Source: Herpetosiphon geysericola
GTDB taxonomy: Bacteria; Chloroflexota; Chloroflexia; Chloroflexales; Herpetosiphonaceae
DNA length: 64,000 bases
Assembly (NCBI RefSeq): GCF_001306135.1
Contig: NZ_LGKP01000026.1
Coordinates: forward strand, 1-64,000
Reading direction: 5' to 3'
Position numbers and translations under genes: made by a program. Under the pieces are notes generated by a model. That model did not search any database. It was not told where the DNA came from and saw only the letters and a list, made by a program, of their open reading frames with translations. Shown here piece by piece: positions 1 to 64,000 of the stretch (position 1 is the stretch's first letter; every line of letters begins with the position of its first letter).

Positions 1-192
1 CGACCAACACCGCAACGGCCACGTCGACCGAATTGCCAACTGTGACCGCGACCAACACCGCAACGGCCACGTCGACCGAATTGCCAACTGTGACCGCGAC
101 CAACACCGCAACGGCCACGTCGACCGAATTGCCAACTGTGACCGCGACCAACACCGCAACGGCCACGTCGACCGATGTGCCAACTGCGACCG
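1..192 (+). repeat. 48-bp tandem repeat inside coding sequence
   Basis: A 48-bp unit starting cgaccaacaccgcaacggcc repeats at 1, 49, 97 and 145. The first three copies are identical and the fourth diverges near its end. The array enters from outside the window, so total copy number is unknown. It encodes the 16-residue peptide repeat of the preceding entry. Perfect identity points to recent expansion, and copy number may vary between strains. Confidence 0.9.
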
Positions 193-290
193 CGACCAAC
201 ACTGCAACGGCGACCGCGACAAATACGGCTACGGCGACCACGACTACTGCACTGTGGCGCTGCTATATACCTTGGGCCGCGGCGAACTAA
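3..290 (+). CDS. C-terminal end of a Thr/Ala-rich repeat secreted protein (5' truncated by window edge)
   Basis: The reading frame is open from the left edge to the TAA at 288-290, so the true start lies outside the window. What remains is a low-complexity tail of 16-residue repeats ([16 protein letters not shown]), encoded by a perfect 48-bp tandem repeat, that ends in the tail [12 protein letters not shown]. The RCC1-like gene just downstream ends almost identically ([11 protein letters not shown]), so the two are probably paralogous secreted proteins in which a Thr-rich stalk joins a globular domain to a conserved terminal tag. Nothing can be said about the missing N-terminal domain. Thr/Pro/Ala stalks of this kind are common in exported bacterial proteins. 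Function is unknown. Confidence 0.75.
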   Translation, partial: TNTATATSTELPTVTATNTATATSTELPTVTATNTATATSTELPTVTATNTATATSTDVPTATATNTATATATNTATATTTTALWRCYIPWAAAN

Positions 291-300
291 GAGCTTAATT

Positions 301-343
301 TGCTGCGATCACTCAGCTTTGGCCTAGCTGAGCGATCGCGGCA
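301..343 (+). terminator. Long hairpin after the first gene
   Basis: CTCAGCT (312-318) pairs with AGCTGAG (326-332) around a 7-nt loop. After one mismatch the stem continues outward for ten more pairs, including one G-T wobble, to 301/343. It begins 10 bases after the stop codon. There is no T run, so it may protect the 3' end rather than act as a classical intrinsic terminator. Confidence 0.55.
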
Positions 344-524
344 GGAATCCACTCCCTAAGCAGCTTTTCGGTTATCACTCCTGACTCAGCGCTAGGAATG
401 CGTGATCCCACTCCTGGATTGGACTAATGGCTCTAGTTCTACGCTGATCCGGACGTATAATTGAGCGATCAGCATTGTTCAGACAATCCGGATTTAGGCA
501 ATGTTGTTGAGGAGCTGTGTGGTT

Positions 525-1853
525 ATGGATCGCATCCACGTTCGTTTTCGTTCGTCAATTCTGTGGTGGCTGATTGGATTGGCGGCGCTGATGCTTGTGC
601 TACCCAAGGCCAATCAGCCAGTGATGGCCGCACCCTTGGTTGATACCTATCTGCGGGTGAGTGCTGGCTCTATACACACCTGTGCGATTAAGACCAGTCG
701 AACGCTGCAATGTTGGGGCGCGAATGACGATAATGAATCAACGCCGCCAACTGGCTCATTTGAAGCAGTGAGTGCTGGCGATGGATTTACCTGTGCTATT
801 CGATCCTCAGATCTCGCGATCCAATGTTGGGGTGCTCCAGATTATGGGATTCTGAATCCACCAAGCGGCAGATTTAGCGCGCTTGAGGCTGGTTCGTTTC
901 ATAGTTGCGCGATTAAGCTTGATAAAACTTTAGCCTGTTGGGGCGGGAATGTTGATCCATGGGAAAGTGCACCGCAAGGTCTGTATACAAAAGTGAGCGT
1001 TGGCCAAGCCTATGCTTGTGCAATTGATACTGCGCAAGCACTCCACTGTTGGGAAAATGGCTGGGATGTATTCGTCCCGCCGCCTGCTGGGAGCTATCGC
1101 GATGTGAGTGTTGGCTATAGTTCTGCTTGTGCACTAGCAACTGATAATAGGATCAGCTGTTGGAATTACTCGACATTCTCCGATTTGCCTGCACCGCCCA
1201 ATGGCTCATTTAGCCAGCTTAGCATTGGGGGCTATCATGGCTGTGGCATCGTTAGTAATACGACAATTGCCCATTGCTGGGGGTATTTTGCTGCGGCAAT
1301 TGTGCCAGCTGGTACGTTTAGCCAAATCAGTTCTGGATATGGCCATACCTGCGCAATCAAGGGTGATCGCCGGATTTTGTGTTGGGGCGACAATAGTTAT
1401 GGCCAACTGAATGTACCAATTGAAAGCACGCCAACCCCGCGCGTAACCGCAACCAGTACACCTTTGCCCACAGCCACTGCAACCGTAACCGCAAACAACA
1501 CAGCAACCGCGACCGCTGAACCAACAGCGACCGCAACAAATACGGAAATTGTGATCGCAACCGACGAACCGACCGCAACCGCGACCGTGACTGACGAACC
1601 AACGGCAACCGATGTACCAACGGCGACTATAACCGCAACAAATACTGCAACGGCGACTGATGTGCCAACGGCGACCGCGACTGATATGCCAACGGTGACT
1701 GCAACAAATACAGCGACTGCGACTGACGAACCGACGGCAACTGATGTGCCCACCGTGACCAATACTGCAACGGCGACCGCGACCATGCCAACAGCAACCG
1801 CGACCACAACTCCCTTAGTGTGGCGCTGTTACATTCCTTGGGCAGCGAACTAA
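525..1853 (+). CDS. Secreted RCC1-like repeat protein with Thr-rich C-terminal stalk
   Basis: The 442-residue product starts at ATG 525, behind GAGGAG at 509-514; an in-frame ATG at 501 lacks such a site. An N-terminal hydrophobic segment (about residues 10-28) followed by a cleavage-like VMAAP indicates export. Residues 40-300 carry about seven repeats of the pattern VSAGxxxTCAIxxxxxLxCWG, which matches RCC1/BLIP-II-type beta-propeller blades; the paired Cys per blade suggests disulfides outside the cytoplasm. From about residue 300 the chain becomes Thr/Ala/Pro-rich and ends [11 protein letters not shown], the same tail as the truncated neighbour. Propellers of this type usually mediate binding. 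The ligand is unknown. Confidence 0.8.
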
Positions 1854-1859
1854 AACTGC

Positions 1860-1894
1860 AATGCCATGCTCCTAGACAGTTGGAGCATGGCATT
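1860..1894. terminator. Bidirectional terminator hairpin
   Basis: A perfect 13-bp stem (1860-1872 with 1882-1894) has a 9-nt loop. It sits between the convergent ends of the RCC1-like gene and the DoxX-like gene and can serve both. Confidence 0.75.
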
Positions 1895-1911
1895 GGCTAT
1901 GATTTAGTTGG

Positions 1912-2319
1912 TTAGGCGTTAATATTGCGAACTGGGAAAATTGCGCGGAGCCGTTCATCGCTCAGATACAGGCCACCCCACAACAAGCCCCCAATGATGA
2001 TTGGAAAGATCAACGAGAATAGCGGATCGCCGATCCGCACATGGCTGGCGATTGCCCCACCAAGATAGCCAGTAAGCAGAACCGCCCCCAGGACGGCGGT
2101 GCGGGGAATTGCATACACGATGGTACAGACAATCAGTAGCAACCCCAAGCTTAAGGCAATGCCCTCAGGGTAGCCCAGTGCCGCGAACGATTCAGCAACC
2201 GGAGCTGGATTAAAAAGCTTGTAGCTGCCATCAAAAAGCAGGAATAGAATTGGTAACCCACGCATGATCCTGCTGGCCCACAGGCTGGTTTTTGAGCTGG
2301 TTGCGGTTAGCTTTGTCAT
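1912..2319 (-). CDS. DoxX-like integral membrane protein
   Basis: The 135-residue product has four predicted membrane segments (GLPILFLLFDGSYKLFNP, an Ala/Leu-rich second helix, AVLGAVLLTGYLGGAIASH, and a C-terminal helix). The layout and the G-YLGGAIA-H pattern fit the DoxX-like (DoxX_2) family. The start at 2319 is supported by GGAG 6 bases upstream; a longer in-frame extension runs back into the preceding gene. It is the last gene of a leftward operon after the ArsR regulator and AHSA1-domain genes, separated by 46 bases. DoxX-like proteins are poorly characterised quinone- or redox-associated membrane proteins, and the specific role here is unknown. Confidence 0.75.
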   Translation of the reverse strand: MTKLTATSSKTSLWASRIMRGLPILFLLFDGSYKLFNPAPVAESFAALGYPEGIALSLGLLLIVCTIVYAIPRTAVLGAVLLTGYLGGAIASHVRIGDPLFSLIFPIIIGGLLWGGLYLSDERLRAIFPVRNINA

Positions 2320-2365
2320 GAATTCTCCATTCCACGAAGCTAAACCAAACGTTGTGGCCGCCGAA

Positions 2366-2875
2366 TTAGGCTTCGACTGCCGCTTGTTCAAGCAATTCGA
2401 GCGCAACTGCTTCAAGCATTGCCAGCGCGCTTTGCATGCCCGATTCCATACCTGAATTGACATGCCCATCGCGATGCTCTTGGCAGCTATGTTGCACCAG
2501 CAGGGTCAAGTTTGAGCCACCTTCGCGATCGGTGAAGCTTAAGCTATTAAGGGCTTCGCCATCGGGCATGGCTTCGTACACTTCGGTGCAAACCAGCCGC
2601 TCATTGGGGATAAGTTCGCGATATTCGCCATGAAATGCCACTTCAAAGCCAGTGTCTGTAACCGTGACCCAACGCCACATGCCGCCAATTTTCAAATCAA
2701 TATCAGCGATAGTGACCGTGCCATGGCCTGCTGACCACCAGCGTTTCACCAGTTCAGGCGTAGTCCAAGCCCGATACACCAGCTCCTTGGGCACATTAAA
2801 ATCACGGCTAATTTGAATTTGGGTGTCGGTTGGCAGTGTAACCACTGCTGAATGTTTGTTGACAAGCGTTGGCAT
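2366..2875 (-). CDS. SRPBCC/AHSA1-domain protein
   Basis: The 169-residue product matches the Activator-of-Hsp90-ATPase-1-like SRPBCC family. It has the typical opening IQISRDFNVPKELVYRAWTT with PELVKRWW, then GGMWRW and YRELIPNERLVCTE, and a final long helix. This helix-grip fold forms a hydrophobic ligand pocket. The start (ATG 2875) lies 3 bases past the regulator stop, with GGAGG overlapping the regulator end, so translation is probably coupled. ArsR-AHSA1-DoxX gene trios are common in bacteria; the regulator probably controls this protein, but no ligand can be named. Confidence 0.85.
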   Translation of the reverse strand: MPTLVNKHSAVVTLPTDTQIQISRDFNVPKELVYRAWTTPELVKRWWSAGHGTVTIADIDLKIGGMWRWVTVTDTGFEVAFHGEYRELIPNERLVCTEVYEAMPDGEALNSLSFTDREGGSNLTLLVQHSCQEHRDGHVNSGMESGMQSALAMLEAVALELLEQAAVEA

Positions 2876-2878
2876 GGG

Positions 2879-3214
2879 TTAATCCTCCTGATCATCCAAT
2901 TCTTCGAGCAAATCATCCAAGGCATCAAAGCGGTCGTTCCACATTTGTTCGTAGCGCCGAATCCAATCGTGGACTGGTTTGAGCGCCCGCCCATTTAATC
3001 GGTAGTGGCGTTGCCGGCCATCATCGCGCACGAGCACCAGCCCGACTTCACGCAAGACATGCAGGCGTTTGGATACCTGCGGTTGAGCCAGCCCAAGCTG
3101 CTCAACCAGTTCGTTGACGGAAAGCTCGCCATTCGCGAGCAGGTCGAGAATTTGCCGTCGCCCAGGCTCTGCGATCGCGTTGAATACATCGGTTGTTGTT
3201 GCTGCACGTGCCAT
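2879..3214 (-). CDS. ArsR/SmtB-family winged-helix transcriptional regulator
   Basis: The 111-residue product contains a compact winged-helix domain: FNAIAEPGRRQILDLLANGE, then helix-turn-helix LSVNELVEQLGLAQPQVSKRL and wing VRDDGRQRHYRL. The acidic C-terminus (LDDLLEELDDQED) carries no Cys, so the usual metal-binding Cys sites of arsenic or zinc sensors are absent. I chose ATG 3214 over TTG 3232 because a promoter places the transcription start at this ATG, giving a leaderless mRNA. It heads an operon with the AHSA1 and DoxX-like genes and probably autoregulates. The effector is unknown. Confidence 0.88.
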   Translation of the reverse strand: MARAATTTDVFNAIAEPGRRQILDLLANGELSVNELVEQLGLAQPQVSKRLHVLREVGLVLVRDDGRQRHYRLNGRALKPVHDWIRRYEQMWNDRFDALDDLLEELDDQED

Positions 3215-3220
3215 ATAGTT

Positions 3221-3248
3221 ATTATATGCCAATATGGGAATATATCAA
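3221..3248 (-). promoter_or_regulatory. Promoter of the arsR operon, leaderless start
   Basis: On the minus strand TTGATA (3243-3248) and TATAAT (3221-3226) are separated by 16 bases. Six bases after the -10 box comes the ATG at 3214, so transcription should begin at or next to the start codon. No Shine-Dalgarno sequence precedes the ATG, in agreement. The spacer carries AT-rich partial dyads that could be the autoregulatory operator. Confidence 0.65.
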
Positions 3249-3354
3249 GGGGTAATTTGGCTGAATGGGCAAATTGGGCTGATCAAAAATATAAAATGAT
3301 AGAGCAAAGCCTCTTGCCAGTGCCGTAGAAGCGAGGCTGAGGGCGTATGGCCAT

Positions 3355-3993
3355 TTACCGATCGGTTACGCGCTGGTCAACGATTTTAGCAATTGCTACG
3401 ACGTTTGGCCCCTCGCATAATTCAAGTAATTCACCTGGTTGTAGCCACGCCTCTGTGCATGGTTCTTCAATAATCAAAGCGCATTGTTGGGCATAGCCTA
3501 TGTGGGTTTGTTGATCATATTCGAGGTTCATGATCCGAATACTCCAAAGATACTGTGGATAGCGCTGCCAACGAAAATTAATCCACATCGTTTCAAATAT
3601 GGGGTGTCTACGTCCGCCAAGATGGGCAGGAATCATCATAAATTCAATGTTAATTGAAGCATTCATTGATTCCTCGTCGTTCGTTATGCGTGAGTCGGTT
3701 ATTTTGCCAACTGCTAGAACATTGTAACCATCGAGCATTTCGATGCGTGCGCCTTGTTGCAGCGAGTCATTTGGTAATGGATCATGGGTTAATAAGCGAC
3801 AGATTGCGAAGCCTTCGCGTGTGCTTGGATCATATTCAAACTTAATACACTTAATATCACGTCTTTCTGCGATATAGGTTTTAATATTGCGTTGCCAACG
3901 AATGCTAAGACTCATATTATTCCACGGTGGCCCACTATGTCCACCAAAGTGTTTGGGAATCCAAAAAAAGTCAATTGAAATCAAAATTGCCAT
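3355..3993 (-). CDS. Tandem EF-Tu domain-III-like protein
   Basis: The 212-residue product is an internal duplication: residues 1-100 and 110-212 share a pattern of I-(D/E)-F-x-x-I-P-x-H-x-GG, then P, an aromatic and W-Q-R, then G-(F/Y)-A, and close with V-(L/V)-A-x-x-KI-x-(D)-x-R. This resembles the C-terminal beta-barrel (domain III) of EF-Tu, where EGGR-x-x-P-x-F and a final REGGRTVGAG-x-V occupy the same places. No GTPase domain is present. A single-module relative lies at 9783-10100. The start at 3993 has AAGGAGA 8 bases upstream. The local base composition is AT-richer than the neighbours. Function is unknown; the fold call is inference from motif spacing. Confidence 0.55.
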   Translation of the reverse strand: MAILISIDFFWIPKHFGGHSGPPWNNMSLSIRWQRNIKTYIAERRDIKCIKFEYDPSTREGFAICRLLTHDPLPNDSLQQGARIEMLDGYNVLAVGKITDSRITNDEESMNASINIEFMMIPAHLGGRRHPIFETMWINFRWQRYPQYLWSIRIMNLEYDQQTHIGYAQQCALIIEEPCTEAWLQPGELLELCEGPNVVAIAKIVDQRVTDR

Positions 3994-4122
3994 CGATTGT
4001 TTCTCCTTACGAGGATTTAATTCTGCTCTACTATACTGGGCTTTGTGGCTCAAAGTTCGGCTATGCTCTGCTTTGGTGTATCCTAGTGGCGCACAATTGT
4101 TTGTCGCAGCAAAGGAATGAGG

Positions 4123-5097
4123 ATGAATTTAGCCGAGCCAGTTGATGATCACGCGCACTATCGCGCCGTTTGTAGCTTGATTGAAGCCGATTTGGCGGCC
4201 TTGCCCACTGGCTTGGCCGAGGCCTTACAAGCCCAATTCAGCCAATTGAAACAGGGTCGATTTAGCCAGATTGCCGCGCTCTTGCCTTGGTGGTTGCGTG
4301 AGCAGTTTGCGCTTGCCAGGCCAATCTATACGCAGCTTGGTGCGGCCCAACTCTATGGCTGGTGGTATTATTGGGTCCAAGATAATGTGTTGGATGGCGA
4401 TGCTGAGCCAGCGTTATTGCTTGGCGCGCATTTGGCCTTACTCCGCCAGCTTGAGCTGTATACAGAATTAGGCTTGGCGCAAAGCCCAATCTGGCCGCTA
4501 TTTCGCCAACTGACGCTTGCATCAGCGCTTGGGCATCAGCAGGAATTGGGCTATCGCTTGAGCGAATTGGCAAGTTTGGGTGTGGATCAATTGGCCAATT
4601 TTGAGCAAACAGTCTTGCTGGCACGTGCCCAACCCTTCTTTTTCAACAGCCGTGCTCAGGCTTGGCTGGCTGGGCACGATCCATTTGGCCCAACCGCGAA
4701 TCTGGTTATCGAAACGCTTGAATGTTTGACCTTGGCGCGCCAATTCAGCGATGATGCCAGCGATTGGATCGACGAACTTAAACAGGATAAACTCAACAGT
4801 GTGGCCTGTCGCTTTTTGGTCTATTTGCACCAGCAAGCAGTATTTGATGATTTTAGCCAGTTGACGGCGGCTCAGGTTGCTGGCCAGCAGATTCTGCATG
4901 AAGCATTTTGGCATGAGCTTGAACAAGCAAATCAGGCCTTGATTGCGCAGACCTTAGGCAAATTGCGCGCGGCAAACCTTCAGAGCTTGGCCCAATTGCT
5001 TGATTTGCAAGCCCAAGCCAATCTGGCGCTGTGGGCTAATCACGCAACCTATCGCCAACAATTACGTGGTTTTTTTGGTTTAGCAGCGAGTGAGTAA
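4123..5097 (+). CDS. All-helical protein, possibly class I isoprenoid-synthase fold
   Basis: The 324-residue product is almost entirely helical and rich in Ala, Leu and Gln. Two acidic clusters recall the two Asp-rich motifs of class I isoprenoid synthases: YYWVQDNVLDGD near residue 90 and DDASDWIDELKQDKLNS near residue 210, about the right distance apart. Neither is a canonical DDxxD, so catalysis is doubtful. The start at ATG 4123 is preferred over ATG 4117 because GGA at 4114-4116 is then 6 bases upstream. It is the first gene of a likely three-gene operon with a J-domain protein 6 bases downstream and a small unknown protein. Without structure prediction this remains a hypothetical protein. 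Confidence 0.45.
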   Translation: MNLAEPVDDHAHYRAVCSLIEADLAALPTGLAEALQAQFSQLKQGRFSQIAALLPWWLREQFALARPIYTQLGAAQLYGWWYYWVQDNVLDGDAEPALLLGAHLALLRQLELYTELGLAQSPIWPLFRQLTLASALGHQQELGYRLSELASLGVDQLANFEQTVLLARAQPFFFNSRAQAWLAGHDPFGPTANLVIETLECLTLARQFSDDASDWIDELKQDKLNSVACRFLVYLHQQAVFDDFSQLTAAQVAGQQILHEAFWHELEQANQALIAQTLGKLRAANLQSLAQLLDLQAQANLALWANHATYRQQLRGFFGLAASE

Positions 5098-5103
5098 CGC
5101 TTG

Positions 5104-6087
5104 ATGAAAACACATTACGAGGTTCTTGGGGTTGCCACGAGCGCCGATGCTGCCACGATTGATGCAGCATTTCGCCGTTTGGCACGCCAATATCACCCTG
5201 ATATTAATAAAGCTCCTGATGCTACGGCCTTGATGCAGGCCTTGAATATTGCCTATGGCGTGTTGAAAGATCCTCAAAAGCGCCAAGCTTACGATCGCGA
5301 GTTGAGTGGCCAGCGCGAACAGCCGCGTCAACGCCAACAATCAAGTGGCAATGCGATCAACGATTTGTTTGCGGTAGCTTGGCATGCGGCTCATCCAGCA
5401 GTCTATCTGTACGAAAATCACACAGTTGAAATTGCTGGCAATAGTTTTCGCTTTGATTTTGCCTATCCTGCCCAGAAAATTGGGATTATTTGCCAAGCTT
5501 CGAGCAGCGCCCAAACAACCTGGGCCGATTGGCAGGTGATTCAATTAACCGCCCAGCAAATTTTGAGCAATCCGATGGCGGCGGCAGAATCGGCCTATCA
5601 AGCTTTATCCGAAACCGCCTACGCCAGCACCAATCCTGAGGAATATGCTGCGGCGCAGGCCGAATTGCGTTGGACTGAAGAATGGCTCGAAAAATACGAT
5701 CAAAGTCAAGCCACTGGCGAAGATTTTGAAGATCAAATTCGCGCCAGTCTCGCCCCGCAATACAAGCCAATGCTCGATTTGGCTTTGGTTGGCGGAGTTG
5801 GCGCGATTGTCGCGACGGCTATAGTTGGGGCAGTTATTAATCTGGCGATTGTTGGCTTTATAGCGATGGTTGTGGGCGCGTTGGCGGCTGTGCGCTTTTT
5901 GCCAAGCTTCATTCAGCCATGGTCTGATGACTTGCGAATTAAGGTATTTGGCGGGATTGCTGGGGTTTGTTTGCTCTTGTTGCTGGTCGTGCATGGCGGT
6001 AGTGCCATTGGCTTGGTGGTTGGGGCCAGCCTGATTGGCGGCTTAGTTGGCTATGTCTATGCCATGCGTCAGCAAGCCCAACCATAA
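5104..6087 (+). CDS. J-domain (DnaJ-like) membrane protein
   Basis: The 327-residue product has an N-terminal J domain (residues 3-68: HYEVLGV, AFRRLARQYHPDIN with the catalytic HPD, then DPQKRQAYDRE). This would stimulate an Hsp70 partner at the membrane. The G/F-rich and Cys-rich zinc regions of true DnaJ are missing. A middle soluble region (residues 90-220) of unknown type follows, then three or four hydrophobic helices from about residue 225 to 325. The ATG at 5104 is preferred over TTG 5101. The tight spacing to both neighbours suggests one transcript. It is a specialised J-protein, not the housekeeping DnaJ. Confidence 0.8.
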   Translation: MKTHYEVLGVATSADAATIDAAFRRLARQYHPDINKAPDATALMQALNIAYGVLKDPQKRQAYDRELSGQREQPRQRQQSSGNAINDLFAVAWHAAHPAVYLYENHTVEIAGNSFRFDFAYPAQKIGIICQASSSAQTTWADWQVIQLTAQQILSNPMAAAESAYQALSETAYASTNPEEYAAAQAELRWTEEWLEKYDQSQATGEDFEDQIRASLAPQYKPMLDLALVGGVGAIVATAIVGAVINLAIVGFIAMVVGALAAVRFLPSFIQPWSDDLRIKVFGGIAGVCLLLLLVVHGGSAIGLVVGASLIGGLVGYVYAMRQQAQP

Positions 6088-6100
6088 TAAGAGGTAAGCA

Positions 6101-6541
6101 ATGCTCATGCCGCGCTGTGTGCCTTATCAACGAGTGATTTTGGCAACCACATCTGCCCAACCAAGCTGGCGTTTAAAGCAGACCCTGCTGGAATATGAGC
6201 GCTATGTGCGCCAAATCCCCAATACTGAGCGTTTTGCAATCGTGGGCATGCGCCTAATTCCGCAACCCAATCGTCTGCTTAGCTTTCGCGATTTGGCTAT
6301 GCGCGATGGCAAGTTTTTGGCTTTTGCAGAATTAGATTGGGCGGTGCAGATTATTGGCCAAACCTTGCTCGCTGTTTTGGCTGAGCAGCAAGCCCAAGGG
6401 CGGGTGATTACCGGCTTGCACTGCGATATTACCAGCTGCGTGGTGCATCCGGTTGATTCTGCTGAACGCCATTTTGTGCAAGCGACGAGCAATATTCTGG
6501 CTCGTTGTTTTAACGCCGAGCAGCTTGAGGCGTGCGATTGA
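6101..6541 (+). CDS. Conserved-looking hypothetical protein
   Basis: The 146-residue product is soluble and unrecognised. It begins 13 bases after the J-domain gene with GAGGT 8 bases upstream of the ATG, so it is probably the last gene of the 4123-6541 operon. It has Arg-rich, basic N-terminal and middle regions and a Cys-containing stretch (HCDITSCVVHP) near residue 107. It ends 4 bases before the stop of the opposing WD40 gene. Confidence 0.6.
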   Translation: MLMPRCVPYQRVILATTSAQPSWRLKQTLLEYERYVRQIPNTERFAIVGMRLIPQPNRLLSFRDLAMRDGKFLAFAELDWAVQIIGQTLLAVLAEQQAQGRVITGLHCDITSCVVHPVDSAERHFVQATSNILARCFNAEQLEACD

Positions 6542-6545
6542 GGCG

Positions 6546-7517
6546 CTATGGATGAGCTGCCCACACTTCGATGCCATAATAATAATTTTCAGACTTAGAG
6601 CCAATCGAGATTAACCATTGACCATCATGTGACCAGCTGAGTTCATCGATATGTACATAGTGGCTTTTCAGTGTGGCATAAGCTTGCCATGAATCGCTGT
6701 GCCAGATGCTAATGGTATGGTCGAGATGGCCGATTGCCACCAGTGGCTGGCTTGGATGGATGGCGATCTTGTGGCTTGTGGCGTATGGCATGCGATACTC
6801 TGCCTCTAACTGCTGATTCCATGGATTCCAGCGCTGAACAAGTGACGAATGGTGAATCCCATAATGCTGTGGTTCGGAGCCTGTACATAATAAACTTGCG
6901 CCATCGCTACTCCAAGCAATATCTACAACTGGGCTAAATCGATGCGTAGGCCAGATGGTTGCAACATCACCCTCATCCCAAATGCCTATTGTGCGATCCA
7001 TGCTGCAACTGGCCAAAATCGCTTGCGTCGGATGAAAGGCAAAGCCTAAACTGTGGCCATTATGAACGCTTAGCAGTCGAATTGTGGTTAAATCATTGGC
7101 ATTCCAACGCTTAATATCGCCAAAACTGTCACAAGCAAACTCTTTACCAAGCCGATCACTTTGAATTAATGTTGGGTAGAAGCCATCCCAAGGTTCCATT
7201 GCTGCTTGATCATCATCATAGATTGGGCCTTCGAATAGAACTTGAGGCGACTGGTTTAAACCGTTGACCCAATGCAAAGCCCGATGACCGTACTCATTCG
7301 TACTATAGATGGTTGTGCCATCGCTGCTCCATGTTAGTCCAAAGGCTATCCCTGTGCGGCGGCTGCGATGCTGAGCAGTGCGCGCTAAGCTCGGAATTGC
7401 GATCTCTTGGATGGTTCCATAATCATAGCAGACGGCCATTTTTGGATAGCACTGATTAATTGCCAGATCACGGATGGGCTTGCGTAACGCACTATGAGCA
7501 TAGCAATAAAAATTCAT
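6546..7517 (-). CDS. WD40-repeat protein
   Basis: The 323-residue product consists of WD40 blades: patterns such as IAFGLTWSSDGTTIYSTNEYG, LGFAFHPTQAILASCSMDRT followed by IGIWD, and LSWSHDGQWLISIGS recur with the usual 40-45 residue period, giving about six or seven blades of a beta propeller. No signal peptide or catalytic domain is seen, so it is probably a cytoplasmic scaffold or binding protein. I prefer ATG 7517, with weak AGAG upstream; longer in-frame starts run into the divergent glutaredoxin-like gene and have no ribosome site. Partners are unknown. Confidence 0.75.
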   Translation of the reverse strand: MNFYCYAHSALRKPIRDLAINQCYPKMAVCYDYGTIQEIAIPSLARTAQHRSRRTGIAFGLTWSSDGTTIYSTNEYGHRALHWVNGLNQSPQVLFEGPIYDDDQAAMEPWDGFYPTLIQSDRLGKEFACDSFGDIKRWNANDLTTIRLLSVHNGHSLGFAFHPTQAILASCSMDRTIGIWDEGDVATIWPTHRFSPVVDIAWSSDGASLLCTGSEPQHYGIHHSSLVQRWNPWNQQLEAEYRMPYATSHKIAIHPSQPLVAIGHLDHTISIWHSDSWQAYATLKSHYVHIDELSWSHDGQWLISIGSKSENYYYGIEVWAAHP

Positions 7518-7641
7518 CAAATTCTCTATTAAGCCGCTTGAAATATAACGAGCCTGAGCATAAATACTGATAAACCTAGTGCTTTCGCCACACAATGGGT
7601 TTATCATTGTGTGATGAGTTGTGGCATTATTAAGGAATGTT

Positions 7642-8001
7642 ATGGAAGCGAATCCACCAAATCCCATTCGCATGTATGGCCATGCACGTTGCCCTGCTGT
7701 TCCTCCTGTGCGCGGTATGCTCAATCGAGCTGGAGTTCCATATGTCTATATTAATATTCATAACGATCCAGCGGCGGCGGCACTTGTGCGGCAGATCAAC
7801 CATGGTAATGAAAGTGTTCCAACTTTGATCTTTCCCGATGAAAGTACGCTAACCGAACCAACGACACGCCAGCTGAGGGAGCGGCTCGCGCAATTTGGTT
7901 ATCGTATTCCATGGACTGCCCGCCTGATCGGCCATGGTTGGAAGATTCTGATTGTTGCGGGCGTTGCTTTTGCGATTATCCGCGCTTTAGGCTGGCTTTA
8001 A
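7642..8001 (+). CDS. Glutaredoxin-like protein with C-terminal membrane helix
   Basis: The 119-residue product has a glutaredoxin/thioredoxin-type N-terminal half: IRMYGHARCPAV at the usual active-site position, then YVYINIHND, the cis-Pro motif SVPTLIFPDES, and TTRQLRERLAQFGY. The active site is CPAV, with one Cys only, so a monothiol mechanism or a non-redox role is likely. A single hydrophobic helix (about residues 98-115) anchors the C-terminus. The start is ATG 7642 behind AAGGA at 7632-7636. A second glutaredoxin-like gene at 39747 also has only one active-site Cys. Confidence 0.75.
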   Translation: MEANPPNPIRMYGHARCPAVPPVRGMLNRAGVPYVYINIHNDPAAAALVRQINHGNESVPTLIFPDESTLTEPTTRQLRERLAQFGYRIPWTARLIGHGWKILIVAGVAFAIIRALGWL

Positions 8002-8029
8002 CCGCAGTTGCAATGCTGATCATAAGCTA

Positions 8030-8069
8030 CTCCCCCGCCCATGTTCAATGGCAGCTGTGGCGAGGGGAG
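8030..8069. terminator. Terminator between convergent genes
   Basis: CTCCCCCGCC (8030-8039) pairs with GGCGAGGGGAG (8059-8069), ten pairs with one bulged A, between the ends of the glutaredoxin-like and VOC genes. Confidence 0.55.
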
Positions 8070-8088
8070 CATGGTTTATTTTAGGGTG

Positions 8089-8757
8089 CTATAAGCCTAG
8101 TTGCTGGCGTTGTTCGTGGTTGAGCGCCAAATTGCTTAGTTGTGCATTTAAGCGCTCAATGTGGTCGCTTTGCTCAAGTGCTTGGGCCAATTCGCGCCGC
8201 GCTAGCAAGGCTTGAGCGTACTCCAAAACTGGCGCATCGGGATAGCGGGCCAGGACATTGTCGAGGGTTTTAGCGGCTGCTTGATCATCGTTTTTGAAAT
8301 CGCGCAGGCGGGCCGCTACCGCGAGGGCGCGTTGCAACGGCGATTGGTCGGGGTTTAGGTAGGCTTGGGAGGCGGCTGCATCCTCGTCGCCTTGTTTAAT
8401 GAAAATAATCGAATTGCCAGCATTATCGGTGAGCGTAAATCGGCTTTGGCCCGGCTTCATGCGCGAGATACGCGGAAAGCCTTGGGTTGGCACTTTGCCC
8501 AAACTAGCCTTCAAGCGTGTAGCAAATTGTTGGTGCAACTGCTCAACCTCCGAAACAATGATTAGACAGGTGCTATAGTTTTCGGCGGGCGGCAGGTGTT
8601 TCAATCCAAAGAAGTGCAAACAATAATCGTCGGCATTGATGACGGCATAGGGGTTGGGCTTGCGTTGGGTATAGCTGACCGTAAAACCAAGGTTACGCCA
8701 AAAATCGATGGTCTGATCGAGATCGACGCAGGGCAGCGCTGGAATTGTGGTTGGCAT
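8089..8757 (-). CDS. VOC (glyoxalase/bleomycin-resistance) domain protein with helical C-terminus
   Basis: The 222-residue product begins with a VOC-superfamily domain (residues 1-122): PALPCVDLDQTIDFWRNLGF, DDYCLHFFGLKHLPP and a closing FTLTDNAGNSIIFI. This resembles the one-domain bleomycin-resistance-type proteins that bind small molecules or metal. Residues 135-222 form an Ala/Leu/Gln-rich helical, TPR-like tail, an uncommon addition. The start at 8757 follows GGAG. Substrate unknown; the bleomycin label is family nomenclature only. Confidence 0.75.
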   Translation of the reverse strand: MPTTIPALPCVDLDQTIDFWRNLGFTVSYTQRKPNPYAVINADDYCLHFFGLKHLPPAENYSTCLIIVSEVEQLHQQFATRLKASLGKVPTQGFPRISRMKPGQSRFTLTDNAGNSIIFIKQGDEDAAASQAYLNPDQSPLQRALAVAARLRDFKNDDQAAAKTLDNVLARYPDAPVLEYAQALLARRELAQALEQSDHIERLNAQLSNLALNHEQRQQLGL

Positions 8758-8817
8758 AATCAGCTCCAGATTAAACCGCTTAGGCTGGCAGTATACGCTG
8801 GGTAAGCTTGGGTTGGC

Positions 8818-9213
8818 TCAGTCTTGGGCTGGATTTTCTGCTTGGGCTGCCAAGGCCTCGAAAAAGCGGTCAAGCCCACCTGGAATTGCGGTAATCAACA
8901 GCACACACGTTTCGGGGTGATCATTGCGAAAAAAGTGGCGTGTGTTTTGGGGAAAGTGGGCGATGCCACCAACCTCAAGCAGCCATTTATTACGCTCGTC
9001 GCCCACCGTGCAACGCCCTGCCTGCACCAGCAAAATCTCCATTTCGACCTCGTGTTGGTGCAGCACCGCGCCTTGGCCAGCCAGCAACGTAACCTCCAAG
9101 ACCGTGCATTGGTTGTTCGTGGCGGCGCTGGAGATTTTGCAGCGAATATCACCAATCAGGGTTGTGCCTTCTTCCGGCAAGACGACAGAAATTGGCATAA
9201 ATGATTCACTCAT
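8818..9213 (-). CDS. Cupin-domain protein
   Basis: The 131-residue product is a single small beta barrel. The cupin motif 1 region, VTLLAGQGAVLHQHEVEMEI, carries the metal-ligand-like H-Q-H-x4-E spacing, and motif 2, IAHFPQNTRHFFRN, carries a further His. It could be a metal-binding isomerase/dioxygenase-type or sensor cupin. Its start has AAGGA 9 bases upstream, and it lies 60 bases upstream of the VOC gene on the same strand, so the two may be co-transcribed. Confidence 0.8.
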   Translation of the reverse strand: MSESFMPISVVLPEEGTTLIGDIRCKISSAATNNQCTVLEVTLLAGQGAVLHQHEVEMEILLVQAGRCTVGDERNKWLLEVGGIAHFPQNTRHFFRNDHPETCVLLITAIPGGLDRFFEALAAQAENPAQD

Positions 9214-9298
9214 TGGGCAATCCTTCCGTGCTCAATTGACGATCTATGATACTCGGATTTGGCCGGAAAGGTTCATGAGAATTGGGGAGTAAAAGAAG

Positions 9299-9328
9299 AA
9301 GGGGCTGCTTAGTATCAAGCAGCCCCTT
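9299..9328 (-). terminator. Intrinsic terminator of the 10100-9357 operon
   Basis: A perfect 12-bp stem (9299-9310 with 9317-9328) has a 6-nt loop. Read on the minus strand it is followed by TTCTTCTTTT. It lies 28 bases after the stop of the gene ending at 9357. Confidence 0.8.
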
Positions 9329-9356
9329 TGTGGCTCGATGAAATCAAAACAACGCT

Positions 9357-9761
9357 TTAGCTTTCCATTGATTCGATGATTGGTTTGATATGGTCTGCAT
9401 AGCGATCAATGAAGGCCTTAAATTCGCCAATCCATGCATCAATCAATGCTTTACTCATGGGATTGTTGGTAGTGAAGATATAGCTTGGCCCTGCAATTCG
9501 TAATGGATTATGATTATGGATGATAAAGCCTTCAAGCTCCAGTCCTGAATCGATATAGTCAATATCTACCTCAAAGACAATCCAATCACTATGTTGCGTT
9601 TTACCAAACCCAAGGGAGCTACAAAATGTTAATGAATCGTTATAGTACATATGAATATTGGTAAAGATAGGCACTTGAAATTGGGCACGAATCTTGTATT
9701 CCAATGCTATGAAGAGTGGTTGGAGTTGTGCCCACAAATAGTCGCAAAGGGTATTATTCAT
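9357..9761 (-). CDS. Hypothetical protein
   Basis: The 134-residue product is not recognised. It is soluble, aromatic-rich and mixed alpha/beta in appearance, with FEVDIDYIDSGLELEGFII in the middle and an acidic C-terminal helix. It begins 21 bases after the EF-Tu-domain-III-like gene and is followed by a clear terminator, so the two genes form an operon. The base composition is AT-richer than that of the upstream RidA-like gene region. Confidence 0.6.
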   Translation of the reverse strand: MNNTLCDYLWAQLQPLFIALEYKIRAQFQVPIFTNIHMYYNDSLTFCSSLGFGKTQHSDWIVFEVDIDYIDSGLELEGFIIHNHNPLRIAGPSYIFTTNNPMSKALIDAWIGEFKAFIDRYADHIKPIIESMES

Positions 9762-9782
9762 TATTGCTCCGCTGAATAATAA

Positions 9783-10100
9783 TTATCTGTTGCGCTCCTC
9801 GACGATTTTGCCGATTGCTAAGATTCGATTGTTACCAAATGTTAGTTCAAGCAATAATCCCGGTTCAAGCCAGCCTTGCGGTAACGGTGTATTGATCAGA
9901 AACTGACAGCGTGCATAGCCTTCTCTGGTTGTTTCGTCATAGTCAAATTCGATCCATCGAATTGTTCGGCCCTCGCCATTGGGGCTATCTCCATATTTTT
10001 GCCAACTAATGAGTGTCATCATGGTCTCAAAAGGAGGATTTGGATGTCCACCAAAATGGGGTGGAATCCACAAAAACTCAAAATGAATCCAGATTGGCAT
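9783..10100 (-). CDS. Single-module EF-Tu domain-III-like protein
   Basis: The 105-residue product is a single copy of the module found twice in the protein at 3355-3993. Shared features are the opening IHFEFLWIPPHFGGHPNPPF, W-Q-K near residue 35, TREGYARCQF, and the closing ILAIGKIVEER. The GG-H/R-x-x-P-x-F block and the final V/I-x-A-x-x-K-I strand resemble the third domain of EF-Tu. It has GAGGAAAA upstream of ATG 10100. No GTP-binding domain is nearby. It might bind a partner protein or nucleic acid through the barrel, but function is unknown. Confidence 0.55.
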   Translation of the reverse strand: MPIWIHFEFLWIPPHFGGHPNPPFETMMTLISWQKYGDSPNGEGRTIRWIEFDYDETTREGYARCQFLINTPLPQGWLEPGLLLELTFGNNRILAIGKIVEERNR

Positions 10101-10414
10101 TGTGTTTTCCTCAAGATTAACCTGTGCTGACCTACTTTACCCCTGCTCCGTCAAAATAGTTCACTGTTGACCCCTCGTTTGGTGCGAATTTAATGACTTT
10201 TGCGCTAAACGACAAGCCTAGGATAGCCTAGTTGCGTATGGGCCGCGCAATCCCATTAGAGGTTATTTTTGGATAGGACTATTGGCCGGATTGACTTTGG
10301 CTATGCGTCGGGTAGACTCTGGTTATCCACTGAACCATTTGCCGTATAGATGGAATGACCGTTGATCCTGCGATCAAGCGTTCATGGCACTAGTTTGTGA
10401 CGAGGAGTCCATTC
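10101..10414. other. Divergent intergenic region
   Basis: About 310 bases between divergent genes. It holds the ribosome site of the leftward gene, a promoter for the rightward gene (separate entry) and a small dyad TTGATC/GATCAA at 10362-10377 in the rightward leader. I see no further gene. Confidence 0.5.
10291..10318 (+). promoter_or_regulatory. Promoter of the exported RidA-like gene
   Basis: TTGACT (10291-10296) and TAGACT (10313-10318) with a 16-base spacer resemble a primary sigma-factor promoter. It gives a leader of about 90 bases. Confidence 0.5.
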
Positions 10415-11053
10415 ATGAAACGTTTTTCCCTAAAACTCCTGCTCGTATTGTTGGTAGCTGGTACATTTAGTTCAATTACCCTCGCCTCGGAAGGCCAATC
10501 GCTTGACAGCGCCGAACGCAACCGTTGCCGCCGCCCAGGCGTTGATTGTGTGTTCGAAAAGGTCGAAGCCTATGTTGAAGCTCGCTATGGCGTTGCTTCA
10601 TTGCCCGACTTGGCTCCACCAACTGCCAATTATGTGAATGCTTCACAAGCTGGCGAAATTGTTTTCATCTCATCGGCTGGCCCAGAAATTTTGACTGGTA
10701 GCGGTGGATTCCTCAAAGGCGAGTTGCCAACTCTCTCGTTAGCAACCGCTCAAGAAGCTGCAATGTTGAGCTGTGTGCGTGGCTTGCGCTTCCTCAAATC
10801 GACAATTGGCGACCTCGATCGGGTTGATCACATTGTAATGGTGACTGGTACGGTCAACGTCGTTCCAACCTACGATGATGTTACCTCAGGCCCAGTTGTT
10901 GGCGCACTCGGCAAAACTGTCGATGGCTGCTCAGACTTCTTGGTAACGATTTTCGGCCCCGAAGCTGGCAAGCACGCCCGTTCATCAGGCGGTAAAGTTG
11001 CCTTACCTTTCAATATGGCCACCGAAATTGAATTGATTGTTGAAATCAACTAA
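10415..11053 (+). CDS. Exported RidA/YjgF/UK114-family protein
   Basis: The 212-residue product begins with a typical Sec signal peptide (MKRFSLKLLLVLLVAGTFSS then TLAS). Residues about 85-212 match the RidA family: GEIVFISSAGPE, the TAQEAAMLSCVRGLRFLKST helix with DLDRVDHIVMVTGTVNVVP, and the closing block HARSSGGKVALPFNMATEIE, which retains the Arg and Glu equivalents of the RidA active site. RidA normally hydrolyses reactive imines in the cytoplasm, so an exported version is unusual. The start ATG 10415 follows GAGGAG. Single gene with its own promoter and terminator. Confidence 0.8.
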   Translation: MKRFSLKLLLVLLVAGTFSSITLASEGQSLDSAERNRCRRPGVDCVFEKVEAYVEARYGVASLPDLAPPTANYVNASQAGEIVFISSAGPEILTGSGGFLKGELPTLSLATAQEAAMLSCVRGLRFLKSTIGDLDRVDHIVMVTGTVNVVPTYDDVTSGPVVGALGKTVDGCSDFLVTIFGPEAGKHARSSGGKVALPFNMATEIELIVEIN

Positions 11054-11065
11054 ACTGGTTAAATG

Positions 11066-11100
11066 GGTATGCCGCTGCATCATGCACGGCATACCTTCTT
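11066..11100 (+). terminator. Intrinsic terminator
   Basis: GGTATGCCG (11066-11074) pairs with CGGCATACC (11087-11095), continuing inward through TGCA/TGCA after a bulged C, and followed by TTCTTT. Confidence 0.75.
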
Positions 11101-11181
11101 TCATGTAATCCCCGCTTCTCACAAGGCCCACCGCATTCTTCAATCATTGCGCTCGGGTTTCAGGGACAAGGAGACGCTCCT

Positions 11182-12321
11182 ATGCAGCTTGCAACCAAAC
11201 GCTCATTCTGGCTTCTTGGCAGCTTATTGGCCTGTAGCTTAGCCGCTTGTGGTACGGCCCAGCCAACCACCCAACCAACCAATACTCCCAGCGCAACAGC
11301 TGCACTGAGCCAAACCAGTACCAGTGCTAGCTATCAGGTTGAAGTCTGGAATCCGCCGTTTGATTTTGCTAGCCCCCGGACGACGACCGATTATGTGCCG
11401 CTGGTGCTGGCTGATAAAGTTGAAACGATTTGTGTCTCGATTCCACACATCAAAGATAGCTATTGGCTGGCGGTTAATTATGGCATCGTCTCCGAGGCCG
11501 AACGCTTGGGCGTGAATGTCGAAATCGTTGAAGCTGGCGGTTATGGCAATTTGCCCACCCAAATCACCCAAATTCGCCAATGTGTGGCCAATGGCGCCAA
11601 AGCTGTGGTGATTGGCTCTATCTCGCTTGATGGGCTTAACGATTTGATTGTTGAACTGCAAGGCCAAAAGATTCCAGTAATTGCCTTTATGAATGATATT
11701 TCGTCGAAGGCTGTTACCGCCAAATCACTTTCAGTGCCAGGCGAGGGTGGCCAAGAAATTGCCAAATATTTGGTGCAAAAACATCCCAAAGGCAGCGAGC
11801 CAGTTGATGTTGCATGGTTCCCCGGCCCAGAGAAGGCTGGTTGGTCGAAAGCAGCAGACGAAAAATTCAAAGCTACTATTACCAATGGCGCAATTAACCT
11901 TGTTGAAACCAAATATGGCGATACTGGTAAAGAAGAACAGGCAAAATTAATCGAAGAGGTCTTGATCGCGCATCCAGAGATCGATTATATTGTAGGTACT
12001 GGCCAAACAACTGTAACTGCTGCCGAAATTTTGCGCGAACGCAAGCTGCAAGATACAATCAAGCTGATGGCGTATTACATCAGCCCAGAAGTCTATGCAG
12101 AATTGCAAAGCGGCGGCATCCAAGCGGCGGCGGTTGCGCCACCAGTCACGATTGCCCGCATTGCGCTCGACCAAACTGTGCGCATTTTGGAAGGCAAAGA
12201 ATATATGGCCCACGTTGGCCCCAAAAGTTTTGTGATCGATACAACATCACTCACAACGTTTGACCCAACGACCTCAATCCCACCAGAAACGTTCAAAATT
12301 ACGCTGCGCGTGTCGCAATAG
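11182..12321 (+). CDS. TorT-like periplasmic solute-binding lipoprotein
   Basis: The 379-residue product has a lipoprotein signal (lipobox LAAC, Cys 23) and then a Thr/Pro linker. Residues 70-379 form a type I periplasmic-binding-protein fold that resembles TorT, the TMAO-sensing protein: WNPPFDFASP, TICVSIPHIKDSYWLAVNYG, and AKAVVIGSISLDGLNDLI. E. coli TorT is not a transporter component but binds the TorS sensor. Here the next gene, 24 bases downstream, is a membrane STAS sensor rather than a TorS kinase. No permease genes are adjacent. The ligand cannot be stated; TMAO is only a family-based possibility. Confidence 0.8.
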   Translation: MQLATKRSFWLLGSLLACSLAACGTAQPTTQPTNTPSATAALSQTSTSASYQVEVWNPPFDFASPRTTTDYVPLVLADKVETICVSIPHIKDSYWLAVNYGIVSEAERLGVNVEIVEAGGYGNLPTQITQIRQCVANGAKAVVIGSISLDGLNDLIVELQGQKIPVIAFMNDISSKAVTAKSLSVPGEGGQEIAKYLVQKHPKGSEPVDVAWFPGPEKAGWSKAADEKFKATITNGAINLVETKYGDTGKEEQAKLIEEVLIAHPEIDYIVGTGQTTVTAAEILRERKLQDTIKLMAYYISPEVYAELQSGGIQAAAVAPPVTIARIALDQTVRILEGKEYMAHVGPKSFVIDTTSLTTFDPTTSIPPETFKITLRVSQ

Positions 12322-12345
12322 GTTGTTGTAGGTGGAGGATGGACG

Positions 12346-14091
12346 ATGCTCCATAGTTTACGCAGGCAGGTTATTGTTATTCTCTTATTGGGAACATCTC
12401 TGTTGGCGTTGCTTAATTTAGCGATTAATACCCGTGGCTTGGTGGCTGTGCGCAACCAAGCCACCAATGATAGCACCGCCGCGTTGCAAGCCCAAGCTGA
12501 ACAATATCTCCTGCGCATTGCTCAAAGCCACGCTGCCAGTACCGCCCAAACGGTGCGGGCGGTGCAACAGCTGGCAGTTACCACTCGCACCTATTTGCAA
12601 CAACCAACAACCCAAAGCCCACGCTTGCCAGAGTTAAGCGTGGCTCGTAATGGTCGCCAATATGCCAGCGGTGCAACCACGGTCTTGGTGATTGCTAACC
12701 CTGATCAGGCCCGAGCGCTAGCCGATATTGGCTATAGCCAACGGCTCGAAGATGTATTGCCAAGCTTGCAAATTAGCGTTCCCGAAATTGTGCGCATCTC
12801 GTATTTGACCGCCAATACCCTGCGAACCTACCCCAACATGACGCCCAACGATCCACCAGCTGATTGGCAACCAAGCCAAGAAGCAGCCTATGTTGCCAGC
12901 CTGCCAGCTAATAATCCGAGCCGCGCCTTAGCTTGGACAGAAGTCCACCAGTCGATCGATCAATCGCAACCCTTGATTTCGGTTGCTGCGCCAGTTTACG
13001 ATAATGCTGAATTTTTGGGCACGGTTAGCGTCGATGTTAGCCTTGATCGCTTGGCATTCTATCTCAAGGGCTTGATTCTTGATGAATCGAGTTTTGCCTT
13101 TTTGATTACCCAAAAGGGCGAGGTTGTTGCCGTAACCGAGGCTGGCCAAGGCGGCGTTGTCCAGCAAATTTTGACCAATCAATCGAATAACGCTAGTTCT
13201 TCAATGATTAACGATTTGCAAGCTGGCCGCGATGGCGTGACGACGATCTTTATGGATGGTCGCGGCTATGTGGTGGCTTATGCAGCTATTAGCGGCATTC
13301 CCTGGGCTTTGGGTTTAGCTTCGCCATTGGATGAAATTACCGAGCGCACCCAAGAAACTGCCAACCAAATTGCTACGATTACCAACCAAAGCCTCGCGCT
13401 GAATATTGGCCTTGCCTTGATTGCGCTGATTCTGTTTGGCTTTGGCATGGCGCTGATTTTGCGGCGCCAATTTGTCAAGCCATTGACTAGCCTGATTGGG
13501 GCGACAAACCGTGTTGCTGATGGCGATTTGCAGCCGATTGAGGTTGAAAGTAGCAACGAGTTGGGCCAATTAGCTAGCTCGTTTAATAGTATGACCGCTG
13601 CGTTGCAGGTTGCCCGCCAAGAAACCGAGGCCAAGGAAGCTGCTCGCGAAGCAGCCATGCAACGCCTCAGCGAAGTGGTCGCCAACCTCGAACACTCATT
13701 GGCAGAGCGCCAACAATTATCCCAATTGCTCCGCGATGTCGCCTCGCCAGTCATTCCAATTCTCAAAGGCGTGTTGGTCATGCCCTTGATTGGCAGCTTG
13801 GATGGCGAACGTATGCAACAAGCAACCACGATTATCTTATCGCGGGTTGAACATGAGCGGGCCAAGAAAGTCCTCATCGATATTACTGGCGTGCCAATGA
13901 TGGACGAACCTGCTGCCCAAGCCTTATTGCGCATGATCCATGGCTTACGGTTGTTGGGTGCGACGGTTACCTTGGTCGGGGTCGGCCCCGAAGTCGCCCA
14001 AAGCTTGACTGCGCTCTCCGTTGATTTGAGTGCAGTCCAAACCGCAGCTGATTTGCGCAGCGCAGTTGCCCAACTCAGCCGTTCATCCTAA
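12346..14091 (+). CDS. Cache-HAMP-STAS membrane sensor (RsbR-like output)
   Basis: The 581-residue product has a membrane helix (about 8-28), a large extracytoplasmic region (30-345) of Cache type (PLISVAAPVYDNAEFLGTVS), a second helix (about 348-372), HAMP (373-425), a coiled coil, and a STAS domain (about 465-578). The STAS part carries PVIPILKGVLVMPLIGSLDG and IDITGVPMMDE, as in RsbR co-antagonists of stressosomes. The Thr of D-I-T-G-V is a candidate phosphoacceptor by analogy. No kinase or cyclase domain is present, so the output must be protein-protein switching. It is coupled to the TorT-like gene. Confidence 0.85.
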   Translation: MLHSLRRQVIVILLLGTSLLALLNLAINTRGLVAVRNQATNDSTAALQAQAEQYLLRIAQSHAASTAQTVRAVQQLAVTTRTYLQQPTTQSPRLPELSVARNGRQYASGATTVLVIANPDQARALADIGYSQRLEDVLPSLQISVPEIVRISYLTANTLRTYPNMTPNDPPADWQPSQEAAYVASLPANNPSRALAWTEVHQSIDQSQPLISVAAPVYDNAEFLGTVSVDVSLDRLAFYLKGLILDESSFAFLITQKGEVVAVTEAGQGGVVQQILTNQSNNASSSMINDLQAGRDGVTTIFMDGRGYVVAYAAISGIPWALGLASPLDEITERTQETANQIATITNQSLALNIGLALIALILFGFGMALILRRQFVKPLTSLIGATNRVADGDLQPIEVESSNELGQLASSFNSMTAALQVARQETEAKEAAREAAMQRLSEVVANLEHSLAERQQLSQLLRDVASPVIPILKGVLVMPLIGSLDGERMQQATTIILSRVEHERAKKVLIDITGVPMMDEPAAQALLRMIHGLRLLGATVTLVGVGPEVAQSLTALSVDLSAVQTAADLRSAVAQLSRSS

Positions 14092-14104
14092 GATTAAGCG
14101 GATT

Positions 14105-14138
14105 CAAGAACCCATGCAGGGGATTGCATGGGTTCTTG
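14105..14138 (+). terminator. Terminator of the TorT-like/STAS operon
   Basis: A perfect 14-bp stem (14105-14118 with 14125-14138) with a 6-nt loop begins 14 bases after the stop codon. The T run is weak. Confidence 0.7.
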
Positions 14139-14163
14139 TGGTTAAATCGAGCAGGAGTTTGCC

Positions 14164-14451
14164 ATGATTATTGAGATTACTGGGCCAATTTGGTTTTGGA
14201 AAGGGCCAGCACCATGGTATTTTGTGACTGTGCCCGCAGAAGAGAGCAGTACGATCAAAGCTATTGCTGGTTTGGTGACTTACGGCTGGGGTGTGATTCC
14301 CGCCCAAGTGCAAATTGGCAAAACCCGTTGGAGCACCTCGTTAATTCCTAAAGATGGCCTGTATCTTGTGCCAATTAAAAAAACGATTCGCTTGGCTGAA
14401 CAGCTTAACGAAGGCGATGAGGTTACGCTGCAATTGGAGATTGGCGAATAA
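14164..14451 (+). CDS. DUF1905-domain protein
   Basis: The 95-residue product has the DUF1905 pattern: ITGPIWFWKGPAPWYFVTVP, an early helix, YGWGVIPAQVQIGKTRWSTS, then LIPKDGLYLVPIKKTIR and LNEGDEVTLQLEI. This small beta barrel is widespread and of unknown biochemical role. AGGAG precedes the start. Its TAA overlaps the ATG of the PHP gene by one base (TAATG), so translation is coupled. Confidence 0.85.
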   Translation: MIIEITGPIWFWKGPAPWYFVTVPAEESSTIKAIAGLVTYGWGVIPAQVQIGKTRWSTSLIPKDGLYLVPIKKTIRLAEQLNEGDEVTLQLEIGE

Positions 14452-15338
14452 TGTCAATGCCTACTCTCTCAACCACCAACCTCGTTTTGGCCGCCGATGC
14501 AGCAATCGACCTGCAATTGCATACTACTGCCAGCGATGGCCAATGGGAAGCAGCCGAATTGATTGGCTATCTCAAGCGCGAAGGCTTTGGCTTGGCCGCC
14601 ATCACCGACCACGATCGGCCTGAGCTTGCCAAATCAATCCAGGAATTGGCGCTTGCCGAGGCTATGCCGCTGCTGGTTGCTGCTGAACTGAGCTGCGTTT
14701 GGCGTGAGCAAATGGTTGATGTGTTGTGTTTCGGCTTTACACTCGAACCAAATCCATTAACAGCGTTGGCTGCGGATCTCCATCAACGCCAACGGACAAT
14801 GATCGCCAATGCCTATGCGTATTGTTGTGATGCAGGCTTTTTAACCGCGCAGCTGCAACCGCAACTTGAGACAATTCTCAAGCAACCTTCTGCCAGCCAG
14901 CCGCATGCCTTCGCGGCCTTGGTCAAACAGCAAAACCCAGGTCTGACTCCAGCCCAGTTTTCGCAATTGATGCAGGCTGCTGGCTGCGATTTTGCCACCA
15001 CGCCAATTGCCGCGGTGGTTGCAGCTGCCCAGCAAAGTGGTGCGGTGTGTATCTTGGCTCATCCAGGCCGTAGCGATGGCTTTGTTTGTTTTGATCAACC
15101 GCTGCTTGAGCAACTGTGGGCCGAAGTGGCGTTGGATGGGCTTGAGGTGGAATATCCGTTGCATACGCCGCAGCAAATTGCTATGTACCGGGCTTTTGCC
15201 GCGCAACGAAGCCTATTGACGAGCGCTGGCTCAGATTCGCATCGGCCTAGCAAGCCGCCAATTCGCTATCGGGCTGGCGATTATCGGGCCTTGCTGGGTC
15301 GTTTAGGGGTTGTGGTTGCTGAGGATCATGATGCATGA
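14451..15338 (+). CDS. PHP-domain metal-dependent phosphoesterase
   Basis: The 295-residue product is a PHP-family phosphoesterase of the TrpH/YciV type. Metal-site motifs are visible: DLQLHTTASDG near residue 22, ITDHDRPE near 49, CILAHPGRSDG near 200 and SAGSDSHRPSKP near 260. The first motif has Q-x-H rather than the usual H-x-H, so one canonical ligand is replaced. The likely reaction is phosphate-ester hydrolysis of a nucleotide or oligonucleotide, by family analogy. It overlaps the genes on both sides (TAATG and ATGA), so the three genes are one translational unit. Confidence 0.82.
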   Translation: MSMPTLSTTNLVLAADAAIDLQLHTTASDGQWEAAELIGYLKREGFGLAAITDHDRPELAKSIQELALAEAMPLLVAAELSCVWREQMVDVLCFGFTLEPNPLTALAADLHQRQRTMIANAYAYCCDAGFLTAQLQPQLETILKQPSASQPHAFAALVKQQNPGLTPAQFSQLMQAAGCDFATTPIAAVVAAAQQSGAVCILAHPGRSDGFVCFDQPLLEQLWAEVALDGLEVEYPLHTPQQIAMYRAFAAQRSLLTSAGSDSHRPSKPPIRYRAGDYRALLGRLGVVVAEDHDA

Positions 15339-15805
15339 GTTATTTTGTAAAAAAGATTGAATGGGAATATGGTGAAGCCCATGGTGATTGCTTTTATCCC
15401 AATAATCAAGCGGATTTTCAAGCTCAACTCCAAGCACTTGAGTTACGAGCTAGGCAAAAAAATTATCCATTCTATGTTGAACTTGAATTCGAGGATGATA
15501 GTTATATTGGGTTTATTATTGGCCATGACCTAAGCTGTTTTTATTTTGGGATTTTTATTGCCGATGATCGCCACGCTGTACATTGTAGAACGCAGTTTGA
15601 TAGCCATTATGATCCACAGATTGCTCATCCTGAGCTGATGATCGAGTATTCGTTTAAAGCAGATCATGGCGAAAAATATATGCCAGAGTTACTGCCTCAT
15701 GAACAGGTGGTGCAGGCCATCAATCAGTATATCGAAACCCAGCGCTTACCGGCATATATTTTATTTACGAAGCGATCTATTATCGATCGCTATATCGAGC
15801 AATAA
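15335..15805 (+). CDS. Imm1-like immunity-family protein
   Basis: The 156-residue product resembles Imm1 of polymorphic-toxin systems: a central FYVELEFEDDSYIGFIIG block, and a closing YMPELLPHEQVVQAINQYIE followed by LPAYILF, which fits the terminal helix-strand of that family. Its start overlaps the stop of the PHP gene (ATGA). No toxin gene is nearby. The base composition is clearly AT-richer than the PHP gene, which may indicate separate acquisition. Assignment is by pattern only. Confidence 0.5.
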   Translation: MSYFVKKIEWEYGEAHGDCFYPNNQADFQAQLQALELRARQKNYPFYVELEFEDDSYIGFIIGHDLSCFYFGIFIADDRHAVHCRTQFDSHYDPQIAHPELMIEYSFKADHGEKYMPELLPHEQVVQAINQYIETQRLPAYILFTKRSIIDRYIEQ

Positions 15806-15808
15806 CGC

Positions 15809-16912
15809 TTAGCTCTTGAATAGGAGCCGACTATGCTGCTGAATCGCTGCTTGCAGATCGCGGAAAACCGCTACCTTATCAAGTTCGTTGCCCATACTAA
15901 CTAAGGCTTGGGCCGCCTCAGGCCGAACCCCGATAAAGGCCACGACCGCCCCAAGCAAGCTGCTGGCTTGCACAATTCGCTGCAACATCGCTGCGCCAGC
16001 GTAATCAAGCACCGCCACGCCTGTTAAATCCAACAACAAGATTTTGGCGCGATAGCTGCCAACTGCCGCTAAAAGTTGTTGCTGAATATCGTGCAAGCGC
16101 TCCTGATCGAACGTGCCAATCAGCGGCACCAGCAACATTTGTTGATGCAAAGGCAAAATTGGCAAACTCAAGGCCCGAATGGTTGAGCGTTGTTGATCGT
16201 TCTCAGCTAATAATTGGGCTTGTTGCTCGATTAAATGTTGCGAATTTACCAAGTTTTGGCGTAATTCTTGGGTGCTTTCAGCTACACGCTGGCTTAGCTG
16301 ATCGCGCTCGGTTTGCAGCGTCGCAGTCAATTCGAGACTACGTTGTTGGGCAAGATTCATCGCATGGATTGCCTGCTGCGTCGTGCGCGAGCCGACATAG
16401 CCAAGCCCAATGATAATCACGAGTAGCGTGCTGGCCAACCCATAAACTTCAGCGTTTTGGGGCAAGCTTTGGGGGATATCTCTGGTTAATCCTGCGAGTA
16501 GCCCAAGTGCTGCGAAGCTGGCTGCGCTGGCAACCAACAAGCCACGCGGCGAGAGTGTCACAAAGCCAATTAAGATTGGCAACAAAAAGAAAAATGGCGT
16601 AAATGCAACTCGATTGGACAAAACTGGCGCGGCTACCAAGGCAATCAACGTGATTGCAATCAGCAAGCCTGCGCCGCTATTAGCTGAGCCACGGCGGGCC
16701 AGCCCAATTGCCGCTAAGCCTAAAATCCCAAAAGGGCTAACAAGCACAGCGGTTTCACGCCAACCAGCAGCAAAAATGCTCAATAGGCTAATTAAAACAA
16801 CACAGCAAACTAAGAAAAAGGTGATGCCGACGATTGCTTTGCCACGGCGCCGAATATTGGCATCGGCGTGTTTGATCCGGAAAAGCAGGGCGAGTAAAGC
16901 CTTAAGACGCAT
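15809..16912 (-). CDS. Polytopic membrane protein with C-terminal STAS domain
   Basis: The 367-residue product has five or six membrane helices (about residues 25-190), a coiled-coil linker (195-245) and a STAS domain (about 252-365). The STAS region contains LPILPLHQQMLLVPLIGTFD, LLLDLTGVAVLDYAG and AFIGVRPEAAQALV, closely similar to the STAS domains at the ends of the proteins at 12346 and 62434. Unlike those two it lacks a large external sensor domain and HAMP. It lies downstream of the sugar-type binding-protein gene in the same direction. The start at 16912 was chosen over 17008 because the upstream extension covers the intergenic hairpin. Confidence 0.78.
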   Translation of the reverse strand: MRLKALLALLFRIKHADANIRRRGKAIVGITFFLVCCVVLISLLSIFAAGWRETAVLVSPFGILGLAAIGLARRGSANSGAGLLIAITLIALVAAPVLSNRVAFTPFFFLLPILIGFVTLSPRGLLVASAASFAALGLLAGLTRDIPQSLPQNAEVYGLASTLLVIIIGLGYVGSRTTQQAIHAMNLAQQRSLELTATLQTERDQLSQRVAESTQELRQNLVNSQHLIEQQAQLLAENDQQRSTIRALSLPILPLHQQMLLVPLIGTFDQERLHDIQQQLLAAVGSYRAKILLLDLTGVAVLDYAGAAMLQRIVQASSLLGAVVAFIGVRPEAAQALVSMGNELDKVAVFRDLQAAIQQHSRLLFKS

Positions 16913-16967
16913 AGTGCTATGGTATCCAACTAAAATAGCCAGCAAAGAATGATGTTTAACAACCAGA

Positions 16968-17001
16968 AGAATGCACAGAAGATAGAGCTTCTGTGCATTC
17001 T
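16968..17001 (-). terminator. Hairpin between binding-protein and STAS genes
   Basis: A 14-bp perfect stem (16968-16981 with 16988-17001) with a 6-nt loop lies in the 122-base gap between the binding-protein stop and the STAS start. It may act as a partial terminator or 3' stabiliser that keeps the binding protein in excess of the membrane partner. Confidence 0.6.
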
Positions 17002-17034
17002 GGATCATTAATTAGGTTTGCTCGAAGTACGTTG

Positions 17035-18042
17035 TTAGAGTGTATCTTTGGTGATCAATTTCAGCTCGGTGCGAATCCAGCCGCTGAATTTCTCACCTTT
17101 AAGGGCACGATAGCCATAATCCATGCCGATTGCGGCCATCTGAGCACCATATTGTTCAACCGTTGCCAGCATTTTACCATCTTTGATCAACGGCTGCACT
17201 GCTGGAATGTTATCGAAGCCCACGACTTTGACTTTATCAAGCATTCCGGCGGCTTCGAGTGCTTGCACAGCGCCAAAGGCCATCGAATCGTTGGCGGCCA
17301 TAATGCCTTGCAAGTCGGGGTATTTTTTGAGCCAGGCGGCGGTGATGCTTTGGCCTTCGCTGGTTTCCCAGTGGCCACTTTCGGCCCCGACAAGCTTCAG
17401 ACTACCATCGGCAATTGCATCATCGAAGCCCAAACGGCGTTGCACCGCGTTATCGGCCTCGGGATTGCCTTCGAGGATCGCGACCTTGCCGCCAACTCCC
17501 AAGGCTTTGGCTAGAATATCGCCCGACATTTTAGCACCAGCGCGGTTATCGGGGCCAAAAAAGGCCAAATCGATGCCTGCGGCTTTTTTGGTTGCCTCAT
17601 CGAGTGCAACATCGATATTAATTACGACAATCCCAGCTTTGATTGCTTTGGCAACTGGTGCGACCAAGGCCACCGAATCGGCGGGAGCAAGCACGATTAC
17701 AGCATATTTTTCGGTAATGAAACGCTCGAAAGAGGCAATTTGAGTTGCAAAATCGCGCTCGTCGTTAATCCCAGTGGCAGTGAAATCGAAGCGGGTTGCA
17801 TTTTGGCGGGCATATTCTTCAGCGCCAGCCTGCATTTGCTGAAAAAACTCGTTGCTGAGCGACTTCATTACCAAACCAATTTTGGGCTTGGTTGGGGTAG
17901 CGGTGCTTACGGGAGTGGCCTGGCTCGTGCCACAGCCTGCCAACACGCCAAGCGTGGCCAGCCCACCTAAACGTAAAAAATCACGGCGGGAATATCCGAC
18001 GGAGTTTACCAGACCATGTACATTGTTAAGTGGTTTTTCCAT
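17035..18042 (-). CDS. Sugar-type solute-binding lipoprotein
   Basis: The 335-residue product starts at ATG 18042, behind AGAAGGAT. It has an RR-containing signal (SRRDFLRLGGLATLGVLAGC) that combines a Tat-like motif with a lipobox. The mature part is a ribose/galactose-type periplasmic binding protein: KIGLVMKSLSNEFFQQMQAG, then VIVLAPADSVALVAPVAKA, GKVAILEGN, IMAANDSMAFGAVQAL and VVGFDNIPAVQPLI. Such proteins usually deliver sugars to ABC importers, but no permease or ATPase gene is adjacent. The downstream gene encodes a STAS membrane protein. Three inverted repeats lie upstream. Confidence 0.85.
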   Translation of the reverse strand: MEKPLNNVHGLVNSVGYSRRDFLRLGGLATLGVLAGCGTSQATPVSTATPTKPKIGLVMKSLSNEFFQQMQAGAEEYARQNATRFDFTATGINDERDFATQIASFERFITEKYAVIVLAPADSVALVAPVAKAIKAGIVVINIDVALDEATKKAAGIDLAFFGPDNRAGAKMSGDILAKALGVGGKVAILEGNPEADNAVQRRLGFDDAIADGSLKLVGAESGHWETSEGQSITAAWLKKYPDLQGIMAANDSMAFGAVQALEAAGMLDKVKVVGFDNIPAVQPLIKDGKMLATVEQYGAQMAAIGMDYGYRALKGEKFSGWIRTELKLITKDTL

Positions 18043-18104
18043 TGGATGATCCTTCTGCCCATGGAGCATGCAAAACTAGCCTCAGACGAAAAAATTGAAT
18101 TAGC

Positions 18105-18120
18105 TGATCAATCTTGATTA
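18105..18120. promoter_or_regulatory. Inverted repeat upstream of the binding-protein gene
   Basis: TGATCAA TC TTGATTA forms a 7-2-7 dyad with one mismatch, 63 bases before the binding-protein start. It is a candidate operator for the leftward operon. Confidence 0.4.
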
Positions 18121-18206
18121 AATTCGTCATAATTTACGAACAAGTTAACTAGCCTATTTCTACGATAAATAGTAGTAGGTTTTATCCCAGCCTGCTCTAG
18201 GAGTAT

Positions 18207-18224
18207 GCTTAAACCCGTTTAAGC
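18207..18224. promoter_or_regulatory. Perfect palindromic operator candidate
   Basis: GCTTAAACCCGTTTAAGC is a perfect 8-2-8 inverted repeat, 39 bases upstream of the subtilase -35 box and about 165 bases upstream of the binding-protein start. Size and AAAC/GTTT core recall LacI-family operators. No LacI-type gene is in the window. Confidence 0.5.
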
Positions 18225-18262
18225 GCTTTTTAACATATCTGCATAACGGATATTAAAATTTT

Positions 18263-18291
18263 TTGACAAATTCGTTAAGATCATTTAAGAT
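18263..18291 (+). promoter_or_regulatory. Promoter of the subtilase gene
   Basis: TTGACA (18263-18268), a 17-base spacer and TAAGAT (18286-18291) form a near-consensus primary promoter. The predicted leader is about 190 bases. Confidence 0.65.
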
Positions 18292-18486
18292 ATAGCTAAT
18301 CCACTGATATGGAGCTTTACTGGAATGTTAGGGTAATTTGCTGACTGCGTAAGGAGGACGCAACATCAGGATCATCGGCCTCACCGATCCTTCATGACAA
18401 CGATGTGCAATAGGTGTAGGTACAGCCGCTGTTGGTTTGGTACTGCACGATTTTGGTTAAATAACCCACATGTTGAGGAGGCACCC

Positions 18487-19710
18487 TTGAAGCGTCTGTT
18501 TGTTTCGAGCATGTTGATCTTGGCGGTTAGTGCGTTTGCTGGCTCAAATTCATCGTTCGCACAGTCACGTGATGTAGAAAAACCCGTCGACATTGGCGAT
18601 GCTGTAGGTCTCGACCTCAATGCCCCTGCTGTTCCTGGTCAATTCGTCATCAAATTCAAGAATACAACCACCAAAGCGAATCGCACCAATACCTTGAATG
18701 CCTTAGGTGCTGTGCAAATCGATCGCATCGAAGCTCTCGATGCAGAAGTTGTCGAATTTGCTAGCCTCAAGAGCAGCGATAGCTTGGCTTCGCGCACAGC
18801 GCTGGTTGAAAGCTTGCTCAAAAATGACTCCATCGAATACGCCGAACCCAACTTTATCTATGCTTCAACCTATACCCCAAACGACCCAGGTCGTAGCTCA
18901 CAATGGGCTTGGGGTGTAACGCAAGCATACACTGCTTGGGATATTACCCGTGGTAGCAGCAGTGTTGTTGTTGCGGTCGTTGACACTGGGATTCAAAGCA
19001 ATCACCCTGATTTGGATGCCAAAGTCGTCGCTGGTTATGACTACATTGATAATGACTCAACGCCAACTGATGGTAACGGCCACGGCACCCACGTCGCTGG
19101 GACGGTTGCTGCTGAAACCAACAATAGCACCGGCGGCGCAGGCACCTGCCCCAACTGCCGCGTGATGGGCGTGCGCGTCTTGAACAACAGCGGTAGCGGT
19201 ACCTTGGCCGGTGTGGCCAACGGCATCACCTACGCTGCCAACAATGGCGCGAAGGTCATCAACTTGAGCCTTGGTGGCGGCGGTTCGACCGCATTGCAAA
19301 ATGCTGTCAACTACGCTTGGGGCAAAGGTGTATTCTTGGCGTGTGCCGCTGGGAACAGCAACACCTCAAGCACCACCAGCTCGTACCCAGCAGCCTACAC
19401 CAACTGTTTCGCGGTTGCTTCAACCACTTCGACCGATGCTCGCTCATCGTTCTCAAACTATGGTACGTGGGTCGAAGTTGCTGCCCCTGGTTCGAGCATC
19501 TACTCAACTTGGATTGGCAGCGGCTATAACACGATCAGCGGTACCTCAATGGCTACTCCGCACGTTGCTGGTTTGGCAGGCTTGTTGTCATCACAAGGCT
19601 TGAGCAATAGCCAAATCAAGAGCAAAATCTGCTCAAGCTCCGACCAAATCAGCGGGACTGGCTCACGCTGGACCTGTGGCCGGATCAACATCTACAAAGC
19701 TGTTCAATAG
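18487..19710 (+). CDS. Secreted S8 (subtilisin-family) serine protease
   Basis: The 407-residue product starts at TTG 18487, placed by GAGGAG six bases upstream and by the signal peptide that follows (KRLFVSSMLILAVSAFA). Residues 45-120 match an inhibitor-I9-type propeptide (VPGQFVIKFKN to YAEPNFIY). The catalytic domain has all three S8 motifs: VVAVVDTGIQSNHPD (Asp), DGNGHGTHVAGTVA (His) and ISGTSMATPHVAG (Ser), with GVFLACAAGN supplying the oxyanion Asn. Four or more Cys suggest disulfides. It lies alone with its own promoter and terminators and probably degrades extracellular protein, in keeping with a predatory or scavenging lifestyle. Confidence 0.93.
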   Translation: MKRLFVSSMLILAVSAFAGSNSSFAQSRDVEKPVDIGDAVGLDLNAPAVPGQFVIKFKNTTTKANRTNTLNALGAVQIDRIEALDAEVVEFASLKSSDSLASRTALVESLLKNDSIEYAEPNFIYASTYTPNDPGRSSQWAWGVTQAYTAWDITRGSSSVVVAVVDTGIQSNHPDLDAKVVAGYDYIDNDSTPTDGNGHGTHVAGTVAAETNNSTGGAGTCPNCRVMGVRVLNNSGSGTLAGVANGITYAANNGAKVINLSLGGGGSTALQNAVNYAWGKGVFLACAAGNSNTSSTTSSYPAAYTNCFAVASTTSTDARSSFSNYGTWVEVAAPGSSIYSTWIGSGYNTISGTSMATPHVAGLAGLLSSQGLSNSQIKSKICSSSDQISGTGSRWTCGRINIYKAVQ

Positions 19711-19733
19711 TTCTTCTTTCGCCTTGACGGAAT

Positions 19734-19753
19734 AAGCGGTCTGCTGACCGCTT
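19734..19753 (+). terminator. Hairpin after the subtilase gene
   Basis: An 8-bp stem (AAGCGGTC/GACCGCTT) with a TGCT loop begins 23 bases after the stop. No T run follows. Confidence 0.5.
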
Positions 19754-19805
19754 GGTGTGTGGAAATGTTCAAGTGATCCTGAAATCCCTAACTTAAATAT
19801 CAGAT

Positions 19806-19842
19806 CAAAAGCCCATGGGACTAGCTAGACCATGGGCTTTTG
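19806..19842. terminator. Bidirectional intrinsic terminator
   Basis: A 13-bp stem (CAAAAGCCCATGG/CCATGGGCTTTTG) with an 11-nt loop is followed by GTTTT on the plus strand. It separates the subtilase gene from the convergent epimerase gene. Confidence 0.75.
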
Positions 19843-19845
19843 GTT

Positions 19846-20703
19846 TTAGTCATGTGGCTGAAATGGGCGCGGCTCAAAGCCAAAATAACGGCGAAAGGCA
19901 CTTAAATCAGCAATGTTGCCTTGGAGCAAAAGGCTTAATTCAGCCCGATTAATTGGCCCCAAACTTGTTGCTGTGCCAATAGTGGCAAGCAGCTGGCTGA
20001 GCGAGTTTGGCACAAACCATGGCCGTAAGCTACGCCCTTGGCTGGCTGCCAAGCGTTCGAGCAGTTGATAAAAACTCATGCGTTCGCCGCCTGCCTCAAT
20101 CGTACAGTTGGTAATTGATTGCTGTTCAACGCACAATTTAATTGCTTGTACAAGATCGTTGATATGGATTGGTTGCACTTGATAGCGACCATCGCCCAAA
20201 ATTGGGGTAATTGGCAGCCGTGCCAAGCGCCGAAAGAGCTGCATTGAATAGCTGCCTGAGCCATAGACAAAACTTGGCCGCAGCACCACCCACGGAATTG
20301 CCTGCTGACTCAAAGCTTGATCGGCGAGCGCTTTGCTGCGCACAAAGGCTTGCGGAGCCATAACATCTGCGCCCAAGGCACTAATTTGGATAATTTTCTG
20401 TAGTTTGTGCTGAGCTGCTGCTTGAAATAAGGCAATTGGCACATCGGTCTGCACTGCTTGAAAGCTGGCTTGGCGTGTTTCGCGCAAGATTCCCACACAA
20501 TTAATCACAATCTCGTGGTCAGCCAATTGATCGAGCCATTGTGCAGGCTTAAGCCACTCAGCAACCAGATACTTAATCGCTGGATTTGCTTGAATCGGTG
20601 CTGCTCGACGCACCAAGCAGGTTAATTGATGGCCTGCATTGCTCAATTCAGCTGCCACATGGCGGCCAATAAAACCACTTGCTCCGGTCAGGAAAATTCG
20701 CAT
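19846..20703 (-). CDS. NAD(P)-dependent epimerase/dehydratase-like protein
   Basis: The 285-residue product is an atypical short-chain dehydrogenase of the NmrA/complex-I-NDUFA9-like type. It has a Rossmann start IFLTGASGFIGRHVA, then VINCVGILRE, IIQISALGAD and VVLRPSFVYGSGSYS. The Tyr-x3-Lys catalytic pair is not obvious, as expected for this subgroup. The start ATG 20703 has GAGGTG seven bases upstream. It is the last gene of a leftward operon after the DUF2071 gene (8-base gap). A role in quinone, lipid or nucleotide-sugar handling is possible but unproven. Confidence 0.78.
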   Translation of the reverse strand: MRIFLTGASGFIGRHVAAELSNAGHQLTCLVRRAAPIQANPAIKYLVAEWLKPAQWLDQLADHEIVINCVGILRETRQASFQAVQTDVPIALFQAAAQHKLQKIIQISALGADVMAPQAFVRSKALADQALSQQAIPWVVLRPSFVYGSGSYSMQLFRRLARLPITPILGDGRYQVQPIHINDLVQAIKLCVEQQSITNCTIEAGGERMSFYQLLERLAASQGRSLRPWFVPNSLSQLLATIGTATSLGPINRAELSLLLQGNIADLSAFRRYFGFEPRPFQPHD

Positions 20704-20711
20704 TGCACACC

Positions 20712-21446
20712 TCACTGCTCAGCCATAAGCACCTTGCGGCGATAGCCACGCAGCCAACGATAGGCGATTGGCTGAATTTCATAGCAAATTTCTGGCTGCA
20801 CTGGATATTGCTTGAGCAACTGAAATTCAGCCTGTTGCATATGGCGTAAGCTGTGTTGCCATGCAGCTTCATCGCGCTCAATGCTCACAATATTGGCTTC
20901 GCCTGGCTTACTCAGCGCAATCCCCCGCGCCGGATATTTAAGCTGCTTGGCTGCTTGTTCAAGGCTTTCGAAAACTGAATCGCTGGCAAGTTGGGCTGGC
21001 TGTTGGTTATCAATCACGATCTGCGCGTTTGCGGTCGTACTCTTAATCGAAATACTTGTTTGCTTTACAGAACTATTGACAACAATTGGCGTGTAATGAA
21101 AGTTGAAATTGGTTACGCCATTGCCCGCCCATGCCAACAGCCGATTATCACAATCGCTGCGCACAAAATATAGGCCTTGTTGTATACCAAATGGTGTTTT
21201 TAGATTGACATAAATGCGATAGGCTGCATGCCAATAATTAATGCCCACTGCTTGCGGTGCAAACCACGGACGCATATGCGCAACATGGCATATTACGATA
21301 TTCCAAAAACCGTATCCTTGATATTCGGTGGCAGTTAATTCTGCTGGCAAGATGGCGCGAAACTGATCGATCGGCATGCGATAGGTCAAAAGCCAACATT
21401 GGTCAATGTGGCCTTGCATGGTGATTGGGTTATGCAGGAGTGGCAT
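20712..21446 (-). CDS. DUF2071-family protein (acetoacetate-decarboxylase-like fold)
   Basis: The 244-residue product matches DUF2071: an early CWLLTYRMPIDQFRAILPAE, then a Trp/Tyr-rich middle (GYGFWNIVICHVAHMRPWF, YRIYVNLKTPFGIQQGLYF). The family is related to acetoacetate decarboxylase in fold, but its activity is uncharacterised. It sits in the middle of a three-gene operon with 7- and 8-base spacings. Confidence 0.78.
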   Translation of the reverse strand: MPLLHNPITMQGHIDQCWLLTYRMPIDQFRAILPAELTATEYQGYGFWNIVICHVAHMRPWFAPQAVGINYWHAAYRIYVNLKTPFGIQQGLYFVRSDCDNRLLAWAGNGVTNFNFHYTPIVVNSSVKQTSISIKSTTANAQIVIDNQQPAQLASDSVFESLEQAAKQLKYPARGIALSKPGEANIVSIERDEAAWQHSLRHMQQAEFQLLKQYPVQPEICYEIQPIAYRWLRGYRRKVLMAEQ

Positions 21447-21453
21447 AGCAGCC

Positions 21454-21996
21454 TCATTTCGCTAAAAGATGGCGTAAACGATAGAAACAACTAGCGCCTG
21501 TGCCGTTCAGCAGCAGCATCCATAGGAGCCAGGTTTGCCAACGAGCCACTTTAATTACGCTCAGTTGCTCGGCCAACGTGCTGGCCATGCTGATGTTGGC
21601 GATTAATACCAGCAGTAGGTTGCGTTGCTGGGCATAGGCTTGGGTTTTGAGCAGATAATTGAGCAAAGCGCCGATTAATAGGATTGTTTCGCCATAGCTC
21701 ATGCTTACCAAACATGCCTGAATACAGCTATTAATTTTGCCTCTGCTGGCGAATACGAGCGCTGGGCCAAGCACCAACCATCCAGCACCCGCCGAGAGCG
21801 TCAACCAACGAGCCGCCCCACGCCGCGACCATTGCGGCACTGCTTGCTGCAGCGAGCCACCGTAGATCAGCGAGCCACCAACTGCTAAACCAGCATGCTG
21901 CAACCACGCCCGATATGGCCATTGTTGGTCTGGCTGATTATGTTGTTCGGCCAGACTTTGCTTGGGCTGGCGCAATTGTTGAAACAATGTTTGCAT
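21454..21996 (-). CDS. Integral membrane protein, unknown
   Basis: The 180-residue product has about four membrane helices (AWLQHAGLAVGGSLIYGG, WLTLSAGAGWLVLGPALVFA, GETILLIGALLNYLL, and WLLWMLLLNGTGASCFY). No family recognised. The start at ATG 21996 has GAGGTG six bases upstream. It heads the operon that continues into the DUF2071 and epimerase genes. Confidence 0.65.
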   Translation of the reverse strand: MQTLFQQLRQPKQSLAEQHNQPDQQWPYRAWLQHAGLAVGGSLIYGGSLQQAVPQWSRRGAARWLTLSAGAGWLVLGPALVFASRGKINSCIQACLVSMSYGETILLIGALLNYLLKTQAYAQQRNLLLVLIANISMASTLAEQLSVIKVARWQTWLLWMLLLNGTGASCFYRLRHLLAK

Positions 21997-22092
21997 TGAA
22001 TTCACCTCATATCAACTGATGCAGCAAGCATACATCGCCTACGTTACAAGCCCGTTACAGCAAATTATGCTGCCAAAATTGGCGACGCAAAA

Positions 22093-22118
22093 CCCCTCAA
22101 CCGCAGCTGGTCGAGGGG
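22093..22118 (-). terminator. Intrinsic terminator of the dehydrogenase/RraA operon
   Basis: CCCCTC (22093-22098) pairs with GAGGGG (22113-22118), and the stem continues inward after one mismatch. Read leftward it is followed by TTTTGCG. Confidence 0.7.
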
Positions 22119-22159
22119 CAAGCATTAATGATTATTGATTAACTACACCGATAAGGATT

Positions 22160-22783
22160 CTAATCAAGCAAGCCTTGTTGGCGCAAAAGTTCATCAATTT
22201 TAGCCCGATGTGCTTGTTCCCACGTTGCGAGACTTTCGGTTGCATCTTTGGCCGCGCGTGCTTGGGCCTTGGACAAGATTGTTGCTGCTTGCTCAAGCGG
22301 AATAACCACAATGCCTTCTTCGTCGGCAACCACAATATCTCCCGCTCGCACCTGTACTCCACCACAATTGATTGGCTGGTTGAGCGGATGGGCTAGCGCT
22401 TTGATGCCTGGAATTGGCACTACGCCATGGGCAAAAACTGGAAATTGGCGCTCGCGAATTTCAGCGAGATCACGAATAACGCCATCGATAATGAATGCTT
22501 TGATCCCACGTTCTTGAGCAACTGTGCATACATTTCCCCCAGCCACAGCATACTCAACATCAACGCCATCAACAACAATAATCGAGCCTGGCGCTGCGCG
22601 ATAAATCGCTGCATGGAGCATAAGATTATCGCCAGCACTACATTGAACCGTATATGCTGGCCCTGCGACTCGCGGCATACCATGCCATAACGGGCGAATT
22701 CCCAGATCCATGATTTGGTTGCGGCTCAGTGTATCAGCCAAGGTTGTTGGCGAAAGCGCTGCGAATGCAGAATAATCAATCAT
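22160..22783 (-). CDS. RraA-family protein (HMG/CHA aldolase-like or RNase E regulator-like)
   Basis: The 207-residue product carries the RraA/MenG-like fold: LSPTTLADTLSRN at the start, the GGNVCTVAQERGIKAFIIDG block, and DGVIRDLAEI, which holds the Asp and Arg shared with class II pyruvate aldolases (HMG/CHA aldolase). A second conserved region is VRAGDIVVADEEGIVVIP. The start at 22783 has a strong GGAGG. It lies 34 bases downstream of a hydroxyacid dehydrogenase gene. That pairing favours a metabolic, aldolase-type role on hydroxy/keto acids over RNase E control. Confidence 0.82.
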   Translation of the reverse strand: MIDYSAFAALSPTTLADTLSRNQIMDLGIRPLWHGMPRVAGPAYTVQCSAGDNLMLHAAIYRAAPGSIIVVDGVDVEYAVAGGNVCTVAQERGIKAFIIDGVIRDLAEIRERQFPVFAHGVVPIPGIKALAHPLNQPINCGGVQVRAGDIVVADEEGIVVIPLEQAATILSKAQARAAKDATESLATWEQAHRAKIDELLRQQGLLD

Positions 22784-22817
22784 CAAACCTCCATAGAGAA
22801 AACGAATATCATTAAGT

Positions 22818-23777
22818 TTAATTGATTTGACGCAGCGGCGTGCCAGCCAAAAAGGCCTGAATATCGGCAACTGCCTCGCCAAAATACGCCCGATAGTTGC
22901 GCTCGGTGACGTAGCCCAAGTGAGGTGTTGCCAGCACATTGGGCAAGCGGCGCAACGGATGATCGGCAGGCAACGGCTCTTGATCAAAAACATCTAAACC
23001 TGCGCCAGCGATCCAGCCTTGTTCAAGTGCGCTGATTAACGCTGCTTGATCGACAATCGGCCCGCGTGAGGTATTAATCAAATAGGCTGTGCGGCGCATC
23101 TGCTGTAATTCAGCAGCACCGATTAAGCCACGAGTGCGCTCGCTCAGCACAAGGTGAATCGAAACAATATCGCTTGCGGTGAGCAGCTGTGCTTTTGATT
23201 CGGCAGGTTGTACGCCAAGCGCTTGCGCATGCTCCGCGCTGAGATTTTGGCTCCAAGCCAGCACGTTCATGCCAAAGGCTGTGGCAATTTGGGCGACCTT
23301 GCTGCCAAGTTTGCCTAAACCCAACAATCCCAGCGTTTGGCCAGCGAGATCCATGCCAATCGTGTGTTGCCATGGGCCATTGTTGCGAAAGGCCAAATTT
23401 TCGGGCACGATCTGGCGCGCCAAGCCCAAAATGAGCGCCCATGTTATTTCGACTGGTGGTTCTGGGTAAGTGGCTGTGCCACAAACCACAATGCCTTGGG
23501 CCTTGGCTGCTGCCAAATCAATCGACGCATTGCGCATGCCAGTCGTGACTAGCAGCTTAAGTTTTGGCAATTGAGCAAGCAAATCGGCTTTGAACGGTGT
23601 GCGTTCGCGCATAATCACCACAATTTCGCAATCGTCAATTGCCTGCACCAACGCAGCCTGATCGCTAAAGTATTCTGCAAATACCCGAATCTCAACCTGA
23701 TCGGCGATAACTGACCAATCTGCCATCGTTAAAGCGACCTGCTGATAATCGTCAAGGATTGCACATTGAAGTTTCAT
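22818..23777 (-). CDS. D-2-hydroxyacid dehydrogenase (NAD-dependent)
   Basis: The 319-residue product has full D-isomer-specific 2-hydroxyacid dehydrogenase architecture: a split catalytic domain around a Rossmann domain with LGLLGLGKLGSKVA, and catalytic Arg in INTSRGPIVDQ, Glu in DVFDQEPLP and His in ATPHLGY. It would interconvert a 2-keto acid and a D-2-hydroxy acid. The start ATG 23777 has AAGGAG upstream. It is the first gene of a two-gene operon with the RraA-like gene. The exact substrate cannot be read from the sequence. Confidence 0.9.
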   Translation of the reverse strand: MKLQCAILDDYQQVALTMADWSVIADQVEIRVFAEYFSDQAALVQAIDDCEIVVIMRERTPFKADLLAQLPKLKLLVTTGMRNASIDLAAAKAQGIVVCGTATYPEPPVEITWALILGLARQIVPENLAFRNNGPWQHTIGMDLAGQTLGLLGLGKLGSKVAQIATAFGMNVLAWSQNLSAEHAQALGVQPAESKAQLLTASDIVSIHLVLSERTRGLIGAAELQQMRRTAYLINTSRGPIVDQAALISALEQGWIAGAGLDVFDQEPLPADHPLRRLPNVLATPHLGYVTERNYRAYFGEAVADIQAFLAGTPLRQIN

Positions 23778-23966
23778 TCGGTTCGGCTCCTTCGTAAATG
23801 GCTGAATTGCAATGCTACCCAAGCATTGATCACTAGCTCAAGCGTTATTCTACGCCCAAACGAGCTGTTGTTCGTGCTGGCTGCTTCACGTGCCCCACTA
23901 TTCTTTACAAGCAATCGTTGCTGCGCTAGCATGAAAAGGTAACTGAATGTGTGAGGAGGTGCTTGG

Positions 23967-24533
23967 ATGCGACGCTGGATTGTGCGACTTCTGCTAGGAT
24001 TGATCGGTTTGGTTGGCTGTCAAACTGCGCAGCCTGCTGCACCAGCGCCACAGCCTACGCCAACAGCCCCAATCGATACAATTTATTTTTCGGAAACTCC
24101 GTTTAATGCTGCGCATTCGATTGCAGGAATTGCCATTGTTTCATCGCCTGAAGCATTAGATGCGTTGTTAAGCCAAACAACGATCAAAATCCTCTATCTT
24201 GATCAAACAAGTATTGATCGTGTTTCCAATCAAACATTGGCCATGCTGTATCAAAAAAGCGTTATGCTTGCCTCATTTGATACACCATTAAGCATGCTCG
24301 CTAAAAAATCAGGTCATCAGCAAACAATGCCTGATCTCGAACTGAAAGAACCAAGGGCCTATATTTCAGCTCTAGTTCAAATGAAAAATCGTGCTTCGGG
24401 TACTAAGTACGAATATCATGATTTTTCCTATGGCGATTTTACAGAAACCCATCGTTTAATTGAGCTTCAATGGCGAATGAGTCGTTGTAATGTAAAGCTT
24501 GAGTCGCCAGCACAATGTGCTGAATTTCGCTAA
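23967..24533 (+). CDS. Hypothetical lipoprotein
   Basis: The 188-residue product has a lipoprotein signal ending in LVGC (Cys 18) followed by a Pro/Ala linker. The rest is soluble, with no recognised domain: EALDALLSQTTIKILYLDQT suggests a Rossmann-like or receiver-like alternation, but no catalytic motif is clear. GAGGAGG precedes the start. The second half is AT-rich compared with the flanking genes. Confidence 0.65.
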   Translation: MRRWIVRLLLGLIGLVGCQTAQPAAPAPQPTPTAPIDTIYFSETPFNAAHSIAGIAIVSSPEALDALLSQTTIKILYLDQTSIDRVSNQTLAMLYQKSVMLASFDTPLSMLAKKSGHQQTMPDLELKEPRAYISALVQMKNRASGTKYEYHDFSYGDFTETHRLIELQWRMSRCNVKLESPAQCAEFR

Positions 24534-24650
24534 AATACAAACCAGTAATTATTAAATTGATAAACTTAATATGCGAATTCTTGTGCTTATTTTATTAATT
24601 GCGTACCGCTACGCGATTGATTGAGCACAGGTGTTGCCTGTCAAAGAGTA

Positions 24651-24659
24651 TGCTATAAT
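24651..24659 (+). promoter_or_regulatory. Extended -10 promoter of the glycan cluster
   Basis: TGCTATAAT matches the extended -10 consensus TGnTATAAT. The -35 region is poor (TTGCCT at 24634-24639 is too close), as expected for extended -10 promoters. It lies 35 bases before the first methyltransferase start. Confidence 0.55.
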
Positions 24660-24694
24660 TCGCATTTTGTAGGTGTACTTTGGAAAGGGTAGGA

Positions 24695-25888
24695 ATGACC
24701 ATGATCCCTGTGCTTGAGCATTGGAATTCCGATGCCCTGCTTGCGATGCCCTTTGATCAATATCAGCGCTATCGGCTGAGTGCTGAAGCAATATTTTTAT
24801 TAAAACAAGCTGCTGGCGCACACGATCAGCGCTGGCGGATTCTTGATGTTGGCGGCTTTTTTCCGCCGCGCAATGGTGTAATGCCGTTGCAAGCTTTCTT
24901 CCCCGACGACGAAACCTTGGTTGTGGATACTGCCGAGTATGTGGGTGCTGGCTATCAGCAGGCTGATGGCACCAAATTGCCCTTTGATGATCAGGTGTTT
25001 GATATTGTGCTTAGTTGCGATACGCTTGAGCATATTCCGTTGCCAGGCCGCAATAGTTTTTTGGCCGAACTGCGGCGGGTGGCCAGCAGAGCGGTTTTTT
25101 TGGCAGCACCGCATAATTTAACCAATGTAGCTACTGCCGAAGCGATGTTGCGCGCTTATCTGAGCCAATTGCAAATGCACAACCCCATGCTTGATGAGCA
25201 TGTGGAATATGGCTTGCCCCAAGCGGCCTTGGTTGAGGCTTGGCTGGCCGCTGAGCAGCTTGATTATCTGGCTTTTGAAAGCGGCTACTTGGCGCATTGG
25301 CAATTGCTAATGGTGCTGAAACATTTATTGTTTCGCCAAAACCAACGCGATGCAATGCACGCCAATTTCGATGCGCTCTATAATCAACGCTTTTATACCT
25401 ACGACCAGCGCGGGCCTGGCTACCGCAAAATCTATTTAATTGCCACCAACGGGCAATTGGATTCCAGCTTGCACGCCTTGGTTGAGCGTTCACTCCAGCC
25501 TACGCCAACCGATCCTGCCAGCGATTTGTTGAGCATCGTCTTGCCTGTTTTGACTAGCACCGCCTACGATACTGTGCTGTTTCAGCAAGCCCTTACAGCC
25601 CAACTTGAGCAATTCAAGCACGATCAGCAGGCCCAAAGCCAGCAACTAGCACAGGTGCAGCAACAACTTGCCCTACAAGCAAGCAGCTTTGAGCAAATAC
25701 ACGATTTAGAGCGGCGTTTGCTTGATGCCTCGGTGTTAGCGGCGCAGCTTGAGGCCGAAAAACGTGGCGTCCAAGCCCAACTTGAGTATCTGCATTGGCA
25801 GCATAGCTTGGTTCAACAGCAGCTTAATCGCTCGCTCCCACAACGCATAACTGATCGTTTACGCCAGCTTTGGAGGAAATTTCGTTAA
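24695..25888 (+). CDS. SAM-dependent methyltransferase with C-terminal coiled coil
   Basis: The 397-residue product has a class I methyltransferase domain (residues 1-170): RILDVGGFFPP is motif I, an acidic VVDTAEYVG follows motif II, and LSCDTLEHIP is the typical post-motif loop. Residues 285-390 are a Gln-rich coiled coil (QLEQFKHDQQAQSQQLAQ and onwards). Its TAA overlaps the ATG of the double glycosyltransferase (TAATG). Coiled-coil tails at the ends of three enzymes in this cluster suggest a shared assembly at the membrane. The probable substrate is a surface glycan. Confidence 0.8.
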   Translation: MTMIPVLEHWNSDALLAMPFDQYQRYRLSAEAIFLLKQAAGAHDQRWRILDVGGFFPPRNGVMPLQAFFPDDETLVVDTAEYVGAGYQQADGTKLPFDDQVFDIVLSCDTLEHIPLPGRNSFLAELRRVASRAVFLAAPHNLTNVATAEAMLRAYLSQLQMHNPMLDEHVEYGLPQAALVEAWLAAEQLDYLAFESGYLAHWQLLMVLKHLLFRQNQRDAMHANFDALYNQRFYTYDQRGPGYRKIYLIATNGQLDSSLHALVERSLQPTPTDPASDLLSIVLPVLTSTAYDTVLFQQALTAQLEQFKHDQQAQSQQLAQVQQQLALQASSFEQIHDLERRLLDASVLAAQLEAEKRGVQAQLEYLHWQHSLVQQQLNRSLPQRITDRLRQLWRKFR

Positions 25889-28374
25889 TGAGTCAGCGTC
25901 AATTAAACGTCGTTTTCTGGAGCGGTTGTGGCGGTGAAACCCAGCGCTATCGCTGTCAGCATGCAATTGATCAGCTAAAACATCGCGGGCACAAAGCTCA
26001 ATTGTTTAACCAGACCGATTCGGCGGTTATTTCAGCAATTGCAACCGCCGATCTCGTGATTGCCCATCGGCCCAAAGCCAGCCATTTCTGGGAAACCGTG
26101 AAGCAAGCGGCGGCAGGCAAGCCATTAGTTTACGAAACCGACGATCTGTTGTTTGACCCACGTTTGGTCGATTCGATGCCGATTGTTGCCGAAAGCACTG
26201 GCTTTGAACGTCAATTTTGGCGTGCTTATGTGTTGGGCAATGGGCCAGTTTTTGAGCAATGTCAGGCGGCAATTGTTAGCACAACCCCGCTTGCAGAGGC
26301 AGCAAAAGCGTTTGATAAGCCAGTTTGGACCCACCGCAATGTGCTTGGCGACGATTGGCTGCGCTGGTGCGAAGCGGCATATCAAGCCCGCGAAGCGCAC
26401 GAGCATGTGACGATTGGTTATTTTAGCGGCACCTTTTCGCACGATGCTGACTTGCGGCTGATTGCGCCAAGTTTATTAAGCCTGTTGCAGCAAAACCCCA
26501 AGTTACGCCTCGTTTTAGGTGGCAAAATTACCCTGCCCGAGGTTTTGGCTCCGGTCGCTGCCCAAATTGAGCAATTGCCATTTGTGCCGCTGGAAGAGTT
26601 GCCAAGCCTGATGGCGCAGGCCGATATTATTTTGGCGCCCTTGGATGTGGAAAATGCCTTTACCCGCTGCCGCAGCGAATTAAAATATTTGGAAGCAGCA
26701 GCGTTACGCTTGCCAGTTGTGGCCAGCCCTATTCCCGCCTTTGCCGCAGCAATTAGCCATGGCAACAATGGCTTTTTGGCCGCTACTGAAGCAGAATGGA
26801 CCAGCCATCTGCGTAGCTTGGTTGCCGATGCAGGCTTGCGCCAAAAGCTTGGCCAAGCGGCGTATGAGCATGTGCAACGCCACTATACGATTGCCGCTGC
26901 CGCCGCCGAATATGAAGCACTGCTGTTGATGATCATTCAACGTTTTGCCACCAATGCGATTCAGCCAGCCAGCCAACCATTAATTAGCCAATTTCAGCGC
27001 GATCTATATTTTACTGATCGCTCGGTGCATATGATTACCGGCTGTGATATTGGTAATGCAGGCAATTATCGCTGCCGCCATCGCCAAGAACAGCTCGAAT
27101 GGTTTGAGATGTATAGCGGCGTTACGAGCCTCTATAACGAACCATTTAAAATTGCCGATAGTGTTAAATTCGGCATTTTAATTTTGCATCGGGTGGCGCT
27201 TGATTCGAACATTGAAGCATTAATCAACGCTCATCAGGCGCTTGGTCATCCAGTTATTTTTGATACTGATGATTTGGTGTTTCGCACCGATTTGCTGCAT
27301 TATATCGATGCGATTAAAGATTGGCCCGCCGATGAGGTTGCGCTCTATCGCGATGGGGTTGAACGCTATCGCAAAACAATGCTGCTGTGTGATGCAGTGA
27401 TTGTTTCAACCGAGCCGCTGGCCGAACAGGTGCGCGCTTTAGACCTCAACGCCTATGTGGTGCGCAATGCGCTGAGCCAAAATCAAATTAATTATGCTGC
27501 GCCTATTGCCACGCAACGCCAAGCCAAACCCGTAGCCCAAGCGAATGATCAGGTTATAATTGGCTATTTTAGCGGCACTGCAACCCATAATCGCGATTTT
27601 GAGCAAGTTGAAACTGCGCTGTTGCATATTTTGGCCAAGCACGAGCATGTGCGCTTGCGAATTGTCGGGCCTTTGCAATTATCACCAGCCTTCGATGCGG
27701 TTGCTGCACGAATTGAGCGCCGCGATCTGGTGCCGCTCGAACAATTGGCCGATGAGATTGCTGCGGTTGATTTTGCGCTCGCGCCATTGGAGCTTGATAA
27801 TCCATTTTGTCAATCGAAGAGCGAAGTCAAATATATGGAAGCAGGCTTGGTGGGCGTGCCCTTAATTGCTACGCCAATTGAAGCGTTTACCCATGCGATT
27901 ACCCACGGGGTCAATGGCATGCTGGCCGCAAACGAAGCTGAATGGATTGCCGCGCTTGAAGCAATGGTAACCGATCCTGCGTTGCGCCAACGCTTGGGCC
28001 GCGAAGCCTTGGCTGATGTGTATGAGCGCTATACGCCCAAGGCACGTAGCCGCGAATTGCACAATGCATTGATTCAAGTGTGGGTGATGTATGCCCGCCA
28101 AATGTCGTTGATCAAGAGCAATGCCTTGTTGCTTGGCGCGAATAAATCGTTATCGAATGGCACCGAAGTGTTGGTGATGCACATTGATGGCTTAATCACC
28201 AGCAATCAAGATTTACATTATCGCGTTCAAGAGCTTGAGCGTGGCAATGCAGAAGCTAAAGCCTATGCCCACCAATTAGAAATTCAGCTGCAAAACATCG
28301 CCAATGGCATGTTGATGCAATTGAGTGGCAAAGCCAAAGGGCTGCTTAAACGTCTTGTAAACCGTAAAGGATAG
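25888..28374 (+). CDS. Duplicated-domain glycosyltransferase
   Basis: The 828-residue product contains two homologous GT4-like halves (about 1-370 and 380-745). Each half has a YRC opening, a TDDL block (YETDDLLFDP and FDTDDLVFRT), a GYFSGT-x-x-H motif (VTIGYFSGTFSHDAD and VIIGYFSGTATHNRD), and a donor-site block S-E-(L/V)-KY-(L/M)-EA. Both halves keep the sugar-nucleotide-site Glu-like residues, so both may be active, perhaps adding two sugars. A C-terminal coiled coil (750-800) follows. The start overlaps the upstream methyltransferase. Acceptor and donor sugars are unknown. Confidence 0.8.
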   Translation: MSQRQLNVVFWSGCGGETQRYRCQHAIDQLKHRGHKAQLFNQTDSAVISAIATADLVIAHRPKASHFWETVKQAAAGKPLVYETDDLLFDPRLVDSMPIVAESTGFERQFWRAYVLGNGPVFEQCQAAIVSTTPLAEAAKAFDKPVWTHRNVLGDDWLRWCEAAYQAREAHEHVTIGYFSGTFSHDADLRLIAPSLLSLLQQNPKLRLVLGGKITLPEVLAPVAAQIEQLPFVPLEELPSLMAQADIILAPLDVENAFTRCRSELKYLEAAALRLPVVASPIPAFAAAISHGNNGFLAATEAEWTSHLRSLVADAGLRQKLGQAAYEHVQRHYTIAAAAAEYEALLLMIIQRFATNAIQPASQPLISQFQRDLYFTDRSVHMITGCDIGNAGNYRCRHRQEQLEWFEMYSGVTSLYNEPFKIADSVKFGILILHRVALDSNIEALINAHQALGHPVIFDTDDLVFRTDLLHYIDAIKDWPADEVALYRDGVERYRKTMLLCDAVIVSTEPLAEQVRALDLNAYVVRNALSQNQINYAAPIATQRQAKPVAQANDQVIIGYFSGTATHNRDFEQVETALLHILAKHEHVRLRIVGPLQLSPAFDAVAARIERRDLVPLEQLADEIAAVDFALAPLELDNPFCQSKSEVKYMEAGLVGVPLIATPIEAFTHAITHGVNGMLAANEAEWIAALEAMVTDPALRQRLGREALADVYERYTPKARSRELHNALIQVWVMYARQMSLIKSNALLLGANKSLSNGTEVLVMHIDGLITSNQDLHYRVQELERGNAEAKAYAHQLEIQLQNIANGMLMQLSGKAKGLLKRLVNRKG

Positions 28375-28383
28375 AACCGAGTT

Positions 28384-30129
28384 ATGCAAGTTACTGAACA
28401 TCCTCGTCTGCGAATCGCTTGGTTGCTGACCGCACCAATTGTTGGTTCTGGCGGGTATACCAATATTTTTCGAATTATTAATCTCTTGGCAAGCTTTGGC
28501 CACGAGCAAGTTATCTTTATGAATCCCAGCGATTACCCAACCGAGGCGCTGGATCGGCCTGAGCATTTTGTGCAACGCTATTTTGGCGTGGTGCATGCGC
28601 CAATTTATTTTTGGCCGCAAGAAATTAAGGGCTTTGATATTGTTTTAGCAACCCAATGGACGACCACCCAAGGCTTTGAGATGTGCGATCCGGCGATTAC
28701 ACGCGCCTATTTTGTGCAAGATTTCGAGCCATTTTTCTATGCCATGGGCGATGAATGGCTCAGTGCCGAGGCCACCTACAAACAAGGCTGGCCTTGTATT
28801 ACCTTGGGGCATTGGTTGGCCAAACATTTGCACGAGCAATATCAGGCGAAAACTTTTCCATTTGATTTTGCGGTCGAGCACGAACGCTACTATCCACGGC
28901 CTAAGTTGTTGACCAAAAAACCGCGGGTTATTTTTTATGCGCGACCATCAACACCACGCCGCTGTTTCGATTTGGGCATGCGGGCTTTGGCAATTGTCAA
29001 AGAACAACGGCCCGATGTTGAAATTGTGCTCTTTGGCGATAAACATCTCAAGCATTTTTCAGCACCGTTCAAATTTACCGCCATGGGCATTTTAAACCCA
29101 GAAGAATTGGCTGAGTTGTATGCTTCGGCCACCTTGGGCTTAGTCATTTCATCAACCAACCCTTCGTTGATGCCGCCTGAAATGATGGCATCGGGCTGTC
29201 CGGTAGTCGATATTGATCTCGCGCCAAATCACTTTTTGGTGAGCCAAGGCAAAACTGGTTTGTTGGCAACAGCAGAGCCAAAACCACTTGCTCAAGCCTT
29301 GTTAAGCGTGTTGAGCGATGAACCATTGCGCCAACGCTTGATCAAGGCTGGCCTTGAGCATGCCAAAACTTTGCGCTGGGAAAGCTCTGCCCGCGAGGTC
29401 GAAAAAGCCTTGGTTAAGCTGGTTACAACTGCTTCTGGCGCAATCAACCAACGCTTGCTGACTGATCACGAACATTTGCAAGGTGATGGCGTGAGTGCTG
29501 CTTTGAACGCCGATTTTAACATTGGCCAGCGTTTGGTTTGCCAACATGATGGTGTTTGCGGCTTTGAAGTTGCTTTGGCGCAACCAGCCAGTGGCTCGTG
29601 GCGTTTACAGATTTACGATGCACTAATTAATCCAAATCGCAGCTTGGTTGATGTAGAATCAAGCAGCATTGATCAACAATGGCTACATTTTGACTTTCCA
29701 GCTTTGCCAGCCAGCCGCAATCAAGCCTTGCACTTTGTGGTGAGTTCGACCAACGGCTCAAGCGTGCGCTTTGATTTTCGGGCTGCGGTTGGTGGCTCGT
29801 TGAGCTTCAACCATATGCCCCAACTTGGCCAGCTGTGTTGTCGCGTGTTGTATGCAGCTGCCTACGATACCCGTGAGCGTAGCGCCACGCCCGAGGTTGA
29901 CTTTTTGCGTGCCCAACAAGCGTTGGCAAATAGCGAATATATTTTATTGAGCGAATTTACCGAACGCTTGCATAACTTAATTGTGCCCAAGAAAACATGG
30001 CAAGAACGCAGCAAGAAAACCTTGCAATTAATTCGTTCTGGCAAGTTTAATCATCTTGCCCTCGAGGCCAAACAATATGGCCGCTGGATGTACGATCGGG
30101 CTAAAGCTCAATTTCGTAATTGGCGCTAA
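28384..30129 (+). CDS. GT4-family glycosyltransferase with beta-rich C-terminal domain
   Basis: The 581-residue product has an N-terminal GT-B glycosyltransferase of the GT4 type (1-350): IAWLLTAPIVGSGGYTNIFR, RVIFYARPSTPRRCFDLGM, a family-typical LGLVISSTNPSLMPPEMMAS, and GCPVVDIDLAPNHF. The E-x-M-A-S block sits where GT4 enzymes hold the nucleotide-sugar Glu. Residues 370-500 look like an added beta domain (VCQHDGVCGFEVALAQPASG) that could bind glycan, and a basic C-terminal tail follows. It begins 9 bases after the double glycosyltransferase, so they share an operon. Confidence 0.82.
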   Translation: MQVTEHPRLRIAWLLTAPIVGSGGYTNIFRIINLLASFGHEQVIFMNPSDYPTEALDRPEHFVQRYFGVVHAPIYFWPQEIKGFDIVLATQWTTTQGFEMCDPAITRAYFVQDFEPFFYAMGDEWLSAEATYKQGWPCITLGHWLAKHLHEQYQAKTFPFDFAVEHERYYPRPKLLTKKPRVIFYARPSTPRRCFDLGMRALAIVKEQRPDVEIVLFGDKHLKHFSAPFKFTAMGILNPEELAELYASATLGLVISSTNPSLMPPEMMASGCPVVDIDLAPNHFLVSQGKTGLLATAEPKPLAQALLSVLSDEPLRQRLIKAGLEHAKTLRWESSAREVEKALVKLVTTASGAINQRLLTDHEHLQGDGVSAALNADFNIGQRLVCQHDGVCGFEVALAQPASGSWRLQIYDALINPNRSLVDVESSSIDQQWLHFDFPALPASRNQALHFVVSSTNGSSVRFDFRAAVGGSLSFNHMPQLGQLCCRVLYAAAYDTRERSATPEVDFLRAQQALANSEYILLSEFTERLHNLIVPKKTWQERSKKTLQLIRSGKFNHLALEAKQYGRWMYDRAKAQFRNWR

Positions 30130-30210
30130 AGCATCGAGCAACGATCAACGGCGATCATTGCTGATTCTTGGTATATTCGTTATCTGTCTGTAGTTAATGA
30201 GGAAGAGTGT

Positions 30211-32160
30211 ATGTCGAAATGGTTGAATCGTGCAGTATTGCTTAAGTTTGCGCCAATCTTCTTGGTTATGCTTGGCTATACTGCACGTTTATTGATAATG
30301 CCTGTAACTGGACATAATGATGTACTTTTTATGCCATGGCATGCGCATTTTGTTGCCCAAGGCCATTTCAATGTTTATGAACATCTACTGAATACCTATG
30401 GCGATAGCGTTATTAATATTCCCGTGTGGGCACCCTATCCCTATGGCTTTTATGCATATACTGGGCTTTGGACGAAAATCTACGATCTCCTTGGTTTAAT
30501 CGATATTAGTAATTGGTCATCGTCATGGGCGCTTGCCCACCCAATGCGGGCGGTTTTTCTGTTTAAATTGATCTATTTACCGTTCGATATATTAATTGGT
30601 TGGGCTTTGAAACGTTATATTGGGATGAGTGCGCTCATTATGTGGGCACTTTCACCAACTGCCTTATATATGCTTTCAATGGGTCAAAACGATGTTTACG
30701 CGACTGCTTCGATGGTGCTTGGCACTGCTTTAGTTGGTCAAGCGCTGGCAGCAAACGAGCAAAAACTTCAATGGCGCAGAGCGTGGCAAGCAATGCTAGT
30801 TTTAGGCATTGGCGCATCATTCAAGCTGATTCCATTATTTTTAGTTGTACCATTAATTTTATTGCTTAACCTATCATGGACTCGGCAAACTATCCTGTTT
30901 ATGATTGGCATATTGCCATTTGTGCTCCTATCGCTGCCATTTCTAAGCAGTAAAGCCTATATTACTGGTGTACTATTTAATCCTGAAGGTACACGGATAT
31001 TTAATGAAGGAAGTTTATTCAGCGAACCTGTCTCATTCTTTTTATTTTCGTATAGTGTCTTGCTGATCTTTTTATTAAATTATCGTCGAACATGGGTCAG
31101 CGATTCTGCTTGGTGGGTTACAGCAGCAGTTATGGCAATGTTCTTTTTGTGGATTCATATTCCAACCTATTGGCTCTATTGGTTTATTCCTTTTGCGATT
31201 GTTATTGCGCTGCGTTTTGGCTATCGCGCTATCAGCATTTGGTTTTTAGCAGAATTTCTATTTGTCATTCAGATATTTAGTAAAAGCCGTGATATAAACA
31301 TTGGCTTATCACGCTATTTAGTTAATGAACTGACTTTTATGCATCCGGTGCATGCACTATCGCTGCGCTCACCATTAATTGCACAAATGTTTACCCGTTT
31401 TGAAGGATTTATCCAAAGCTTTCAATTGGCCTTATTTGGCTTTGTGCTTGGTTTGGCGGTCTATTGTTTATATCGCGTCCGTCAAGCGCAACCATTGGCG
31501 CAAGCACATTCTGGATTACTGCGCTTATTGCCAATTCCGTTAGTTGTTAATATTGGGGTCATTATTGCAGCGATGTTGCTTACGCGCGGCATGGTTATTC
31601 CAGCTCCAGCCTTTGCTGAAGCCCATTTATCAGTCCAATTGAACCAAAATACACCGACAGTTGCCCAAAGGTTTACTGGCTCGGAAACAGCATTAACAGG
31701 TTTTGCAGTTCTATTTAGAGAACCAAGTAACAATTATCCTAGCATTAACGGCTGTGTTACAACGATTCAAGAAACACGCTGTGCTCCTTTAACTGCACCA
31801 AAAGGTGAGGTTTGGGAATATGTTGGCTATAACGTGATTTACCCACCAATGGCTACGTATAATCAACCATATACACTTAGTTTGCAGCTTAGGGAATTAA
31901 ATCGCAAACTCGATTTAGGCTATCGCTCGAATCAAGAACAATTTAGCTATGGCGATGAAACAATTGCTGGTATTTTGCCGTTTATGCCAATGCATGAATT
32001 AAGTTTGAGCAAAGCTATGAGCCAATTAACCCAACATATTCGTAATGATTGGCTCTTTATTCCTATTTGGCTTGTAGTTTATGCGATCGTCATGCTTTTT
32101 TGGTGGCGCATGTTGCGTTCTGAAGTTGCTCAACCTACACCAATCACCGCAGAGATTTGA
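30211..32160 (+). CDS. Polytopic membrane glycosyltransferase (GT-C type)
   Basis: The 649-residue product has about 11-13 membrane helices. An acidic residue in the first external loop (GHNDVLFMPWHAHFVAQGHF) fits GT-C enzymes that use lipid-linked sugars. VWAPYPYGFYAYTGLW and SPTALYMLSMGQNDVYATAS resemble GT39/GT87-like mannosyltransferases. A soluble region (about 465-610) precedes the last helix. The gene is AT-richer than its neighbours, suggesting different ancestry. It ends just before the zinc-ribbon methyltransferase gene. A decayed homologous copy follows that gene. Confidence 0.75.
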   Translation: MSKWLNRAVLLKFAPIFLVMLGYTARLLIMPVTGHNDVLFMPWHAHFVAQGHFNVYEHLLNTYGDSVINIPVWAPYPYGFYAYTGLWTKIYDLLGLIDISNWSSSWALAHPMRAVFLFKLIYLPFDILIGWALKRYIGMSALIMWALSPTALYMLSMGQNDVYATASMVLGTALVGQALAANEQKLQWRRAWQAMLVLGIGASFKLIPLFLVVPLILLLNLSWTRQTILFMIGILPFVLLSLPFLSSKAYITGVLFNPEGTRIFNEGSLFSEPVSFFLFSYSVLLIFLLNYRRTWVSDSAWWVTAAVMAMFFLWIHIPTYWLYWFIPFAIVIALRFGYRAISIWFLAEFLFVIQIFSKSRDINIGLSRYLVNELTFMHPVHALSLRSPLIAQMFTRFEGFIQSFQLALFGFVLGLAVYCLYRVRQAQPLAQAHSGLLRLLPIPLVVNIGVIIAAMLLTRGMVIPAPAFAEAHLSVQLNQNTPTVAQRFTGSETALTGFAVLFREPSNNYPSINGCVTTIQETRCAPLTAPKGEVWEYVGYNVIYPPMATYNQPYTLSLQLRELNRKLDLGYRSNQEQFSYGDETIAGILPFMPMHELSLSKAMSQLTQHIRNDWLFIPIWLVVYAIVMLFWWRMLRSEVAQPTPITAEI

Positions 32161-32165
32161 TTCAA

Positions 32166-33242
32166 ATGGAATGCTCTGCCATGCAATTGCAATCAATGCC
32201 AACCGAAACCCTCAAGGCCTGCCCAAGCTGTGGTGCAACTCAAGCAGATTTGGTTTGGCAGCAAGCAGAAACATTTATTGCTGAAGGCTTAAATTTGTAT
32301 AGTTGTCGTGCGTGTGGGCAAATTTATCTTAATCCGCGTTTGACCCTTGAAAGCACCACTGTGCTCGAAAACCAAAGCGAGGTGTATGTCTACAGCGAAG
32401 CCGCCGAGCAGCAAGAAATAGCATTAAAAGCCAGCATCCTTGCCCATATTGAGCAGCATGGCCAGCTGAAACCTGGGCGGATGCTTGATCTTGGCTGTAA
32501 TCGCGGCTTGTTGTTGGTGGCAGCGCAACAGCGTGGTTGGCAACCAGTTGGGATTGAACTCTCGCCTGTGGCCGCAGAGATTGCCCGCCAGCGCTACGGT
32601 TTGATTGTCTATAGCGACCCAACCAGCCTTGCCCAGCTTGAAGCCTTCGATCTAATTACCTGTTGGCATGTGCTTGAGCATCTGCACGAGCCAGTAGCGT
32701 TTGTGCAAGAACTCGCTGCTGCGCTCAAGCCAGAGGGTGTTTTGGCAATCCAAGTGCCAGCCTATCAATTTCGCGATCAGTTTATCGAACAAGGGCAAGC
32801 TGGCAGCCTTTTGAGCGTGGTGCATACCTTGTATTTTACTGTGTCAACCCTGACGCGCTTAGTTACCCAAGCTGGCTTGTGTGTGTTTTATTGCAATGAA
32901 TCGCCAGAATATCGCATGTTGACGGTCTATGCCTGCCATCCACAGGCGTTAATGGCTCGTCTAGGCCCGCCAGCCTGGCTGTTGTATGATTTGCAGCAAG
33001 CGACTATGCGTAATGCAGAATTGACAACCCAGCTGCATGAAGCTCAGGCACAGATTCCACCATTAACCACCACGACCAATGAGCTTCAGCAGTATGTGGC
33101 GACGCTTGAAGCAACGCTTGCCAACAAAAACGCACATATCGCCCAGCTTGAAAGCCAAATCAACACGCTTGAATCGGGCCGAATACTGCGTTTGCTCAAA
33201 GCGTTGCTTCAAGCTAAGCATATTACAAAAGCAAATGAATGA
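32166..33242 (+). CDS. Zinc-ribbon SAM-dependent methyltransferase
   Basis: The 358-residue product begins with a zinc ribbon (CPSCGATQ ... CRACGQIYLNPR, four Cys) and continues as a class I methyltransferase: RMLDLGCNRGLLLVAAQQRG (motif I), GIELSPVAAEIARQRYG and LITCWHVLEHLHEP. This domain order is typical of glycan- or sugar-modifying methyltransferases. The C-terminus (about 275-345) is coiled coil (LEATLANKNAHIAQLESQIN). ATG 32166 is used; a TTG at 32157 and an ATG at 32181 are alternatives. It closes the glycan cluster. Confidence 0.78.
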   Translation: MECSAMQLQSMPTETLKACPSCGATQADLVWQQAETFIAEGLNLYSCRACGQIYLNPRLTLESTTVLENQSEVYVYSEAAEQQEIALKASILAHIEQHGQLKPGRMLDLGCNRGLLLVAAQQRGWQPVGIELSPVAAEIARQRYGLIVYSDPTSLAQLEAFDLITCWHVLEHLHEPVAFVQELAAALKPEGVLAIQVPAYQFRDQFIEQGQAGSLLSVVHTLYFTVSTLTRLVTQAGLCVFYCNESPEYRMLTVYACHPQALMARLGPPAWLLYDLQQATMRNAELTTQLHEAQAQIPPLTTTTNELQQYVATLEATLANKNAHIAQLESQINTLESGRILRLLKALLQAKHITKANE

Positions 33243-33289
33243 AATATCGATTAGGTTTGTGGGCGCTGGTGTTATATTATCGAACGCTA

Positions 33290-33984
33290 TGCCTTCCTAG
33301 TTCGCTGTAGCTGCGCCTCTGATTGCGCGTAACAATGCAGCGGTATTTTCTTTCATGCCTCGTTATGCTTCACATAGTATCAATCCAATTCATGCGCTGT
33401 CACTGCGCTCGGAGTTGGCAAGCCAGCTTTTGGCCAAACTTTGCTTGCTAAGCGGAAGCTTACAGTAGGCATTGTTTATTAGCCTGATCGTGCTGGCAGT
33501 AATCAAGTTTTATATCGCTATCAGCGGCCATCAAACCAGCGCTACGCCTGAATCAATTTGGCCTAAGCCTAATGCCTGCTACAATGAGTGCACTAAGTTC
33601 GCTGCTGGGTGTTTGGAATGCCCGTAACAATGCGATTCGGCCCCGCGAATTTGGCGCGCTGCCCAATCTGTTGGTTCTGGATGCCCAATAACCCTTTATT
33701 CAAGGCCCGATCCAATCGGATCAAAGCGAAATAACGGGGTTTGCGCCAGCAAATGCCAAGCTTCAAGCAAGTCGAAGGTCGTTTACCAAATTGTGGCCAT
33801 GGCGCATGCCCAATTTGCCAACGGCTGGCAGTGCTTAGGTCGTTTATTGCGGGCTGATCTGCTGTTTTGTGCAATTTGGGTGCTGACCACTAGCCTTGGC
33901 TTGGTATGCGGTGCCAATTTGGTTGCTCCAGCCAGCCAACGCTGGTATTGGAATGGTCGGAAATTGGCACGAAAATCAAAATAA
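33290..33984 (+). pseudogene. Decayed copy of the membrane glycosyltransferase C-terminal half
   Basis: Translated pieces in shifting frames match the protein at 30211-32160 in order. At 33382-33423 INPIHALSLRSELASQ matches MHPVHALSLRSPLIAQ. A TAG at 33466-33468 then interrupts SLQ*ALFISLIVLAV, which parallels SFQLALFGFVLGLAV. Around 33690-33750 SDQSEITGFA parallels GSETALTGFA. At 33850-33910 a stretch RADLLFCAIWVL parallels RNDWLFIPIWLV. The N-terminal half is missing and several frameshifts and stops are present. It is a remnant of a former paralogue, not an active gene. Confidence 0.7.
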
Positions 33985-33989
33985 CATTG

Positions 33990-33998
33990 TGATATAAT
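33990..33998 (+). promoter_or_regulatory. Extended -10 promoter of mqnE
   Basis: TGATATAAT fits TGnTATAAT exactly. It is 29 bases before the mqnE start, which is preceded by GGAAAGGA (34013-34020). Confidence 0.55.
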
Positions 33999-34027
33999 GA
34001 ACACAGTAACGCGGAAAGGAACTGTCT

Positions 34028-35131
34028 ATGGCTATTCTGTTGGCGAAGTCGCCACTCTCTGATATTGCCGAAAAAGTTGAAGCAGGCGAACGCCTATCGT
34101 TTGAAGATGGAGTTCGTTTGTATCAAACTAACGATATTTTAGCCTTGGGTAAACTGGCCGATACGGTCAATCGCCGTAAGAATGGCGATGTGGTGTATTT
34201 TGTGCAAAATCACCGCATTACACCAACCAATGTTTGTGCATTTCACTGTAATTTTTGTTCATTCCGCCGTAATGGCAACGAGCCTGATGCGTTTGTACGT
34301 ACACCCGAGCAAATTATTGATCACGTTGGGCGTTTGTTTAGCGAACGTACCCGTGAATTCCATATTGTCGGCGGTTTAGTGCCCGATCTCGATGTTGAAT
34401 ATTATGCCGATATTATTCGTGAATTGAAGGATCATTATCCGAATGTTCACGTTAAAGCCTTTACGGCAGTTGAAATTGATTATATGGCGCAAATTTCAAA
34501 CATGGATTGGCGCACGACGCTTGAGATTTTGCGTAAAGCTGGCTTGGATGCCTTGCCTGGCGGTGGCGCTGAAATTTTCCATCCTGAAGTTCGGCGTAAA
34601 ATCTGCCCAGAAAAGGTCGATGGTGATGGCTGGCTGGAAATTCATGGGATTGCCCACGAATTAGGCATCAAAACCAATGCCACAATGCTATATGGCCATA
34701 TTGAAACCCTCGAACAACGGGTTGATCACCTATTGCGGCTGCGCGAGCAACAAGATAAAACTGGCGGCTTTGTGACCTATATTCCGTTGGCCTTCCACCC
34801 AGAAAACAACAACTTGGGTCGGGTCAAGAAGCTTGATTGGACAACTGGCTTTGAAGATTTGAAGAATTTGGCGATTGGCCGCTTGTTGCTTGACAACTTT
34901 GCCCACGTCAAAGCCTATTGGATCTCGCTTACGCCACGCTTGGCCCAAGTGGCATTGTCGTTTGGGGTTTCCGACGTCGACGGCACGGTGATCGAAGAAG
35001 AAATCTATCACGCTGCTGGTGCTAAAACCGAACAGGGAATCTCACGCGCTGAATTAGTCCATCTTGTGACGACAGCTGGTAAAACAGCGGTCGAACGCGA
35101 TGCCTTATATAACCACATTGCTGTGAACTAA
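34028..35131 (+). CDS. mqnE: Aminofutalosine synthase MqnE (radical SAM)
   Basis: The 367-residue product is a radical SAM enzyme with the cluster motif CAFHCNFC (Cx3Cx2C, about residue 73-80) and the surrounding ITPTNVCAFHCNFCSFRRNG typical of MqnE/MqnC. HIVGGLVPDLDVEYYADIIR, DALPGGGAEIFHPEVRRKIC and the closing DGTVIEEEIYHAAGA distinguish MqnE. It joins 3-(1-carboxyvinyloxy)benzoate to SAM-derived adenosyl to give aminofutalosine, the second step of the futalosine route to menaquinone. mqnA, whose enzyme makes its substrate, follows directly. mqnB, mqnC and mqnD are not in the window. Confidence 0.93.
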   Translation: MAILLAKSPLSDIAEKVEAGERLSFEDGVRLYQTNDILALGKLADTVNRRKNGDVVYFVQNHRITPTNVCAFHCNFCSFRRNGNEPDAFVRTPEQIIDHVGRLFSERTREFHIVGGLVPDLDVEYYADIIRELKDHYPNVHVKAFTAVEIDYMAQISNMDWRTTLEILRKAGLDALPGGGAEIFHPEVRRKICPEKVDGDGWLEIHGIAHELGIKTNATMLYGHIETLEQRVDHLLRLREQQDKTGGFVTYIPLAFHPENNNLGRVKKLDWTTGFEDLKNLAIGRLLLDNFAHVKAYWISLTPRLAQVALSFGVSDVDGTVIEEEIYHAAGAKTEQGISRAELVHLVTTAGKTAVERDALYNHIAVN

Positions 35132-35170
35132 TTGCAGGGTTTTGGGCTGTTGCTTGAAACGTTGCGTATC

Positions 35171-35200
35171 GCGTGAGTCGCCTAGCGTACTCACGCTTTT
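35171..35200 (+). terminator. Hairpin with T run between mqnE and mqnA
   Basis: GCGTGAGT (35171-35178) and ACTCACGC (35189-35196) form a perfect 8-bp stem with a 10-nt loop, followed directly by TTTT. It ends 7 bases before the mqnA start, where it could terminate mqnE transcripts or limit mqnA translation. Confidence 0.6.
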
Positions 35201-35207
35201 AAATTAT

Positions 35208-36023
35208 ATGCTTGGTGTAATCGATTATCTCAATACCCAACCGATGGATTATGGCATTACCGAGCGCTTGCCGCATGTGCCTGTCCAACGCGGCGTACCA
35301 ACGGCGATCAACGCGGCAGTTTTGCGCGGTGAGGTTGCTGTTGCGCCAATGTCGGTCTATGAATGGGCCTTGAATGCAGATCAGTTGTTGGTTGTGCGCG
35401 ATTTTTCGATCGCCACGATTGGCGCGGTGAATAGTGTAAATCTGTTTTCGTGGGCTGCTGATCCGCGCCAGCTTGATGGCCAGCCAGTTGCCTTAACCAC
35501 CGATTCAGCAACCAGCATTAATTTGCTCAAGGTGCTGTGCGAGCGGCATTATCGAATTCAGCCAGAATGGCGCTCGATGGCCCCCAATCTTGATGCAATG
35601 TTGGCTGAATGCCAAGGTTCATTGATGATTGGCGATAAAGCCTTGGTCGAAGCGACAGCGCGTCGCCATTTGGGCGAACGTGGTTTGCCCTACTTCTTTG
35701 ATCTTGGTGATGAATGGCTGAAACTGAGCGGTTTGCCGTTTGTATTTGCGGTGTGGGTTGTGCGGCGCGATCAGGCTGAGGCGGTGCGCGATGCTGGAAT
35801 TGTGCCAGCGTTGCGGGCTGCCAAAGCCGAAAATTTGACCCGTATCGATGAACTTGCTCAGTTTTATGCGCCACGAATTAATATCTCGCCTGGCGTGTGT
35901 GCCAAATATTTGCGCGATTTGCGCTACCACCTAACGTCGGTTGATTTGGAAGGCTTGCACACTTTTTTGCGTTATGCAGTGCCTAGTTTTCAGCCAAGCC
36001 AACTGGAGTGGTTTAGCGAATAA
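35208..36023 (+). CDS. mqnA: Chorismate dehydratase MqnA
   Basis: The 271-residue product matches MqnA: the opening LGVIDYLNTQPMDYGI (family form G-x-x-x-Y-x-N-x-x-P), GVPTAINAAVLRGEVAVAPM, SVNLFSW, TTDSATSINLLKVL, LMIGDKAL and DEWLKLSGLPFVFAVWV. It removes water from chorismate to give 3-(1-carboxyvinyloxy)benzoate, the first step of the futalosine menaquinone pathway. The start ATG 35208 begins the conserved fold; the longer in-frame extension covers the upstream hairpin. No clear ribosome site is visible. Confidence 0.9.
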   Translation: MLGVIDYLNTQPMDYGITERLPHVPVQRGVPTAINAAVLRGEVAVAPMSVYEWALNADQLLVVRDFSIATIGAVNSVNLFSWAADPRQLDGQPVALTTDSATSINLLKVLCERHYRIQPEWRSMAPNLDAMLAECQGSLMIGDKALVEATARRHLGERGLPYFFDLGDEWLKLSGLPFVFAVWVVRRDQAEAVRDAGIVPALRAAKAENLTRIDELAQFYAPRINISPGVCAKYLRDLRYHLTSVDLEGLHTFLRYAVPSFQPSQLEWFSE

Positions 36024-36557
36024 GTGATTAAATCATCACGATGACCAATGATTCGTCACCATTCCGTCCCGCCGCTGGCGGGAAACGCAGGGGGTTTTCA
36101 GCCCCCTGCAACCCCAAATATTCATGGTTTAGAATGTTGCTGTGCTTCTGTAACTCAAGCCTTCGTGTTCTTCGCGGTTTATCACGAGGGTTAAGGGGCT
36201 GGACTCGGGTCCGTGTTTAATGCCCAACGTCTTTGCCAAACCCGATCATGCTTCCGATAGCCAAAAGCCAAGAGCCTTATCCTCTGCGCTAATAATTGAT
36301 CTACACCGCGCACGAAGGGGAAATTGGCTATAGGCTATTGGCTGATGGCTTTTGATTTCATCCATCATAATTCTGTCCTTATATTCTCTGCTCTTTGTTC
36401 TTTTGCCCTCATCCCTCATAATTCATCCTTTAATCTAGCCACAGATTGCACAGATTATTGGGATTATGTTTCCTATAGCCAACAGCCGATAGCCCAACCC
36501 CCAGCCCCTTATCCATATGTTCTATGCTCTCTGTTCTATGCTCTTTTCATCCCTCGT
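36024..36557. other. Repeat-rich intergenic region
   Basis: About 530 bases without a credible gene. It contains the two-hairpin repeat at 36068-36109, then a block (about 36240-36545) of short, partly inverted word-like repeats: GGCTATAGGCTATTGGCT (about 36328) against ATAGCCAACAGCCGATAGCC (about 36475), TGATGGCTTTTGA against AGCCAAAAGCC, and repeated ATCCCTCATAATTCATCC- and TCTATGCTCT-like units. It looks like non-coding repetitive DNA. Confidence 0.55.
36068..36109. repeat. Two-hairpin dispersed repeat, copy 1
   Basis: Stem 1 is CCCGCC/GGCGGG around GCT (36068-36082). Stem 2 is GCAGGGGG/CCCCCTGC around TTTTCAG (36087-36109). The same unit, inverted and with base changes that preserve the pairing, occurs at 54748-54789. 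Confidence 0.7.
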
Positions 36558-39500
36558 TCACTCAGCTTTGTGCACGCTGTAGATTGTTTGGAGTTCGCGT
36601 TTGCCTTTGAGTTGAACTGGCTCTAGTTGTTCCAGTTTGGCTTGATGTTGCTGCAAGCGTTGGGCCAACTGCTGTGTGATGATAATTTGGCCAGCCTCGG
36701 CGATCGCCACCAACCGACTGGCGGTATTGACCACATCGCCAATCACGGTGTAATCCATGCGCTGGGCCGAGCCAATATTGCCAACCACCGCCCGCCCACA
36801 GCTCATGCCAATGCCCAAGCCAATCGGATAGCCAAAGCTTGCTTGCCATTCTGTTTGCAAGCTGGCAAAAGTTTGCTGCATATCGATTGCGGCGTTGATT
36901 GCGCGCTCTGGATCGTTGGCTAATGCTCGCACCGAGCCAAATACTGCCATCAAACCATCGCCCAAAAATTTATCGATAATTGCATCATAGCGATAAAGCA
37001 CTGCTGTCATTTCATCGAAAAAGCGATTGAGAATTTGCTTGACTACCACTTGCGGCGCGAGATTTTCGCTCAGCGCCGTAAAGCCGCGTAAATCGGCAAA
37101 TAACACCACGATGTCACGCTCGCTTGGCTCGCCAAAACCGCCTTCGCTCAACAACTGTTCGACCAGTGGCGGCGCCATGTAGCGTTGTAAATCGGCGCGC
37201 AAGCGTTCGAGGCGTTGGGCTTGGAGTTGCTGGTTTTCCAAGGCTTGGGCAAATAAGGTGGCAAGGGTTTGCAGCAAATTATGTTCGTTCGAGCGCCAGA
37301 CATACTGATCATCAGCAGGCTTAATCAACAAAAGGCCTTGTAAGCGTTCAGCACTATACAACTGAGCAATAACGATCGTGTTAATCTCTGCTTGACGTAA
37401 TGCTTGGCCTAAAGCAGAAGCATGCTGCTGTTTAAACAACTGGACGCGATGTTCGTTGAGACTAGCCAACAGTTCGGGCAGGGCTGGCAGTTGGTCAAGC
37501 CATGGCCTTGGGTAGGCAATGCTCCGCGTAATCTGGCGCTGATCGTGATTGATTAACAGCAGCATACTTTGGGGAGCCTGAAAAATTGCCGCAACCTGTT
37601 GCATAATCTCGTGAAATGGCGGCTCGCTGCTGGCGCTGGTCAGTTGCAGGGCAATTTCATTAACTTGGTTAAGTTGTTGAATATATTCTTGTTCGCGCAA
37701 AAAGAGCTTAGCGTTATCCAAGCCGACAGTCAGTTGGACTGCAACCGCGCCTAAAATCGATTGAGTCAGGCCATCCAAGGCACTGAGATCGCTATGGCCA
37801 ACGACTAAGAGGCCCTGAATACCTTCGTGGGTATGCAAGGGCACAATTAACTCGGCCACAATTTGCGGCTCGGCCCATTGATAATCCAAGCAAAATTGGC
37901 TGGCATCGCTGCTAAGCCAGCTTTGATATTGCTCTAAGGCTTGTAAAATCGGCGGTTCGATGATTAATATTTGGTTGTATGGGTTGTGGGCGAAATTATG
38001 CGTGCCAGCCCGCAGCATAAATTGGTCGTGCTGCTTGAGCAAAATTGCCACGCTGTTGAAGCCAAAACTATGGCGCACTAACGACGCCACCAAGCGCAAC
38101 AACTGATCAGGGGTCATTAATTCGGCGAAATTACGGCCTAGCTCAACCAGCAATTGCAATTGGTTGGCCCGAGTATGTTCGCGCGCGAACAGCCGATTGT
38201 TGTTAACTGCGGTTGTGCCATGATTGGCAAAGACTTCGAGCGCTTGAATCGTGGCCAAATCGGGCGTGATCAGATTATTCGGCAGATCGACGATCATCAA
38301 GCCAAGTAATTGTTGCGGGCTACCCAAAGGCACAAACAAATAATCAGCTTGGCGAATACCAGTTGCGCCAAATGGAAGGTGGTTGGTTTCTTCGTCATCG
38401 AGGGTATAGCCCGACGGCACAAAATACGAGCGACTAATCCGAAAGCGCTCACGCAGCAGCGGCACGATGCTTTGCTGAATCTGCTCATTGGTCCAAAGTT
38501 GCTGAATTTGCTCACGCTGAACGCCTGCTACGCCTTGGGCCGCCTCAACGTCATCAATCCCAAAGACGTGAATAATCACTTGGCGAAAGCCCAACGAGCG
38601 ATGAATTGCCTGCGCTAGCTCGTTCAACACCTCATGCAATGGCAAATTGAGGCTTAAGCGTTCGCCAACATTCAGCAATTCTTCGAGCATTTGCGAGCGG
38701 CGTTCGAGCAGGCCTTTTTGCTGAACGGTGGTCTGAAACAATTGGGCATGGGTAAAAGCGGTAACGCTTTGATTGCCAATATTTTGGGCTAATTCAAGCT
38801 GATCTTGGGTAAAATAATTAATCCGCGTATGCGCCGCCGTAATCACGCCAATCACAATGCCTTGGTGAATCAATGGCACCGAGAGAATCGAGCGGGTGGT
38901 ATCAATCCGGCGATCCATCGAGATCCAGCGTGGGTCGCGGGCAGTATCGCTGATGATTAACGGTTTCCTGGCTCGCATCACCCAGCCTGCTACGCCATCG
39001 CGAATGACCCGTTGAATGCTTTCTGTATTCAGGGTTTCTTTAACTGATGAGGCATAAAATGGCGTATTATGGTCGTTGACCAAAATGATTGAGGTGCGAA
39101 TTGCGCCCAAGGCATTGGCCAATTGCAGCACCAAATCGCGTAAAATGCTGTTAATATCGAGCGAGCTATTGAGCGTTTGGCTAATGGCATACAGAATATG
39201 CATTTGGCGGGTTGATTCTTCGAGGCCGCGGCGATTTTTTTGCAGCCGCATCATCACCCGTAAGCGTGCCAACAGCTCGGATAACTCGATTGGCTTGACC
39301 AAAATATCGTCGGCGCCTGCATCGAGTGCAGCAACTTTGGTGCGCAAATCGCCAAGCGCGGTAATTTGAATAATCGGAATAAACGGGATGGCGGGATTAC
39401 TGCGCAAATGGCGGGTCAGATCAACGCCATTCATACCAGGCAAGGAAATATCCAACAAAATAATATCTGGTGTAATGACGCGCACAAATTGCAACGCTTC

Positions 39501-39620
39501 TTCGCTACTATTGGTCAATGAAACCCGATAGCCAGCATCGCGCAGCAGCAATTGAAACATGCGGCTAATACTGAGGTCGTCTTCGACGATTAACACATGG
39601 CCATTGCTTGCATCAGGCAT
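36558..39620 (-). CDS. Response regulator - multi-GAF - class III adenylate cyclase
   Basis: The 1020-residue product begins with a receiver domain (1-125) with acidic VEDD, the phosphoacceptor Asp in IILLDISLPG and Lys in ILVKPIE. Three or four GAF-type domains follow (about 150-800), then a class III cyclase domain (about 835-1015). The cyclase has VVLFADLRGFTALSE (metal Asp), DKFLGDGLMAVFG (Lys for adenine and second metal Asp), and DYTVIGDVVNTASRL (Asp/Thr plus Asn and Arg). This residue set predicts adenylate rather than guanylate cyclase activity. No partner histidine kinase is nearby. Cytoplasmic. Confidence 0.9.
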   Translation of the reverse strand: MPDASNGHVLIVEDDLSISRMFQLLLRDAGYRVSLTNSSEEALQFVRVITPDIILLDISLPGMNGVDLTRHLRSNPAIPFIPIIQITALGDLRTKVAALDAGADDILVKPIELSELLARLRVMMRLQKNRRGLEESTRQMHILYAISQTLNSSLDINSILRDLVLQLANALGAIRTSIILVNDHNTPFYASSVKETLNTESIQRVIRDGVAGWVMRARKPLIISDTARDPRWISMDRRIDTTRSILSVPLIHQGIVIGVITAAHTRINYFTQDQLELAQNIGNQSVTAFTHAQLFQTTVQQKGLLERRSQMLEELLNVGERLSLNLPLHEVLNELAQAIHRSLGFRQVIIHVFGIDDVEAAQGVAGVQREQIQQLWTNEQIQQSIVPLLRERFRISRSYFVPSGYTLDDEETNHLPFGATGIRQADYLFVPLGSPQQLLGLMIVDLPNNLITPDLATIQALEVFANHGTTAVNNNRLFAREHTRANQLQLLVELGRNFAELMTPDQLLRLVASLVRHSFGFNSVAILLKQHDQFMLRAGTHNFAHNPYNQILIIEPPILQALEQYQSWLSSDASQFCLDYQWAEPQIVAELIVPLHTHEGIQGLLVVGHSDLSALDGLTQSILGAVAVQLTVGLDNAKLFLREQEYIQQLNQVNEIALQLTSASSEPPFHEIMQQVAAIFQAPQSMLLLINHDQRQITRSIAYPRPWLDQLPALPELLASLNEHRVQLFKQQHASALGQALRQAEINTIVIAQLYSAERLQGLLLIKPADDQYVWRSNEHNLLQTLATLFAQALENQQLQAQRLERLRADLQRYMAPPLVEQLLSEGGFGEPSERDIVVLFADLRGFTALSENLAPQVVVKQILNRFFDEMTAVLYRYDAIIDKFLGDGLMAVFGSVRALANDPERAINAAIDMQQTFASLQTEWQASFGYPIGLGIGMSCGRAVVGNIGSAQRMDYTVIGDVVNTASRLVAIAEAGQIIITQQLAQRLQQHQAKLEQLEPVQLKGKRELQTIYSVHKAE

Positions 39621-39746
39621 GAAGGTTCTCCACTTGGGTCACTGCCCTCATTGTACGAGGTGTTTTGGCGTTTGACAATGGTATAAAGCCAAGTACGATC
39701 ATAGTGCACCATTATCTCTATCCGGCGGTGCATATGGAGGTTTCTT

Positions 39747-40076
39747 GTGAGTAAACATGTTGTCGTCTATGGTCGAACGAGTTTTTGCCCTGATCTTGCT
39801 CGTTCGCAACGGTTTTTAGAAGCCAATCAGGTTGCCTACACCCAAATTAATATCGATCAAGATGACGCTGCTGGCGCGTTGGTCGAGGGCTGGGTTGGCT
39901 ATCGGAGTGTGCCTACGATTGTGGTTGCCGAAGCTGGCAGCAATTTGCCCTTTGAAGAGCCAGCTCCCTTGCCAGCAGGCCGCGAAGCACGCTCGTTTGA
40001 TCGTGGTACCGTTATCACCGAACCAAGCGATGAAGCCTTGAGTGGTTTCTTGAAGCGCAACGGTTTGTTGAGTTAA
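39747..40076 (+). CDS. Glutaredoxin-like protein
   Basis: The 109-residue product is a short glutaredoxin-fold protein: VVVYGRTSFCPDLARSQRFL has CPDL at the active site (one Cys), then YTQINIDQDD and the cis-Pro block YRSVPTIVVAE. The C-terminal region (75-109) is longer than classic glutaredoxin and soluble. It starts with GTG behind GGAGG at 39736-39740. It shares a one-Cys active site with the gene at 7642. Confidence 0.75.
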   Translation: MSKHVVVYGRTSFCPDLARSQRFLEANQVAYTQINIDQDDAAGALVEGWVGYRSVPTIVVAEAGSNLPFEEPAPLPAGREARSFDRGTVITEPSDEALSGFLKRNGLLS

Positions 40077-40178
40077 GCGTAGCTTGAGGGTGGCAGAGAG
40101 GCGAAGGTTGGTGTGAGAGCCAACCGATGAGACTGGTTTTAGCTTTGCTCGCTTTGGCAATGATAGGGCTGCCCTGCT

Positions 40179-41483
40179 ATGACCACACCCGCTAGCTTAG
40201 AATGGACAGCAGAGGTTGTCCATAGCCTCTTAAACTATCCGCAACGCCTTTTGGCGCACCCTGCTTGGTCGTTAGTTATTGCCGAACTTGGTGGGTTGCG
40301 CCATTTGCACCAGCAGCTGTTAACCTATCCGCTGAAAACCAAAGAAGTGCGCTTGCTGACTATCTTAATCAGCCAGCCAGAAGCCTCGGTTGACTATTAT
40401 TGTGATGTGTTGGCGATTCATCCTGCTACGTTTCATCGCCAGCAAAATGCGCTTTGTCAGCGGCTTAGTGGCCTATTGCCCACGCCGAAGGTTGAACCTG
40501 CTGCGCCAAGCATCCCCCAACTTGACTTCCAAATGCCCAAAACGAGCTTCCTTGGGCGCACGCTTGATCTTGAGCGGATTCAATTGTTGTTTGATCAAGG
40601 CTGCGATTGGATTAGCTTAATCGGCCCTGCTGGGGTGGGCAAAACCCGCTTGGCCTTGGAAATGAGCCAGCGAGTTGGCCCAATTTTTCGTGATGGCGTT
40701 GGCTTGTTGCATATACCGAGTAAAGCAACGCAAGCAACGCTGGCTCGCGATTTTTTGGCTCAGCTCGGGCTTGATTCCCCGCACCTCGACGCGCAACAAC
40801 GCTTGCAAGCGTATTTCAGCTCACGCCAGATGTTGCTCATTTTAGACAATCTGAATCAACCTGAGTTGGCTGCTTGGTTGTGTGAACGCTTGCAAACAGC
40901 ACCGTTTGTGCGGGTGTTGGCTACCGCCACACAGCGCTTGCATGTGCCCCAAGAGCGTTTGCATCATGTTGAAGGCTTTGGCTTCGCTGCTGATCACCCT
41001 GGTTTGCTTGAGGCGAAGTATAGTTTGCAGCTGCTACTTGAGCGATTAAATCCCTTTCAGACACTTGATCTGAATGACCCAGTGCAACTTGGCCTAGCAA
41101 ACCAGCTTTGCCAATTGCTAGGCGGCCTGCCCTTGGCCCTCGAATTAGTGGCCAGTCTAAGTATTGACTATGATTTGGCGAGCCTAGTGGCACAACTTCA
41201 GGCAATTGTTTCAGGCGAAGAGCGGTTGGCGTGGTTGATTAAGCTGTGCTATACGACACTGCAACCAGCGACCCAACAGCTGCTCGCGACACTAGCAGGC
41301 TTGCCTCGCTGGCTCAACCAACGTGAGCTAGCAGCCTTGCAAGAGCTGCCGAGCAGACAGCTTCAGGCGAGTGTGCACGAAGCTCAAACGAAGCATCTGT
41401 TGGTTGATTGGGCTGCGTGGTATGCCATGCCAAGCTGTATTCAGCACGCTATCGCCAACCCTGAAAATATACATTTAAGCTGA
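40179..41483 (+). CDS. STAND-type P-loop ATPase with N-terminal helical module
   Basis: The 434-residue product has a helical N-terminal module (1-110) ending in IHPATFHRQQNALCQRLSG, which resembles a helix-turn-helix, then an NB-ARC-like ATPase: Walker A GPAGVGKTRLA near residue 148, Walker B LLILDN near 222, and the plant-NB-ARC-like GGLPLALELVASL near 325. The expected C-terminal sensor repeats are absent, so it is short for a STAND protein. The larger relative at 45299 shares the ATFHR module. It may be a signal-dependent regulator; the signal is unknown. Confidence 0.75.
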   Translation: MTTPASLEWTAEVVHSLLNYPQRLLAHPAWSLVIAELGGLRHLHQQLLTYPLKTKEVRLLTILISQPEASVDYYCDVLAIHPATFHRQQNALCQRLSGLLPTPKVEPAAPSIPQLDFQMPKTSFLGRTLDLERIQLLFDQGCDWISLIGPAGVGKTRLALEMSQRVGPIFRDGVGLLHIPSKATQATLARDFLAQLGLDSPHLDAQQRLQAYFSSRQMLLILDNLNQPELAAWLCERLQTAPFVRVLATATQRLHVPQERLHHVEGFGFAADHPGLLEAKYSLQLLLERLNPFQTLDLNDPVQLGLANQLCQLLGGLPLALELVASLSIDYDLASLVAQLQAIVSGEERLAWLIKLCYTTLQPATQQLLATLAGLPRWLNQRELAALQELPSRQLQASVHEAQTKHLLVDWAAWYAMPSCIQHAIANPENIHLS

Positions 41484-41661
41484 ATTTTGCCCACCATAAT
41501 GGTGCTAGCGTTAATGATGGCTGTTTACGCCTTATCCAAACCCGACAGAAGTATTGCAAGTATTTAAACGTGTCAACCGTTATTGATTTTAGCTATCAAG
41601 CGCTTCATAACAATTCGCTAAGATTGCAGTGCTTGCTCGAATCCTGTTCAAGGAGCCAATG

Positions 41662-42183
41662 ATGATTCTTCCGAAAGAGCGTGACCAGCGCCTGATTACA
41701 ATTCGCCGTGGTGGCACGCTTAGCGACGCCGACCATCGGCTGCTGGCGCGTTGGGCTGCTGCATGTGCTGGCCATGTGCTTGATTACTTTGAGCAAGCGC
41801 AGCCCAACGATCAACGGCCACACCACGCTTTAGCCCAACTTGAGGCATGGGTTCGCGGCGAGATTAGCATGAGTGAAGCCCGGGCTGCTGGTGGCCATGC
41901 CAATGCTTCTGCCCGTGGTTTAAGTGGAGCGGCGCGCTTTGCTGGCTTTGCAGCGGCGCAGGCAGCCTTAGTTGCCCATGTTGCCGCCCACAATCTTGGC
42001 GCTGCGGCCTATGCGATTAAGGCGGTGCGCGCGGCAGCAGCCAAGGGCGCTGAGGATGAAGCTGGTCGCCAAGAGTGTGCTTGGCAGCGAGCGCAACTGC
42101 CTACAAGCATTCGCGAGTTTGTGTTGGAAGATCAACGTACTCGTAATCCAATTTGCTGGTGGGTTTTTGAGGTTAATGATTAA
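41662..42183 (+). CDS. Imm-5-like putative immunity protein
   Basis: The 173-residue product is Ala-rich and helical, with RWAAACAGHVLDYFEQAQPN, DQRPHHALAQLEAWVRGEIS, MSEARAAGGHANASARG and AAHNLGAAAYAIKAV. This pattern matches the family annotated as Imm-5-like putative immunity proteins. No toxin gene is adjacent. ATG 41662 is preferred over ATG 41659 because AAGGAG (41650-41655) is then six bases away. The family name is by analogy; the real role may be different. Confidence 0.65.
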   Translation: MILPKERDQRLITIRRGGTLSDADHRLLARWAAACAGHVLDYFEQAQPNDQRPHHALAQLEAWVRGEISMSEARAAGGHANASARGLSGAARFAGFAAAQAALVAHVAAHNLGAAAYAIKAVRAAAAKGAEDEAGRQECAWQRAQLPTSIREFVLEDQRTRNPICWWVFEVND

Positions 42184-42315
42184 TCGAGCCTTTTAATTTC
42201 GATAGTATGAACTGCTGTGAACATGCTGCAAATATGCACTAAACCTGCTGTTTTCGTTAATGTGGCTTTGATACAGTATCAGCACGATTGAATTGATTAA
42301 AAGCAAGGAACAAGC

Positions 42316-43437
42316 ATGCGACGAACAATGGTGGGTGTATTAGTTGGCATCGTGGCACTGAGTGGTTCTATTCAGGCCAAACCACAGGGCGAGGTGATTG
42401 ATCCGGCAGTTGTGGGCTATCCGCAACGGATGGTGGCCTTTGGCGATTCGATCACCAAAGCGTTTCTGGCTGATGGTAATCCGAATAATATTACGGATCA
42501 GCCGCAGTATAGTTGGGCAACTGGCACTAGCTCCGAAGTAAACAGTTTGGCTGAGCAGATTCGCACTGCGACTGGCAATTTAACCGCTACCAATGCTGCT
42601 GCTTCTGGCGCAAGCATTAATGCATTGGTGGGCCAAGTGAATGCAGCCAATTCTGCTGATGCCCAATATGCAACGATTTTAATGGGCGCGAACGATGTTT
42701 GTCGTTCCAACGAAGCTGCCATGACCAGCGTGGCCGATTATCGCGCGCAACTGATCAGCGGCTTGAATCAATTAACGACCAATGAGCCAGAAGCCCGTAT
42801 CTTCATTGCTAGCATTCCCGATGTGTTTAAGGTCTGGCAAACGTTCAAAGATAATCCAGCTGCACGAGGGATTTGGAATCAATTTGGGGTTTGTCAGGCG
42901 CTGTTTGCCAACCCCGAATCAACCGCGCCCGCTGATATGGAGCGGCGCCAGCGTGTTCGCCAACGGGTTATTGATTTTAATAGCCAATTAAGCGAGGTCT
43001 GTAGCAGCTATTTACGCTGTCGCTTTGATCAGAATCTGTTGTTTAATTCAGCAATTTCGCCAACCTTGGTCACCGCCGATTTTTATCATCCGTCGATTGC
43101 TGGGCAACGGACGCTGGCGAGCAACCTTGCCCAAGCCTCGTTTGATTTTACTGATCAAGCAGCACCAGTTTCAAACGTAACATTTAGCCAAAACCAAGGC
43201 ACATGGTTGGCAACCCTCAGCGCGATCGATAATCGCGGCGTGCGTGGCTTGGAATATCGCTTGCCCAGCGAAACAACCTGGACTCGCTATAGCCAGCCGA
43301 TTGCGGTTGCAAACCAAGCAACGCTTATTGTGCGTGCGGTTGATATTAACGGCAATACTGAAGGCTCGCGCGCTTGGACCGTTCCAGCAGCGGCAAGTTA
43401 TCGCGTATTTATGCCTTTTGTAAAGCTCAATCAATAA
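42316..43437 (+). CDS. Secreted SGNH/GDSL-family hydrolase
   Basis: The 373-residue product has a signal peptide (ending near IQAKP) and an SGNH esterase domain (about 30-260): block I VAFGDSITKAF with the nucleophile Ser, block III GANDVC with Asn, and block V DFYHPSIAGQ with Asp and His. It should hydrolyse ester bonds in lipids or acylated glycans outside the cell. The C-terminal region (265-360) looks like a beta-sandwich. The protein ends YRVFMPFVKLNQ, similar in layout to the YIPW tails of the first two genes. Its last 11 bases overlap the end of the convergent gene. Confidence 0.85.
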   Translation: MRRTMVGVLVGIVALSGSIQAKPQGEVIDPAVVGYPQRMVAFGDSITKAFLADGNPNNITDQPQYSWATGTSSEVNSLAEQIRTATGNLTATNAAASGASINALVGQVNAANSADAQYATILMGANDVCRSNEAAMTSVADYRAQLISGLNQLTTNEPEARIFIASIPDVFKVWQTFKDNPAARGIWNQFGVCQALFANPESTAPADMERRQRVRQRVIDFNSQLSEVCSSYLRCRFDQNLLFNSAISPTLVTADFYHPSIAGQRTLASNLAQASFDFTDQAAPVSNVTFSQNQGTWLATLSAIDNRGVRGLEYRLPSETTWTRYSQPIAVANQATLIVRAVDINGNTEGSRAWTVPAAASYRVFMPFVKLNQ

Positions 43438-45169
43438 CAATTTGGCCTAGTTCATAGGTGTCGTTGCCTGCCTCAAGCTGCATACGTTGGCCACTGAGAT
43501 CATACCAACCAACAATCACCGTATAGCGACCTGCTGGCAATGGCGCTGCCAAATCAACCGCTAGCAGGTCGGATTGAGCTTGATCAAGCGCCCAAGTTTG
43601 GCTCGTAGGATTGGTTGGGCTATCAGTTTGGGCGACCAAATTGCCAGCTTGATCGAGCACATGGATAAAGCGAATTAAGCTTGGTAATGGTTGCGCAGTT
43701 TGCCAGCGCAGCGCAACCAGCAGTTGGTTTTGGGCATGGCTAGGTAATTCAAGCCCAGTTAATTGAATTCCATTTTGCCAGCCAACGCTGAGCTGTTGGC
43801 TAAATTGTAGGGGTTTGTTTTCAATCTGCCACCAATCGCCAAGTTTACGATGCTGCAAGGCCAATTCTGGAATCGCTTGCAGCGCATAGACCTGGCGACC
43901 TCGGGCTAACTGATCGCGAATCCGTTGCTGATCGGCCTGAAAACTAAATTCGAGGTCGGGTCGTTGCTGCTCAACTGCTTGCAGATAGCGCAAACTTTCG
44001 ATGCTCCAGCCATCGCCAATCACCAGGCTTTGCGCTGCAATTGGCTCGGCCAAGCGCTGGCGGGCAAGGCGTTCGATCTCGGCTGTATTGCTGGCTTGAA
44101 TGTGGGGCAAGTTTTGCCATGCCAGCCATACGCTTATCGCCAAAGCTCCGGCCAAACTCCAGCGTGGCCATGGCAAATACGCCAGCCCAAAGCCAATCAG
44201 CAAGGCTTGCATCACATACGCGCCAAGCCCAAAAACCGCCAAATCGTCGACGAAATAGGCCAAGCAAAAGCCCAGAATGCTGCAATAACTGCCAGCAAGC
44301 ATGATTGCAATGGGCCGTTGTTGCCGCCAACACTGCCAAAACCCATAGCATGCCAAACCAAAGCCAAGCCAGGTTAATTGTGGGCCAAACAGCTCGCCTT
44401 GCACTGCAACGAACCGTTGCCACGCTTGACTGGCTGCGCGCTGTGGGTCAAACCAAGCGCCACCAGCACTGCCAAGTAAATACTCAGTCAACACCGCCCA
44501 GCCATTTTGCCAAACAGGTGCGCGCCAAACAATATACAAATATGGCACAAAACTGATTAATCCAGCAGCGATTGCTAGCAGTATTTGGCGTCCCGTTGGC
44601 CGCTGTTGCCAACAAGCAGCGATCAGCATCCATGGCAGCAAAAAGAGGCTGCTGCGATGATGCCCAAGCATCAGGCCTGCGGCGAGTCCAAGCCAGCAAA
44701 AGGCCACTTGCTGCTGTCGCCAAGCCAGAATGAGCCAGATTGTGCCAACCTGCAACAACACTGCAAAGGCATAAATTTCGGCATGGGTTGCTTGCTGCCA
44801 AAAGGTTGCGGATAGGCCTAAAATTGCTGCACAGGCCCAAGCCCAGCCTTGAGCCAGCCCAAGTTTAAGCGCAATTTGGGCAACGATGGTTAAACTCAGT
44901 GCCGCAGCAAAGGCCGAAAAGAGATTAATCCGCCAAGCAACGCTGCCAAATGGCAGTACCTTGCTCCACAACCAAGTCACAATACTATACAGTGGGTAGC
45001 CAGTGCTATGGGCAATCTCAAGGGTTGGCCCAACCCGTTGAAATTCGGCAGTATCGCCGCCGCCTAGGCCTGGGAGTAGGGTTAAGTTATACAGCAGCAA
45101 TGCAACTCCAAAGAGCAACAATGCACTAACGTTGCGATCAAACTTTATGGGTTTTGGGTTTTGCATCAT
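43427..45169 (-). CDS. DUF2723-family membrane glycosyltransferase
   Basis: The 580-residue product has about ten membrane helices in the first 370 residues and a soluble C-terminal domain (about 400-580). The opening LTLLPGLGGGDTAEFQRVGP and IAHSTGYPLYSIVTWLW are characteristic of DUF2723, a GT-C clan linked to protein O-glycosylation; the Asp-Glu pair in GGDTAEF is the likely catalytic acid site. The C-terminal domain looks like a beta-sandwich. No sure ribosome site; ATG 45166 is an alternative start. Confidence 0.8.
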   Translation of the reverse strand: MMQNPKPIKFDRNVSALLLFGVALLLYNLTLLPGLGGGDTAEFQRVGPTLEIAHSTGYPLYSIVTWLWSKVLPFGSVAWRINLFSAFAAALSLTIVAQIALKLGLAQGWAWACAAILGLSATFWQQATHAEIYAFAVLLQVGTIWLILAWRQQQVAFCWLGLAAGLMLGHHRSSLFLLPWMLIAACWQQRPTGRQILLAIAAGLISFVPYLYIVWRAPVWQNGWAVLTEYLLGSAGGAWFDPQRAASQAWQRFVAVQGELFGPQLTWLGFGLACYGFWQCWRQQRPIAIMLAGSYCSILGFCLAYFVDDLAVFGLGAYVMQALLIGFGLAYLPWPRWSLAGALAISVWLAWQNLPHIQASNTAEIERLARQRLAEPIAAQSLVIGDGWSIESLRYLQAVEQQRPDLEFSFQADQQRIRDQLARGRQVYALQAIPELALQHRKLGDWWQIENKPLQFSQQLSVGWQNGIQLTGLELPSHAQNQLLVALRWQTAQPLPSLIRFIHVLDQAGNLVAQTDSPTNPTSQTWALDQAQSDLLAVDLAAPLPAGRYTVIVGWYDLSGQRMQLEAGNDTYELGQIVID

Positions 45170-45242
45170 GGAGTTGTGCCAACTGCTTCTCAGCTACGAT
45201 TATCAGCGTGGCGCTGGTTACTGTCAAGCGCTAGATTGGAGC

Positions 45243-45290
45243 CAACAGAACGCCGCAAGTGCGAGCGATGCAGCTTGCGGCGTTCTGTTG
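45243..45290 (-). terminator. Long hairpin after the STAND-TPR gene
   Basis: A perfect 17-bp stem (45243... 45259 ends paired with 45274-45290) with a 14-nt loop begins 8 bases beyond the leftward stop codon. There is no T run. Confidence 0.65.
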
Positions 45291-45298
45291 TTGGGGCA

Positions 45299-47950
45299 CT
45301 AATTGACCACTAGCTGTCCATTGGAGTGGTGCGCCCAGTGTTGAATCCGCTCCAGCTCTTTGTTTAAGCCCAATTGTTGATACAAATCACTTGCTTGGCT
45401 GAGCGCATGCTGTGCGTCAGGATAGCGTTGGGTTGCATAAAAAAGTTTGGTCAGCTCGCGCCAAACCTTAGCTTGCATAAAGCGATCCTGAATCGCTTGG
45501 CTAAGCTGGACTGATTGATGTAAATAGCGTTCAGCGATAGTGAATTCTTGTTTGAGATTGGCAACCCTGCCTAGAATATACACCCCAAAGGGTACATGGG
45601 CCGTTTCTTCATAATGCAGCACTTCGTGGGCATAGCGCTCAGCATCATCACACTGATTGAGCTCCACATGGGCATTAGCTAAGGTCATCGTATTCAGCGA
45701 AATCCAAAAGCGCGAATTAATTTGCTTGAAGAAGCTATAGGCCTCTTTGGCGATTGTAATAGCCTCGTGGGGTTGGTTGATCTCGCCCAAAAAATAGGCC
45801 AAATTGCTTTGGTTGCGCGCAGCCCGCACATTGTTGCCAATCGATTGATAATAGCGAATGGCAACATTAAAATGCTCAATGGCTTCGGTGCGTTCATTGC
45901 GGGCATGCACAATCGCCAAACTCGCATGGGCGCGCGCTTGTAGCGCCTGATCGTTGAGCGCACAGGCATGGTCAAGTGCAGTTTGGTAGCCCTGTAACGC
46001 TAGGTCATAGTTGCCTTCTTCATCGGCAATTTCGCCACTCAACAAGGCGGCGATAAAATGGGTCTTGGCGGCGGCTTGGTGCGCGGCTTCGAAATCGCGC
46101 TCATGGTTGAGGTGCATTAAGCCGCGCTTAACATATAAAATTGCCTCTTGATGATAATGGTTGGTATCCAAAATCGTAATTGCCCGCTCGTAGCTCTGCA
46201 TTGCTTGCTCAATTTGGCCTTGGGCCTCCCATAAATCGCCTTCGAGTTGGTGAATATAGGCGCGCAGCGAATCGCTTCCCGTGTGCGAAACTGCGGCTAA
46301 GCCAGCTCGGGCTTGATCGTAGCTGCCAATAAAGCGCGCCAACTCTGCTTGTCCAATTGCCAGGGTTTGGGCCTCGCGGGCTGGTAATTGATCAAGTGGA
46401 ATTAATTGCAGCATGCGCAGCATCCGGCCAAAATAGCCAGCCCGAATTTCGCTATGGCGTTGGGGAAACCACCAAACAATCGCTTGCGCATAATCGCCTG
46501 CGGCAATTGCATGTTCAGCAGCGAGCGTCCATTGGCCAAGCAAGGCATGGACTTGGGCTGCATGTTCATGCAATGGTTGGCGTTGTTCGGTGCTTAGCTG
46601 TTGCCAGTAGTGCTTGCGCAGCAATGGCCAAAGCTCCAGCGTATCGCGATAGCCAGCTTGCAGCAATTGATACTGTTCAAGTTGTTGCAGATCGTTGCTT
46701 GGCCATAAACTGCGTGGAATCGGTTGCTGAAAACTGGCCAAAATGGTTAATAACTGTTGCGCACTTGGCCCAAGCATAGTGATAATCCGTTCGATCAAGG
46801 AGCTAACGCCTGGATGCGCTTCGAGCATGGCGCAAATTGCCGCCAAACTTCGTTCCTGCTGAATCAAAACCATCACAATCCGCATCAGATGGGTGTTGCC
46901 AGCAATCAACGCCAGGAATTGCTCCCATGGATAATCTGGTTGCATGGTTGTAGTTGCATCAAACCATGCCCGAAATGCGCTACTTTCCAAGGGTTCTAGG
47001 CTAAGCACTGGCAGATCATCACTAAACACGCGGTTGCCAATAATCAGCACATGCATGTTGGAAATTGCAGCTAAAGCACGCCAAAATGAGTGCAACGCAC
47101 GATGATGAGGTTGCGGCTGTTTGAGCATAACCTCACTTTGATCAAGGCAAAACAAGGCTGGATTTGTAAGACTGGCGCAATCACGGCGAATTAAGCCCAG
47201 CGCCACATTGCTATTGAGCTTGCCGCCCTCAATTGCCAAATGTTGGGCCAGATTATAGGCCCCATGATGCTGTAAAAATGCGCCGATCAAGGGTAAACAG
47301 CTCTCAACCTGATCATTCAAATCGGGCAGGAGCGTCAGCCAAAACACTGGGCCTTGCCATGTATTGGCAAGTGTTGCAGCACAGGCACTTTTGCCAACCC
47401 CTGTTGACCCAATAATGCAAAGATGCTGTTCGTGTTTGAGCATTGCATAAGCTTCGGCCAGCCATTCAGCGCGCCCATACAATTGAGCTGGCACTGGTGG
47501 CCGTTCCAATTGCAGCGCTGGCTGTAAAATGCTCAACAAACAATCAGCAGCCTGATCCAAAATCAAGGGTAAACGATCTTTCATATCGCGATGAAAGGTT
47601 GCTTTGGCCAAGCCAAGCTCATCGATCAGCACATGCACTGGCAATTTGTGTTCGTGCAAAAAGCGCCAATAAACTAAGCGTTGGTCGCGATTGCCAGCCC
47701 GCAGCTGTTGCAAAATCTCAGCGAGATCGTGGGTTTGTTCGGGCCGCACTTGGGTTTCACCAAGCAGGGCATAGGCAACCACCAATTGAATAATGTGGCC
47801 CCGTTGGCGTTCACTCGGATACGCACCATAGAGATCATACCAATGCCCAAGCAATGCTGGCGTTGCCAACGGTTGGATTGTGCCAAGCTCAGCAGGCTGA
47901 TCAAACTGGTTGAGTACAGTGCGTAAGATTGGATTAAGAATATGCGTCAT
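45299..47950 (-). CDS. STAND ATPase with C-terminal TPR array
   Basis: The 883-residue product has an N-terminal helical module (1-150) with ELGLAKATFHRDMKDRLP, resembling a helix-turn-helix and shared with the protein at 40179. An ATPase domain follows with Walker A IIGSTGVGKSACAAT near residue 180. From about 480 to 870 come TPR repeats (for example LEGDLWEAQGQIEQAMQSYE and ARNQSNLAYFLGEINQPHEA). This order resembles large STAND regulators of the MalT/AfsR type, in which TPRs sense and the ATPase switches. It is divergent from the secreted-protein gene at 48097; TGAGAC repeats lie between them. Confidence 0.82.
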   Translation of the reverse strand: MTHILNPILRTVLNQFDQPAELGTIQPLATPALLGHWYDLYGAYPSERQRGHIIQLVVAYALLGETQVRPEQTHDLAEILQQLRAGNRDQRLVYWRFLHEHKLPVHVLIDELGLAKATFHRDMKDRLPLILDQAADCLLSILQPALQLERPPVPAQLYGRAEWLAEAYAMLKHEQHLCIIGSTGVGKSACAATLANTWQGPVFWLTLLPDLNDQVESCLPLIGAFLQHHGAYNLAQHLAIEGGKLNSNVALGLIRRDCASLTNPALFCLDQSEVMLKQPQPHHRALHSFWRALAAISNMHVLIIGNRVFSDDLPVLSLEPLESSAFRAWFDATTTMQPDYPWEQFLALIAGNTHLMRIVMVLIQQERSLAAICAMLEAHPGVSSLIERIITMLGPSAQQLLTILASFQQPIPRSLWPSNDLQQLEQYQLLQAGYRDTLELWPLLRKHYWQQLSTEQRQPLHEHAAQVHALLGQWTLAAEHAIAAGDYAQAIVWWFPQRHSEIRAGYFGRMLRMLQLIPLDQLPAREAQTLAIGQAELARFIGSYDQARAGLAAVSHTGSDSLRAYIHQLEGDLWEAQGQIEQAMQSYERAITILDTNHYHQEAILYVKRGLMHLNHERDFEAAHQAAAKTHFIAALLSGEIADEEGNYDLALQGYQTALDHACALNDQALQARAHASLAIVHARNERTEAIEHFNVAIRYYQSIGNNVRAARNQSNLAYFLGEINQPHEAITIAKEAYSFFKQINSRFWISLNTMTLANAHVELNQCDDAERYAHEVLHYEETAHVPFGVYILGRVANLKQEFTIAERYLHQSVQLSQAIQDRFMQAKVWRELTKLFYATQRYPDAQHALSQASDLYQQLGLNKELERIQHWAHHSNGQLVVN

Positions 47951-47996
47951 TCCACACTCCTCGTTAATCGAAAGCAGCTGATGGTTGACTCGCTTG

Positions 47997-48031
47997 GTCT
48001 CAAATGAGACTTTTTAAGGGCAGAATGAGAC
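47997..48031. promoter_or_regulatory. TGAGAC repeat operator candidate
   Basis: GTCTCA (47997-48002) and TGAGAC (48005-48010) form an inverted pair; a second TGAGAC lies at 48026-48031. AATGAGACTTTTT is thus repeated exactly with a 21-base period, about two helical turns, between the divergent STAND-TPR and secreted-protein genes. A TATACT at 48052-48057 may be the -10 box of the rightward gene. Confidence 0.5.
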
Positions 48032-48096
48032 TTTTTGAGCCACAAGCCCACTATACTGAAAGCCAAGTGATTCGTTTGTGATTAGGGAGGCTTCAG

Positions 48097-48951
48097 ATGC
48101 GACTTATCGTAGTGTTAACAGTGCTAATTAGCCTATTGGGTTCATTGATATTCAATCAAACCACGCAGGTTAAGGCTAATACGCCACCTCCACCAGCAGG
48201 TTGCGGTTTAGCAGGTGTCGATCTTTCAACGCCCAATACGTGGATGGCAGTTTGGGATTTTGAGACGGCCAATGGCTGTTTGGTTGAGCTTGGCACGCCA
48301 CAAATCCCCAGCCAAGACCCACCAATTGTCTCAATGACGACAATTGCTTGTACCGTCAATGGAGCTGTGGATTTCAGCCCAGCAGATTATGCGCACTTTC
48401 AAGGCAATGGCTACCTTTCGTGTGCTCTCGATTTGCCAAACAGCTTGCAGCAGACCTACCCTGATTTTTGGACTTATGCTCAAGCTCAATTTAGCACGAA
48501 TGGCAATCAGCCGCTCTTATATCACCCTGATGCGCGGATGAGTGTTGATGTAAATGGCTTATATGGCAACTTGCAATGGCAATATCGCCATACTACCGAT
48601 GCCCTTGAATCGAACACCGTGCGCCGCTTTCGCCTGATTGATGATAATCGGCTGGTGGTTGGTCAATGCTCTAGCTCAGCGCTGAATTGCCCAACCAGCC
48701 AAACAGCCCCGTATTATGGCTATGCAAAAATCCATGGCGACACGACCTATGCCAATTCAAGCCAAACCATGGTCAAGTTTCGCACCAGTGCGACAACGGT
48801 GATCATTGGCTATAACCCAGATACTAACGAGTATCTGAATGGAAAGTTGGGCATGATGATTATTGATCCATATGGCAAAGATCCTGAACCAACGGTGATC
48901 AATCCTGGTCCAACGCCAACCGTTACCCCCACCATGCCCATCCCACAATAA
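48097..48951 (+). CDS. Secreted protein of unknown function
   Basis: The 284-residue product has a Sec signal peptide (about 1-27, ending QVKA) and an acidic, Cys-containing secreted domain with no recognised family. Visible features include GCGLAGVDLSTPNTWMAVWD, GNGYLSCALDLPNS, and six or so Cys in the mature part. The end is Pro/Thr-rich (NPGPTPTVTPTMPIPQ). The gene is divergent from the STAND-TPR gene, which might control it through the TGAGAC repeats. Confidence 0.7.
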   Translation: MRLIVVLTVLISLLGSLIFNQTTQVKANTPPPPAGCGLAGVDLSTPNTWMAVWDFETANGCLVELGTPQIPSQDPPIVSMTTIACTVNGAVDFSPADYAHFQGNGYLSCALDLPNSLQQTYPDFWTYAQAQFSTNGNQPLLYHPDARMSVDVNGLYGNLQWQYRHTTDALESNTVRRFRLIDDNRLVVGQCSSSALNCPTSQTAPYYGYAKIHGDTTYANSSQTMVKFRTSATTVIIGYNPDTNEYLNGKLGMMIIDPYGKDPEPTVINPGPTPTVTPTMPIPQ

Positions 48952-48971
48952 TCTGTTTTGTTTCAGATGCG

Positions 48972-49005
48972 AACAGGCCACTAGGATTATTCCTAGTGGC
49001 CTGTT
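48972..49005 (+). terminator. Strong intrinsic terminator
   Basis: A 15-bp perfect stem (AACAGGCCACTAGGA/TCCTAGTGGCCTGTT) with a TTAT loop is followed by GTTGGTTTTGTTTT. Confidence 0.85.
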
Positions 49006-49032
49006 GTTGGTTTTGTTTTAGCAGCTATGCGC

Positions 49033-51018
49033 TTAGTTCAGCGTAAAGTTGACGTTTGAAAGATCAAAGAACACATTGTTGGCGCAGCGCACTTTGATCC
49101 GTGCTTGGGTGGTTGCCGTATTCGGCATGGTTACTGCTTGGCTCCCATCATTTGGAGTCGACGCAAGCAAGCTGCTAAAGCTGCTGCCGCCATTGCTGGA
49201 GAATAAAATCTCGACATTGGCGCAGCTAACAGGAGCAGCGGTAGTGTTTGCCACATTCCAAGTAATCGTGCGGCTGCTGTTGCGCGTCCAAGTAACTGCT
49301 GTATTAGGCGCGGTTACCGTGAAAGGCCCAGCTGCACTATTGACCGTGACGTTGGCAGTATCAATTGCATAGCTGCCGCCGCCAGCCCGATTATCACGCA
49401 CAATCAAGCGGAAGGCCAAGGTGCGATTGGTGGTTGGCAACGATTCGCCAATCGTGCTGACATTATTGAGAATATCGCTCAATTTGGGGAACGAGCGCTT
49501 TGGACTGCTGGTTGGGTTGAAGCTGCGGAAGATTGGGCGTGAGCCATTGTCGGTATTTGGTGGCGCAGCAGTGCCTAAATTATATTGTTCCCAGTTGTAG
49601 GTCAGGCTATCGCCGTTGGCATCGCTGCCAGTGCCAGTTAATTCAAATGGCGTGCTGCGCGGAATCGTGTAATCTGCGCCAGCATTAGCGACTGGAGCCG
49701 TGTTGCCAGTGTTGGTTGCCGTGCCACAGCTTGAACCGCCGCCAGTGGTAATGAAGGTCGTAATTTCGTTCAAGCTCTTCGAATGGAAGTAGGGATCGCT
49801 GTTGGATTGTAAGTTTTCAGCGCCACAAATGCCTGCATAGGCCATAATCGTCGAGCCGCTGCCCGGCTCGTAAGCGGCGCTGCTAGCACGATTGCCACCA
49901 CCGCAGCTGCCAGTTGTGCCGTTGAAAGTGTGGTTGCCGCCAAATTGATGGCCAATTTCGTGAGCAACATAATCAATATCAAATGGATCGCCAACCGGAG
50001 CCGACGAGCCAGTCACACCTTGAGCTTTGTAGTTGGTCGAGCAAACTGAGCCTAACGAGGCAACCCCGCCGCCACCAGTGCTGAACACGTGGCCAATATC
50101 ATAATTGGTATTGCCAATCACGTTTTTGATATTAGTTTGATTTTGGCTGAGCATCGTGACGCCGTTATTGTTGGTGTAGGGGTCGGTGCTGGCATTGGTG
50201 TAAATGATGCTGCTGTTGTTGGCAACCAACACCATACGCACGGCAACTTCGCGCTCATAAACGGCATTAACGCGGTTGACGCTGGTGGTGATTGCTGCCA
50301 ATGCGCCGCTGACCGTGCCGCCATGGAAGGCGGTATATTCGCCAGTTGCGGCCATGGCCAAGCGATAGGTGCGCAATTTATCGCCAACAGCTTTTGGTGC
50401 AGCCAAGCCATCGCTGCTCAATGGCAGATCGATGACATAATCTTCAACTTGGCGTTCAGCCAGTTTCTCGCTGCTTGGCACAAAATTCCGGCTATCGTAC
50501 ACAATGTAGTTTTTGGTATCGCCAGCGCTATAGGGATCGATGAAAATCCGGCCTTGATCGCCCAAGATCAAGCCATGGAAGCCTGCTGGAGTCAGATCTA
50601 AGCGTCCGCTACGATTCGGTGTATCCACCCCAACGATCAGGTAGGTGCGAATTTCGGGAAACTTCGCCGCAAGTTCAGGCTGCATAATTGGCGATTCGAC
50701 GATGCGAAATTGCTCAAATTTGCCATCAGGCATGGGCAATTGCAGCGTATACAACGAGTTTGCTACTGCTTGGTCTTGCTCTAATGGTGCTTTGGCGAGA
50801 TATTGACTCAAGCCATCCAAATCGAGCCCAACAGTGCGATAGATGGTTGGTACAATTTGGCGCGCGCCTTTTTGCACCAGCCGACTTTCTTGCACATCTT
50901 GCCAAAAGCCATCGGACGAAGCGGCGGTAGGAGTGACGAGGGTGGCGGCAGCAAAGCTACTCAGCAATGCAACCACCAAGGCTGCAACGATCACCAACGA
51001 TGAACGTTTTCCGGGCAT
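49033..51018 (-). CDS. Secreted reprolysin-like (M12B-type) zinc metalloprotease
   Basis: The 661-residue product has a signal peptide, a propeptide-like region (about 35-210), and a metzincin catalytic domain with the zinc motif HEIGHQFGGNH near residue 350 followed by a Met-turn-like SGSTIMAYAGICG. A PKD-like domain follows (about 450-540: PVANAGADYTIPRSTPFELT and GSDANGDSLTYNWEQYN), then a C-terminal beta domain (565-661). RBS AGGAGG precedes the start. Together with the subtilase at 18487 it points to extracellular proteolysis. Confidence 0.88.
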   Translation of the reverse strand: MPGKRSSLVIVAALVVALLSSFAAATLVTPTAASSDGFWQDVQESRLVQKGARQIVPTIYRTVGLDLDGLSQYLAKAPLEQDQAVANSLYTLQLPMPDGKFEQFRIVESPIMQPELAAKFPEIRTYLIVGVDTPNRSGRLDLTPAGFHGLILGDQGRIFIDPYSAGDTKNYIVYDSRNFVPSSEKLAERQVEDYVIDLPLSSDGLAAPKAVGDKLRTYRLAMAATGEYTAFHGGTVSGALAAITTSVNRVNAVYEREVAVRMVLVANNSSIIYTNASTDPYTNNNGVTMLSQNQTNIKNVIGNTNYDIGHVFSTGGGGVASLGSVCSTNYKAQGVTGSSAPVGDPFDIDYVAHEIGHQFGGNHTFNGTTGSCGGGNRASSAAYEPGSGSTIMAYAGICGAENLQSNSDPYFHSKSLNEITTFITTGGGSSCGTATNTGNTAPVANAGADYTIPRSTPFELTGTGSDANGDSLTYNWEQYNLGTAAPPNTDNGSRPIFRSFNPTSSPKRSFPKLSDILNNVSTIGESLPTTNRTLAFRLIVRDNRAGGGSYAIDTANVTVNSAAGPFTVTAPNTAVTWTRNSSRTITWNVANTTAAPVSCANVEILFSSNGGSSFSSLLASTPNDGSQAVTMPNTATTQARIKVRCANNVFFDLSNVNFTLN

Positions 51019-51223
51019 GCCAAACCTCCTAGAGGTAGAAGTGGATACCTATCTATTATACATTAAAAATATTTAATTAAATTGTGATATTTGTAAATGG
51101 ATCCATGAAAGCAAATGTGTTTTTAGCAAGGATTGATAGAAGCCACTTCCTTGTAACGTTGGTGTAACGGGCTGCGGCTAAGCTTTGGTTGATTCAATCG
51201 ATTGCTTAGTGAGGTTTAGGTGT

Positions 51224-51694
51224 ATGTGGTTGCAGCGCTTTAGTTCATATTTGGTTGTTTTTGGGTTCGTGATTCTGATATGGCTGGCTGGAGCCTTCTT
51301 TTTAACAGTTGGAGCACCGTTTTTATCGTTTGGTTCAGGATTGTTGATAATCTGTGGAGCAATTCTTTGGCTGATTGTGTGTTTTTGGCCAATCATTGGG
51401 GCCATGGCTAGTTGGCGGGGATTAGGGCTATTCTATCAGCCAGCAAAAAAGCCGCATTATTGGGGATTAGGCTTGCTCTGCGTTATCTATGGTATTGCAA
51501 TCTTCGGCTTCCTGATTAAGAATTTAGGATTGGGCTATTGGATCTTTTTTGGCAATAGCCTTGGGATTATCCTGCGCAGTATCTTCGTTGAATGGCGGGT
51601 TGCTGAAGGGCGAGTTCTCCGATTAAGCATCAATCTGCTGCTGGCGATTGGGTTGCCGCTCATGGTTACGGGATTTCTTTGGTTTTTAGCGTGA
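51224..51694 (+). CDS. Small integral membrane protein, unknown
   Basis: The 156-residue product has four predicted membrane helices (FSSYLVVFGFVILIWLAGA, GLLIICGAILWLIVCFWPII, LGLLCVIYGIAIFGFLI and INLLLAIGLPLMVTGFLWFL). No family recognised. GAGG and AGGT precede ATG 51224. It stands alone between the metalloprotease and lectin genes. Confidence 0.6.
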   Translation: MWLQRFSSYLVVFGFVILIWLAGAFFLTVGAPFLSFGSGLLIICGAILWLIVCFWPIIGAMASWRGLGLFYQPAKKPHYWGLGLLCVIYGIAIFGFLIKNLGLGYWIFFGNSLGIILRSIFVEWRVAEGRVLRLSINLLLAIGLPLMVTGFLWFLA

Positions 51695-51893
51695 GCAATC
51701 GCTAGCATACTTGATCAAACATTGGGGCTTAAAATGATTCAGGATTGGCTAGTGCACAACGTTTAACATGCAGAGCCAGCAATCAACTAATTAATATAAC
51801 AATTGATCACAGCATCTCTTTTGCCTGAGATGGTTTATGTTGGTGTTAGCTGGGTTCTCTTGGTACAACGGTTTAGTTTAGGAGGCCAACCGA

Positions 51894-52295
51894 ATGAGCG
51901 CATATTGGGTTGAAAATCAATGGGGCGGCGATGATGCACCCTGGCATCCAGGTGGCACATGGGTGTTGGGCGCACGTGATAACCAACATGTTGTAGCAAT
52001 TAATATTTCCTCCGCTGATAACGGCCAAACCTTTACTGGAACCATGACCTATAACAACGAAGGCCCGATTGGCTTCCGCGCAAATCGTACCAGTACTAAT
52101 AATTATGCTGTTGAAAATCAATGGGGCGGCGATGATGCACCCTGGCATCCAGGTGGAACGTGGGTGATTGGTGGGCGTGATAACCAAAATCCGATTAATC
52201 TTGATGTTAATTCACAAGATGGCGGCCAAACCCTGAATGGCACGATGGTTTATGCTGGTGAAGGCCCTATTGGTTTTCGTGGCAAACTGCAATAA
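51894..52295 (+). CDS. OAA-family high-mannose-binding lectin
   Basis: The 133-residue product is two tandem repeats of about 66 residues, each starting VENQWGGDDAPWHPGGTWV and ending GPIGFR. Length, repeat number and motifs match the Oscillatoria agardhii agglutinin family, which includes the Myxococcus hemagglutinin MBHA and a Pseudomonas fluorescens lectin. OAA-type lectins bind the branched core of high-mannose glycans through the W-GG-x-PW loops, one site per repeat. No signal peptide is present, as in known family members. The 199-base region upstream holds only a small CATCTC/GAGATG stem. Confidence 0.93.
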   Translation: MSAYWVENQWGGDDAPWHPGGTWVLGARDNQHVVAINISSADNGQTFTGTMTYNNEGPIGFRANRTSTNNYAVENQWGGDDAPWHPGGTWVIGGRDNQNPINLDVNSQDGGQTLNGTMVYAGEGPIGFRGKLQ

Positions 52296-52312
52296 CGCTT
52301 AATCTTCGTTTT

Positions 52313-52340
52313 CCAGCCATGATTAGCTAATCATGGCTGG
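52313..52340 (+). terminator. Intrinsic terminator of the lectin gene
   Basis: CCAGCCATGATTAG and its complement form a perfect palindromic stem followed by CTTTTTGTTTT. Confidence 0.85.
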
Positions 52341-52439
52341 CTTTTTGTTTTAGGCATATACTCATTGCTATGCCTGTATTGCTTTATGATTGGCACTAGT
52401 AATTCAATGTATATCTAAGCCTTTGAAATAATTCAGGAT

Positions 52440-52468
52440 TTGCGTTGCTTATACGTTTTAAGTATGAA
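52440..52468 (+). promoter_or_regulatory. Possible promoter of the gene at 52513
   Basis: TTGCGT (52440-52445), 17 bases and TATGAA (52463-52468) resemble a weak primary promoter 45 bases before the start codon. Confidence 0.35.
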
Positions 52469-52512
52469 TCGATTCAATGAACTGTGGAATTTGTGTAGTA
52501 AAGGAATGAATA

Positions 52513-52980
52513 ATGGCTACTGAACAACAAATTGATTATAATTCAATTGCACAAGCCCAATACGATGCTACGGTTGAATCACTCAAGCAAGCATTTCCTG
52601 ATGCTGATAAAAATGCATCGAATCAATTAACCGCAGCAGCAACCTCGACCGCAACTGGGACTGCTACCTTTGCCACTGCTTTCATTTATGGTACCTGCGA
52701 ATGCATTTTGACCTTTGATAATAACCAAAAAATTCGCTTTTATGGCACGATGTGGGGCATTGGGCTTGGTGGTGGCACCAGTGCTGGCGGCTATGTTGGG
52801 GTTCCGATCGATCAATTAGTTGGCGATTGCAGCTTCCAAGTGACGGTTGTTTCAGGGGTTGGCGGCGCAGTAACGATTCAATTCTGGCGTGGCAACAACT
52901 ACCTTGGCAACTTTACTGGGGCTGCTTTGGCCGTGGCAGCCTCGGTTACTGGCGGCAGCGGGACCTGGAAAAAGCAATAA
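52513..52980 (+). CDS. Small Gly/Ala-rich beta protein, weak VapA-family resemblance
   Basis: The 155-residue product has a helical N-terminus (to about residue 45), then a Gly-rich beta region: IRFYGTMWGIGLGGGTSAGG, then VPIDQLVGDCSFQVTVVSG, IQFWRGNNYLGNFTGAAL and SVTGGSGTW. The order of these blocks is similar to the beta-barrel core of Rhodococcus virulence-associated (VapA-type) proteins, but I cannot confirm this. No signal peptide is evident. It follows the OAA lectin gene but has its own terminator. Confidence 0.55.
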   Translation: MATEQQIDYNSIAQAQYDATVESLKQAFPDADKNASNQLTAAATSTATGTATFATAFIYGTCECILTFDNNQKIRFYGTMWGIGLGGGTSAGGYVGVPIDQLVGDCSFQVTVVSGVGGAVTIQFWRGNNYLGNFTGAALAVAASVTGGSGTWKKQ

Positions 52981-52990
52981 ACCTGTTTAC

Positions 52991-53026
52991 AAGTGCGCCA
53001 CCAACAATTTTGTTGGTGGCGCACTT
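52991..53026. terminator. Bidirectional terminator
   Basis: A perfect 16-bp stem (52991-53006 with 53011-53026) with an ATTT loop lies between convergent genes. Confidence 0.8.
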
Positions 53027-53033
53027 GGTTATT

Positions 53034-53966
53034 TTAGGCCAGAATTGCTTCGATTTGGGCTTGAACATCGGCGCTTAATTGCACTTCGCCAGCCTTGATG
53101 TTATCGAGCACATGTTCAGGCTTGGTTGCGCCGGTGATGACTGAGCTGATTTGCGGCAAGCGTAAGACCCACGCCAAGGCCAATTGGCTGGTAGTCAGCT
53201 CAAGCTCTTCGGCAATTGCAGTCAATTGGCGAATTTTTTGCAAATTTGTGTCGTTGAGTTCGCGATCAAGCCATTTGGTGGTTGCGCCACGGCTGCCCTC
53301 GGGCACACCAGCGTTGTATTTGCCAGTTAATAAACCTTGGGCAAGTGGACTCCAAACCGTCAAGCCAAGGCCATGCTGCTCGCAGGTTGGGATGATTGCT
53401 GGCTCAATATGGCGATCGAGCATATTGTAGCGGGGCTGCTCAACTTGGGGCAAGTAGCCATTATATTGCTTGGCGATGCTGACCGCTTGCTCAATTTGAT
53501 CGGCTTCCCAAACGCTTGTGCCCCAATAGAGCACCTTGCCAGCCTGCACCAAATCGCTCATTGCGCGCACAGTTTCTTCAAGCGGCGTGTTGGGGTCGAA
53601 ACGATGGCAGAAATAAATATCCAAATAATCGGTGCCAAAATGGCGCAAGCTTTTATCAATTGATTCCATAATATGCTTGCGACTAAGCCCTTGATCGTTG
53701 ACGTTGCTACTCATGGGCCAAAAAAGCTTGGAAGAAAGCACCAAATCCGAGCGTTTGTAATCGCGAATAACTGCACCAACGACTCTTTCAGCTTCGCCGT
53801 AGGCATATGCATCGGCAACATCGATAAAGTTAATGCCATTGTCGATTGCTGCCCGCAAACATTGGGCGGCCATATCGCTTTCGACACTCCCGCCGTAGGT
53901 CAACCATGCGCCCAGTGATACGGCGCTAACCCGCATGCCTGCTTTGCCTAGCCGTCGATATTCCAC
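53034..53966 (-). CDS. Aldo/keto reductase (Kv-beta-like group)
   Basis: The 310-residue product is a full-length TIM-barrel aldo/keto reductase. The N-terminus MEYRRLGKAGMRVSAVSLGA, the catalytic Asp and Tyr in FIDVADAYAYGEAERVVG, Lys in LSSKLFW and His in IYFCHRFDPN form the tetrad. VWSPLAQGLLTGKY and the NADPH-site SSVITGATKPEHVLDN close it. This resembles the voltage-gated potassium-channel beta-subunit-like reductases (YghZ group). NADPH-dependent aldehyde/ketone reduction is expected; substrate unknown. Confidence 0.9.
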   Translation of the reverse strand: MEYRRLGKAGMRVSAVSLGAWLTYGGSVESDMAAQCLRAAIDNGINFIDVADAYAYGEAERVVGAVIRDYKRSDLVLSSKLFWPMSSNVNDQGLSRKHIMESIDKSLRHFGTDYLDIYFCHRFDPNTPLEETVRAMSDLVQAGKVLYWGTSVWEADQIEQAVSIAKQYNGYLPQVEQPRYNMLDRHIEPAIIPTCEQHGLGLTVWSPLAQGLLTGKYNAGVPEGSRGATTKWLDRELNDTNLQKIRQLTAIAEELELTTSQLALAWVLRLPQISSVITGATKPEHVLDNIKAGEVQLSADVQAQIEAILA

Positions 53967-54089
53967 AGAAGCCTCCTAAGTGAAGATATGCTGAAATTAC
54001 AATCTGATCATACCACGGATTTATCGTGGCTCTTGGCATAGCTCTTGCCTTGATGAGCTAGTAGAAATTCTAGTTTGGAGGATACTTCA

Positions 54090-54587
54090 ATGGCAGAGCA
54101 AACCCCAGTTCAACAAAATATTGCCAAAGTTGCCGAGCAACTTAAAGGCTTTAAAATTGCTATGTTAACCACGGTTGCCCAAAACGATTCATTGCACAGC
54201 CGCCCAATGGTTGTGCAAGAAAAAGAATTTGATGGCGATCTTTGGTTTATGACCAGCCGCGATAGTGGCAAGATCGATGAATTAAGCAACGATAAACAAG
54301 TGAATGTAGCCTTTGTGAATGTCGATGATTCGCGTTATGTCTCAGTCAGCGGTAAAGCCCAGCTGGTTGATGATCGGGCCAAAATCAAAGAGTTATGGAC
54401 TCCCTTGGCCAAGGCATGGTTCAAAGATGAAAACGACCCCAACATTATCCTGATTAAGGTCGAGCCAAGCGTCGTTGAATATTGGGATACTCCCAACAGC
54501 ACCTTTGTCCAAGTCAAAGGCTTTTTGACAGCGCTGGTGACTGGCGAACGCCCAGATGTTGGCGATCATGGCAAGGTTAGCCTCTAA
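54090..54587 (+). CDS. Pyridoxamine 5'-phosphate oxidase-like (general stress protein 26 family) flavin-binding protein
   Basis: The 165-residue product has the split-barrel flavin fold: KIAMLTTVAQNDSLHSRPMV, DLWFMTSRDSGKIDEL and VNVAFVNVDDSRYVSVSG, followed by IKVEPSVVEYWDTP. This matches B. subtilis general-stress protein 26-like members. A strong GGAGG precedes ATG 54090. It probably binds FMN or F420; the reaction is unknown. Confidence 0.85.
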   Translation: MAEQTPVQQNIAKVAEQLKGFKIAMLTTVAQNDSLHSRPMVVQEKEFDGDLWFMTSRDSGKIDELSNDKQVNVAFVNVDDSRYVSVSGKAQLVDDRAKIKELWTPLAKAWFKDENDPNIILIKVEPSVVEYWDTPNSTFVQVKGFLTALVTGERPDVGDHGKVSL

Positions 54588-54612
54588 ATAATAGCTTTTC
54601 ATCGATAGATTC

Positions 54613-54645
54613 AGGTCAGTTGCCCTTGGCGACTGACCTTTTTCA
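54613..54645 (+). terminator. Intrinsic terminator of the flavin-binding gene
   Basis: AGGTCAGT pairs with ACTGACCT, extended by GCC/GGC, and followed by TTTTT. Confidence 0.85.
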
Positions 54646-54747
54646 TTATCCTGAGCTTATATATGTTCGTGAATTGAAAGAGACAAATGCACAATAGTTG
54701 ACCAGCTGAACCAGCCTGCATATTCCACAAAGCAACTATTAGGGGGT

Positions 54748-54789
54748 GCTGGGGGATGAAAACCCCCGGCGTTTCCCTCCAGCGGAGGG
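54748..54789. repeat. Two-hairpin dispersed repeat, copy 2
   Basis: GCTGGGGG/CCCCCGGC (54748-54755 with 54763-54770, loop ATGAAAA) and CCCTCC/GGAGGG (54775-54780 with 54784-54789, loop AGC). This is the reverse complement of copy 1 at 36068 in order and loop sequences. The stems differ by paired substitutions (T-A for G-C in the small stem; a U-G wobble for A-U in the large stem). Confidence 0.7.
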
Positions 54790-54863
54790 ACGGAAGGGAG
54801 GAGAAAGGAGAAGAACTATAGGAATAATAATCGCGCTAAAACGCCGCAACTTGACATGTGTGC

Positions 54864-54892
54864 TTGACATAGAAAATTTGTTCTGGTATAGT
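54864..54892 (+). promoter_or_regulatory. Consensus promoter of the gene at 54934
   Basis: TTGACA (54864-54869), a 17-base spacer and TATAGT (54887-54892). A second TTGACA lies 13 bases upstream (54851-54856). The leader is about 35 bases. Confidence 0.75.
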
Positions 54893-54933
54893 CAAAATGG
54901 GTGACTGAAGCAACTACGAAATGAGGCATTCTA

Positions 54934-55482
54934 ATGGCAACAATTCTGCAAATACCCTCACTGCGCGACCAACAAAGCCGTGAAGTTAAGCGTCTGCTCA
55001 TGAAGCATTTGCGCAGTTTTAGCGATACCTTAGAAGTGAATGATGTTGCCCATGTGCCGCTCTATCAGCAATTAGCGGTTAATATTGTTTGGAAAGTGCG
55101 CATCCCACCATGCTCCAAGCGCAACATTCGGATTGCCTTCTACTACGATGAATATGGCAACGATCAACAGTTGTTTATTCCCACGTGGCAAGCCGACCCC
55201 GACCCTGCCAGCCGTTTGCAAATCACGGCGGCTGAATATTGGTATAGCTATGTGGTTGCGACCAGCAAGGTCTATGTGTTGCCTGTGGCCCAACTACGGC
55301 CATGGTTCAACCAACACAGCCAGCATTTGCCAGCTCACGAGGTTAAACATCAATTGCCCGATCAACTAGCCTCAATTCAAGCGGTTGGGCGTTTTGTACC
55401 AACCCAACGCTTGCTGCGTGAGCTAGACGAGCTAGAGATTTGGCCGCTTAATCGTTTGCAGCCGAGCAAACGGGTTGCGTAG
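54934..55482 (+). CDS. Hypothetical protein
   Basis: The 182-residue product is soluble and unrecognised. It is aromatic-rich with mixed strands and helices (AVNIVWKVRIPPCSKRNIRI, FYYDEYGNDQQLFIPTWQAD, YWYSYVVATSKVYVLP). GAGG precedes the start, and a near-consensus promoter suggests good expression. Confidence 0.6.
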   Translation: MATILQIPSLRDQQSREVKRLLMKHLRSFSDTLEVNDVAHVPLYQQLAVNIVWKVRIPPCSKRNIRIAFYYDEYGNDQQLFIPTWQADPDPASRLQITAAEYWYSYVVATSKVYVLPVAQLRPWFNQHSQHLPAHEVKHQLPDQLASIQAVGRFVPTQRLLRELDELEIWPLNRLQPSKRVA

Positions 55483-55492
55483 CTCGGCTGCA
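55457..55492. terminator. Stem overlapping the gene end
   Basis: TGCAGCCGAGC (55457-55467) pairs with GCTCGGCTGCA (55482-55492), an 11-bp perfect stem whose left arm lies inside the coding sequence and whose right arm begins at the stop codon. Confidence 0.5.
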
Positions 55493-55509
55493 CTGCTTCA
55501 ATCTAACAA

Positions 55510-56625
55510 TTAGGCTAATTTGCCAACTTGCGTTTGGATTTGCCCAATCGCTGCGTCACGTAAGCCTTGGGCAATCACTCGGTCTCTCAGGCTGCTGGCA
55601 ATCGCAAAGATGGTGCTGGCACGCAGCACTTCGCTGGCAACTGCATGCCATGGATCTGGTTGCGGTTTAGGGTTGTATTGATCAAGCAATTGTTTGAGTG
55701 ACCATGGGCCTGGCCATGGGAACGGCCAGCGTGGGCAAATGTCATCGCCATCTACCCAACCAACCAAATTGCCACTATAACTGGTCATTTTGCGTGCACT
55801 TCCCTGAAGTTGCACAATAATTGCTTTGCTGCGGGCAAGGCTAAGCGTGGTATTGCTCATGCTTTTGCCAAGTCCATAATTAATTAAGCCTTTGACAAGA
55901 TTGCCGAGTTCAAGCAATGGTTGCGGCGTTGAAATGTCTGGTTGGCGTTTTGGCGGCCATGGGAATGGCCACCATGGCGGGCAGAGATCGTCGCCTGGCT
56001 CCCACGCTGCAAAGCTATTTGCCCGTTTCAGTGACACAAAATGGCTACGAATTTCGCTACGGGCCATGCGCAGATTTTCTGCTTGCAAAGCTTGATCGCC
56101 ATATTGGAAGGCCATGTTGAAGGCATCAAGGCTGCGATGCAAATCTAAGACAATCAACCCACCAGCAGGAATCCGCTCGATTGGGGTAAAGACTTGGTCT
56201 TTGAGCCGCCACCACGGGCGTGGCCACCACCATGGGCGGGGTTCGTAATCGTCGTCGGGGTTGGGTGTGTAGCTCAGGCTGTTGACCGCATCGCTGGCGT
56301 TTGATAAACCAGTTATATTTTTATCAAGGTCGGCAAGCGCAAAATCATAGACTTTTTTGGCAAATGTTTGGTCACTGCTGACCGCGCTGATTGCGAGCAA
56401 GGTCAATGAGCGAAAAGCGCGGCGAGCATATTGGGCGCTATCAGGAATTTCGCCGCCAGCAGCAAGTTGGTTTTCATCAATTGCGGGCTTGGTGCTGGCA
56501 GCAGCGTGATCGAACGCGCTGATTGCGCCAGCGGTTGCCAACGCAGCCAACCCAGTGTTGCGTAAAAATGAGCGCCGTGAATTTGGGTGATTGATAGTAT
56601 CTTCAGCCTGATCGTTAATCCCCAT
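55510..56625 (-). CDS. Tat-exported Trp/Pro-rich protein, novel
   Basis: The 371-residue product starts at ATG 56625 behind AGGAGG. It has a twin-arginine signal (NSRRSFLRNTGLAALATAGA). The mature part alternates helical segments with three Trp/Pro clusters: RPWWWPRPWWRL near 145, DDLCPPWWPFPWPPKRQP near 225, and DDICPRWPFPWPGPW near 310. The last two share DD-(I/L)-CP-x-W-PFPWP and a Cys, so they may be repeated insertions in duplicated four-helix-like units. I recognise no family. It probably acts outside the cytoplasmic membrane. Confidence 0.65.
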   Translation of the reverse strand: MGINDQAEDTINHPNSRRSFLRNTGLAALATAGAISAFDHAAASTKPAIDENQLAAGGEIPDSAQYARRAFRSLTLLAISAVSSDQTFAKKVYDFALADLDKNITGLSNASDAVNSLSYTPNPDDDYEPRPWWWPRPWWRLKDQVFTPIERIPAGGLIVLDLHRSLDAFNMAFQYGDQALQAENLRMARSEIRSHFVSLKRANSFAAWEPGDDLCPPWWPFPWPPKRQPDISTPQPLLELGNLVKGLINYGLGKSMSNTTLSLARSKAIIVQLQGSARKMTSYSGNLVGWVDGDDICPRWPFPWPGPWSLKQLLDQYNPKPQPDPWHAVASEVLRASTIFAIASSLRDRVIAQGLRDAAIGQIQTQVGKLA

Positions 56626-56711
56626 TGAAATCCTCCTGACGAACGAACTTAACTCTTTCGATGGCATAAAGACGCAATGGGGATTAAGTACCTTTCCTTG
56701 CTTAAACCAAT

Positions 56712-57251
56712 TTAGCTACGATTAAATAAGCGTTTGAGCTTTTGGCCAACGTTGCTGAACTGGGCTTGGATGGCAAAACTCTGTTTAACCGACGGTGGCA
56801 GATGCTCTGTCCAGTAGTGGGTGGTTTTGGCCACAACCGTAATCACGCTTTTAATTTCGCTTTTGAGGCTAAAATCTTGATGAATTGGCACCCATAGTTG
56901 TTGGCCATGGGCTTGGGCCGCCACATGCTCTTGATTAATTGCGCCTGCCAGCCATTGGGCTTGACCAACAATTGGGCATTCAATCGCCAGCCATTCGGTA
57001 GCATCACTCATATGCGCACTGAGGCCGCTGACCTCGTAAATGCCGCGACATAGCTCTGCATAGACTTGCAAATAGTTGGGATGCTGCGAATTCGCATTAA
57101 TTTGAATTGGAATGTTGGCTTCTATCCCGCGATGCGGCGGCCCGCCCTCGAGTGCCAAGCCACAAAAGCTTTCCCACATATTGGCCCAATCGACCTCGCC
57201 ATCGTCGCGATATTTAATGGGCGCAGCAGCCATTGGTTGTTGCTCTGTCAT
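56712..57251 (-). CDS. Hypothetical soluble protein
   Basis: The 179-residue product is not recognised. Its N-terminus has a distinctive stretch YRDDGEVDWANMWESFCGLA followed by LEGGPPHRG. The middle is helical, and the C-terminus is a basic helix. The start at ATG 57251 is used, with AAGGA upstream; GTG 57254 is possible. It is divergent from the acyl-CoA synthetase gene. Confidence 0.6.
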   Translation of the reverse strand: MTEQQPMAAAPIKYRDDGEVDWANMWESFCGLALEGGPPHRGIEANIPIQINANSQHPNYLQVYAELCRGIYEVSGLSAHMSDATEWLAIECPIVGQAQWLAGAINQEHVAAQAHGQQLWVPIHQDFSLKSEIKSVITVVAKTTHYWTEHLPPSVKQSFAIQAQFSNVGQKLKRLFNRS

Positions 57252-57322
57252 CACTTGCTTCCTTGGATTGTATGAATTTGTGACACACTATCTTAACTTA
57301 ATTCTCGGCCACAAGCATCGTA

Positions 57323-57328
57323 TATAAT
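57323..57328 (+). promoter_or_regulatory. Possible -10 box of the acyl-CoA synthetase gene
   Basis: TATAAT lies 47 bases before the start codon, but no good -35 is at the correct distance. Confidence 0.35.
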
Positions 57329-57374
57329 GGTGAGGCTGTTCGCTGTGTGCTCTCAGTTAAGGAGTATTTGTGCA

Positions 57375-59057
57375 ATGACGCACCCTGAGCTTGATCCAAC
57401 GACAATGCAGTTGTTGAATGCTGCCCATACCTACACGGGAATTCCTGCCTCGACGGTTCAAACGCCATGGCATTCGCTGGCTGAGCTGTTGCAGGCTCGC
57501 GCTGCAAGCGATGCTGAACGCGAGTTTTTGGCCTATTTCAACGATCATGCAGGCGAAGAAATTCGTTGGAGTTATGCCGATTTGTTCGCGCGCGCAGCCC
57601 GGATTGCGAATTTGCTGACGACGGTCTATGGCGTGCGCCATGGCGAGCGGGTCGCCACCTTGGCCTATAATCACCCAGATACGGTGGCAATTTATGCAGC
57701 ATGCTGGCTGATTGGGGCGACGATTGCGCCGCAAAACGTCGGCGAAGATGACCAGCGGATTGGCTTTATTTTGAGCAATGCAGCAGTTCGCGTGGTGCTA
57801 GCGCGGCCTGAATATCTCGAACGCGCTACAACGATTAGCAGCCATGCAGCAGGCGTTGAGCATGTTGTGGCCTTGGATGCTGATTTTGAGCAAGCTTTGG
57901 CAGCCCAAGCAGCCAGTTTTGAGCCAAACCAAGCCCCAAGCCTCAATGATGAGGCCTTGTTGGTCTATACATCGGGCACAACTGGCGCACCCAAGGGCGT
58001 GCAACTGAGCCACTATAATTTGCTGGCCGATTGCACCGGGATTATGCGCTGGCATGGCATCGATGCTGATAGCCGTTTGATGGCGATTTTGCCAATTCAT
58101 CATGTCAATGGCATTGTGGTGACCTTGGTTACGCCGTTGCTGGCCCAAGCCTCGGTGGTGCTCAATCGGGCATTTAGCGCGGGCACATTTTGGCAGCGCA
58201 TCGCCAACGAGCGGGTGCAGATTGTCTCGGTTGTGCCAACGATTTTGCAATATTTGTGCGAAGCCAAGCCAGAGCATAGTCAATTTGAGCGCAGCCATTT
58301 GCGCTATTTAATTTGTGGGGCTGGCACATTGCCTGTTGCTTTGGCCAAACGCTTTTATGACCAATTCGGCGTGCGTGTGCTGCATGGCTATGGGCTTTCA
58401 GAAACCACCTGTTATTCATGTTTCTTGCCAACCAACCTGAGCGATGCAGAATATCGCCATTGGATGGAAGATTTTGGCTATCCCAGCATTGGGGTGGCGA
58501 TGTGGCCGAATGAAATGGCGATCCACGATCCGCAAGGTCATGCCTTATCCGAAGGCGAGCGTGGCGAGATTGTGATTCGCGGACATAACGTGATGATGAG
58601 CTATTTCAATCGACCTGACGCGAATGCAGAAGCCTTTAAGTATGGCTGGTTTCGCTCTGGCGACGAAGGTTTTTATCAATGGGATGCCCAAGGCCGCCAA
58701 TTTTTGTTTATCACAGGCCGTCTAAAAGAATTAATCAACCGTGGCGGGGTTAAATATAGCCCGTTTGAAATTGAGGAAGTGCTGCTGGCAGTGCCTGGTG
58801 TACGTACAGCCTTGGCAATTGCCTTCCCAAATAATTGGTATGGCGAGGAAGTTGGCGCCTATATTGTGCCCGAAGCAGGTGCCCAACTTGATGCCGCCAC
58901 GATTTTAGCCCATTGTCGTGCCCACATGCCCTTTGCGAAATGCCCCAAAGTTGTGGTATTTGGCAACGAAATTCCGGTGACCGCAACGGGCAAATATCAG
59001 CGCTTGCGTTTGCAAGAACTCTTTGCCGAATGGAATGACAGCCAGTTCCGTGAGTAG
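57375..59057 (+). CDS. AMP-forming acyl-CoA synthetase family protein
   Basis: The 560-residue product is an ANL-superfamily adenylating enzyme. Visible motifs: [17 protein letters not shown] (P-loop), [12 protein letters not shown], the hinge [15 protein letters not shown], and [20 protein letters not shown]; the catalytic Lys is in [14 protein letters not shown]. It activates a carboxylic acid as an acyl-adenylate and probably transfers it to CoA. ATG 57375 has AAGGAG upstream. The trpA gene follows 23 bases later. Closest group is long/medium-chain acyl-CoA ligases; the substrate is unknown. Confidence 0.88.
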
Positions 59058-59080
59058 TGGCTGCTGTAGTTGAGGATGCT

Positions 59081-59896
59081 ATGAGCCGAATTGCCCAAAC
59101 CTTTGAACGCTTGGCGAGCCAAGGCCGGACAGCCCTGATGCCGTTTTTGACAATTGGCTACCCTGAACGCGATTCTGCCCTCAGTTTAGCCCAGGCCTTG
59201 GTCGCTGGTGGCGCGGATATGCTAGAACTAGGCATGCCTTTTTCCGACCCCTTGGCCGATGGAGCGACGATTCAACGCACAACCGATATTGCGCTTGCCA
59301 ATGGCGTTGATCTTGAATTTTGCTTGGAAACTGTGCGCCAGTTGCGTGCCGCAGGGCTGAGCATTCCGCTCTTGCTGATGGGCTATTTCAACCCCATGTT
59401 TCAATATGGGGTTGAGCGATTTGTGGCAGCGGCCAAAGCAGCAGGCGCCGATGGCTTTATCGTGCCCGATTTGCCACCAGAAGAAGCCCAAGAGTTTCAT
59501 GCGGCCACCAAAGCCCATGAGCTCGATTTGGTTTTTCTCTTGGCTCCAACCTCAACCGATGCGCGGATTGCCAAAGTTGCTGGCTTGTCATCGGGCTTTA
59601 TCTATTGCGTGGCGTTGCGCGGGGTAACTGGCGCACGCGCGGCCTTGGCCGACGATTTGGGCGATTTCTTGGCGCGGGTGCGCCAACACAGCCAATTGCC
59701 GCGCGCGGTAGGCTTTGGCATTTCCAAGCCTGAACATGTTGCCTCAGTTGCCAAAATGGCTGAAGGCGCGATTTGTGCCAGCGCTTTGCTCGATTATATT
59801 GGCAGCTTGCCAAGCGACCAACAGGCGGCTGGCGCTCAGCAGTTTGTGCAAAATCTGCGTGATGCTGCCGACCAAGCCAATGGCTATCACCAATAA
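59081..59896 (+). CDS. trpA: Tryptophan synthase alpha subunit
   Basis: The 271-residue product has the complete TrpA TIM barrel: [35 protein letters not shown] with the two catalytic acids (Glu and Asp), [35 protein letters not shown] and [11 protein letters not shown]. It cleaves indole-3-glycerol phosphate to indole and G3P. It is separated from the other trp genes: none is in the window, and it is downstream of an acyl-CoA synthetase gene. GAGG precedes ATG 59081. Confidence 0.95.
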
Positions 59897-59913
59897 TTAA
59901 TTTCCCTCACAGC

Positions 59914-59944
59914 AAACCCGCGCCTTTTCAACAGGCGCGGGTTT
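59914..59944. terminator. Bidirectional terminator
   Basis: AAACCCGCGCC/GGCGCGGGTTT, 11-bp stem with a 9-nt loop, between trpA and the convergent oxidoreductase gene. Confidence 0.8.
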
Positions 59945-59963
59945 CTGCTCCCCAAGTGCTTAA

Positions 59964-60944
59964 TTACCGCTCATCGGGATACTGAATACCCCAGCTTTGG
60001 CGCAATTGATCCATGGTGTTAATCAGGCTGCGTGAGGCTTCCCAAGTGACGATTGGGCTTTCGATCAAGCCTGCTTGAATACATTCGGCCACATGGGCCA
60101 CTTCGGTGACATAGCCATTGCCAATAAATGGCAGATCGAGAGTTTCAGTTTGGCCGTTGCTTGCGACTAGCAATTGTTGCGAGTGCCAAAAATTGCGTTG
60201 AAAGCGAATATAGCCGTTGCTGCCGGTGATTGTTGCTTCGCATGGCCCCGCAGCGCGCACGCTTGCGACACAATTGGCATGGCGACCATCTGCATATTGC
60301 AAAATAATGCTTTCTTGCTCATCGACTCCAGTTTGGCCGATTTGGGCTTGGCCATAGACGCTGCTTGGTGCCCCAAACAGATATAAGGCCAAGGCCAAGG
60401 GATAAATCCCAATATCAAGCAAGGCACCGCCTCCAAGCGCAGGGTCGTACATGCGATGGGTTGGATCAAAGGGGAAGTGGACGCTGAAATCGGCATGAAA
60501 CAGATGCGGTGTGCCAATCGCGCCTTCTTCGATCAATGCTTTGGCTTTGATCGTGCTGGGGTGAAACCACATCCACATTGCTTCCATCAAAAAGCGTTGG
60601 TTGGCTTTGGCAGCGGCAATCATCGCCTCAACTTGTTGGCTGTTGATGCCCATTGGTTTTTCGCATAATACATGCTTGCCAGCATTCAAACAGGCGATAG
60701 TTTGTTCTGCGTGGCGTGGATGCGGCGAGCCAATCACCACCACATCCAGCTCTGGATCAGCCAAAAAGGTTTCAATATCGCTATGGGCATGGGCAAATTG
60801 ATGGGTTTGGGCGAAGGTTTCAGCTGAGGTTTGATTGCGCGAAAGCACGCTCCAGCGTTGAGCGCCGGGCAAGTCGGCCAAGGCATTGGCAAATTGTTCA
60901 GCGATCCAGCCTGTTCCGAGCAAACCCCATTTGAGTTGTTGCAT
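59964..60944 (-). CDS. Gfo/Idh/MocA-family oxidoreductase
   Basis: The 326-residue product has an N-terminal Rossmann domain (LKWGLLGTGWIAEQFANAL), the family motif VLCEKPMG near residue 95 with its Lys, and a C-terminal alpha/beta domain (HFPFDPTHRMYDPALGGGAL then DIGIYPLALA). These enzymes are NAD(P)-dependent dehydrogenases acting mostly on sugars or inositols, and this resembles the dihydrodiol/xylose dehydrogenase-like branch. The start at ATG 60944 has GGAG upstream. Single gene. Confidence 0.88.
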   Translation of the reverse strand: MQQLKWGLLGTGWIAEQFANALADLPGAQRWSVLSRNQTSAETFAQTHQFAHAHSDIETFLADPELDVVVIGSPHPRHAEQTIACLNAGKHVLCEKPMGINSQQVEAMIAAAKANQRFLMEAMWMWFHPSTIKAKALIEEGAIGTPHLFHADFSVHFPFDPTHRMYDPALGGGALLDIGIYPLALALYLFGAPSSVYGQAQIGQTGVDEQESIILQYADGRHANCVASVRAAGPCEATITGSNGYIRFQRNFWHSQQLLVASNGQTETLDLPFIGNGYVTEVAHVAECIQAGLIESPIVTWEASRSLINTMDQLRQSWGIQYPDER

Positions 60945-61115
60945 GATGTTCTCCATCAGTTGATGAATCCGGTCTCATGCTACCATGTAATTTGGGCTTG
61001 CTGGTTGGCGCCGCGTTGGCAATGAGCCAATACTCCTAGCATGCCAATAGCCTAGAGGGTTGGCGATCGGCCAAAAATTCCCTCTAAATCTCAACTGCTC
61101 ATGCGGTTGCTTGTG

Positions 61116-61124
61116 TGCTAGACT
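61116..61124 (+). promoter_or_regulatory. Possible extended -10 promoter of the LivK-type gene
   Basis: TGCTAGACT resembles TGnTATAAT. It is about 85 bases before the start codon. Confidence 0.35.
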
Positions 61125-61209
61125 AGCCATGCGGCAGCGTGATTTAAGCGAAATTGCTCATCGTTCGGGCCTACTAAGCCATGTGGTATCCCATACAGGA
61201 GGATTGACC

Positions 61210-62361
61210 ATGCTCAAACGAGCCAGCTTGGGAATGCTTGTCTTCATCGGTTTGGCCTTGGTTAGTGCCTGTGGAAGTGCTTCTCAGCCCCAATCAGAGA
61301 CGATTAAAATTGGCTTTTTCGGCCCATTAACTGGTGCGAGTGCGAGCGATGGCAATAATGCAATGCATGCGGCTAAGTTGGCGGTTGATCAAGCGAACGC
61401 CAACCAAACTGTGCCCGGCAAAACCTTTGAATTAGTTGTCTACGACGATCAACTTGAGCCAAATCAAGCGATTACGGTGGCCCAAAAACTGGTAACTGAG
61501 GATAAGGTGCGGGCGGTGATTGGCGGCTCCTACAGCAGCACAACCCGCGCAGCTGCGCCAATCTTTCAGCAGGCTGGCATTCCAATGCTCGCGGCCTATG
61601 CAACTCATCCTGAAGTTACCAAAACTGGCTCGATGATTTTTCGGGTCATTTATATAACGACGGTGCAAGGGAAAGCGCTTGCTCAGTATGCTACAACCAA
61701 GCTGAACTATCGTAATTTCCATGTCTTGAATATTAATAATGATTATGGCCGCAGCGTTACCGAAGCCTTTACCAAAACCGCAATCGCCAATCAATCAACA
61801 ATTGTTAGCACCAGCGAATATGCCAGCGATACGAGCGATTTTAGTAGCCAGATTGCCACAATTAAGTCCAAACCAGCAGATGCCTTGGTATTGATTGGTT
61901 ATTATGCCCAAAGTGCTGATATTATTAAACAAGTGCGCCAAGCAGGCATTACACTGCCAATTATTGGCTCCGATGGCTTAGATTCGCCCTCGTTGGTGAA
62001 ACTTGGCGGCAGCGATGTTGAAGGCGTTATTTTGGCAACCGATTTTTCACGCAATGATCCACGCGCAATGGTGCAAAACTTTATTCGTGAATTTCGTAAC
62101 GCCTACAATATTGACCCTGATGTGGTGGCTTCGTCAACCTACGATGCGACCAACTTATTGATCGATGCCTTCAAACGTAGCCCAAATAGCAGTTCGAGCA
62201 CAATTCGCGATACTTTGGCCGCAACCCAAACCTTTGAAGGGGTGACTGGGGTGATTGCCTTTACGCCAGAGCGCGAAGTCAACAAAACTGTCTTGTTTGT
62301 GCAAATTGAGCGCGGAGATTTTATTTTTCTCGATAAACTTGACCCAAGCCAGCTGCGCTAA
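61210..62361 (+). CDS. LivK-type (branched-chain amino acid type) solute-binding lipoprotein
   Basis: The 383-residue product has a lipoprotein signal with lipobox VSAC (Cys 21). The mature protein is a periplasmic-binding-protein type I domain of the Leu/Ile/Val-binding group: IKIGFFGPLTGASASDGNNA, AVIGGSYSSTTRAAAPIFQ, AGIPMLAAYATHPEVT, and ADALVLIGYYAQSADIIKQV. No Liv permease or ATPase genes are in the window. The gene 72 bases downstream encodes a HAMP-STAS sensor, repeating the pattern at 11182 and 17035. ATG 61210 follows AGGAGG. Confidence 0.87.
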   Translation: MLKRASLGMLVFIGLALVSACGSASQPQSETIKIGFFGPLTGASASDGNNAMHAAKLAVDQANANQTVPGKTFELVVYDDQLEPNQAITVAQKLVTEDKVRAVIGGSYSSTTRAAAPIFQQAGIPMLAAYATHPEVTKTGSMIFRVIYITTVQGKALAQYATTKLNYRNFHVLNINNDYGRSVTEAFTKTAIANQSTIVSTSEYASDTSDFSSQIATIKSKPADALVLIGYYAQSADIIKQVRQAGITLPIIGSDGLDSPSLVKLGGSDVEGVILATDFSRNDPRAMVQNFIREFRNAYNIDPDVVASSTYDATNLLIDAFKRSPNSSSSTIRDTLAATQTFEGVTGVIAFTPEREVNKTVLFVQIERGDFIFLDKLDPSQLR

Positions 62362-62433
62362 GCAGCTTGCTTGAGCCATCAGATTTGATTCAACGTCGCA
62401 AAGCAACGTTTCAGCAAAGATAGGATCAGCGAT

Positions 62434-63999
62434 ATGCGGGCACGGGTTCGCCAACGAGTTACATTAATCGTTTTGCTTGCAGCACTGTTGCCGCTCCTAG
62501 CAGTCTGGGCAATTGCCTTGACAATTAGTTATCGTGCGCAACAGAATTCTGCCCAAAATCAGCAAATTGCCCTTACCAACCTTGCAGCTGAAGATTATCG
62601 GCGCTTTATTCTCAACAGCATGGATGAATTGCGCAACGCAAGCACTACAATTGGCAATAATGGCAATCCCCGCCAGCTGAGCGATTTGCAATTAGGCTCG
62701 CAAGTTCTGTTTGGCTCAAGTTTCTCCGAGGTTGGTTTATATCGGGTAACTGGCGAACGGATTGCAGTGGCCGCCCGTTTGCGCGGCGTGCAGATGCCAG
62801 AAAGCTTGGCTGGCTCGCCCTTGTTGCAGATGCTGCAAAATCGCCAAGTTGCAATTCAAAATCCCGAGCCATTGCAGGCAGTTTCCTTGCCGCTAGCACC
62901 AAGCGAAGTGCCGCGCTTTCGCATGGCCTTGCCCGTTTTAGGCCGTGCCAATGGCGAATTAATCCTCGTTGCCGATATTAGTATGGATCGGATTTGGGAA
63001 ACGACTTCGCGGATCGAATCGGCGGCTCAGATGCGGGTGTTGGTGGTTAATCAGCAAGGTCAGCTTCTCAGCGCGGCCAATACCCAATCGCTAATCGAAC
63101 ACCAAGATTTGGCTAATTTGCCGTTGCTGACAAATGGCAACACCATTGAAACGTATAATAGCCCGTTTGGCGAAGAAGTGTTGGGCGTGCGCACCGCGCT
63201 TGATCCTACCGATTGGCTGTTGATTGTCGAACGTCCACTTGACGTAATCTATAGCAATGTGCGAACATTGGCGCTCAGCCTCTCGATCGTGATTGGGATT
63301 GCCTTGCCACTGGTGGCAGGGATTGGCTGGTACGTTGGGCGGCGGCTGGCCTTGCCAGTTCAAGAACTGTATGCCAGCGTCACGCGCTTTACCGAAGATC
63401 CTACTGCCTATACGCCAGTACAGCTCAAAACCCGCGATGAATTGGCCAGCCTTGGCGATGCCTTCAATACGATGGTGGTAGGCTTGAATGCCTCGCAAAC
63501 CAAGCTTGCGAAGATGAACGAGGAGCTAGAAGGTTTGGTCGTGACGCGAACTGGTGAATTACACCATGCCTTGGCTGAGGTGCAGGCCCAAAATGCAGAG
63601 CAAGAACGTTTGCTCGAAACCGTGCGTCGGCTGAGCATGCCAACCATTCCAATCACCAAGCACATTTTGGTTATGCCGTTGGTTGGTGAGTTTAGCGCCA
63701 ATCGGGCTGGCGATATTAATGCAATCTTGCTCAAAGCGATTGAGCAGCAACAAGCCAAAGTTGTGATTATGGATATTACCGGCGTGCCAGTGGTCGATGC
63801 AGCAGTGGCACGGGCCTTGATCAATGCCTCGCATGCAGCCCAATTGCTTGGCGCACGGGTGATTTTGGCTGGGATTCGCCCTGATATGGCCGAAACCTTG
63901 GTCAATTTGCACTTAGATCTAGCGGTGATTGATACGGCAGCAACTTTGGCCCAAGCCTTCAGCCGCGCGACCGAATATTTGCAAACCCGCCATCGCTAA
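62434..63999 (+). CDS. Cache-HAMP-STAS membrane sensor (RsbR-like output)
   Basis: The 521-residue product has a membrane helix (about 10-32), an extracytoplasmic region (35-270) of Cache type, a second helix (about 278-300), HAMP (302-355), coiled coil and a STAS domain (about 405-518). The STAS carries PTIPITKHILVMPLVGEF and VIMDITGVPVVDAA, nearly the same as the sensor at 12346. It should receive a signal from the preceding binding protein or directly and pass it to a partner through the STAS domain. The complete gene ends at 63999, one base before the window edge. Confidence 0.85.
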   Translation: MRARVRQRVTLIVLLAALLPLLAVWAIALTISYRAQQNSAQNQQIALTNLAAEDYRRFILNSMDELRNASTTIGNNGNPRQLSDLQLGSQVLFGSSFSEVGLYRVTGERIAVAARLRGVQMPESLAGSPLLQMLQNRQVAIQNPEPLQAVSLPLAPSEVPRFRMALPVLGRANGELILVADISMDRIWETTSRIESAAQMRVLVVNQQGQLLSAANTQSLIEHQDLANLPLLTNGNTIETYNSPFGEEVLGVRTALDPTDWLLIVERPLDVIYSNVRTLALSLSIVIGIALPLVAGIGWYVGRRLALPVQELYASVTRFTEDPTAYTPVQLKTRDELASLGDAFNTMVVGLNASQTKLAKMNEELEGLVVTRTGELHHALAEVQAQNAEQERLLETVRRLSMPTIPITKHILVMPLVGEFSANRAGDINAILLKAIEQQQAKVVIMDITGVPVVDAAVARALINASHAAQLLGARVILAGIRPDMAETLVNLHLDLAVIDTAATLAQAFSRATEYLQTRHR

Positions 64000-64000
64000 C

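Follow-up and report, generated by a model that had tools for sequence, protein, structure and literature searches.

Two copies of a two-hairpin sequence in the gliding predator Herpetosiphon geysericola belong to a family of intergenic repeats of ~66 bp, which we call R and which, by extrapolation, has roughly 220-235 copies per genome. So far R is known only from the Herpetosiphonaceae, and it looks like the remaining core of a small mobile element. We think it probable that non-autonomous, MITE-like palindromic elements of the Herpetosiphonaceae have R as their structured core.

We analyzed a 64-kb stretch of H. geysericola DNA (hereafter the window). The original prediction described a two-hairpin repeat at 36068-36109 and its reverse complement at 54748-54789, and we found both copies at these places, folding as described. 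The stem differences claimed between them are real: CCCGCC/GGCGGG in copy 1 stands against CCCTCC/GGAGGG in copy 2, and in the large stem an A-T pair stands against one that reads T.G on the + strand and C.A on its complement. No inverted pair in the window is longer than that formed by the two copies (69 nt, 84% complementary), and both copies belong to the seed of the covariance model, R1, that is scored against them here:

36056..36123, + strand: R copy 1, whole model match (R1, 90.5 bits, E 6.9e-20)
36067..36083, + strand: copy 1 hairpin 1, TCCCGCC-GCT-GGCGGGA, arms 36067-36073 and 36077-36083, loop GCT (from sequence and family structure)
36087..36109, + strand: copy 1 hairpin 2, GCAGGGGG-TTTTCAG-CCCCCTGC, arms 36087-36094 and 36102-36109, loop TTTTCAG (from sequence and family structure)
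36116..36144, + strand: copy 1 right-hand tail, type a, AAATATTCATGGTTTAGAATGTTGCTGTG (letters read)
54655..54845, no strand: intergenic stretch with copy 2 (from an alignment of six genomes)
54734..54801, - strand: R copy 2, whole model match (R1, 93.3 bits, E 1.4e-20)
54748..54770, - strand: copy 2 hairpin 2, GCCGGGGG-TTTTCAT-CCCCCAGC on the - strand, arms 54748-54755 and 54763-54770, with one C.A on the - strand that is T.G on the + strand (from sequence)
54774..54790, - strand: copy 2 hairpin 1, TCCCTCC-GCT-GGAGGGA on the - strand, arms 54774-54780 and 54784-54790 on the reverse strand (from sequence)

Tail class a is the commonest in the H. geysericola genome (52 of 87 R copies). Neither window copy has recognisable inverted ends or a target duplication.

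We searched 864 kb of H. geysericola with model R1, which was built from 41 R copies, and obtained 33 matches at E < 1e-6; 10 further matches (E 0.002-0.88) were left uncounted, so that 33 of 43 were used. The sample comprised contigs C1 and C2 and the window and was treated as representative; C2 and the window were already known to bear R. Extrapolation gives ~235 copies per genome from the whole sample and ~220 from C1 alone (24 in 660 kb). Thus the two window copies are accompanied by many others, and these keep the pairing. An exact hairpin-2 motif, GGGGGTTTTCANCCCCC, occurs 69 times in the H. geysericola genome and 69 times in Herpetosiphon giganteus (G003), 31 times in a metagenome-assembled genome (MAG) from another genus of the Herpetosiphonaceae (G008), 10 times in H. 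aurantiacus (G001), 8 times in H. llansteffanensis (G005), 7 times in G004 and 3 times in G002, while the reversed pattern is found in none of the nine genomes (0 in all). The abundance of R is far above chance. The exact motif is dispersed and strand-balanced in H. geysericola (33 forward, 36 reverse), as might be expected of a site for a DNA-binding or nucleoid protein that spread because it is useful to the chromosome, and a protein-site role has been proposed for BIMEs; no result of our analysis points to a protein, and we regard this explanation as extremely improbable.

Hairpin 1 has the family form TCCC[T/G]CC-loop-GG[A/C]GGGA, its stem being followed mostly by AAC or GAC and GC, and hairpin 2 reads GCAGGGGG-TTTTCA[T/G]-CCCCCTGC in most copies. 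All 41 aligned copies have the motif CCGTC where hairpin 1 begins to pair at its base; in the consensus fold the T and the final C of this motif are taken into the stem. Stem cells are paired in 97.6% of cases across these 41 copies, compared with 51.8-64.4% for slid partners. Covariation score, percentage paired and the number of double-changed cells each exceeded 500 of 500 shuffles; the number of double-changed pairs was reached by 40 of 500 shuffles and that of pair types by 59 of 500. We then assembled 143 distinct copies from 168 of the 181 rows of four further alignments (A2-A5; 11 A2 and 2 A3 rows excluded), which were fitted to the model structure and hence favour pairing. Of the 2125 stem pairs scored here, 2057 are Watson-Crick. 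At pair 1-5, 81 copies have G-C, 58 have U-A and 4 have neither, and more double changes occur at pairs 1-1, 2-1, 2-2 and 2-3. In alignments likewise fitted to the structure, 41 H. giganteus matches are 97.6% paired, and a set of 52 that includes 45 from H. aurantiacus reaches 99.3%.

The original proposal of a dispersed, structured and REP-like repeat that shows paired changes, made from two copies, is therefore borne out over many. Most of the double changes separate subfamilies that have spread. The further claim that paired change implies selection on structure was too strong, because spreading subfamilies give the same pattern; a milder form of it stands, in that the core changes at about half the rate of its flanks (see below). 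The consensus fold is strong (-29.6 kcal/mol, z -3.5), which would suit a family of small-RNA genes, a reading that had also been put forward and that found no support. Across the whole 64-kb window there was no Rfam match at the gathering score, and a permissive scan of 36000-36250 gave a 17.3-bit hit, well short of its gathering score of 58.6. Nor is any sequence conserved to the left of R in H. geysericola, and the copies are many, both dispersed and in tandem. We consider small-RNA genes highly improbable.

R is intergenic: 0 of 33 copies in the 864-kb sample lie inside, or overlap, open reading frames of at least 150 aa. With genes taken from simple ORF calls and R clusters counted once, 17 placements are between tandem genes, 6 between convergent and 3 between divergent genes (14.8, 4.3 and 6.9 expected from length). 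Orientation is random, 8 copies between tandem genes pointing the same way as the genes and 9 the opposite way, which also speaks against the small-RNA reading. Neighbouring R pairs less than 400 bp apart are head to tail in 6 of 6 cases in this sample. We found no closing stem between the flanks of 87 H. geysericola copies (-44.2 versus -44.0 for mismatched flanks), and the flanks of H. giganteus copies likewise pair no better than mismatched ones.

R is interspersed with other repeat families within shared intergenic slots. One of these, a further palindromic family of the form CCCTCACCCCC...AGCCCC(T)...GGGG...GGGTGAGGG, is found in the slots that R uses and is nested with it (L068 in H. llansteffanensis; L208, L188, L197 and L235 in H. 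aurantiacus; L302 and L306). In the window, degenerate phrase repeats (for example CTTCGTGTTCTTCGCGGTT, CCACAGATTGCACAGATT, GGCTATAGGCTATTGGC and CCCTCATCCCTCATAATTCATCC) fill the intergenic region at 36130-36540, and similar words recur next to R copies elsewhere in the genome and in many R tails. Repeats of another kind lie at 1-240 and 1482-1771 of the window, where 24/48-bp in-register units read, in one frame, as threonine/alanine-rich tracts (TNTATATSTELPTVTA...); the second tract (1482-1771) is inside an ORF at 501-1853.

We compared R sites between species. Copy 1 is common to H. geysericola and H. giganteus; its slot past the stop codon holds a different palindrome, of the CCCTCACCCC type, in G005, G004 and G001, and only a few bases in G002. 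The stretch with copy 2 is nearly absent from these four genomes, and in H. giganteus the slot carries an R of opposite orientation with unrelated flanks. Before copy 2, the window has an inverted repeat followed by a T-run (GGTCAGTTGCCCTTGGCGACTGACCTTTTT, 54614-54644) that resembles an intrinsic terminator, and a similar sequence is at the matching place in the five other genomes aligned. From 90 H. geysericola copies we obtained 36 rows with both flanks in the available H. giganteus sequence (one site appearing twice) and 19 one-to-one sites. Orientation is the same at 18 of these 19, which indicates little recent movement. At the 18 sites, core substitutions amount to 4.6%, compared with 9.4% and 11.4% in the 60-base flanks, which are partly poorly aligned. 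At 11 clean sites, picked out of the 19 by thresholds of our choosing, the core differs at 26 of 718 positions (3.6%) and the 60-base flanks at 100 of 1316 (7.6%; p = 0.0003). Seven of the 26 core substitutions fall in stems and, by hand count, 0 are compensated. At site L025 of H. geysericola the two species carry different R subfamilies with different adjoining flanks; hence part of the apparent compensation reflects replacement or independent arrival.

The slower change of the core could reflect selection or homogenisation between copies. Selection at many loci would be expected if R were a functional RNA element in transcript ends, acting in stability, Rho-dependent termination or processing, and two intergenic slots indeed hold R in both species despite unrelated adjoining flanks. 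Against such a role, homogenisation could slow the core equally well, orientation between tandem genes is balanced, and placement among gene classes is near the length expectation. In the window copies, neither strand has a U-run behind the hairpins. Taken as a guide to the strand, imperfect pairs are A.C rather than G.U in 16 versus 7 cases with two pairs excluded and in 42 versus 8 with all pairs, counts dominated by one subfamily and one alignment ambiguity. We judge a transcript-end function distinctly unlikely. We also rejected R as an intrinsic terminator: in place of a U-run behind the GC hairpin, the consensus has ACCCCC after hairpin 2 on one strand and CGGAAGGG on the other.

R number differs between H. 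geysericola and H. giganteus at seven array loci. At two of them (C1:348 kb and C1:593 kb) H. giganteus has a lone R, bordered on one side by the left flank of the first H. geysericola R and on the other by the right flank of the second (last), as recombination between R copies would give. At the H. giganteus site matching L262:5608 of H. geysericola both hairpins are gone, apparently by deletion between short repeats. The R copy at C1:312.7 kb has no visible ends; G005 and G002 have 20-28 bp there, and G004 and G001 the other palindrome.

With the 68-bp R core as query, 7 of 41 relatives match, namely all six Herpetosiphon genomes examined and G008, a 76%-complete MAG. Among the matches listed are H. 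aurantiacus DSM 785, H. giganteus DSM 589, H. llansteffanensis CA052B and the Herpetosiphonaceae MAG MGR_bin20. A covariance-model scan of 400 Chloroflexota genomes, whose stricter filters and limit of 12 scored candidates per genome may miss true carriers and whose sample may leave some out (G008 is not among the matches listed), gave at least 8 matching genomes, strong matches coming only from the six Herpetosiphon genomes; two weak matches (E about 0.003-0.004) are taken as chance. Viral contigs had 0 exact pattern matches. The literature on Herpetosiphon repeats that we searched, largely outside subscription journals, yielded no description of R.

The clearest boundaries around R come from the MAG. 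Here R occupies the middle of elements that measure about 158-241 bp and have 16-bp inverted ends, GGGCYTATGCGTTCTC / GAGAACGCATARGCCC. Ends of the GGGCYTATGCGTTCTC type have 46 matches in the MAG versus 0 for the reversed control, and 3-5 versus 0-5 in six other genomes. We aligned 10 of these elements and tested 11 for flanking direct repeats; target duplications in the MAG, as at the Herpetosiphon carriers described below, were read by eye. Three of the 11 score at least 10, and 8 score below 10; 110 mismatched flank pairs peak at 8. The direct repeats include GATGCCACTYTCA, TGGATTGCYGCTGG and GCCCAGGCGG, and such long flanking duplications presumably recall the IS4 family. Pairing in the end stem is 84.4% across the 10 aligned sequences, and 3 of its pairs show double changes; for the whole structure (end stem plus both hairpins), 42 of 500 shuffles attained the observed covariation score. 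In 9 of 10 elements hairpin 2 has C-G, C-G as its outer pairs, compared with G-C, C-G in Herpetosiphon. Three MAG copies have an inner palindrome inserted within hairpin 1, and one 208-bp element with the same inverted ends has a variant interior that lacks the TTCCGTCCC block.

In Herpetosiphon, some R copies lie inside TGTAATGG...CCATTACA elements of ~220-265 bp. A 245-bp carrier at C1:315.7 kb in H. geysericola has R inside and is flanked on each side by GGCTTTTAGCG, which on the right starts 4 bp past the end. This insertion is common to H. giganteus, and the site is empty with a single target in G005, G002, G004 and G001 (4 of 4 read). Two H. llansteffanensis carriers, one of 265 bp and one of 222 bp, have ends of the TGTAATGG...CCATTACA type and are bordered by 6-bp duplications (CAAACC, TCTATG), and in H. 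aurantiacus R is found in an element of ~350 bp with GTAAT...ATTAC ends and a perfect 9-bp duplication. A simple search placed 12 of 45 H. aurantiacus copies within a pair of arms, one resembling CAAGGGTAGG and the other CCTACCCTTG. A terminal-inverted-repeat family, TGTAATGGTTCAT...ATGAACCATTACA, has ends matching TGTAATGGTTCATTRGGTTNNCAA (up to 3 mismatches) 88 times in H. aurantiacus, 132 in H. giganteus, 111 in H. llansteffanensis, 23 in H. geysericola and 0 in G008, with controls at 0 or 1. Because G008 has R without these ends, we regard this carrier as a separate family that R joined. Flanking direct repeats (11 bp, one mismatch) occur at 39 of 130 Herpetosiphon sites versus 119 of 1040 mismatched pairs, many of them being other intergenic repeats; in our judgement just two cases, L042 with H. 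giganteus L218 and C1:315853 with H. giganteus L209, resemble real duplications.

The MAG and Herpetosiphon carriers have unrelated ends, and R is therefore a shared module rather than one fixed element. At C34:293.75 kb, R lies inside TGTAATGG-type ends in H. geysericola (255 bp) and H. giganteus (265 bp), and the H. llansteffanensis counterpart (199 bp) has the same ends, flanks and insertion point with the CCCTCACCCC palindrome in place of R. Since the ends at this site are the same and the interiors differ between species, interiors may be exchanged, and R might be a two-hairpin module that is copied on its own and passes from one unrelated carrier to another by jumping or by conversion. 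Its settings would then be the GGGCYTATG-ended MAG carrier, the TGTAATGG carrier and a bare form that has a tail of its own, and it would be the interior of a MITE, rather than the ends, that is conserved, structured and mobile. We consider this unlikely, and continue to favour R as the core of MITE-like elements.

Like bacterial MITEs, the R elements are short, non-coding, intergenic and present in many copies, with lengths of about 160-265 bp and one of 350 bp. Inverted ends are found in the MAG and in some Herpetosiphon carriers, as are flanking direct repeats, with target duplications at 3 of 11 MAG elements and at C1:315.7 kb. Unlike in MITEs, it is the interior of the R family that is conserved and not the ends, and most H. 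geysericola copies show no ends.

We asked how R compares with known REP systems. In REPs with a RAYT (REP-associated Y1 transposase), the RAYT gene is usually flanked by the repeat, and a GTAG-type tetranucleotide stands at the hairpin base. R resembles these systems (REPtrons, REPINs) in being a dispersed intergenic palindrome, and differs in that no RAYT was found and that CCGTC replaces GTAG. The association with a REP transposase that had been suggested for R did not materialize: H. geysericola has one match to PF01797 (Y1_Tnp), and its 3.4-kb locus contains no R. The matching frame (L044:1501-1866, contig C44) has an internal TGA and, by eye, a TnpB-like ORF behind it; a Y1 frame with an internal TGA also occurs at L058 in H. 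aurantiacus. H. giganteus and H. llansteffanensis, each with at least 22 R matches, have no Y1_Tnp match at E <= 0.01. We therefore rejected mobilisation of R by a RAYT, since two R-carrying relatives have no Y1 match, and likewise rejected the REP-with-RAYT class, in which GTAG is expected and for which R has CCGTC in 41 of 41 copies. R is like BIMEs and mosaic intergenic repeats in its mixing with other families; unlike those of BIMEs, its neighbouring units do not alternate.

R could instead be a REP-type element in its own right, similar to the CGTC-tagged REPs, with the inverted-end carriers being other elements into which it inserted by chance. According to the main text of Di Nocera et al. 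2013 (PMC3733652), where Herpetosiphon does not appear, CGTC-tagged REPs have a stem of 8-9 bp whose first two positions are A-T, a CCA tail, and mostly head-to-head dimers. R shares with them, as there described, a GC-rich hairpin with CGTC at its base, abundance between genes and the lack of a dedicated transposase, and it occurs in at least three different surroundings. By the same account (PMC3733652), R differs in having two unequal hairpins in fixed order and head-to-tail clusters instead of predominant head-to-head dimers, and in lacking both the two A-T pairs at the stem base and the CCA tail. CGTC, which in REPs of this class stands unpaired beside the stem, is partly base-paired in R. 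R is REP-like as a dispersed hairpin repeat, yet it lacks defining features of both REP superfamilies. We regard an independent REP identity as a possible but doubtful explanation.

For R as the core of MITE-like elements, which we prefer, we propose the following course. A putative transposase acting in trans would have mobilised elements in which inverted ends flanked the two-hairpin core, and such movement would have left direct repeats of ~10 bp or more in the MAG and of about 6-11 bp around some Herpetosiphon carriers. Each subfamily, as it spread, would have kept the hairpin pairing. The copies in H. geysericola are best regarded as old and mostly immobile; most of them lack recognisable ends and are inherited in place. 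Homologous recombination between R copies arranged head to tail may have gained or lost copies locally, and at one site carriers of different species have different interiors. Both the transposition in trans and the origin of the window copies by it are our inference, the mobility of these two copies being suggested by their relatives.

R explains part of the intergenic DNA in a predatory genus of Chloroflexota, where palindromic elements are layered. Being specific to the family and varying in array copy number between close species, it might serve as a typing marker. If it is true that the core moves between carriers, R would amount to a structured interior that is mobile and whose ends can be exchanged.
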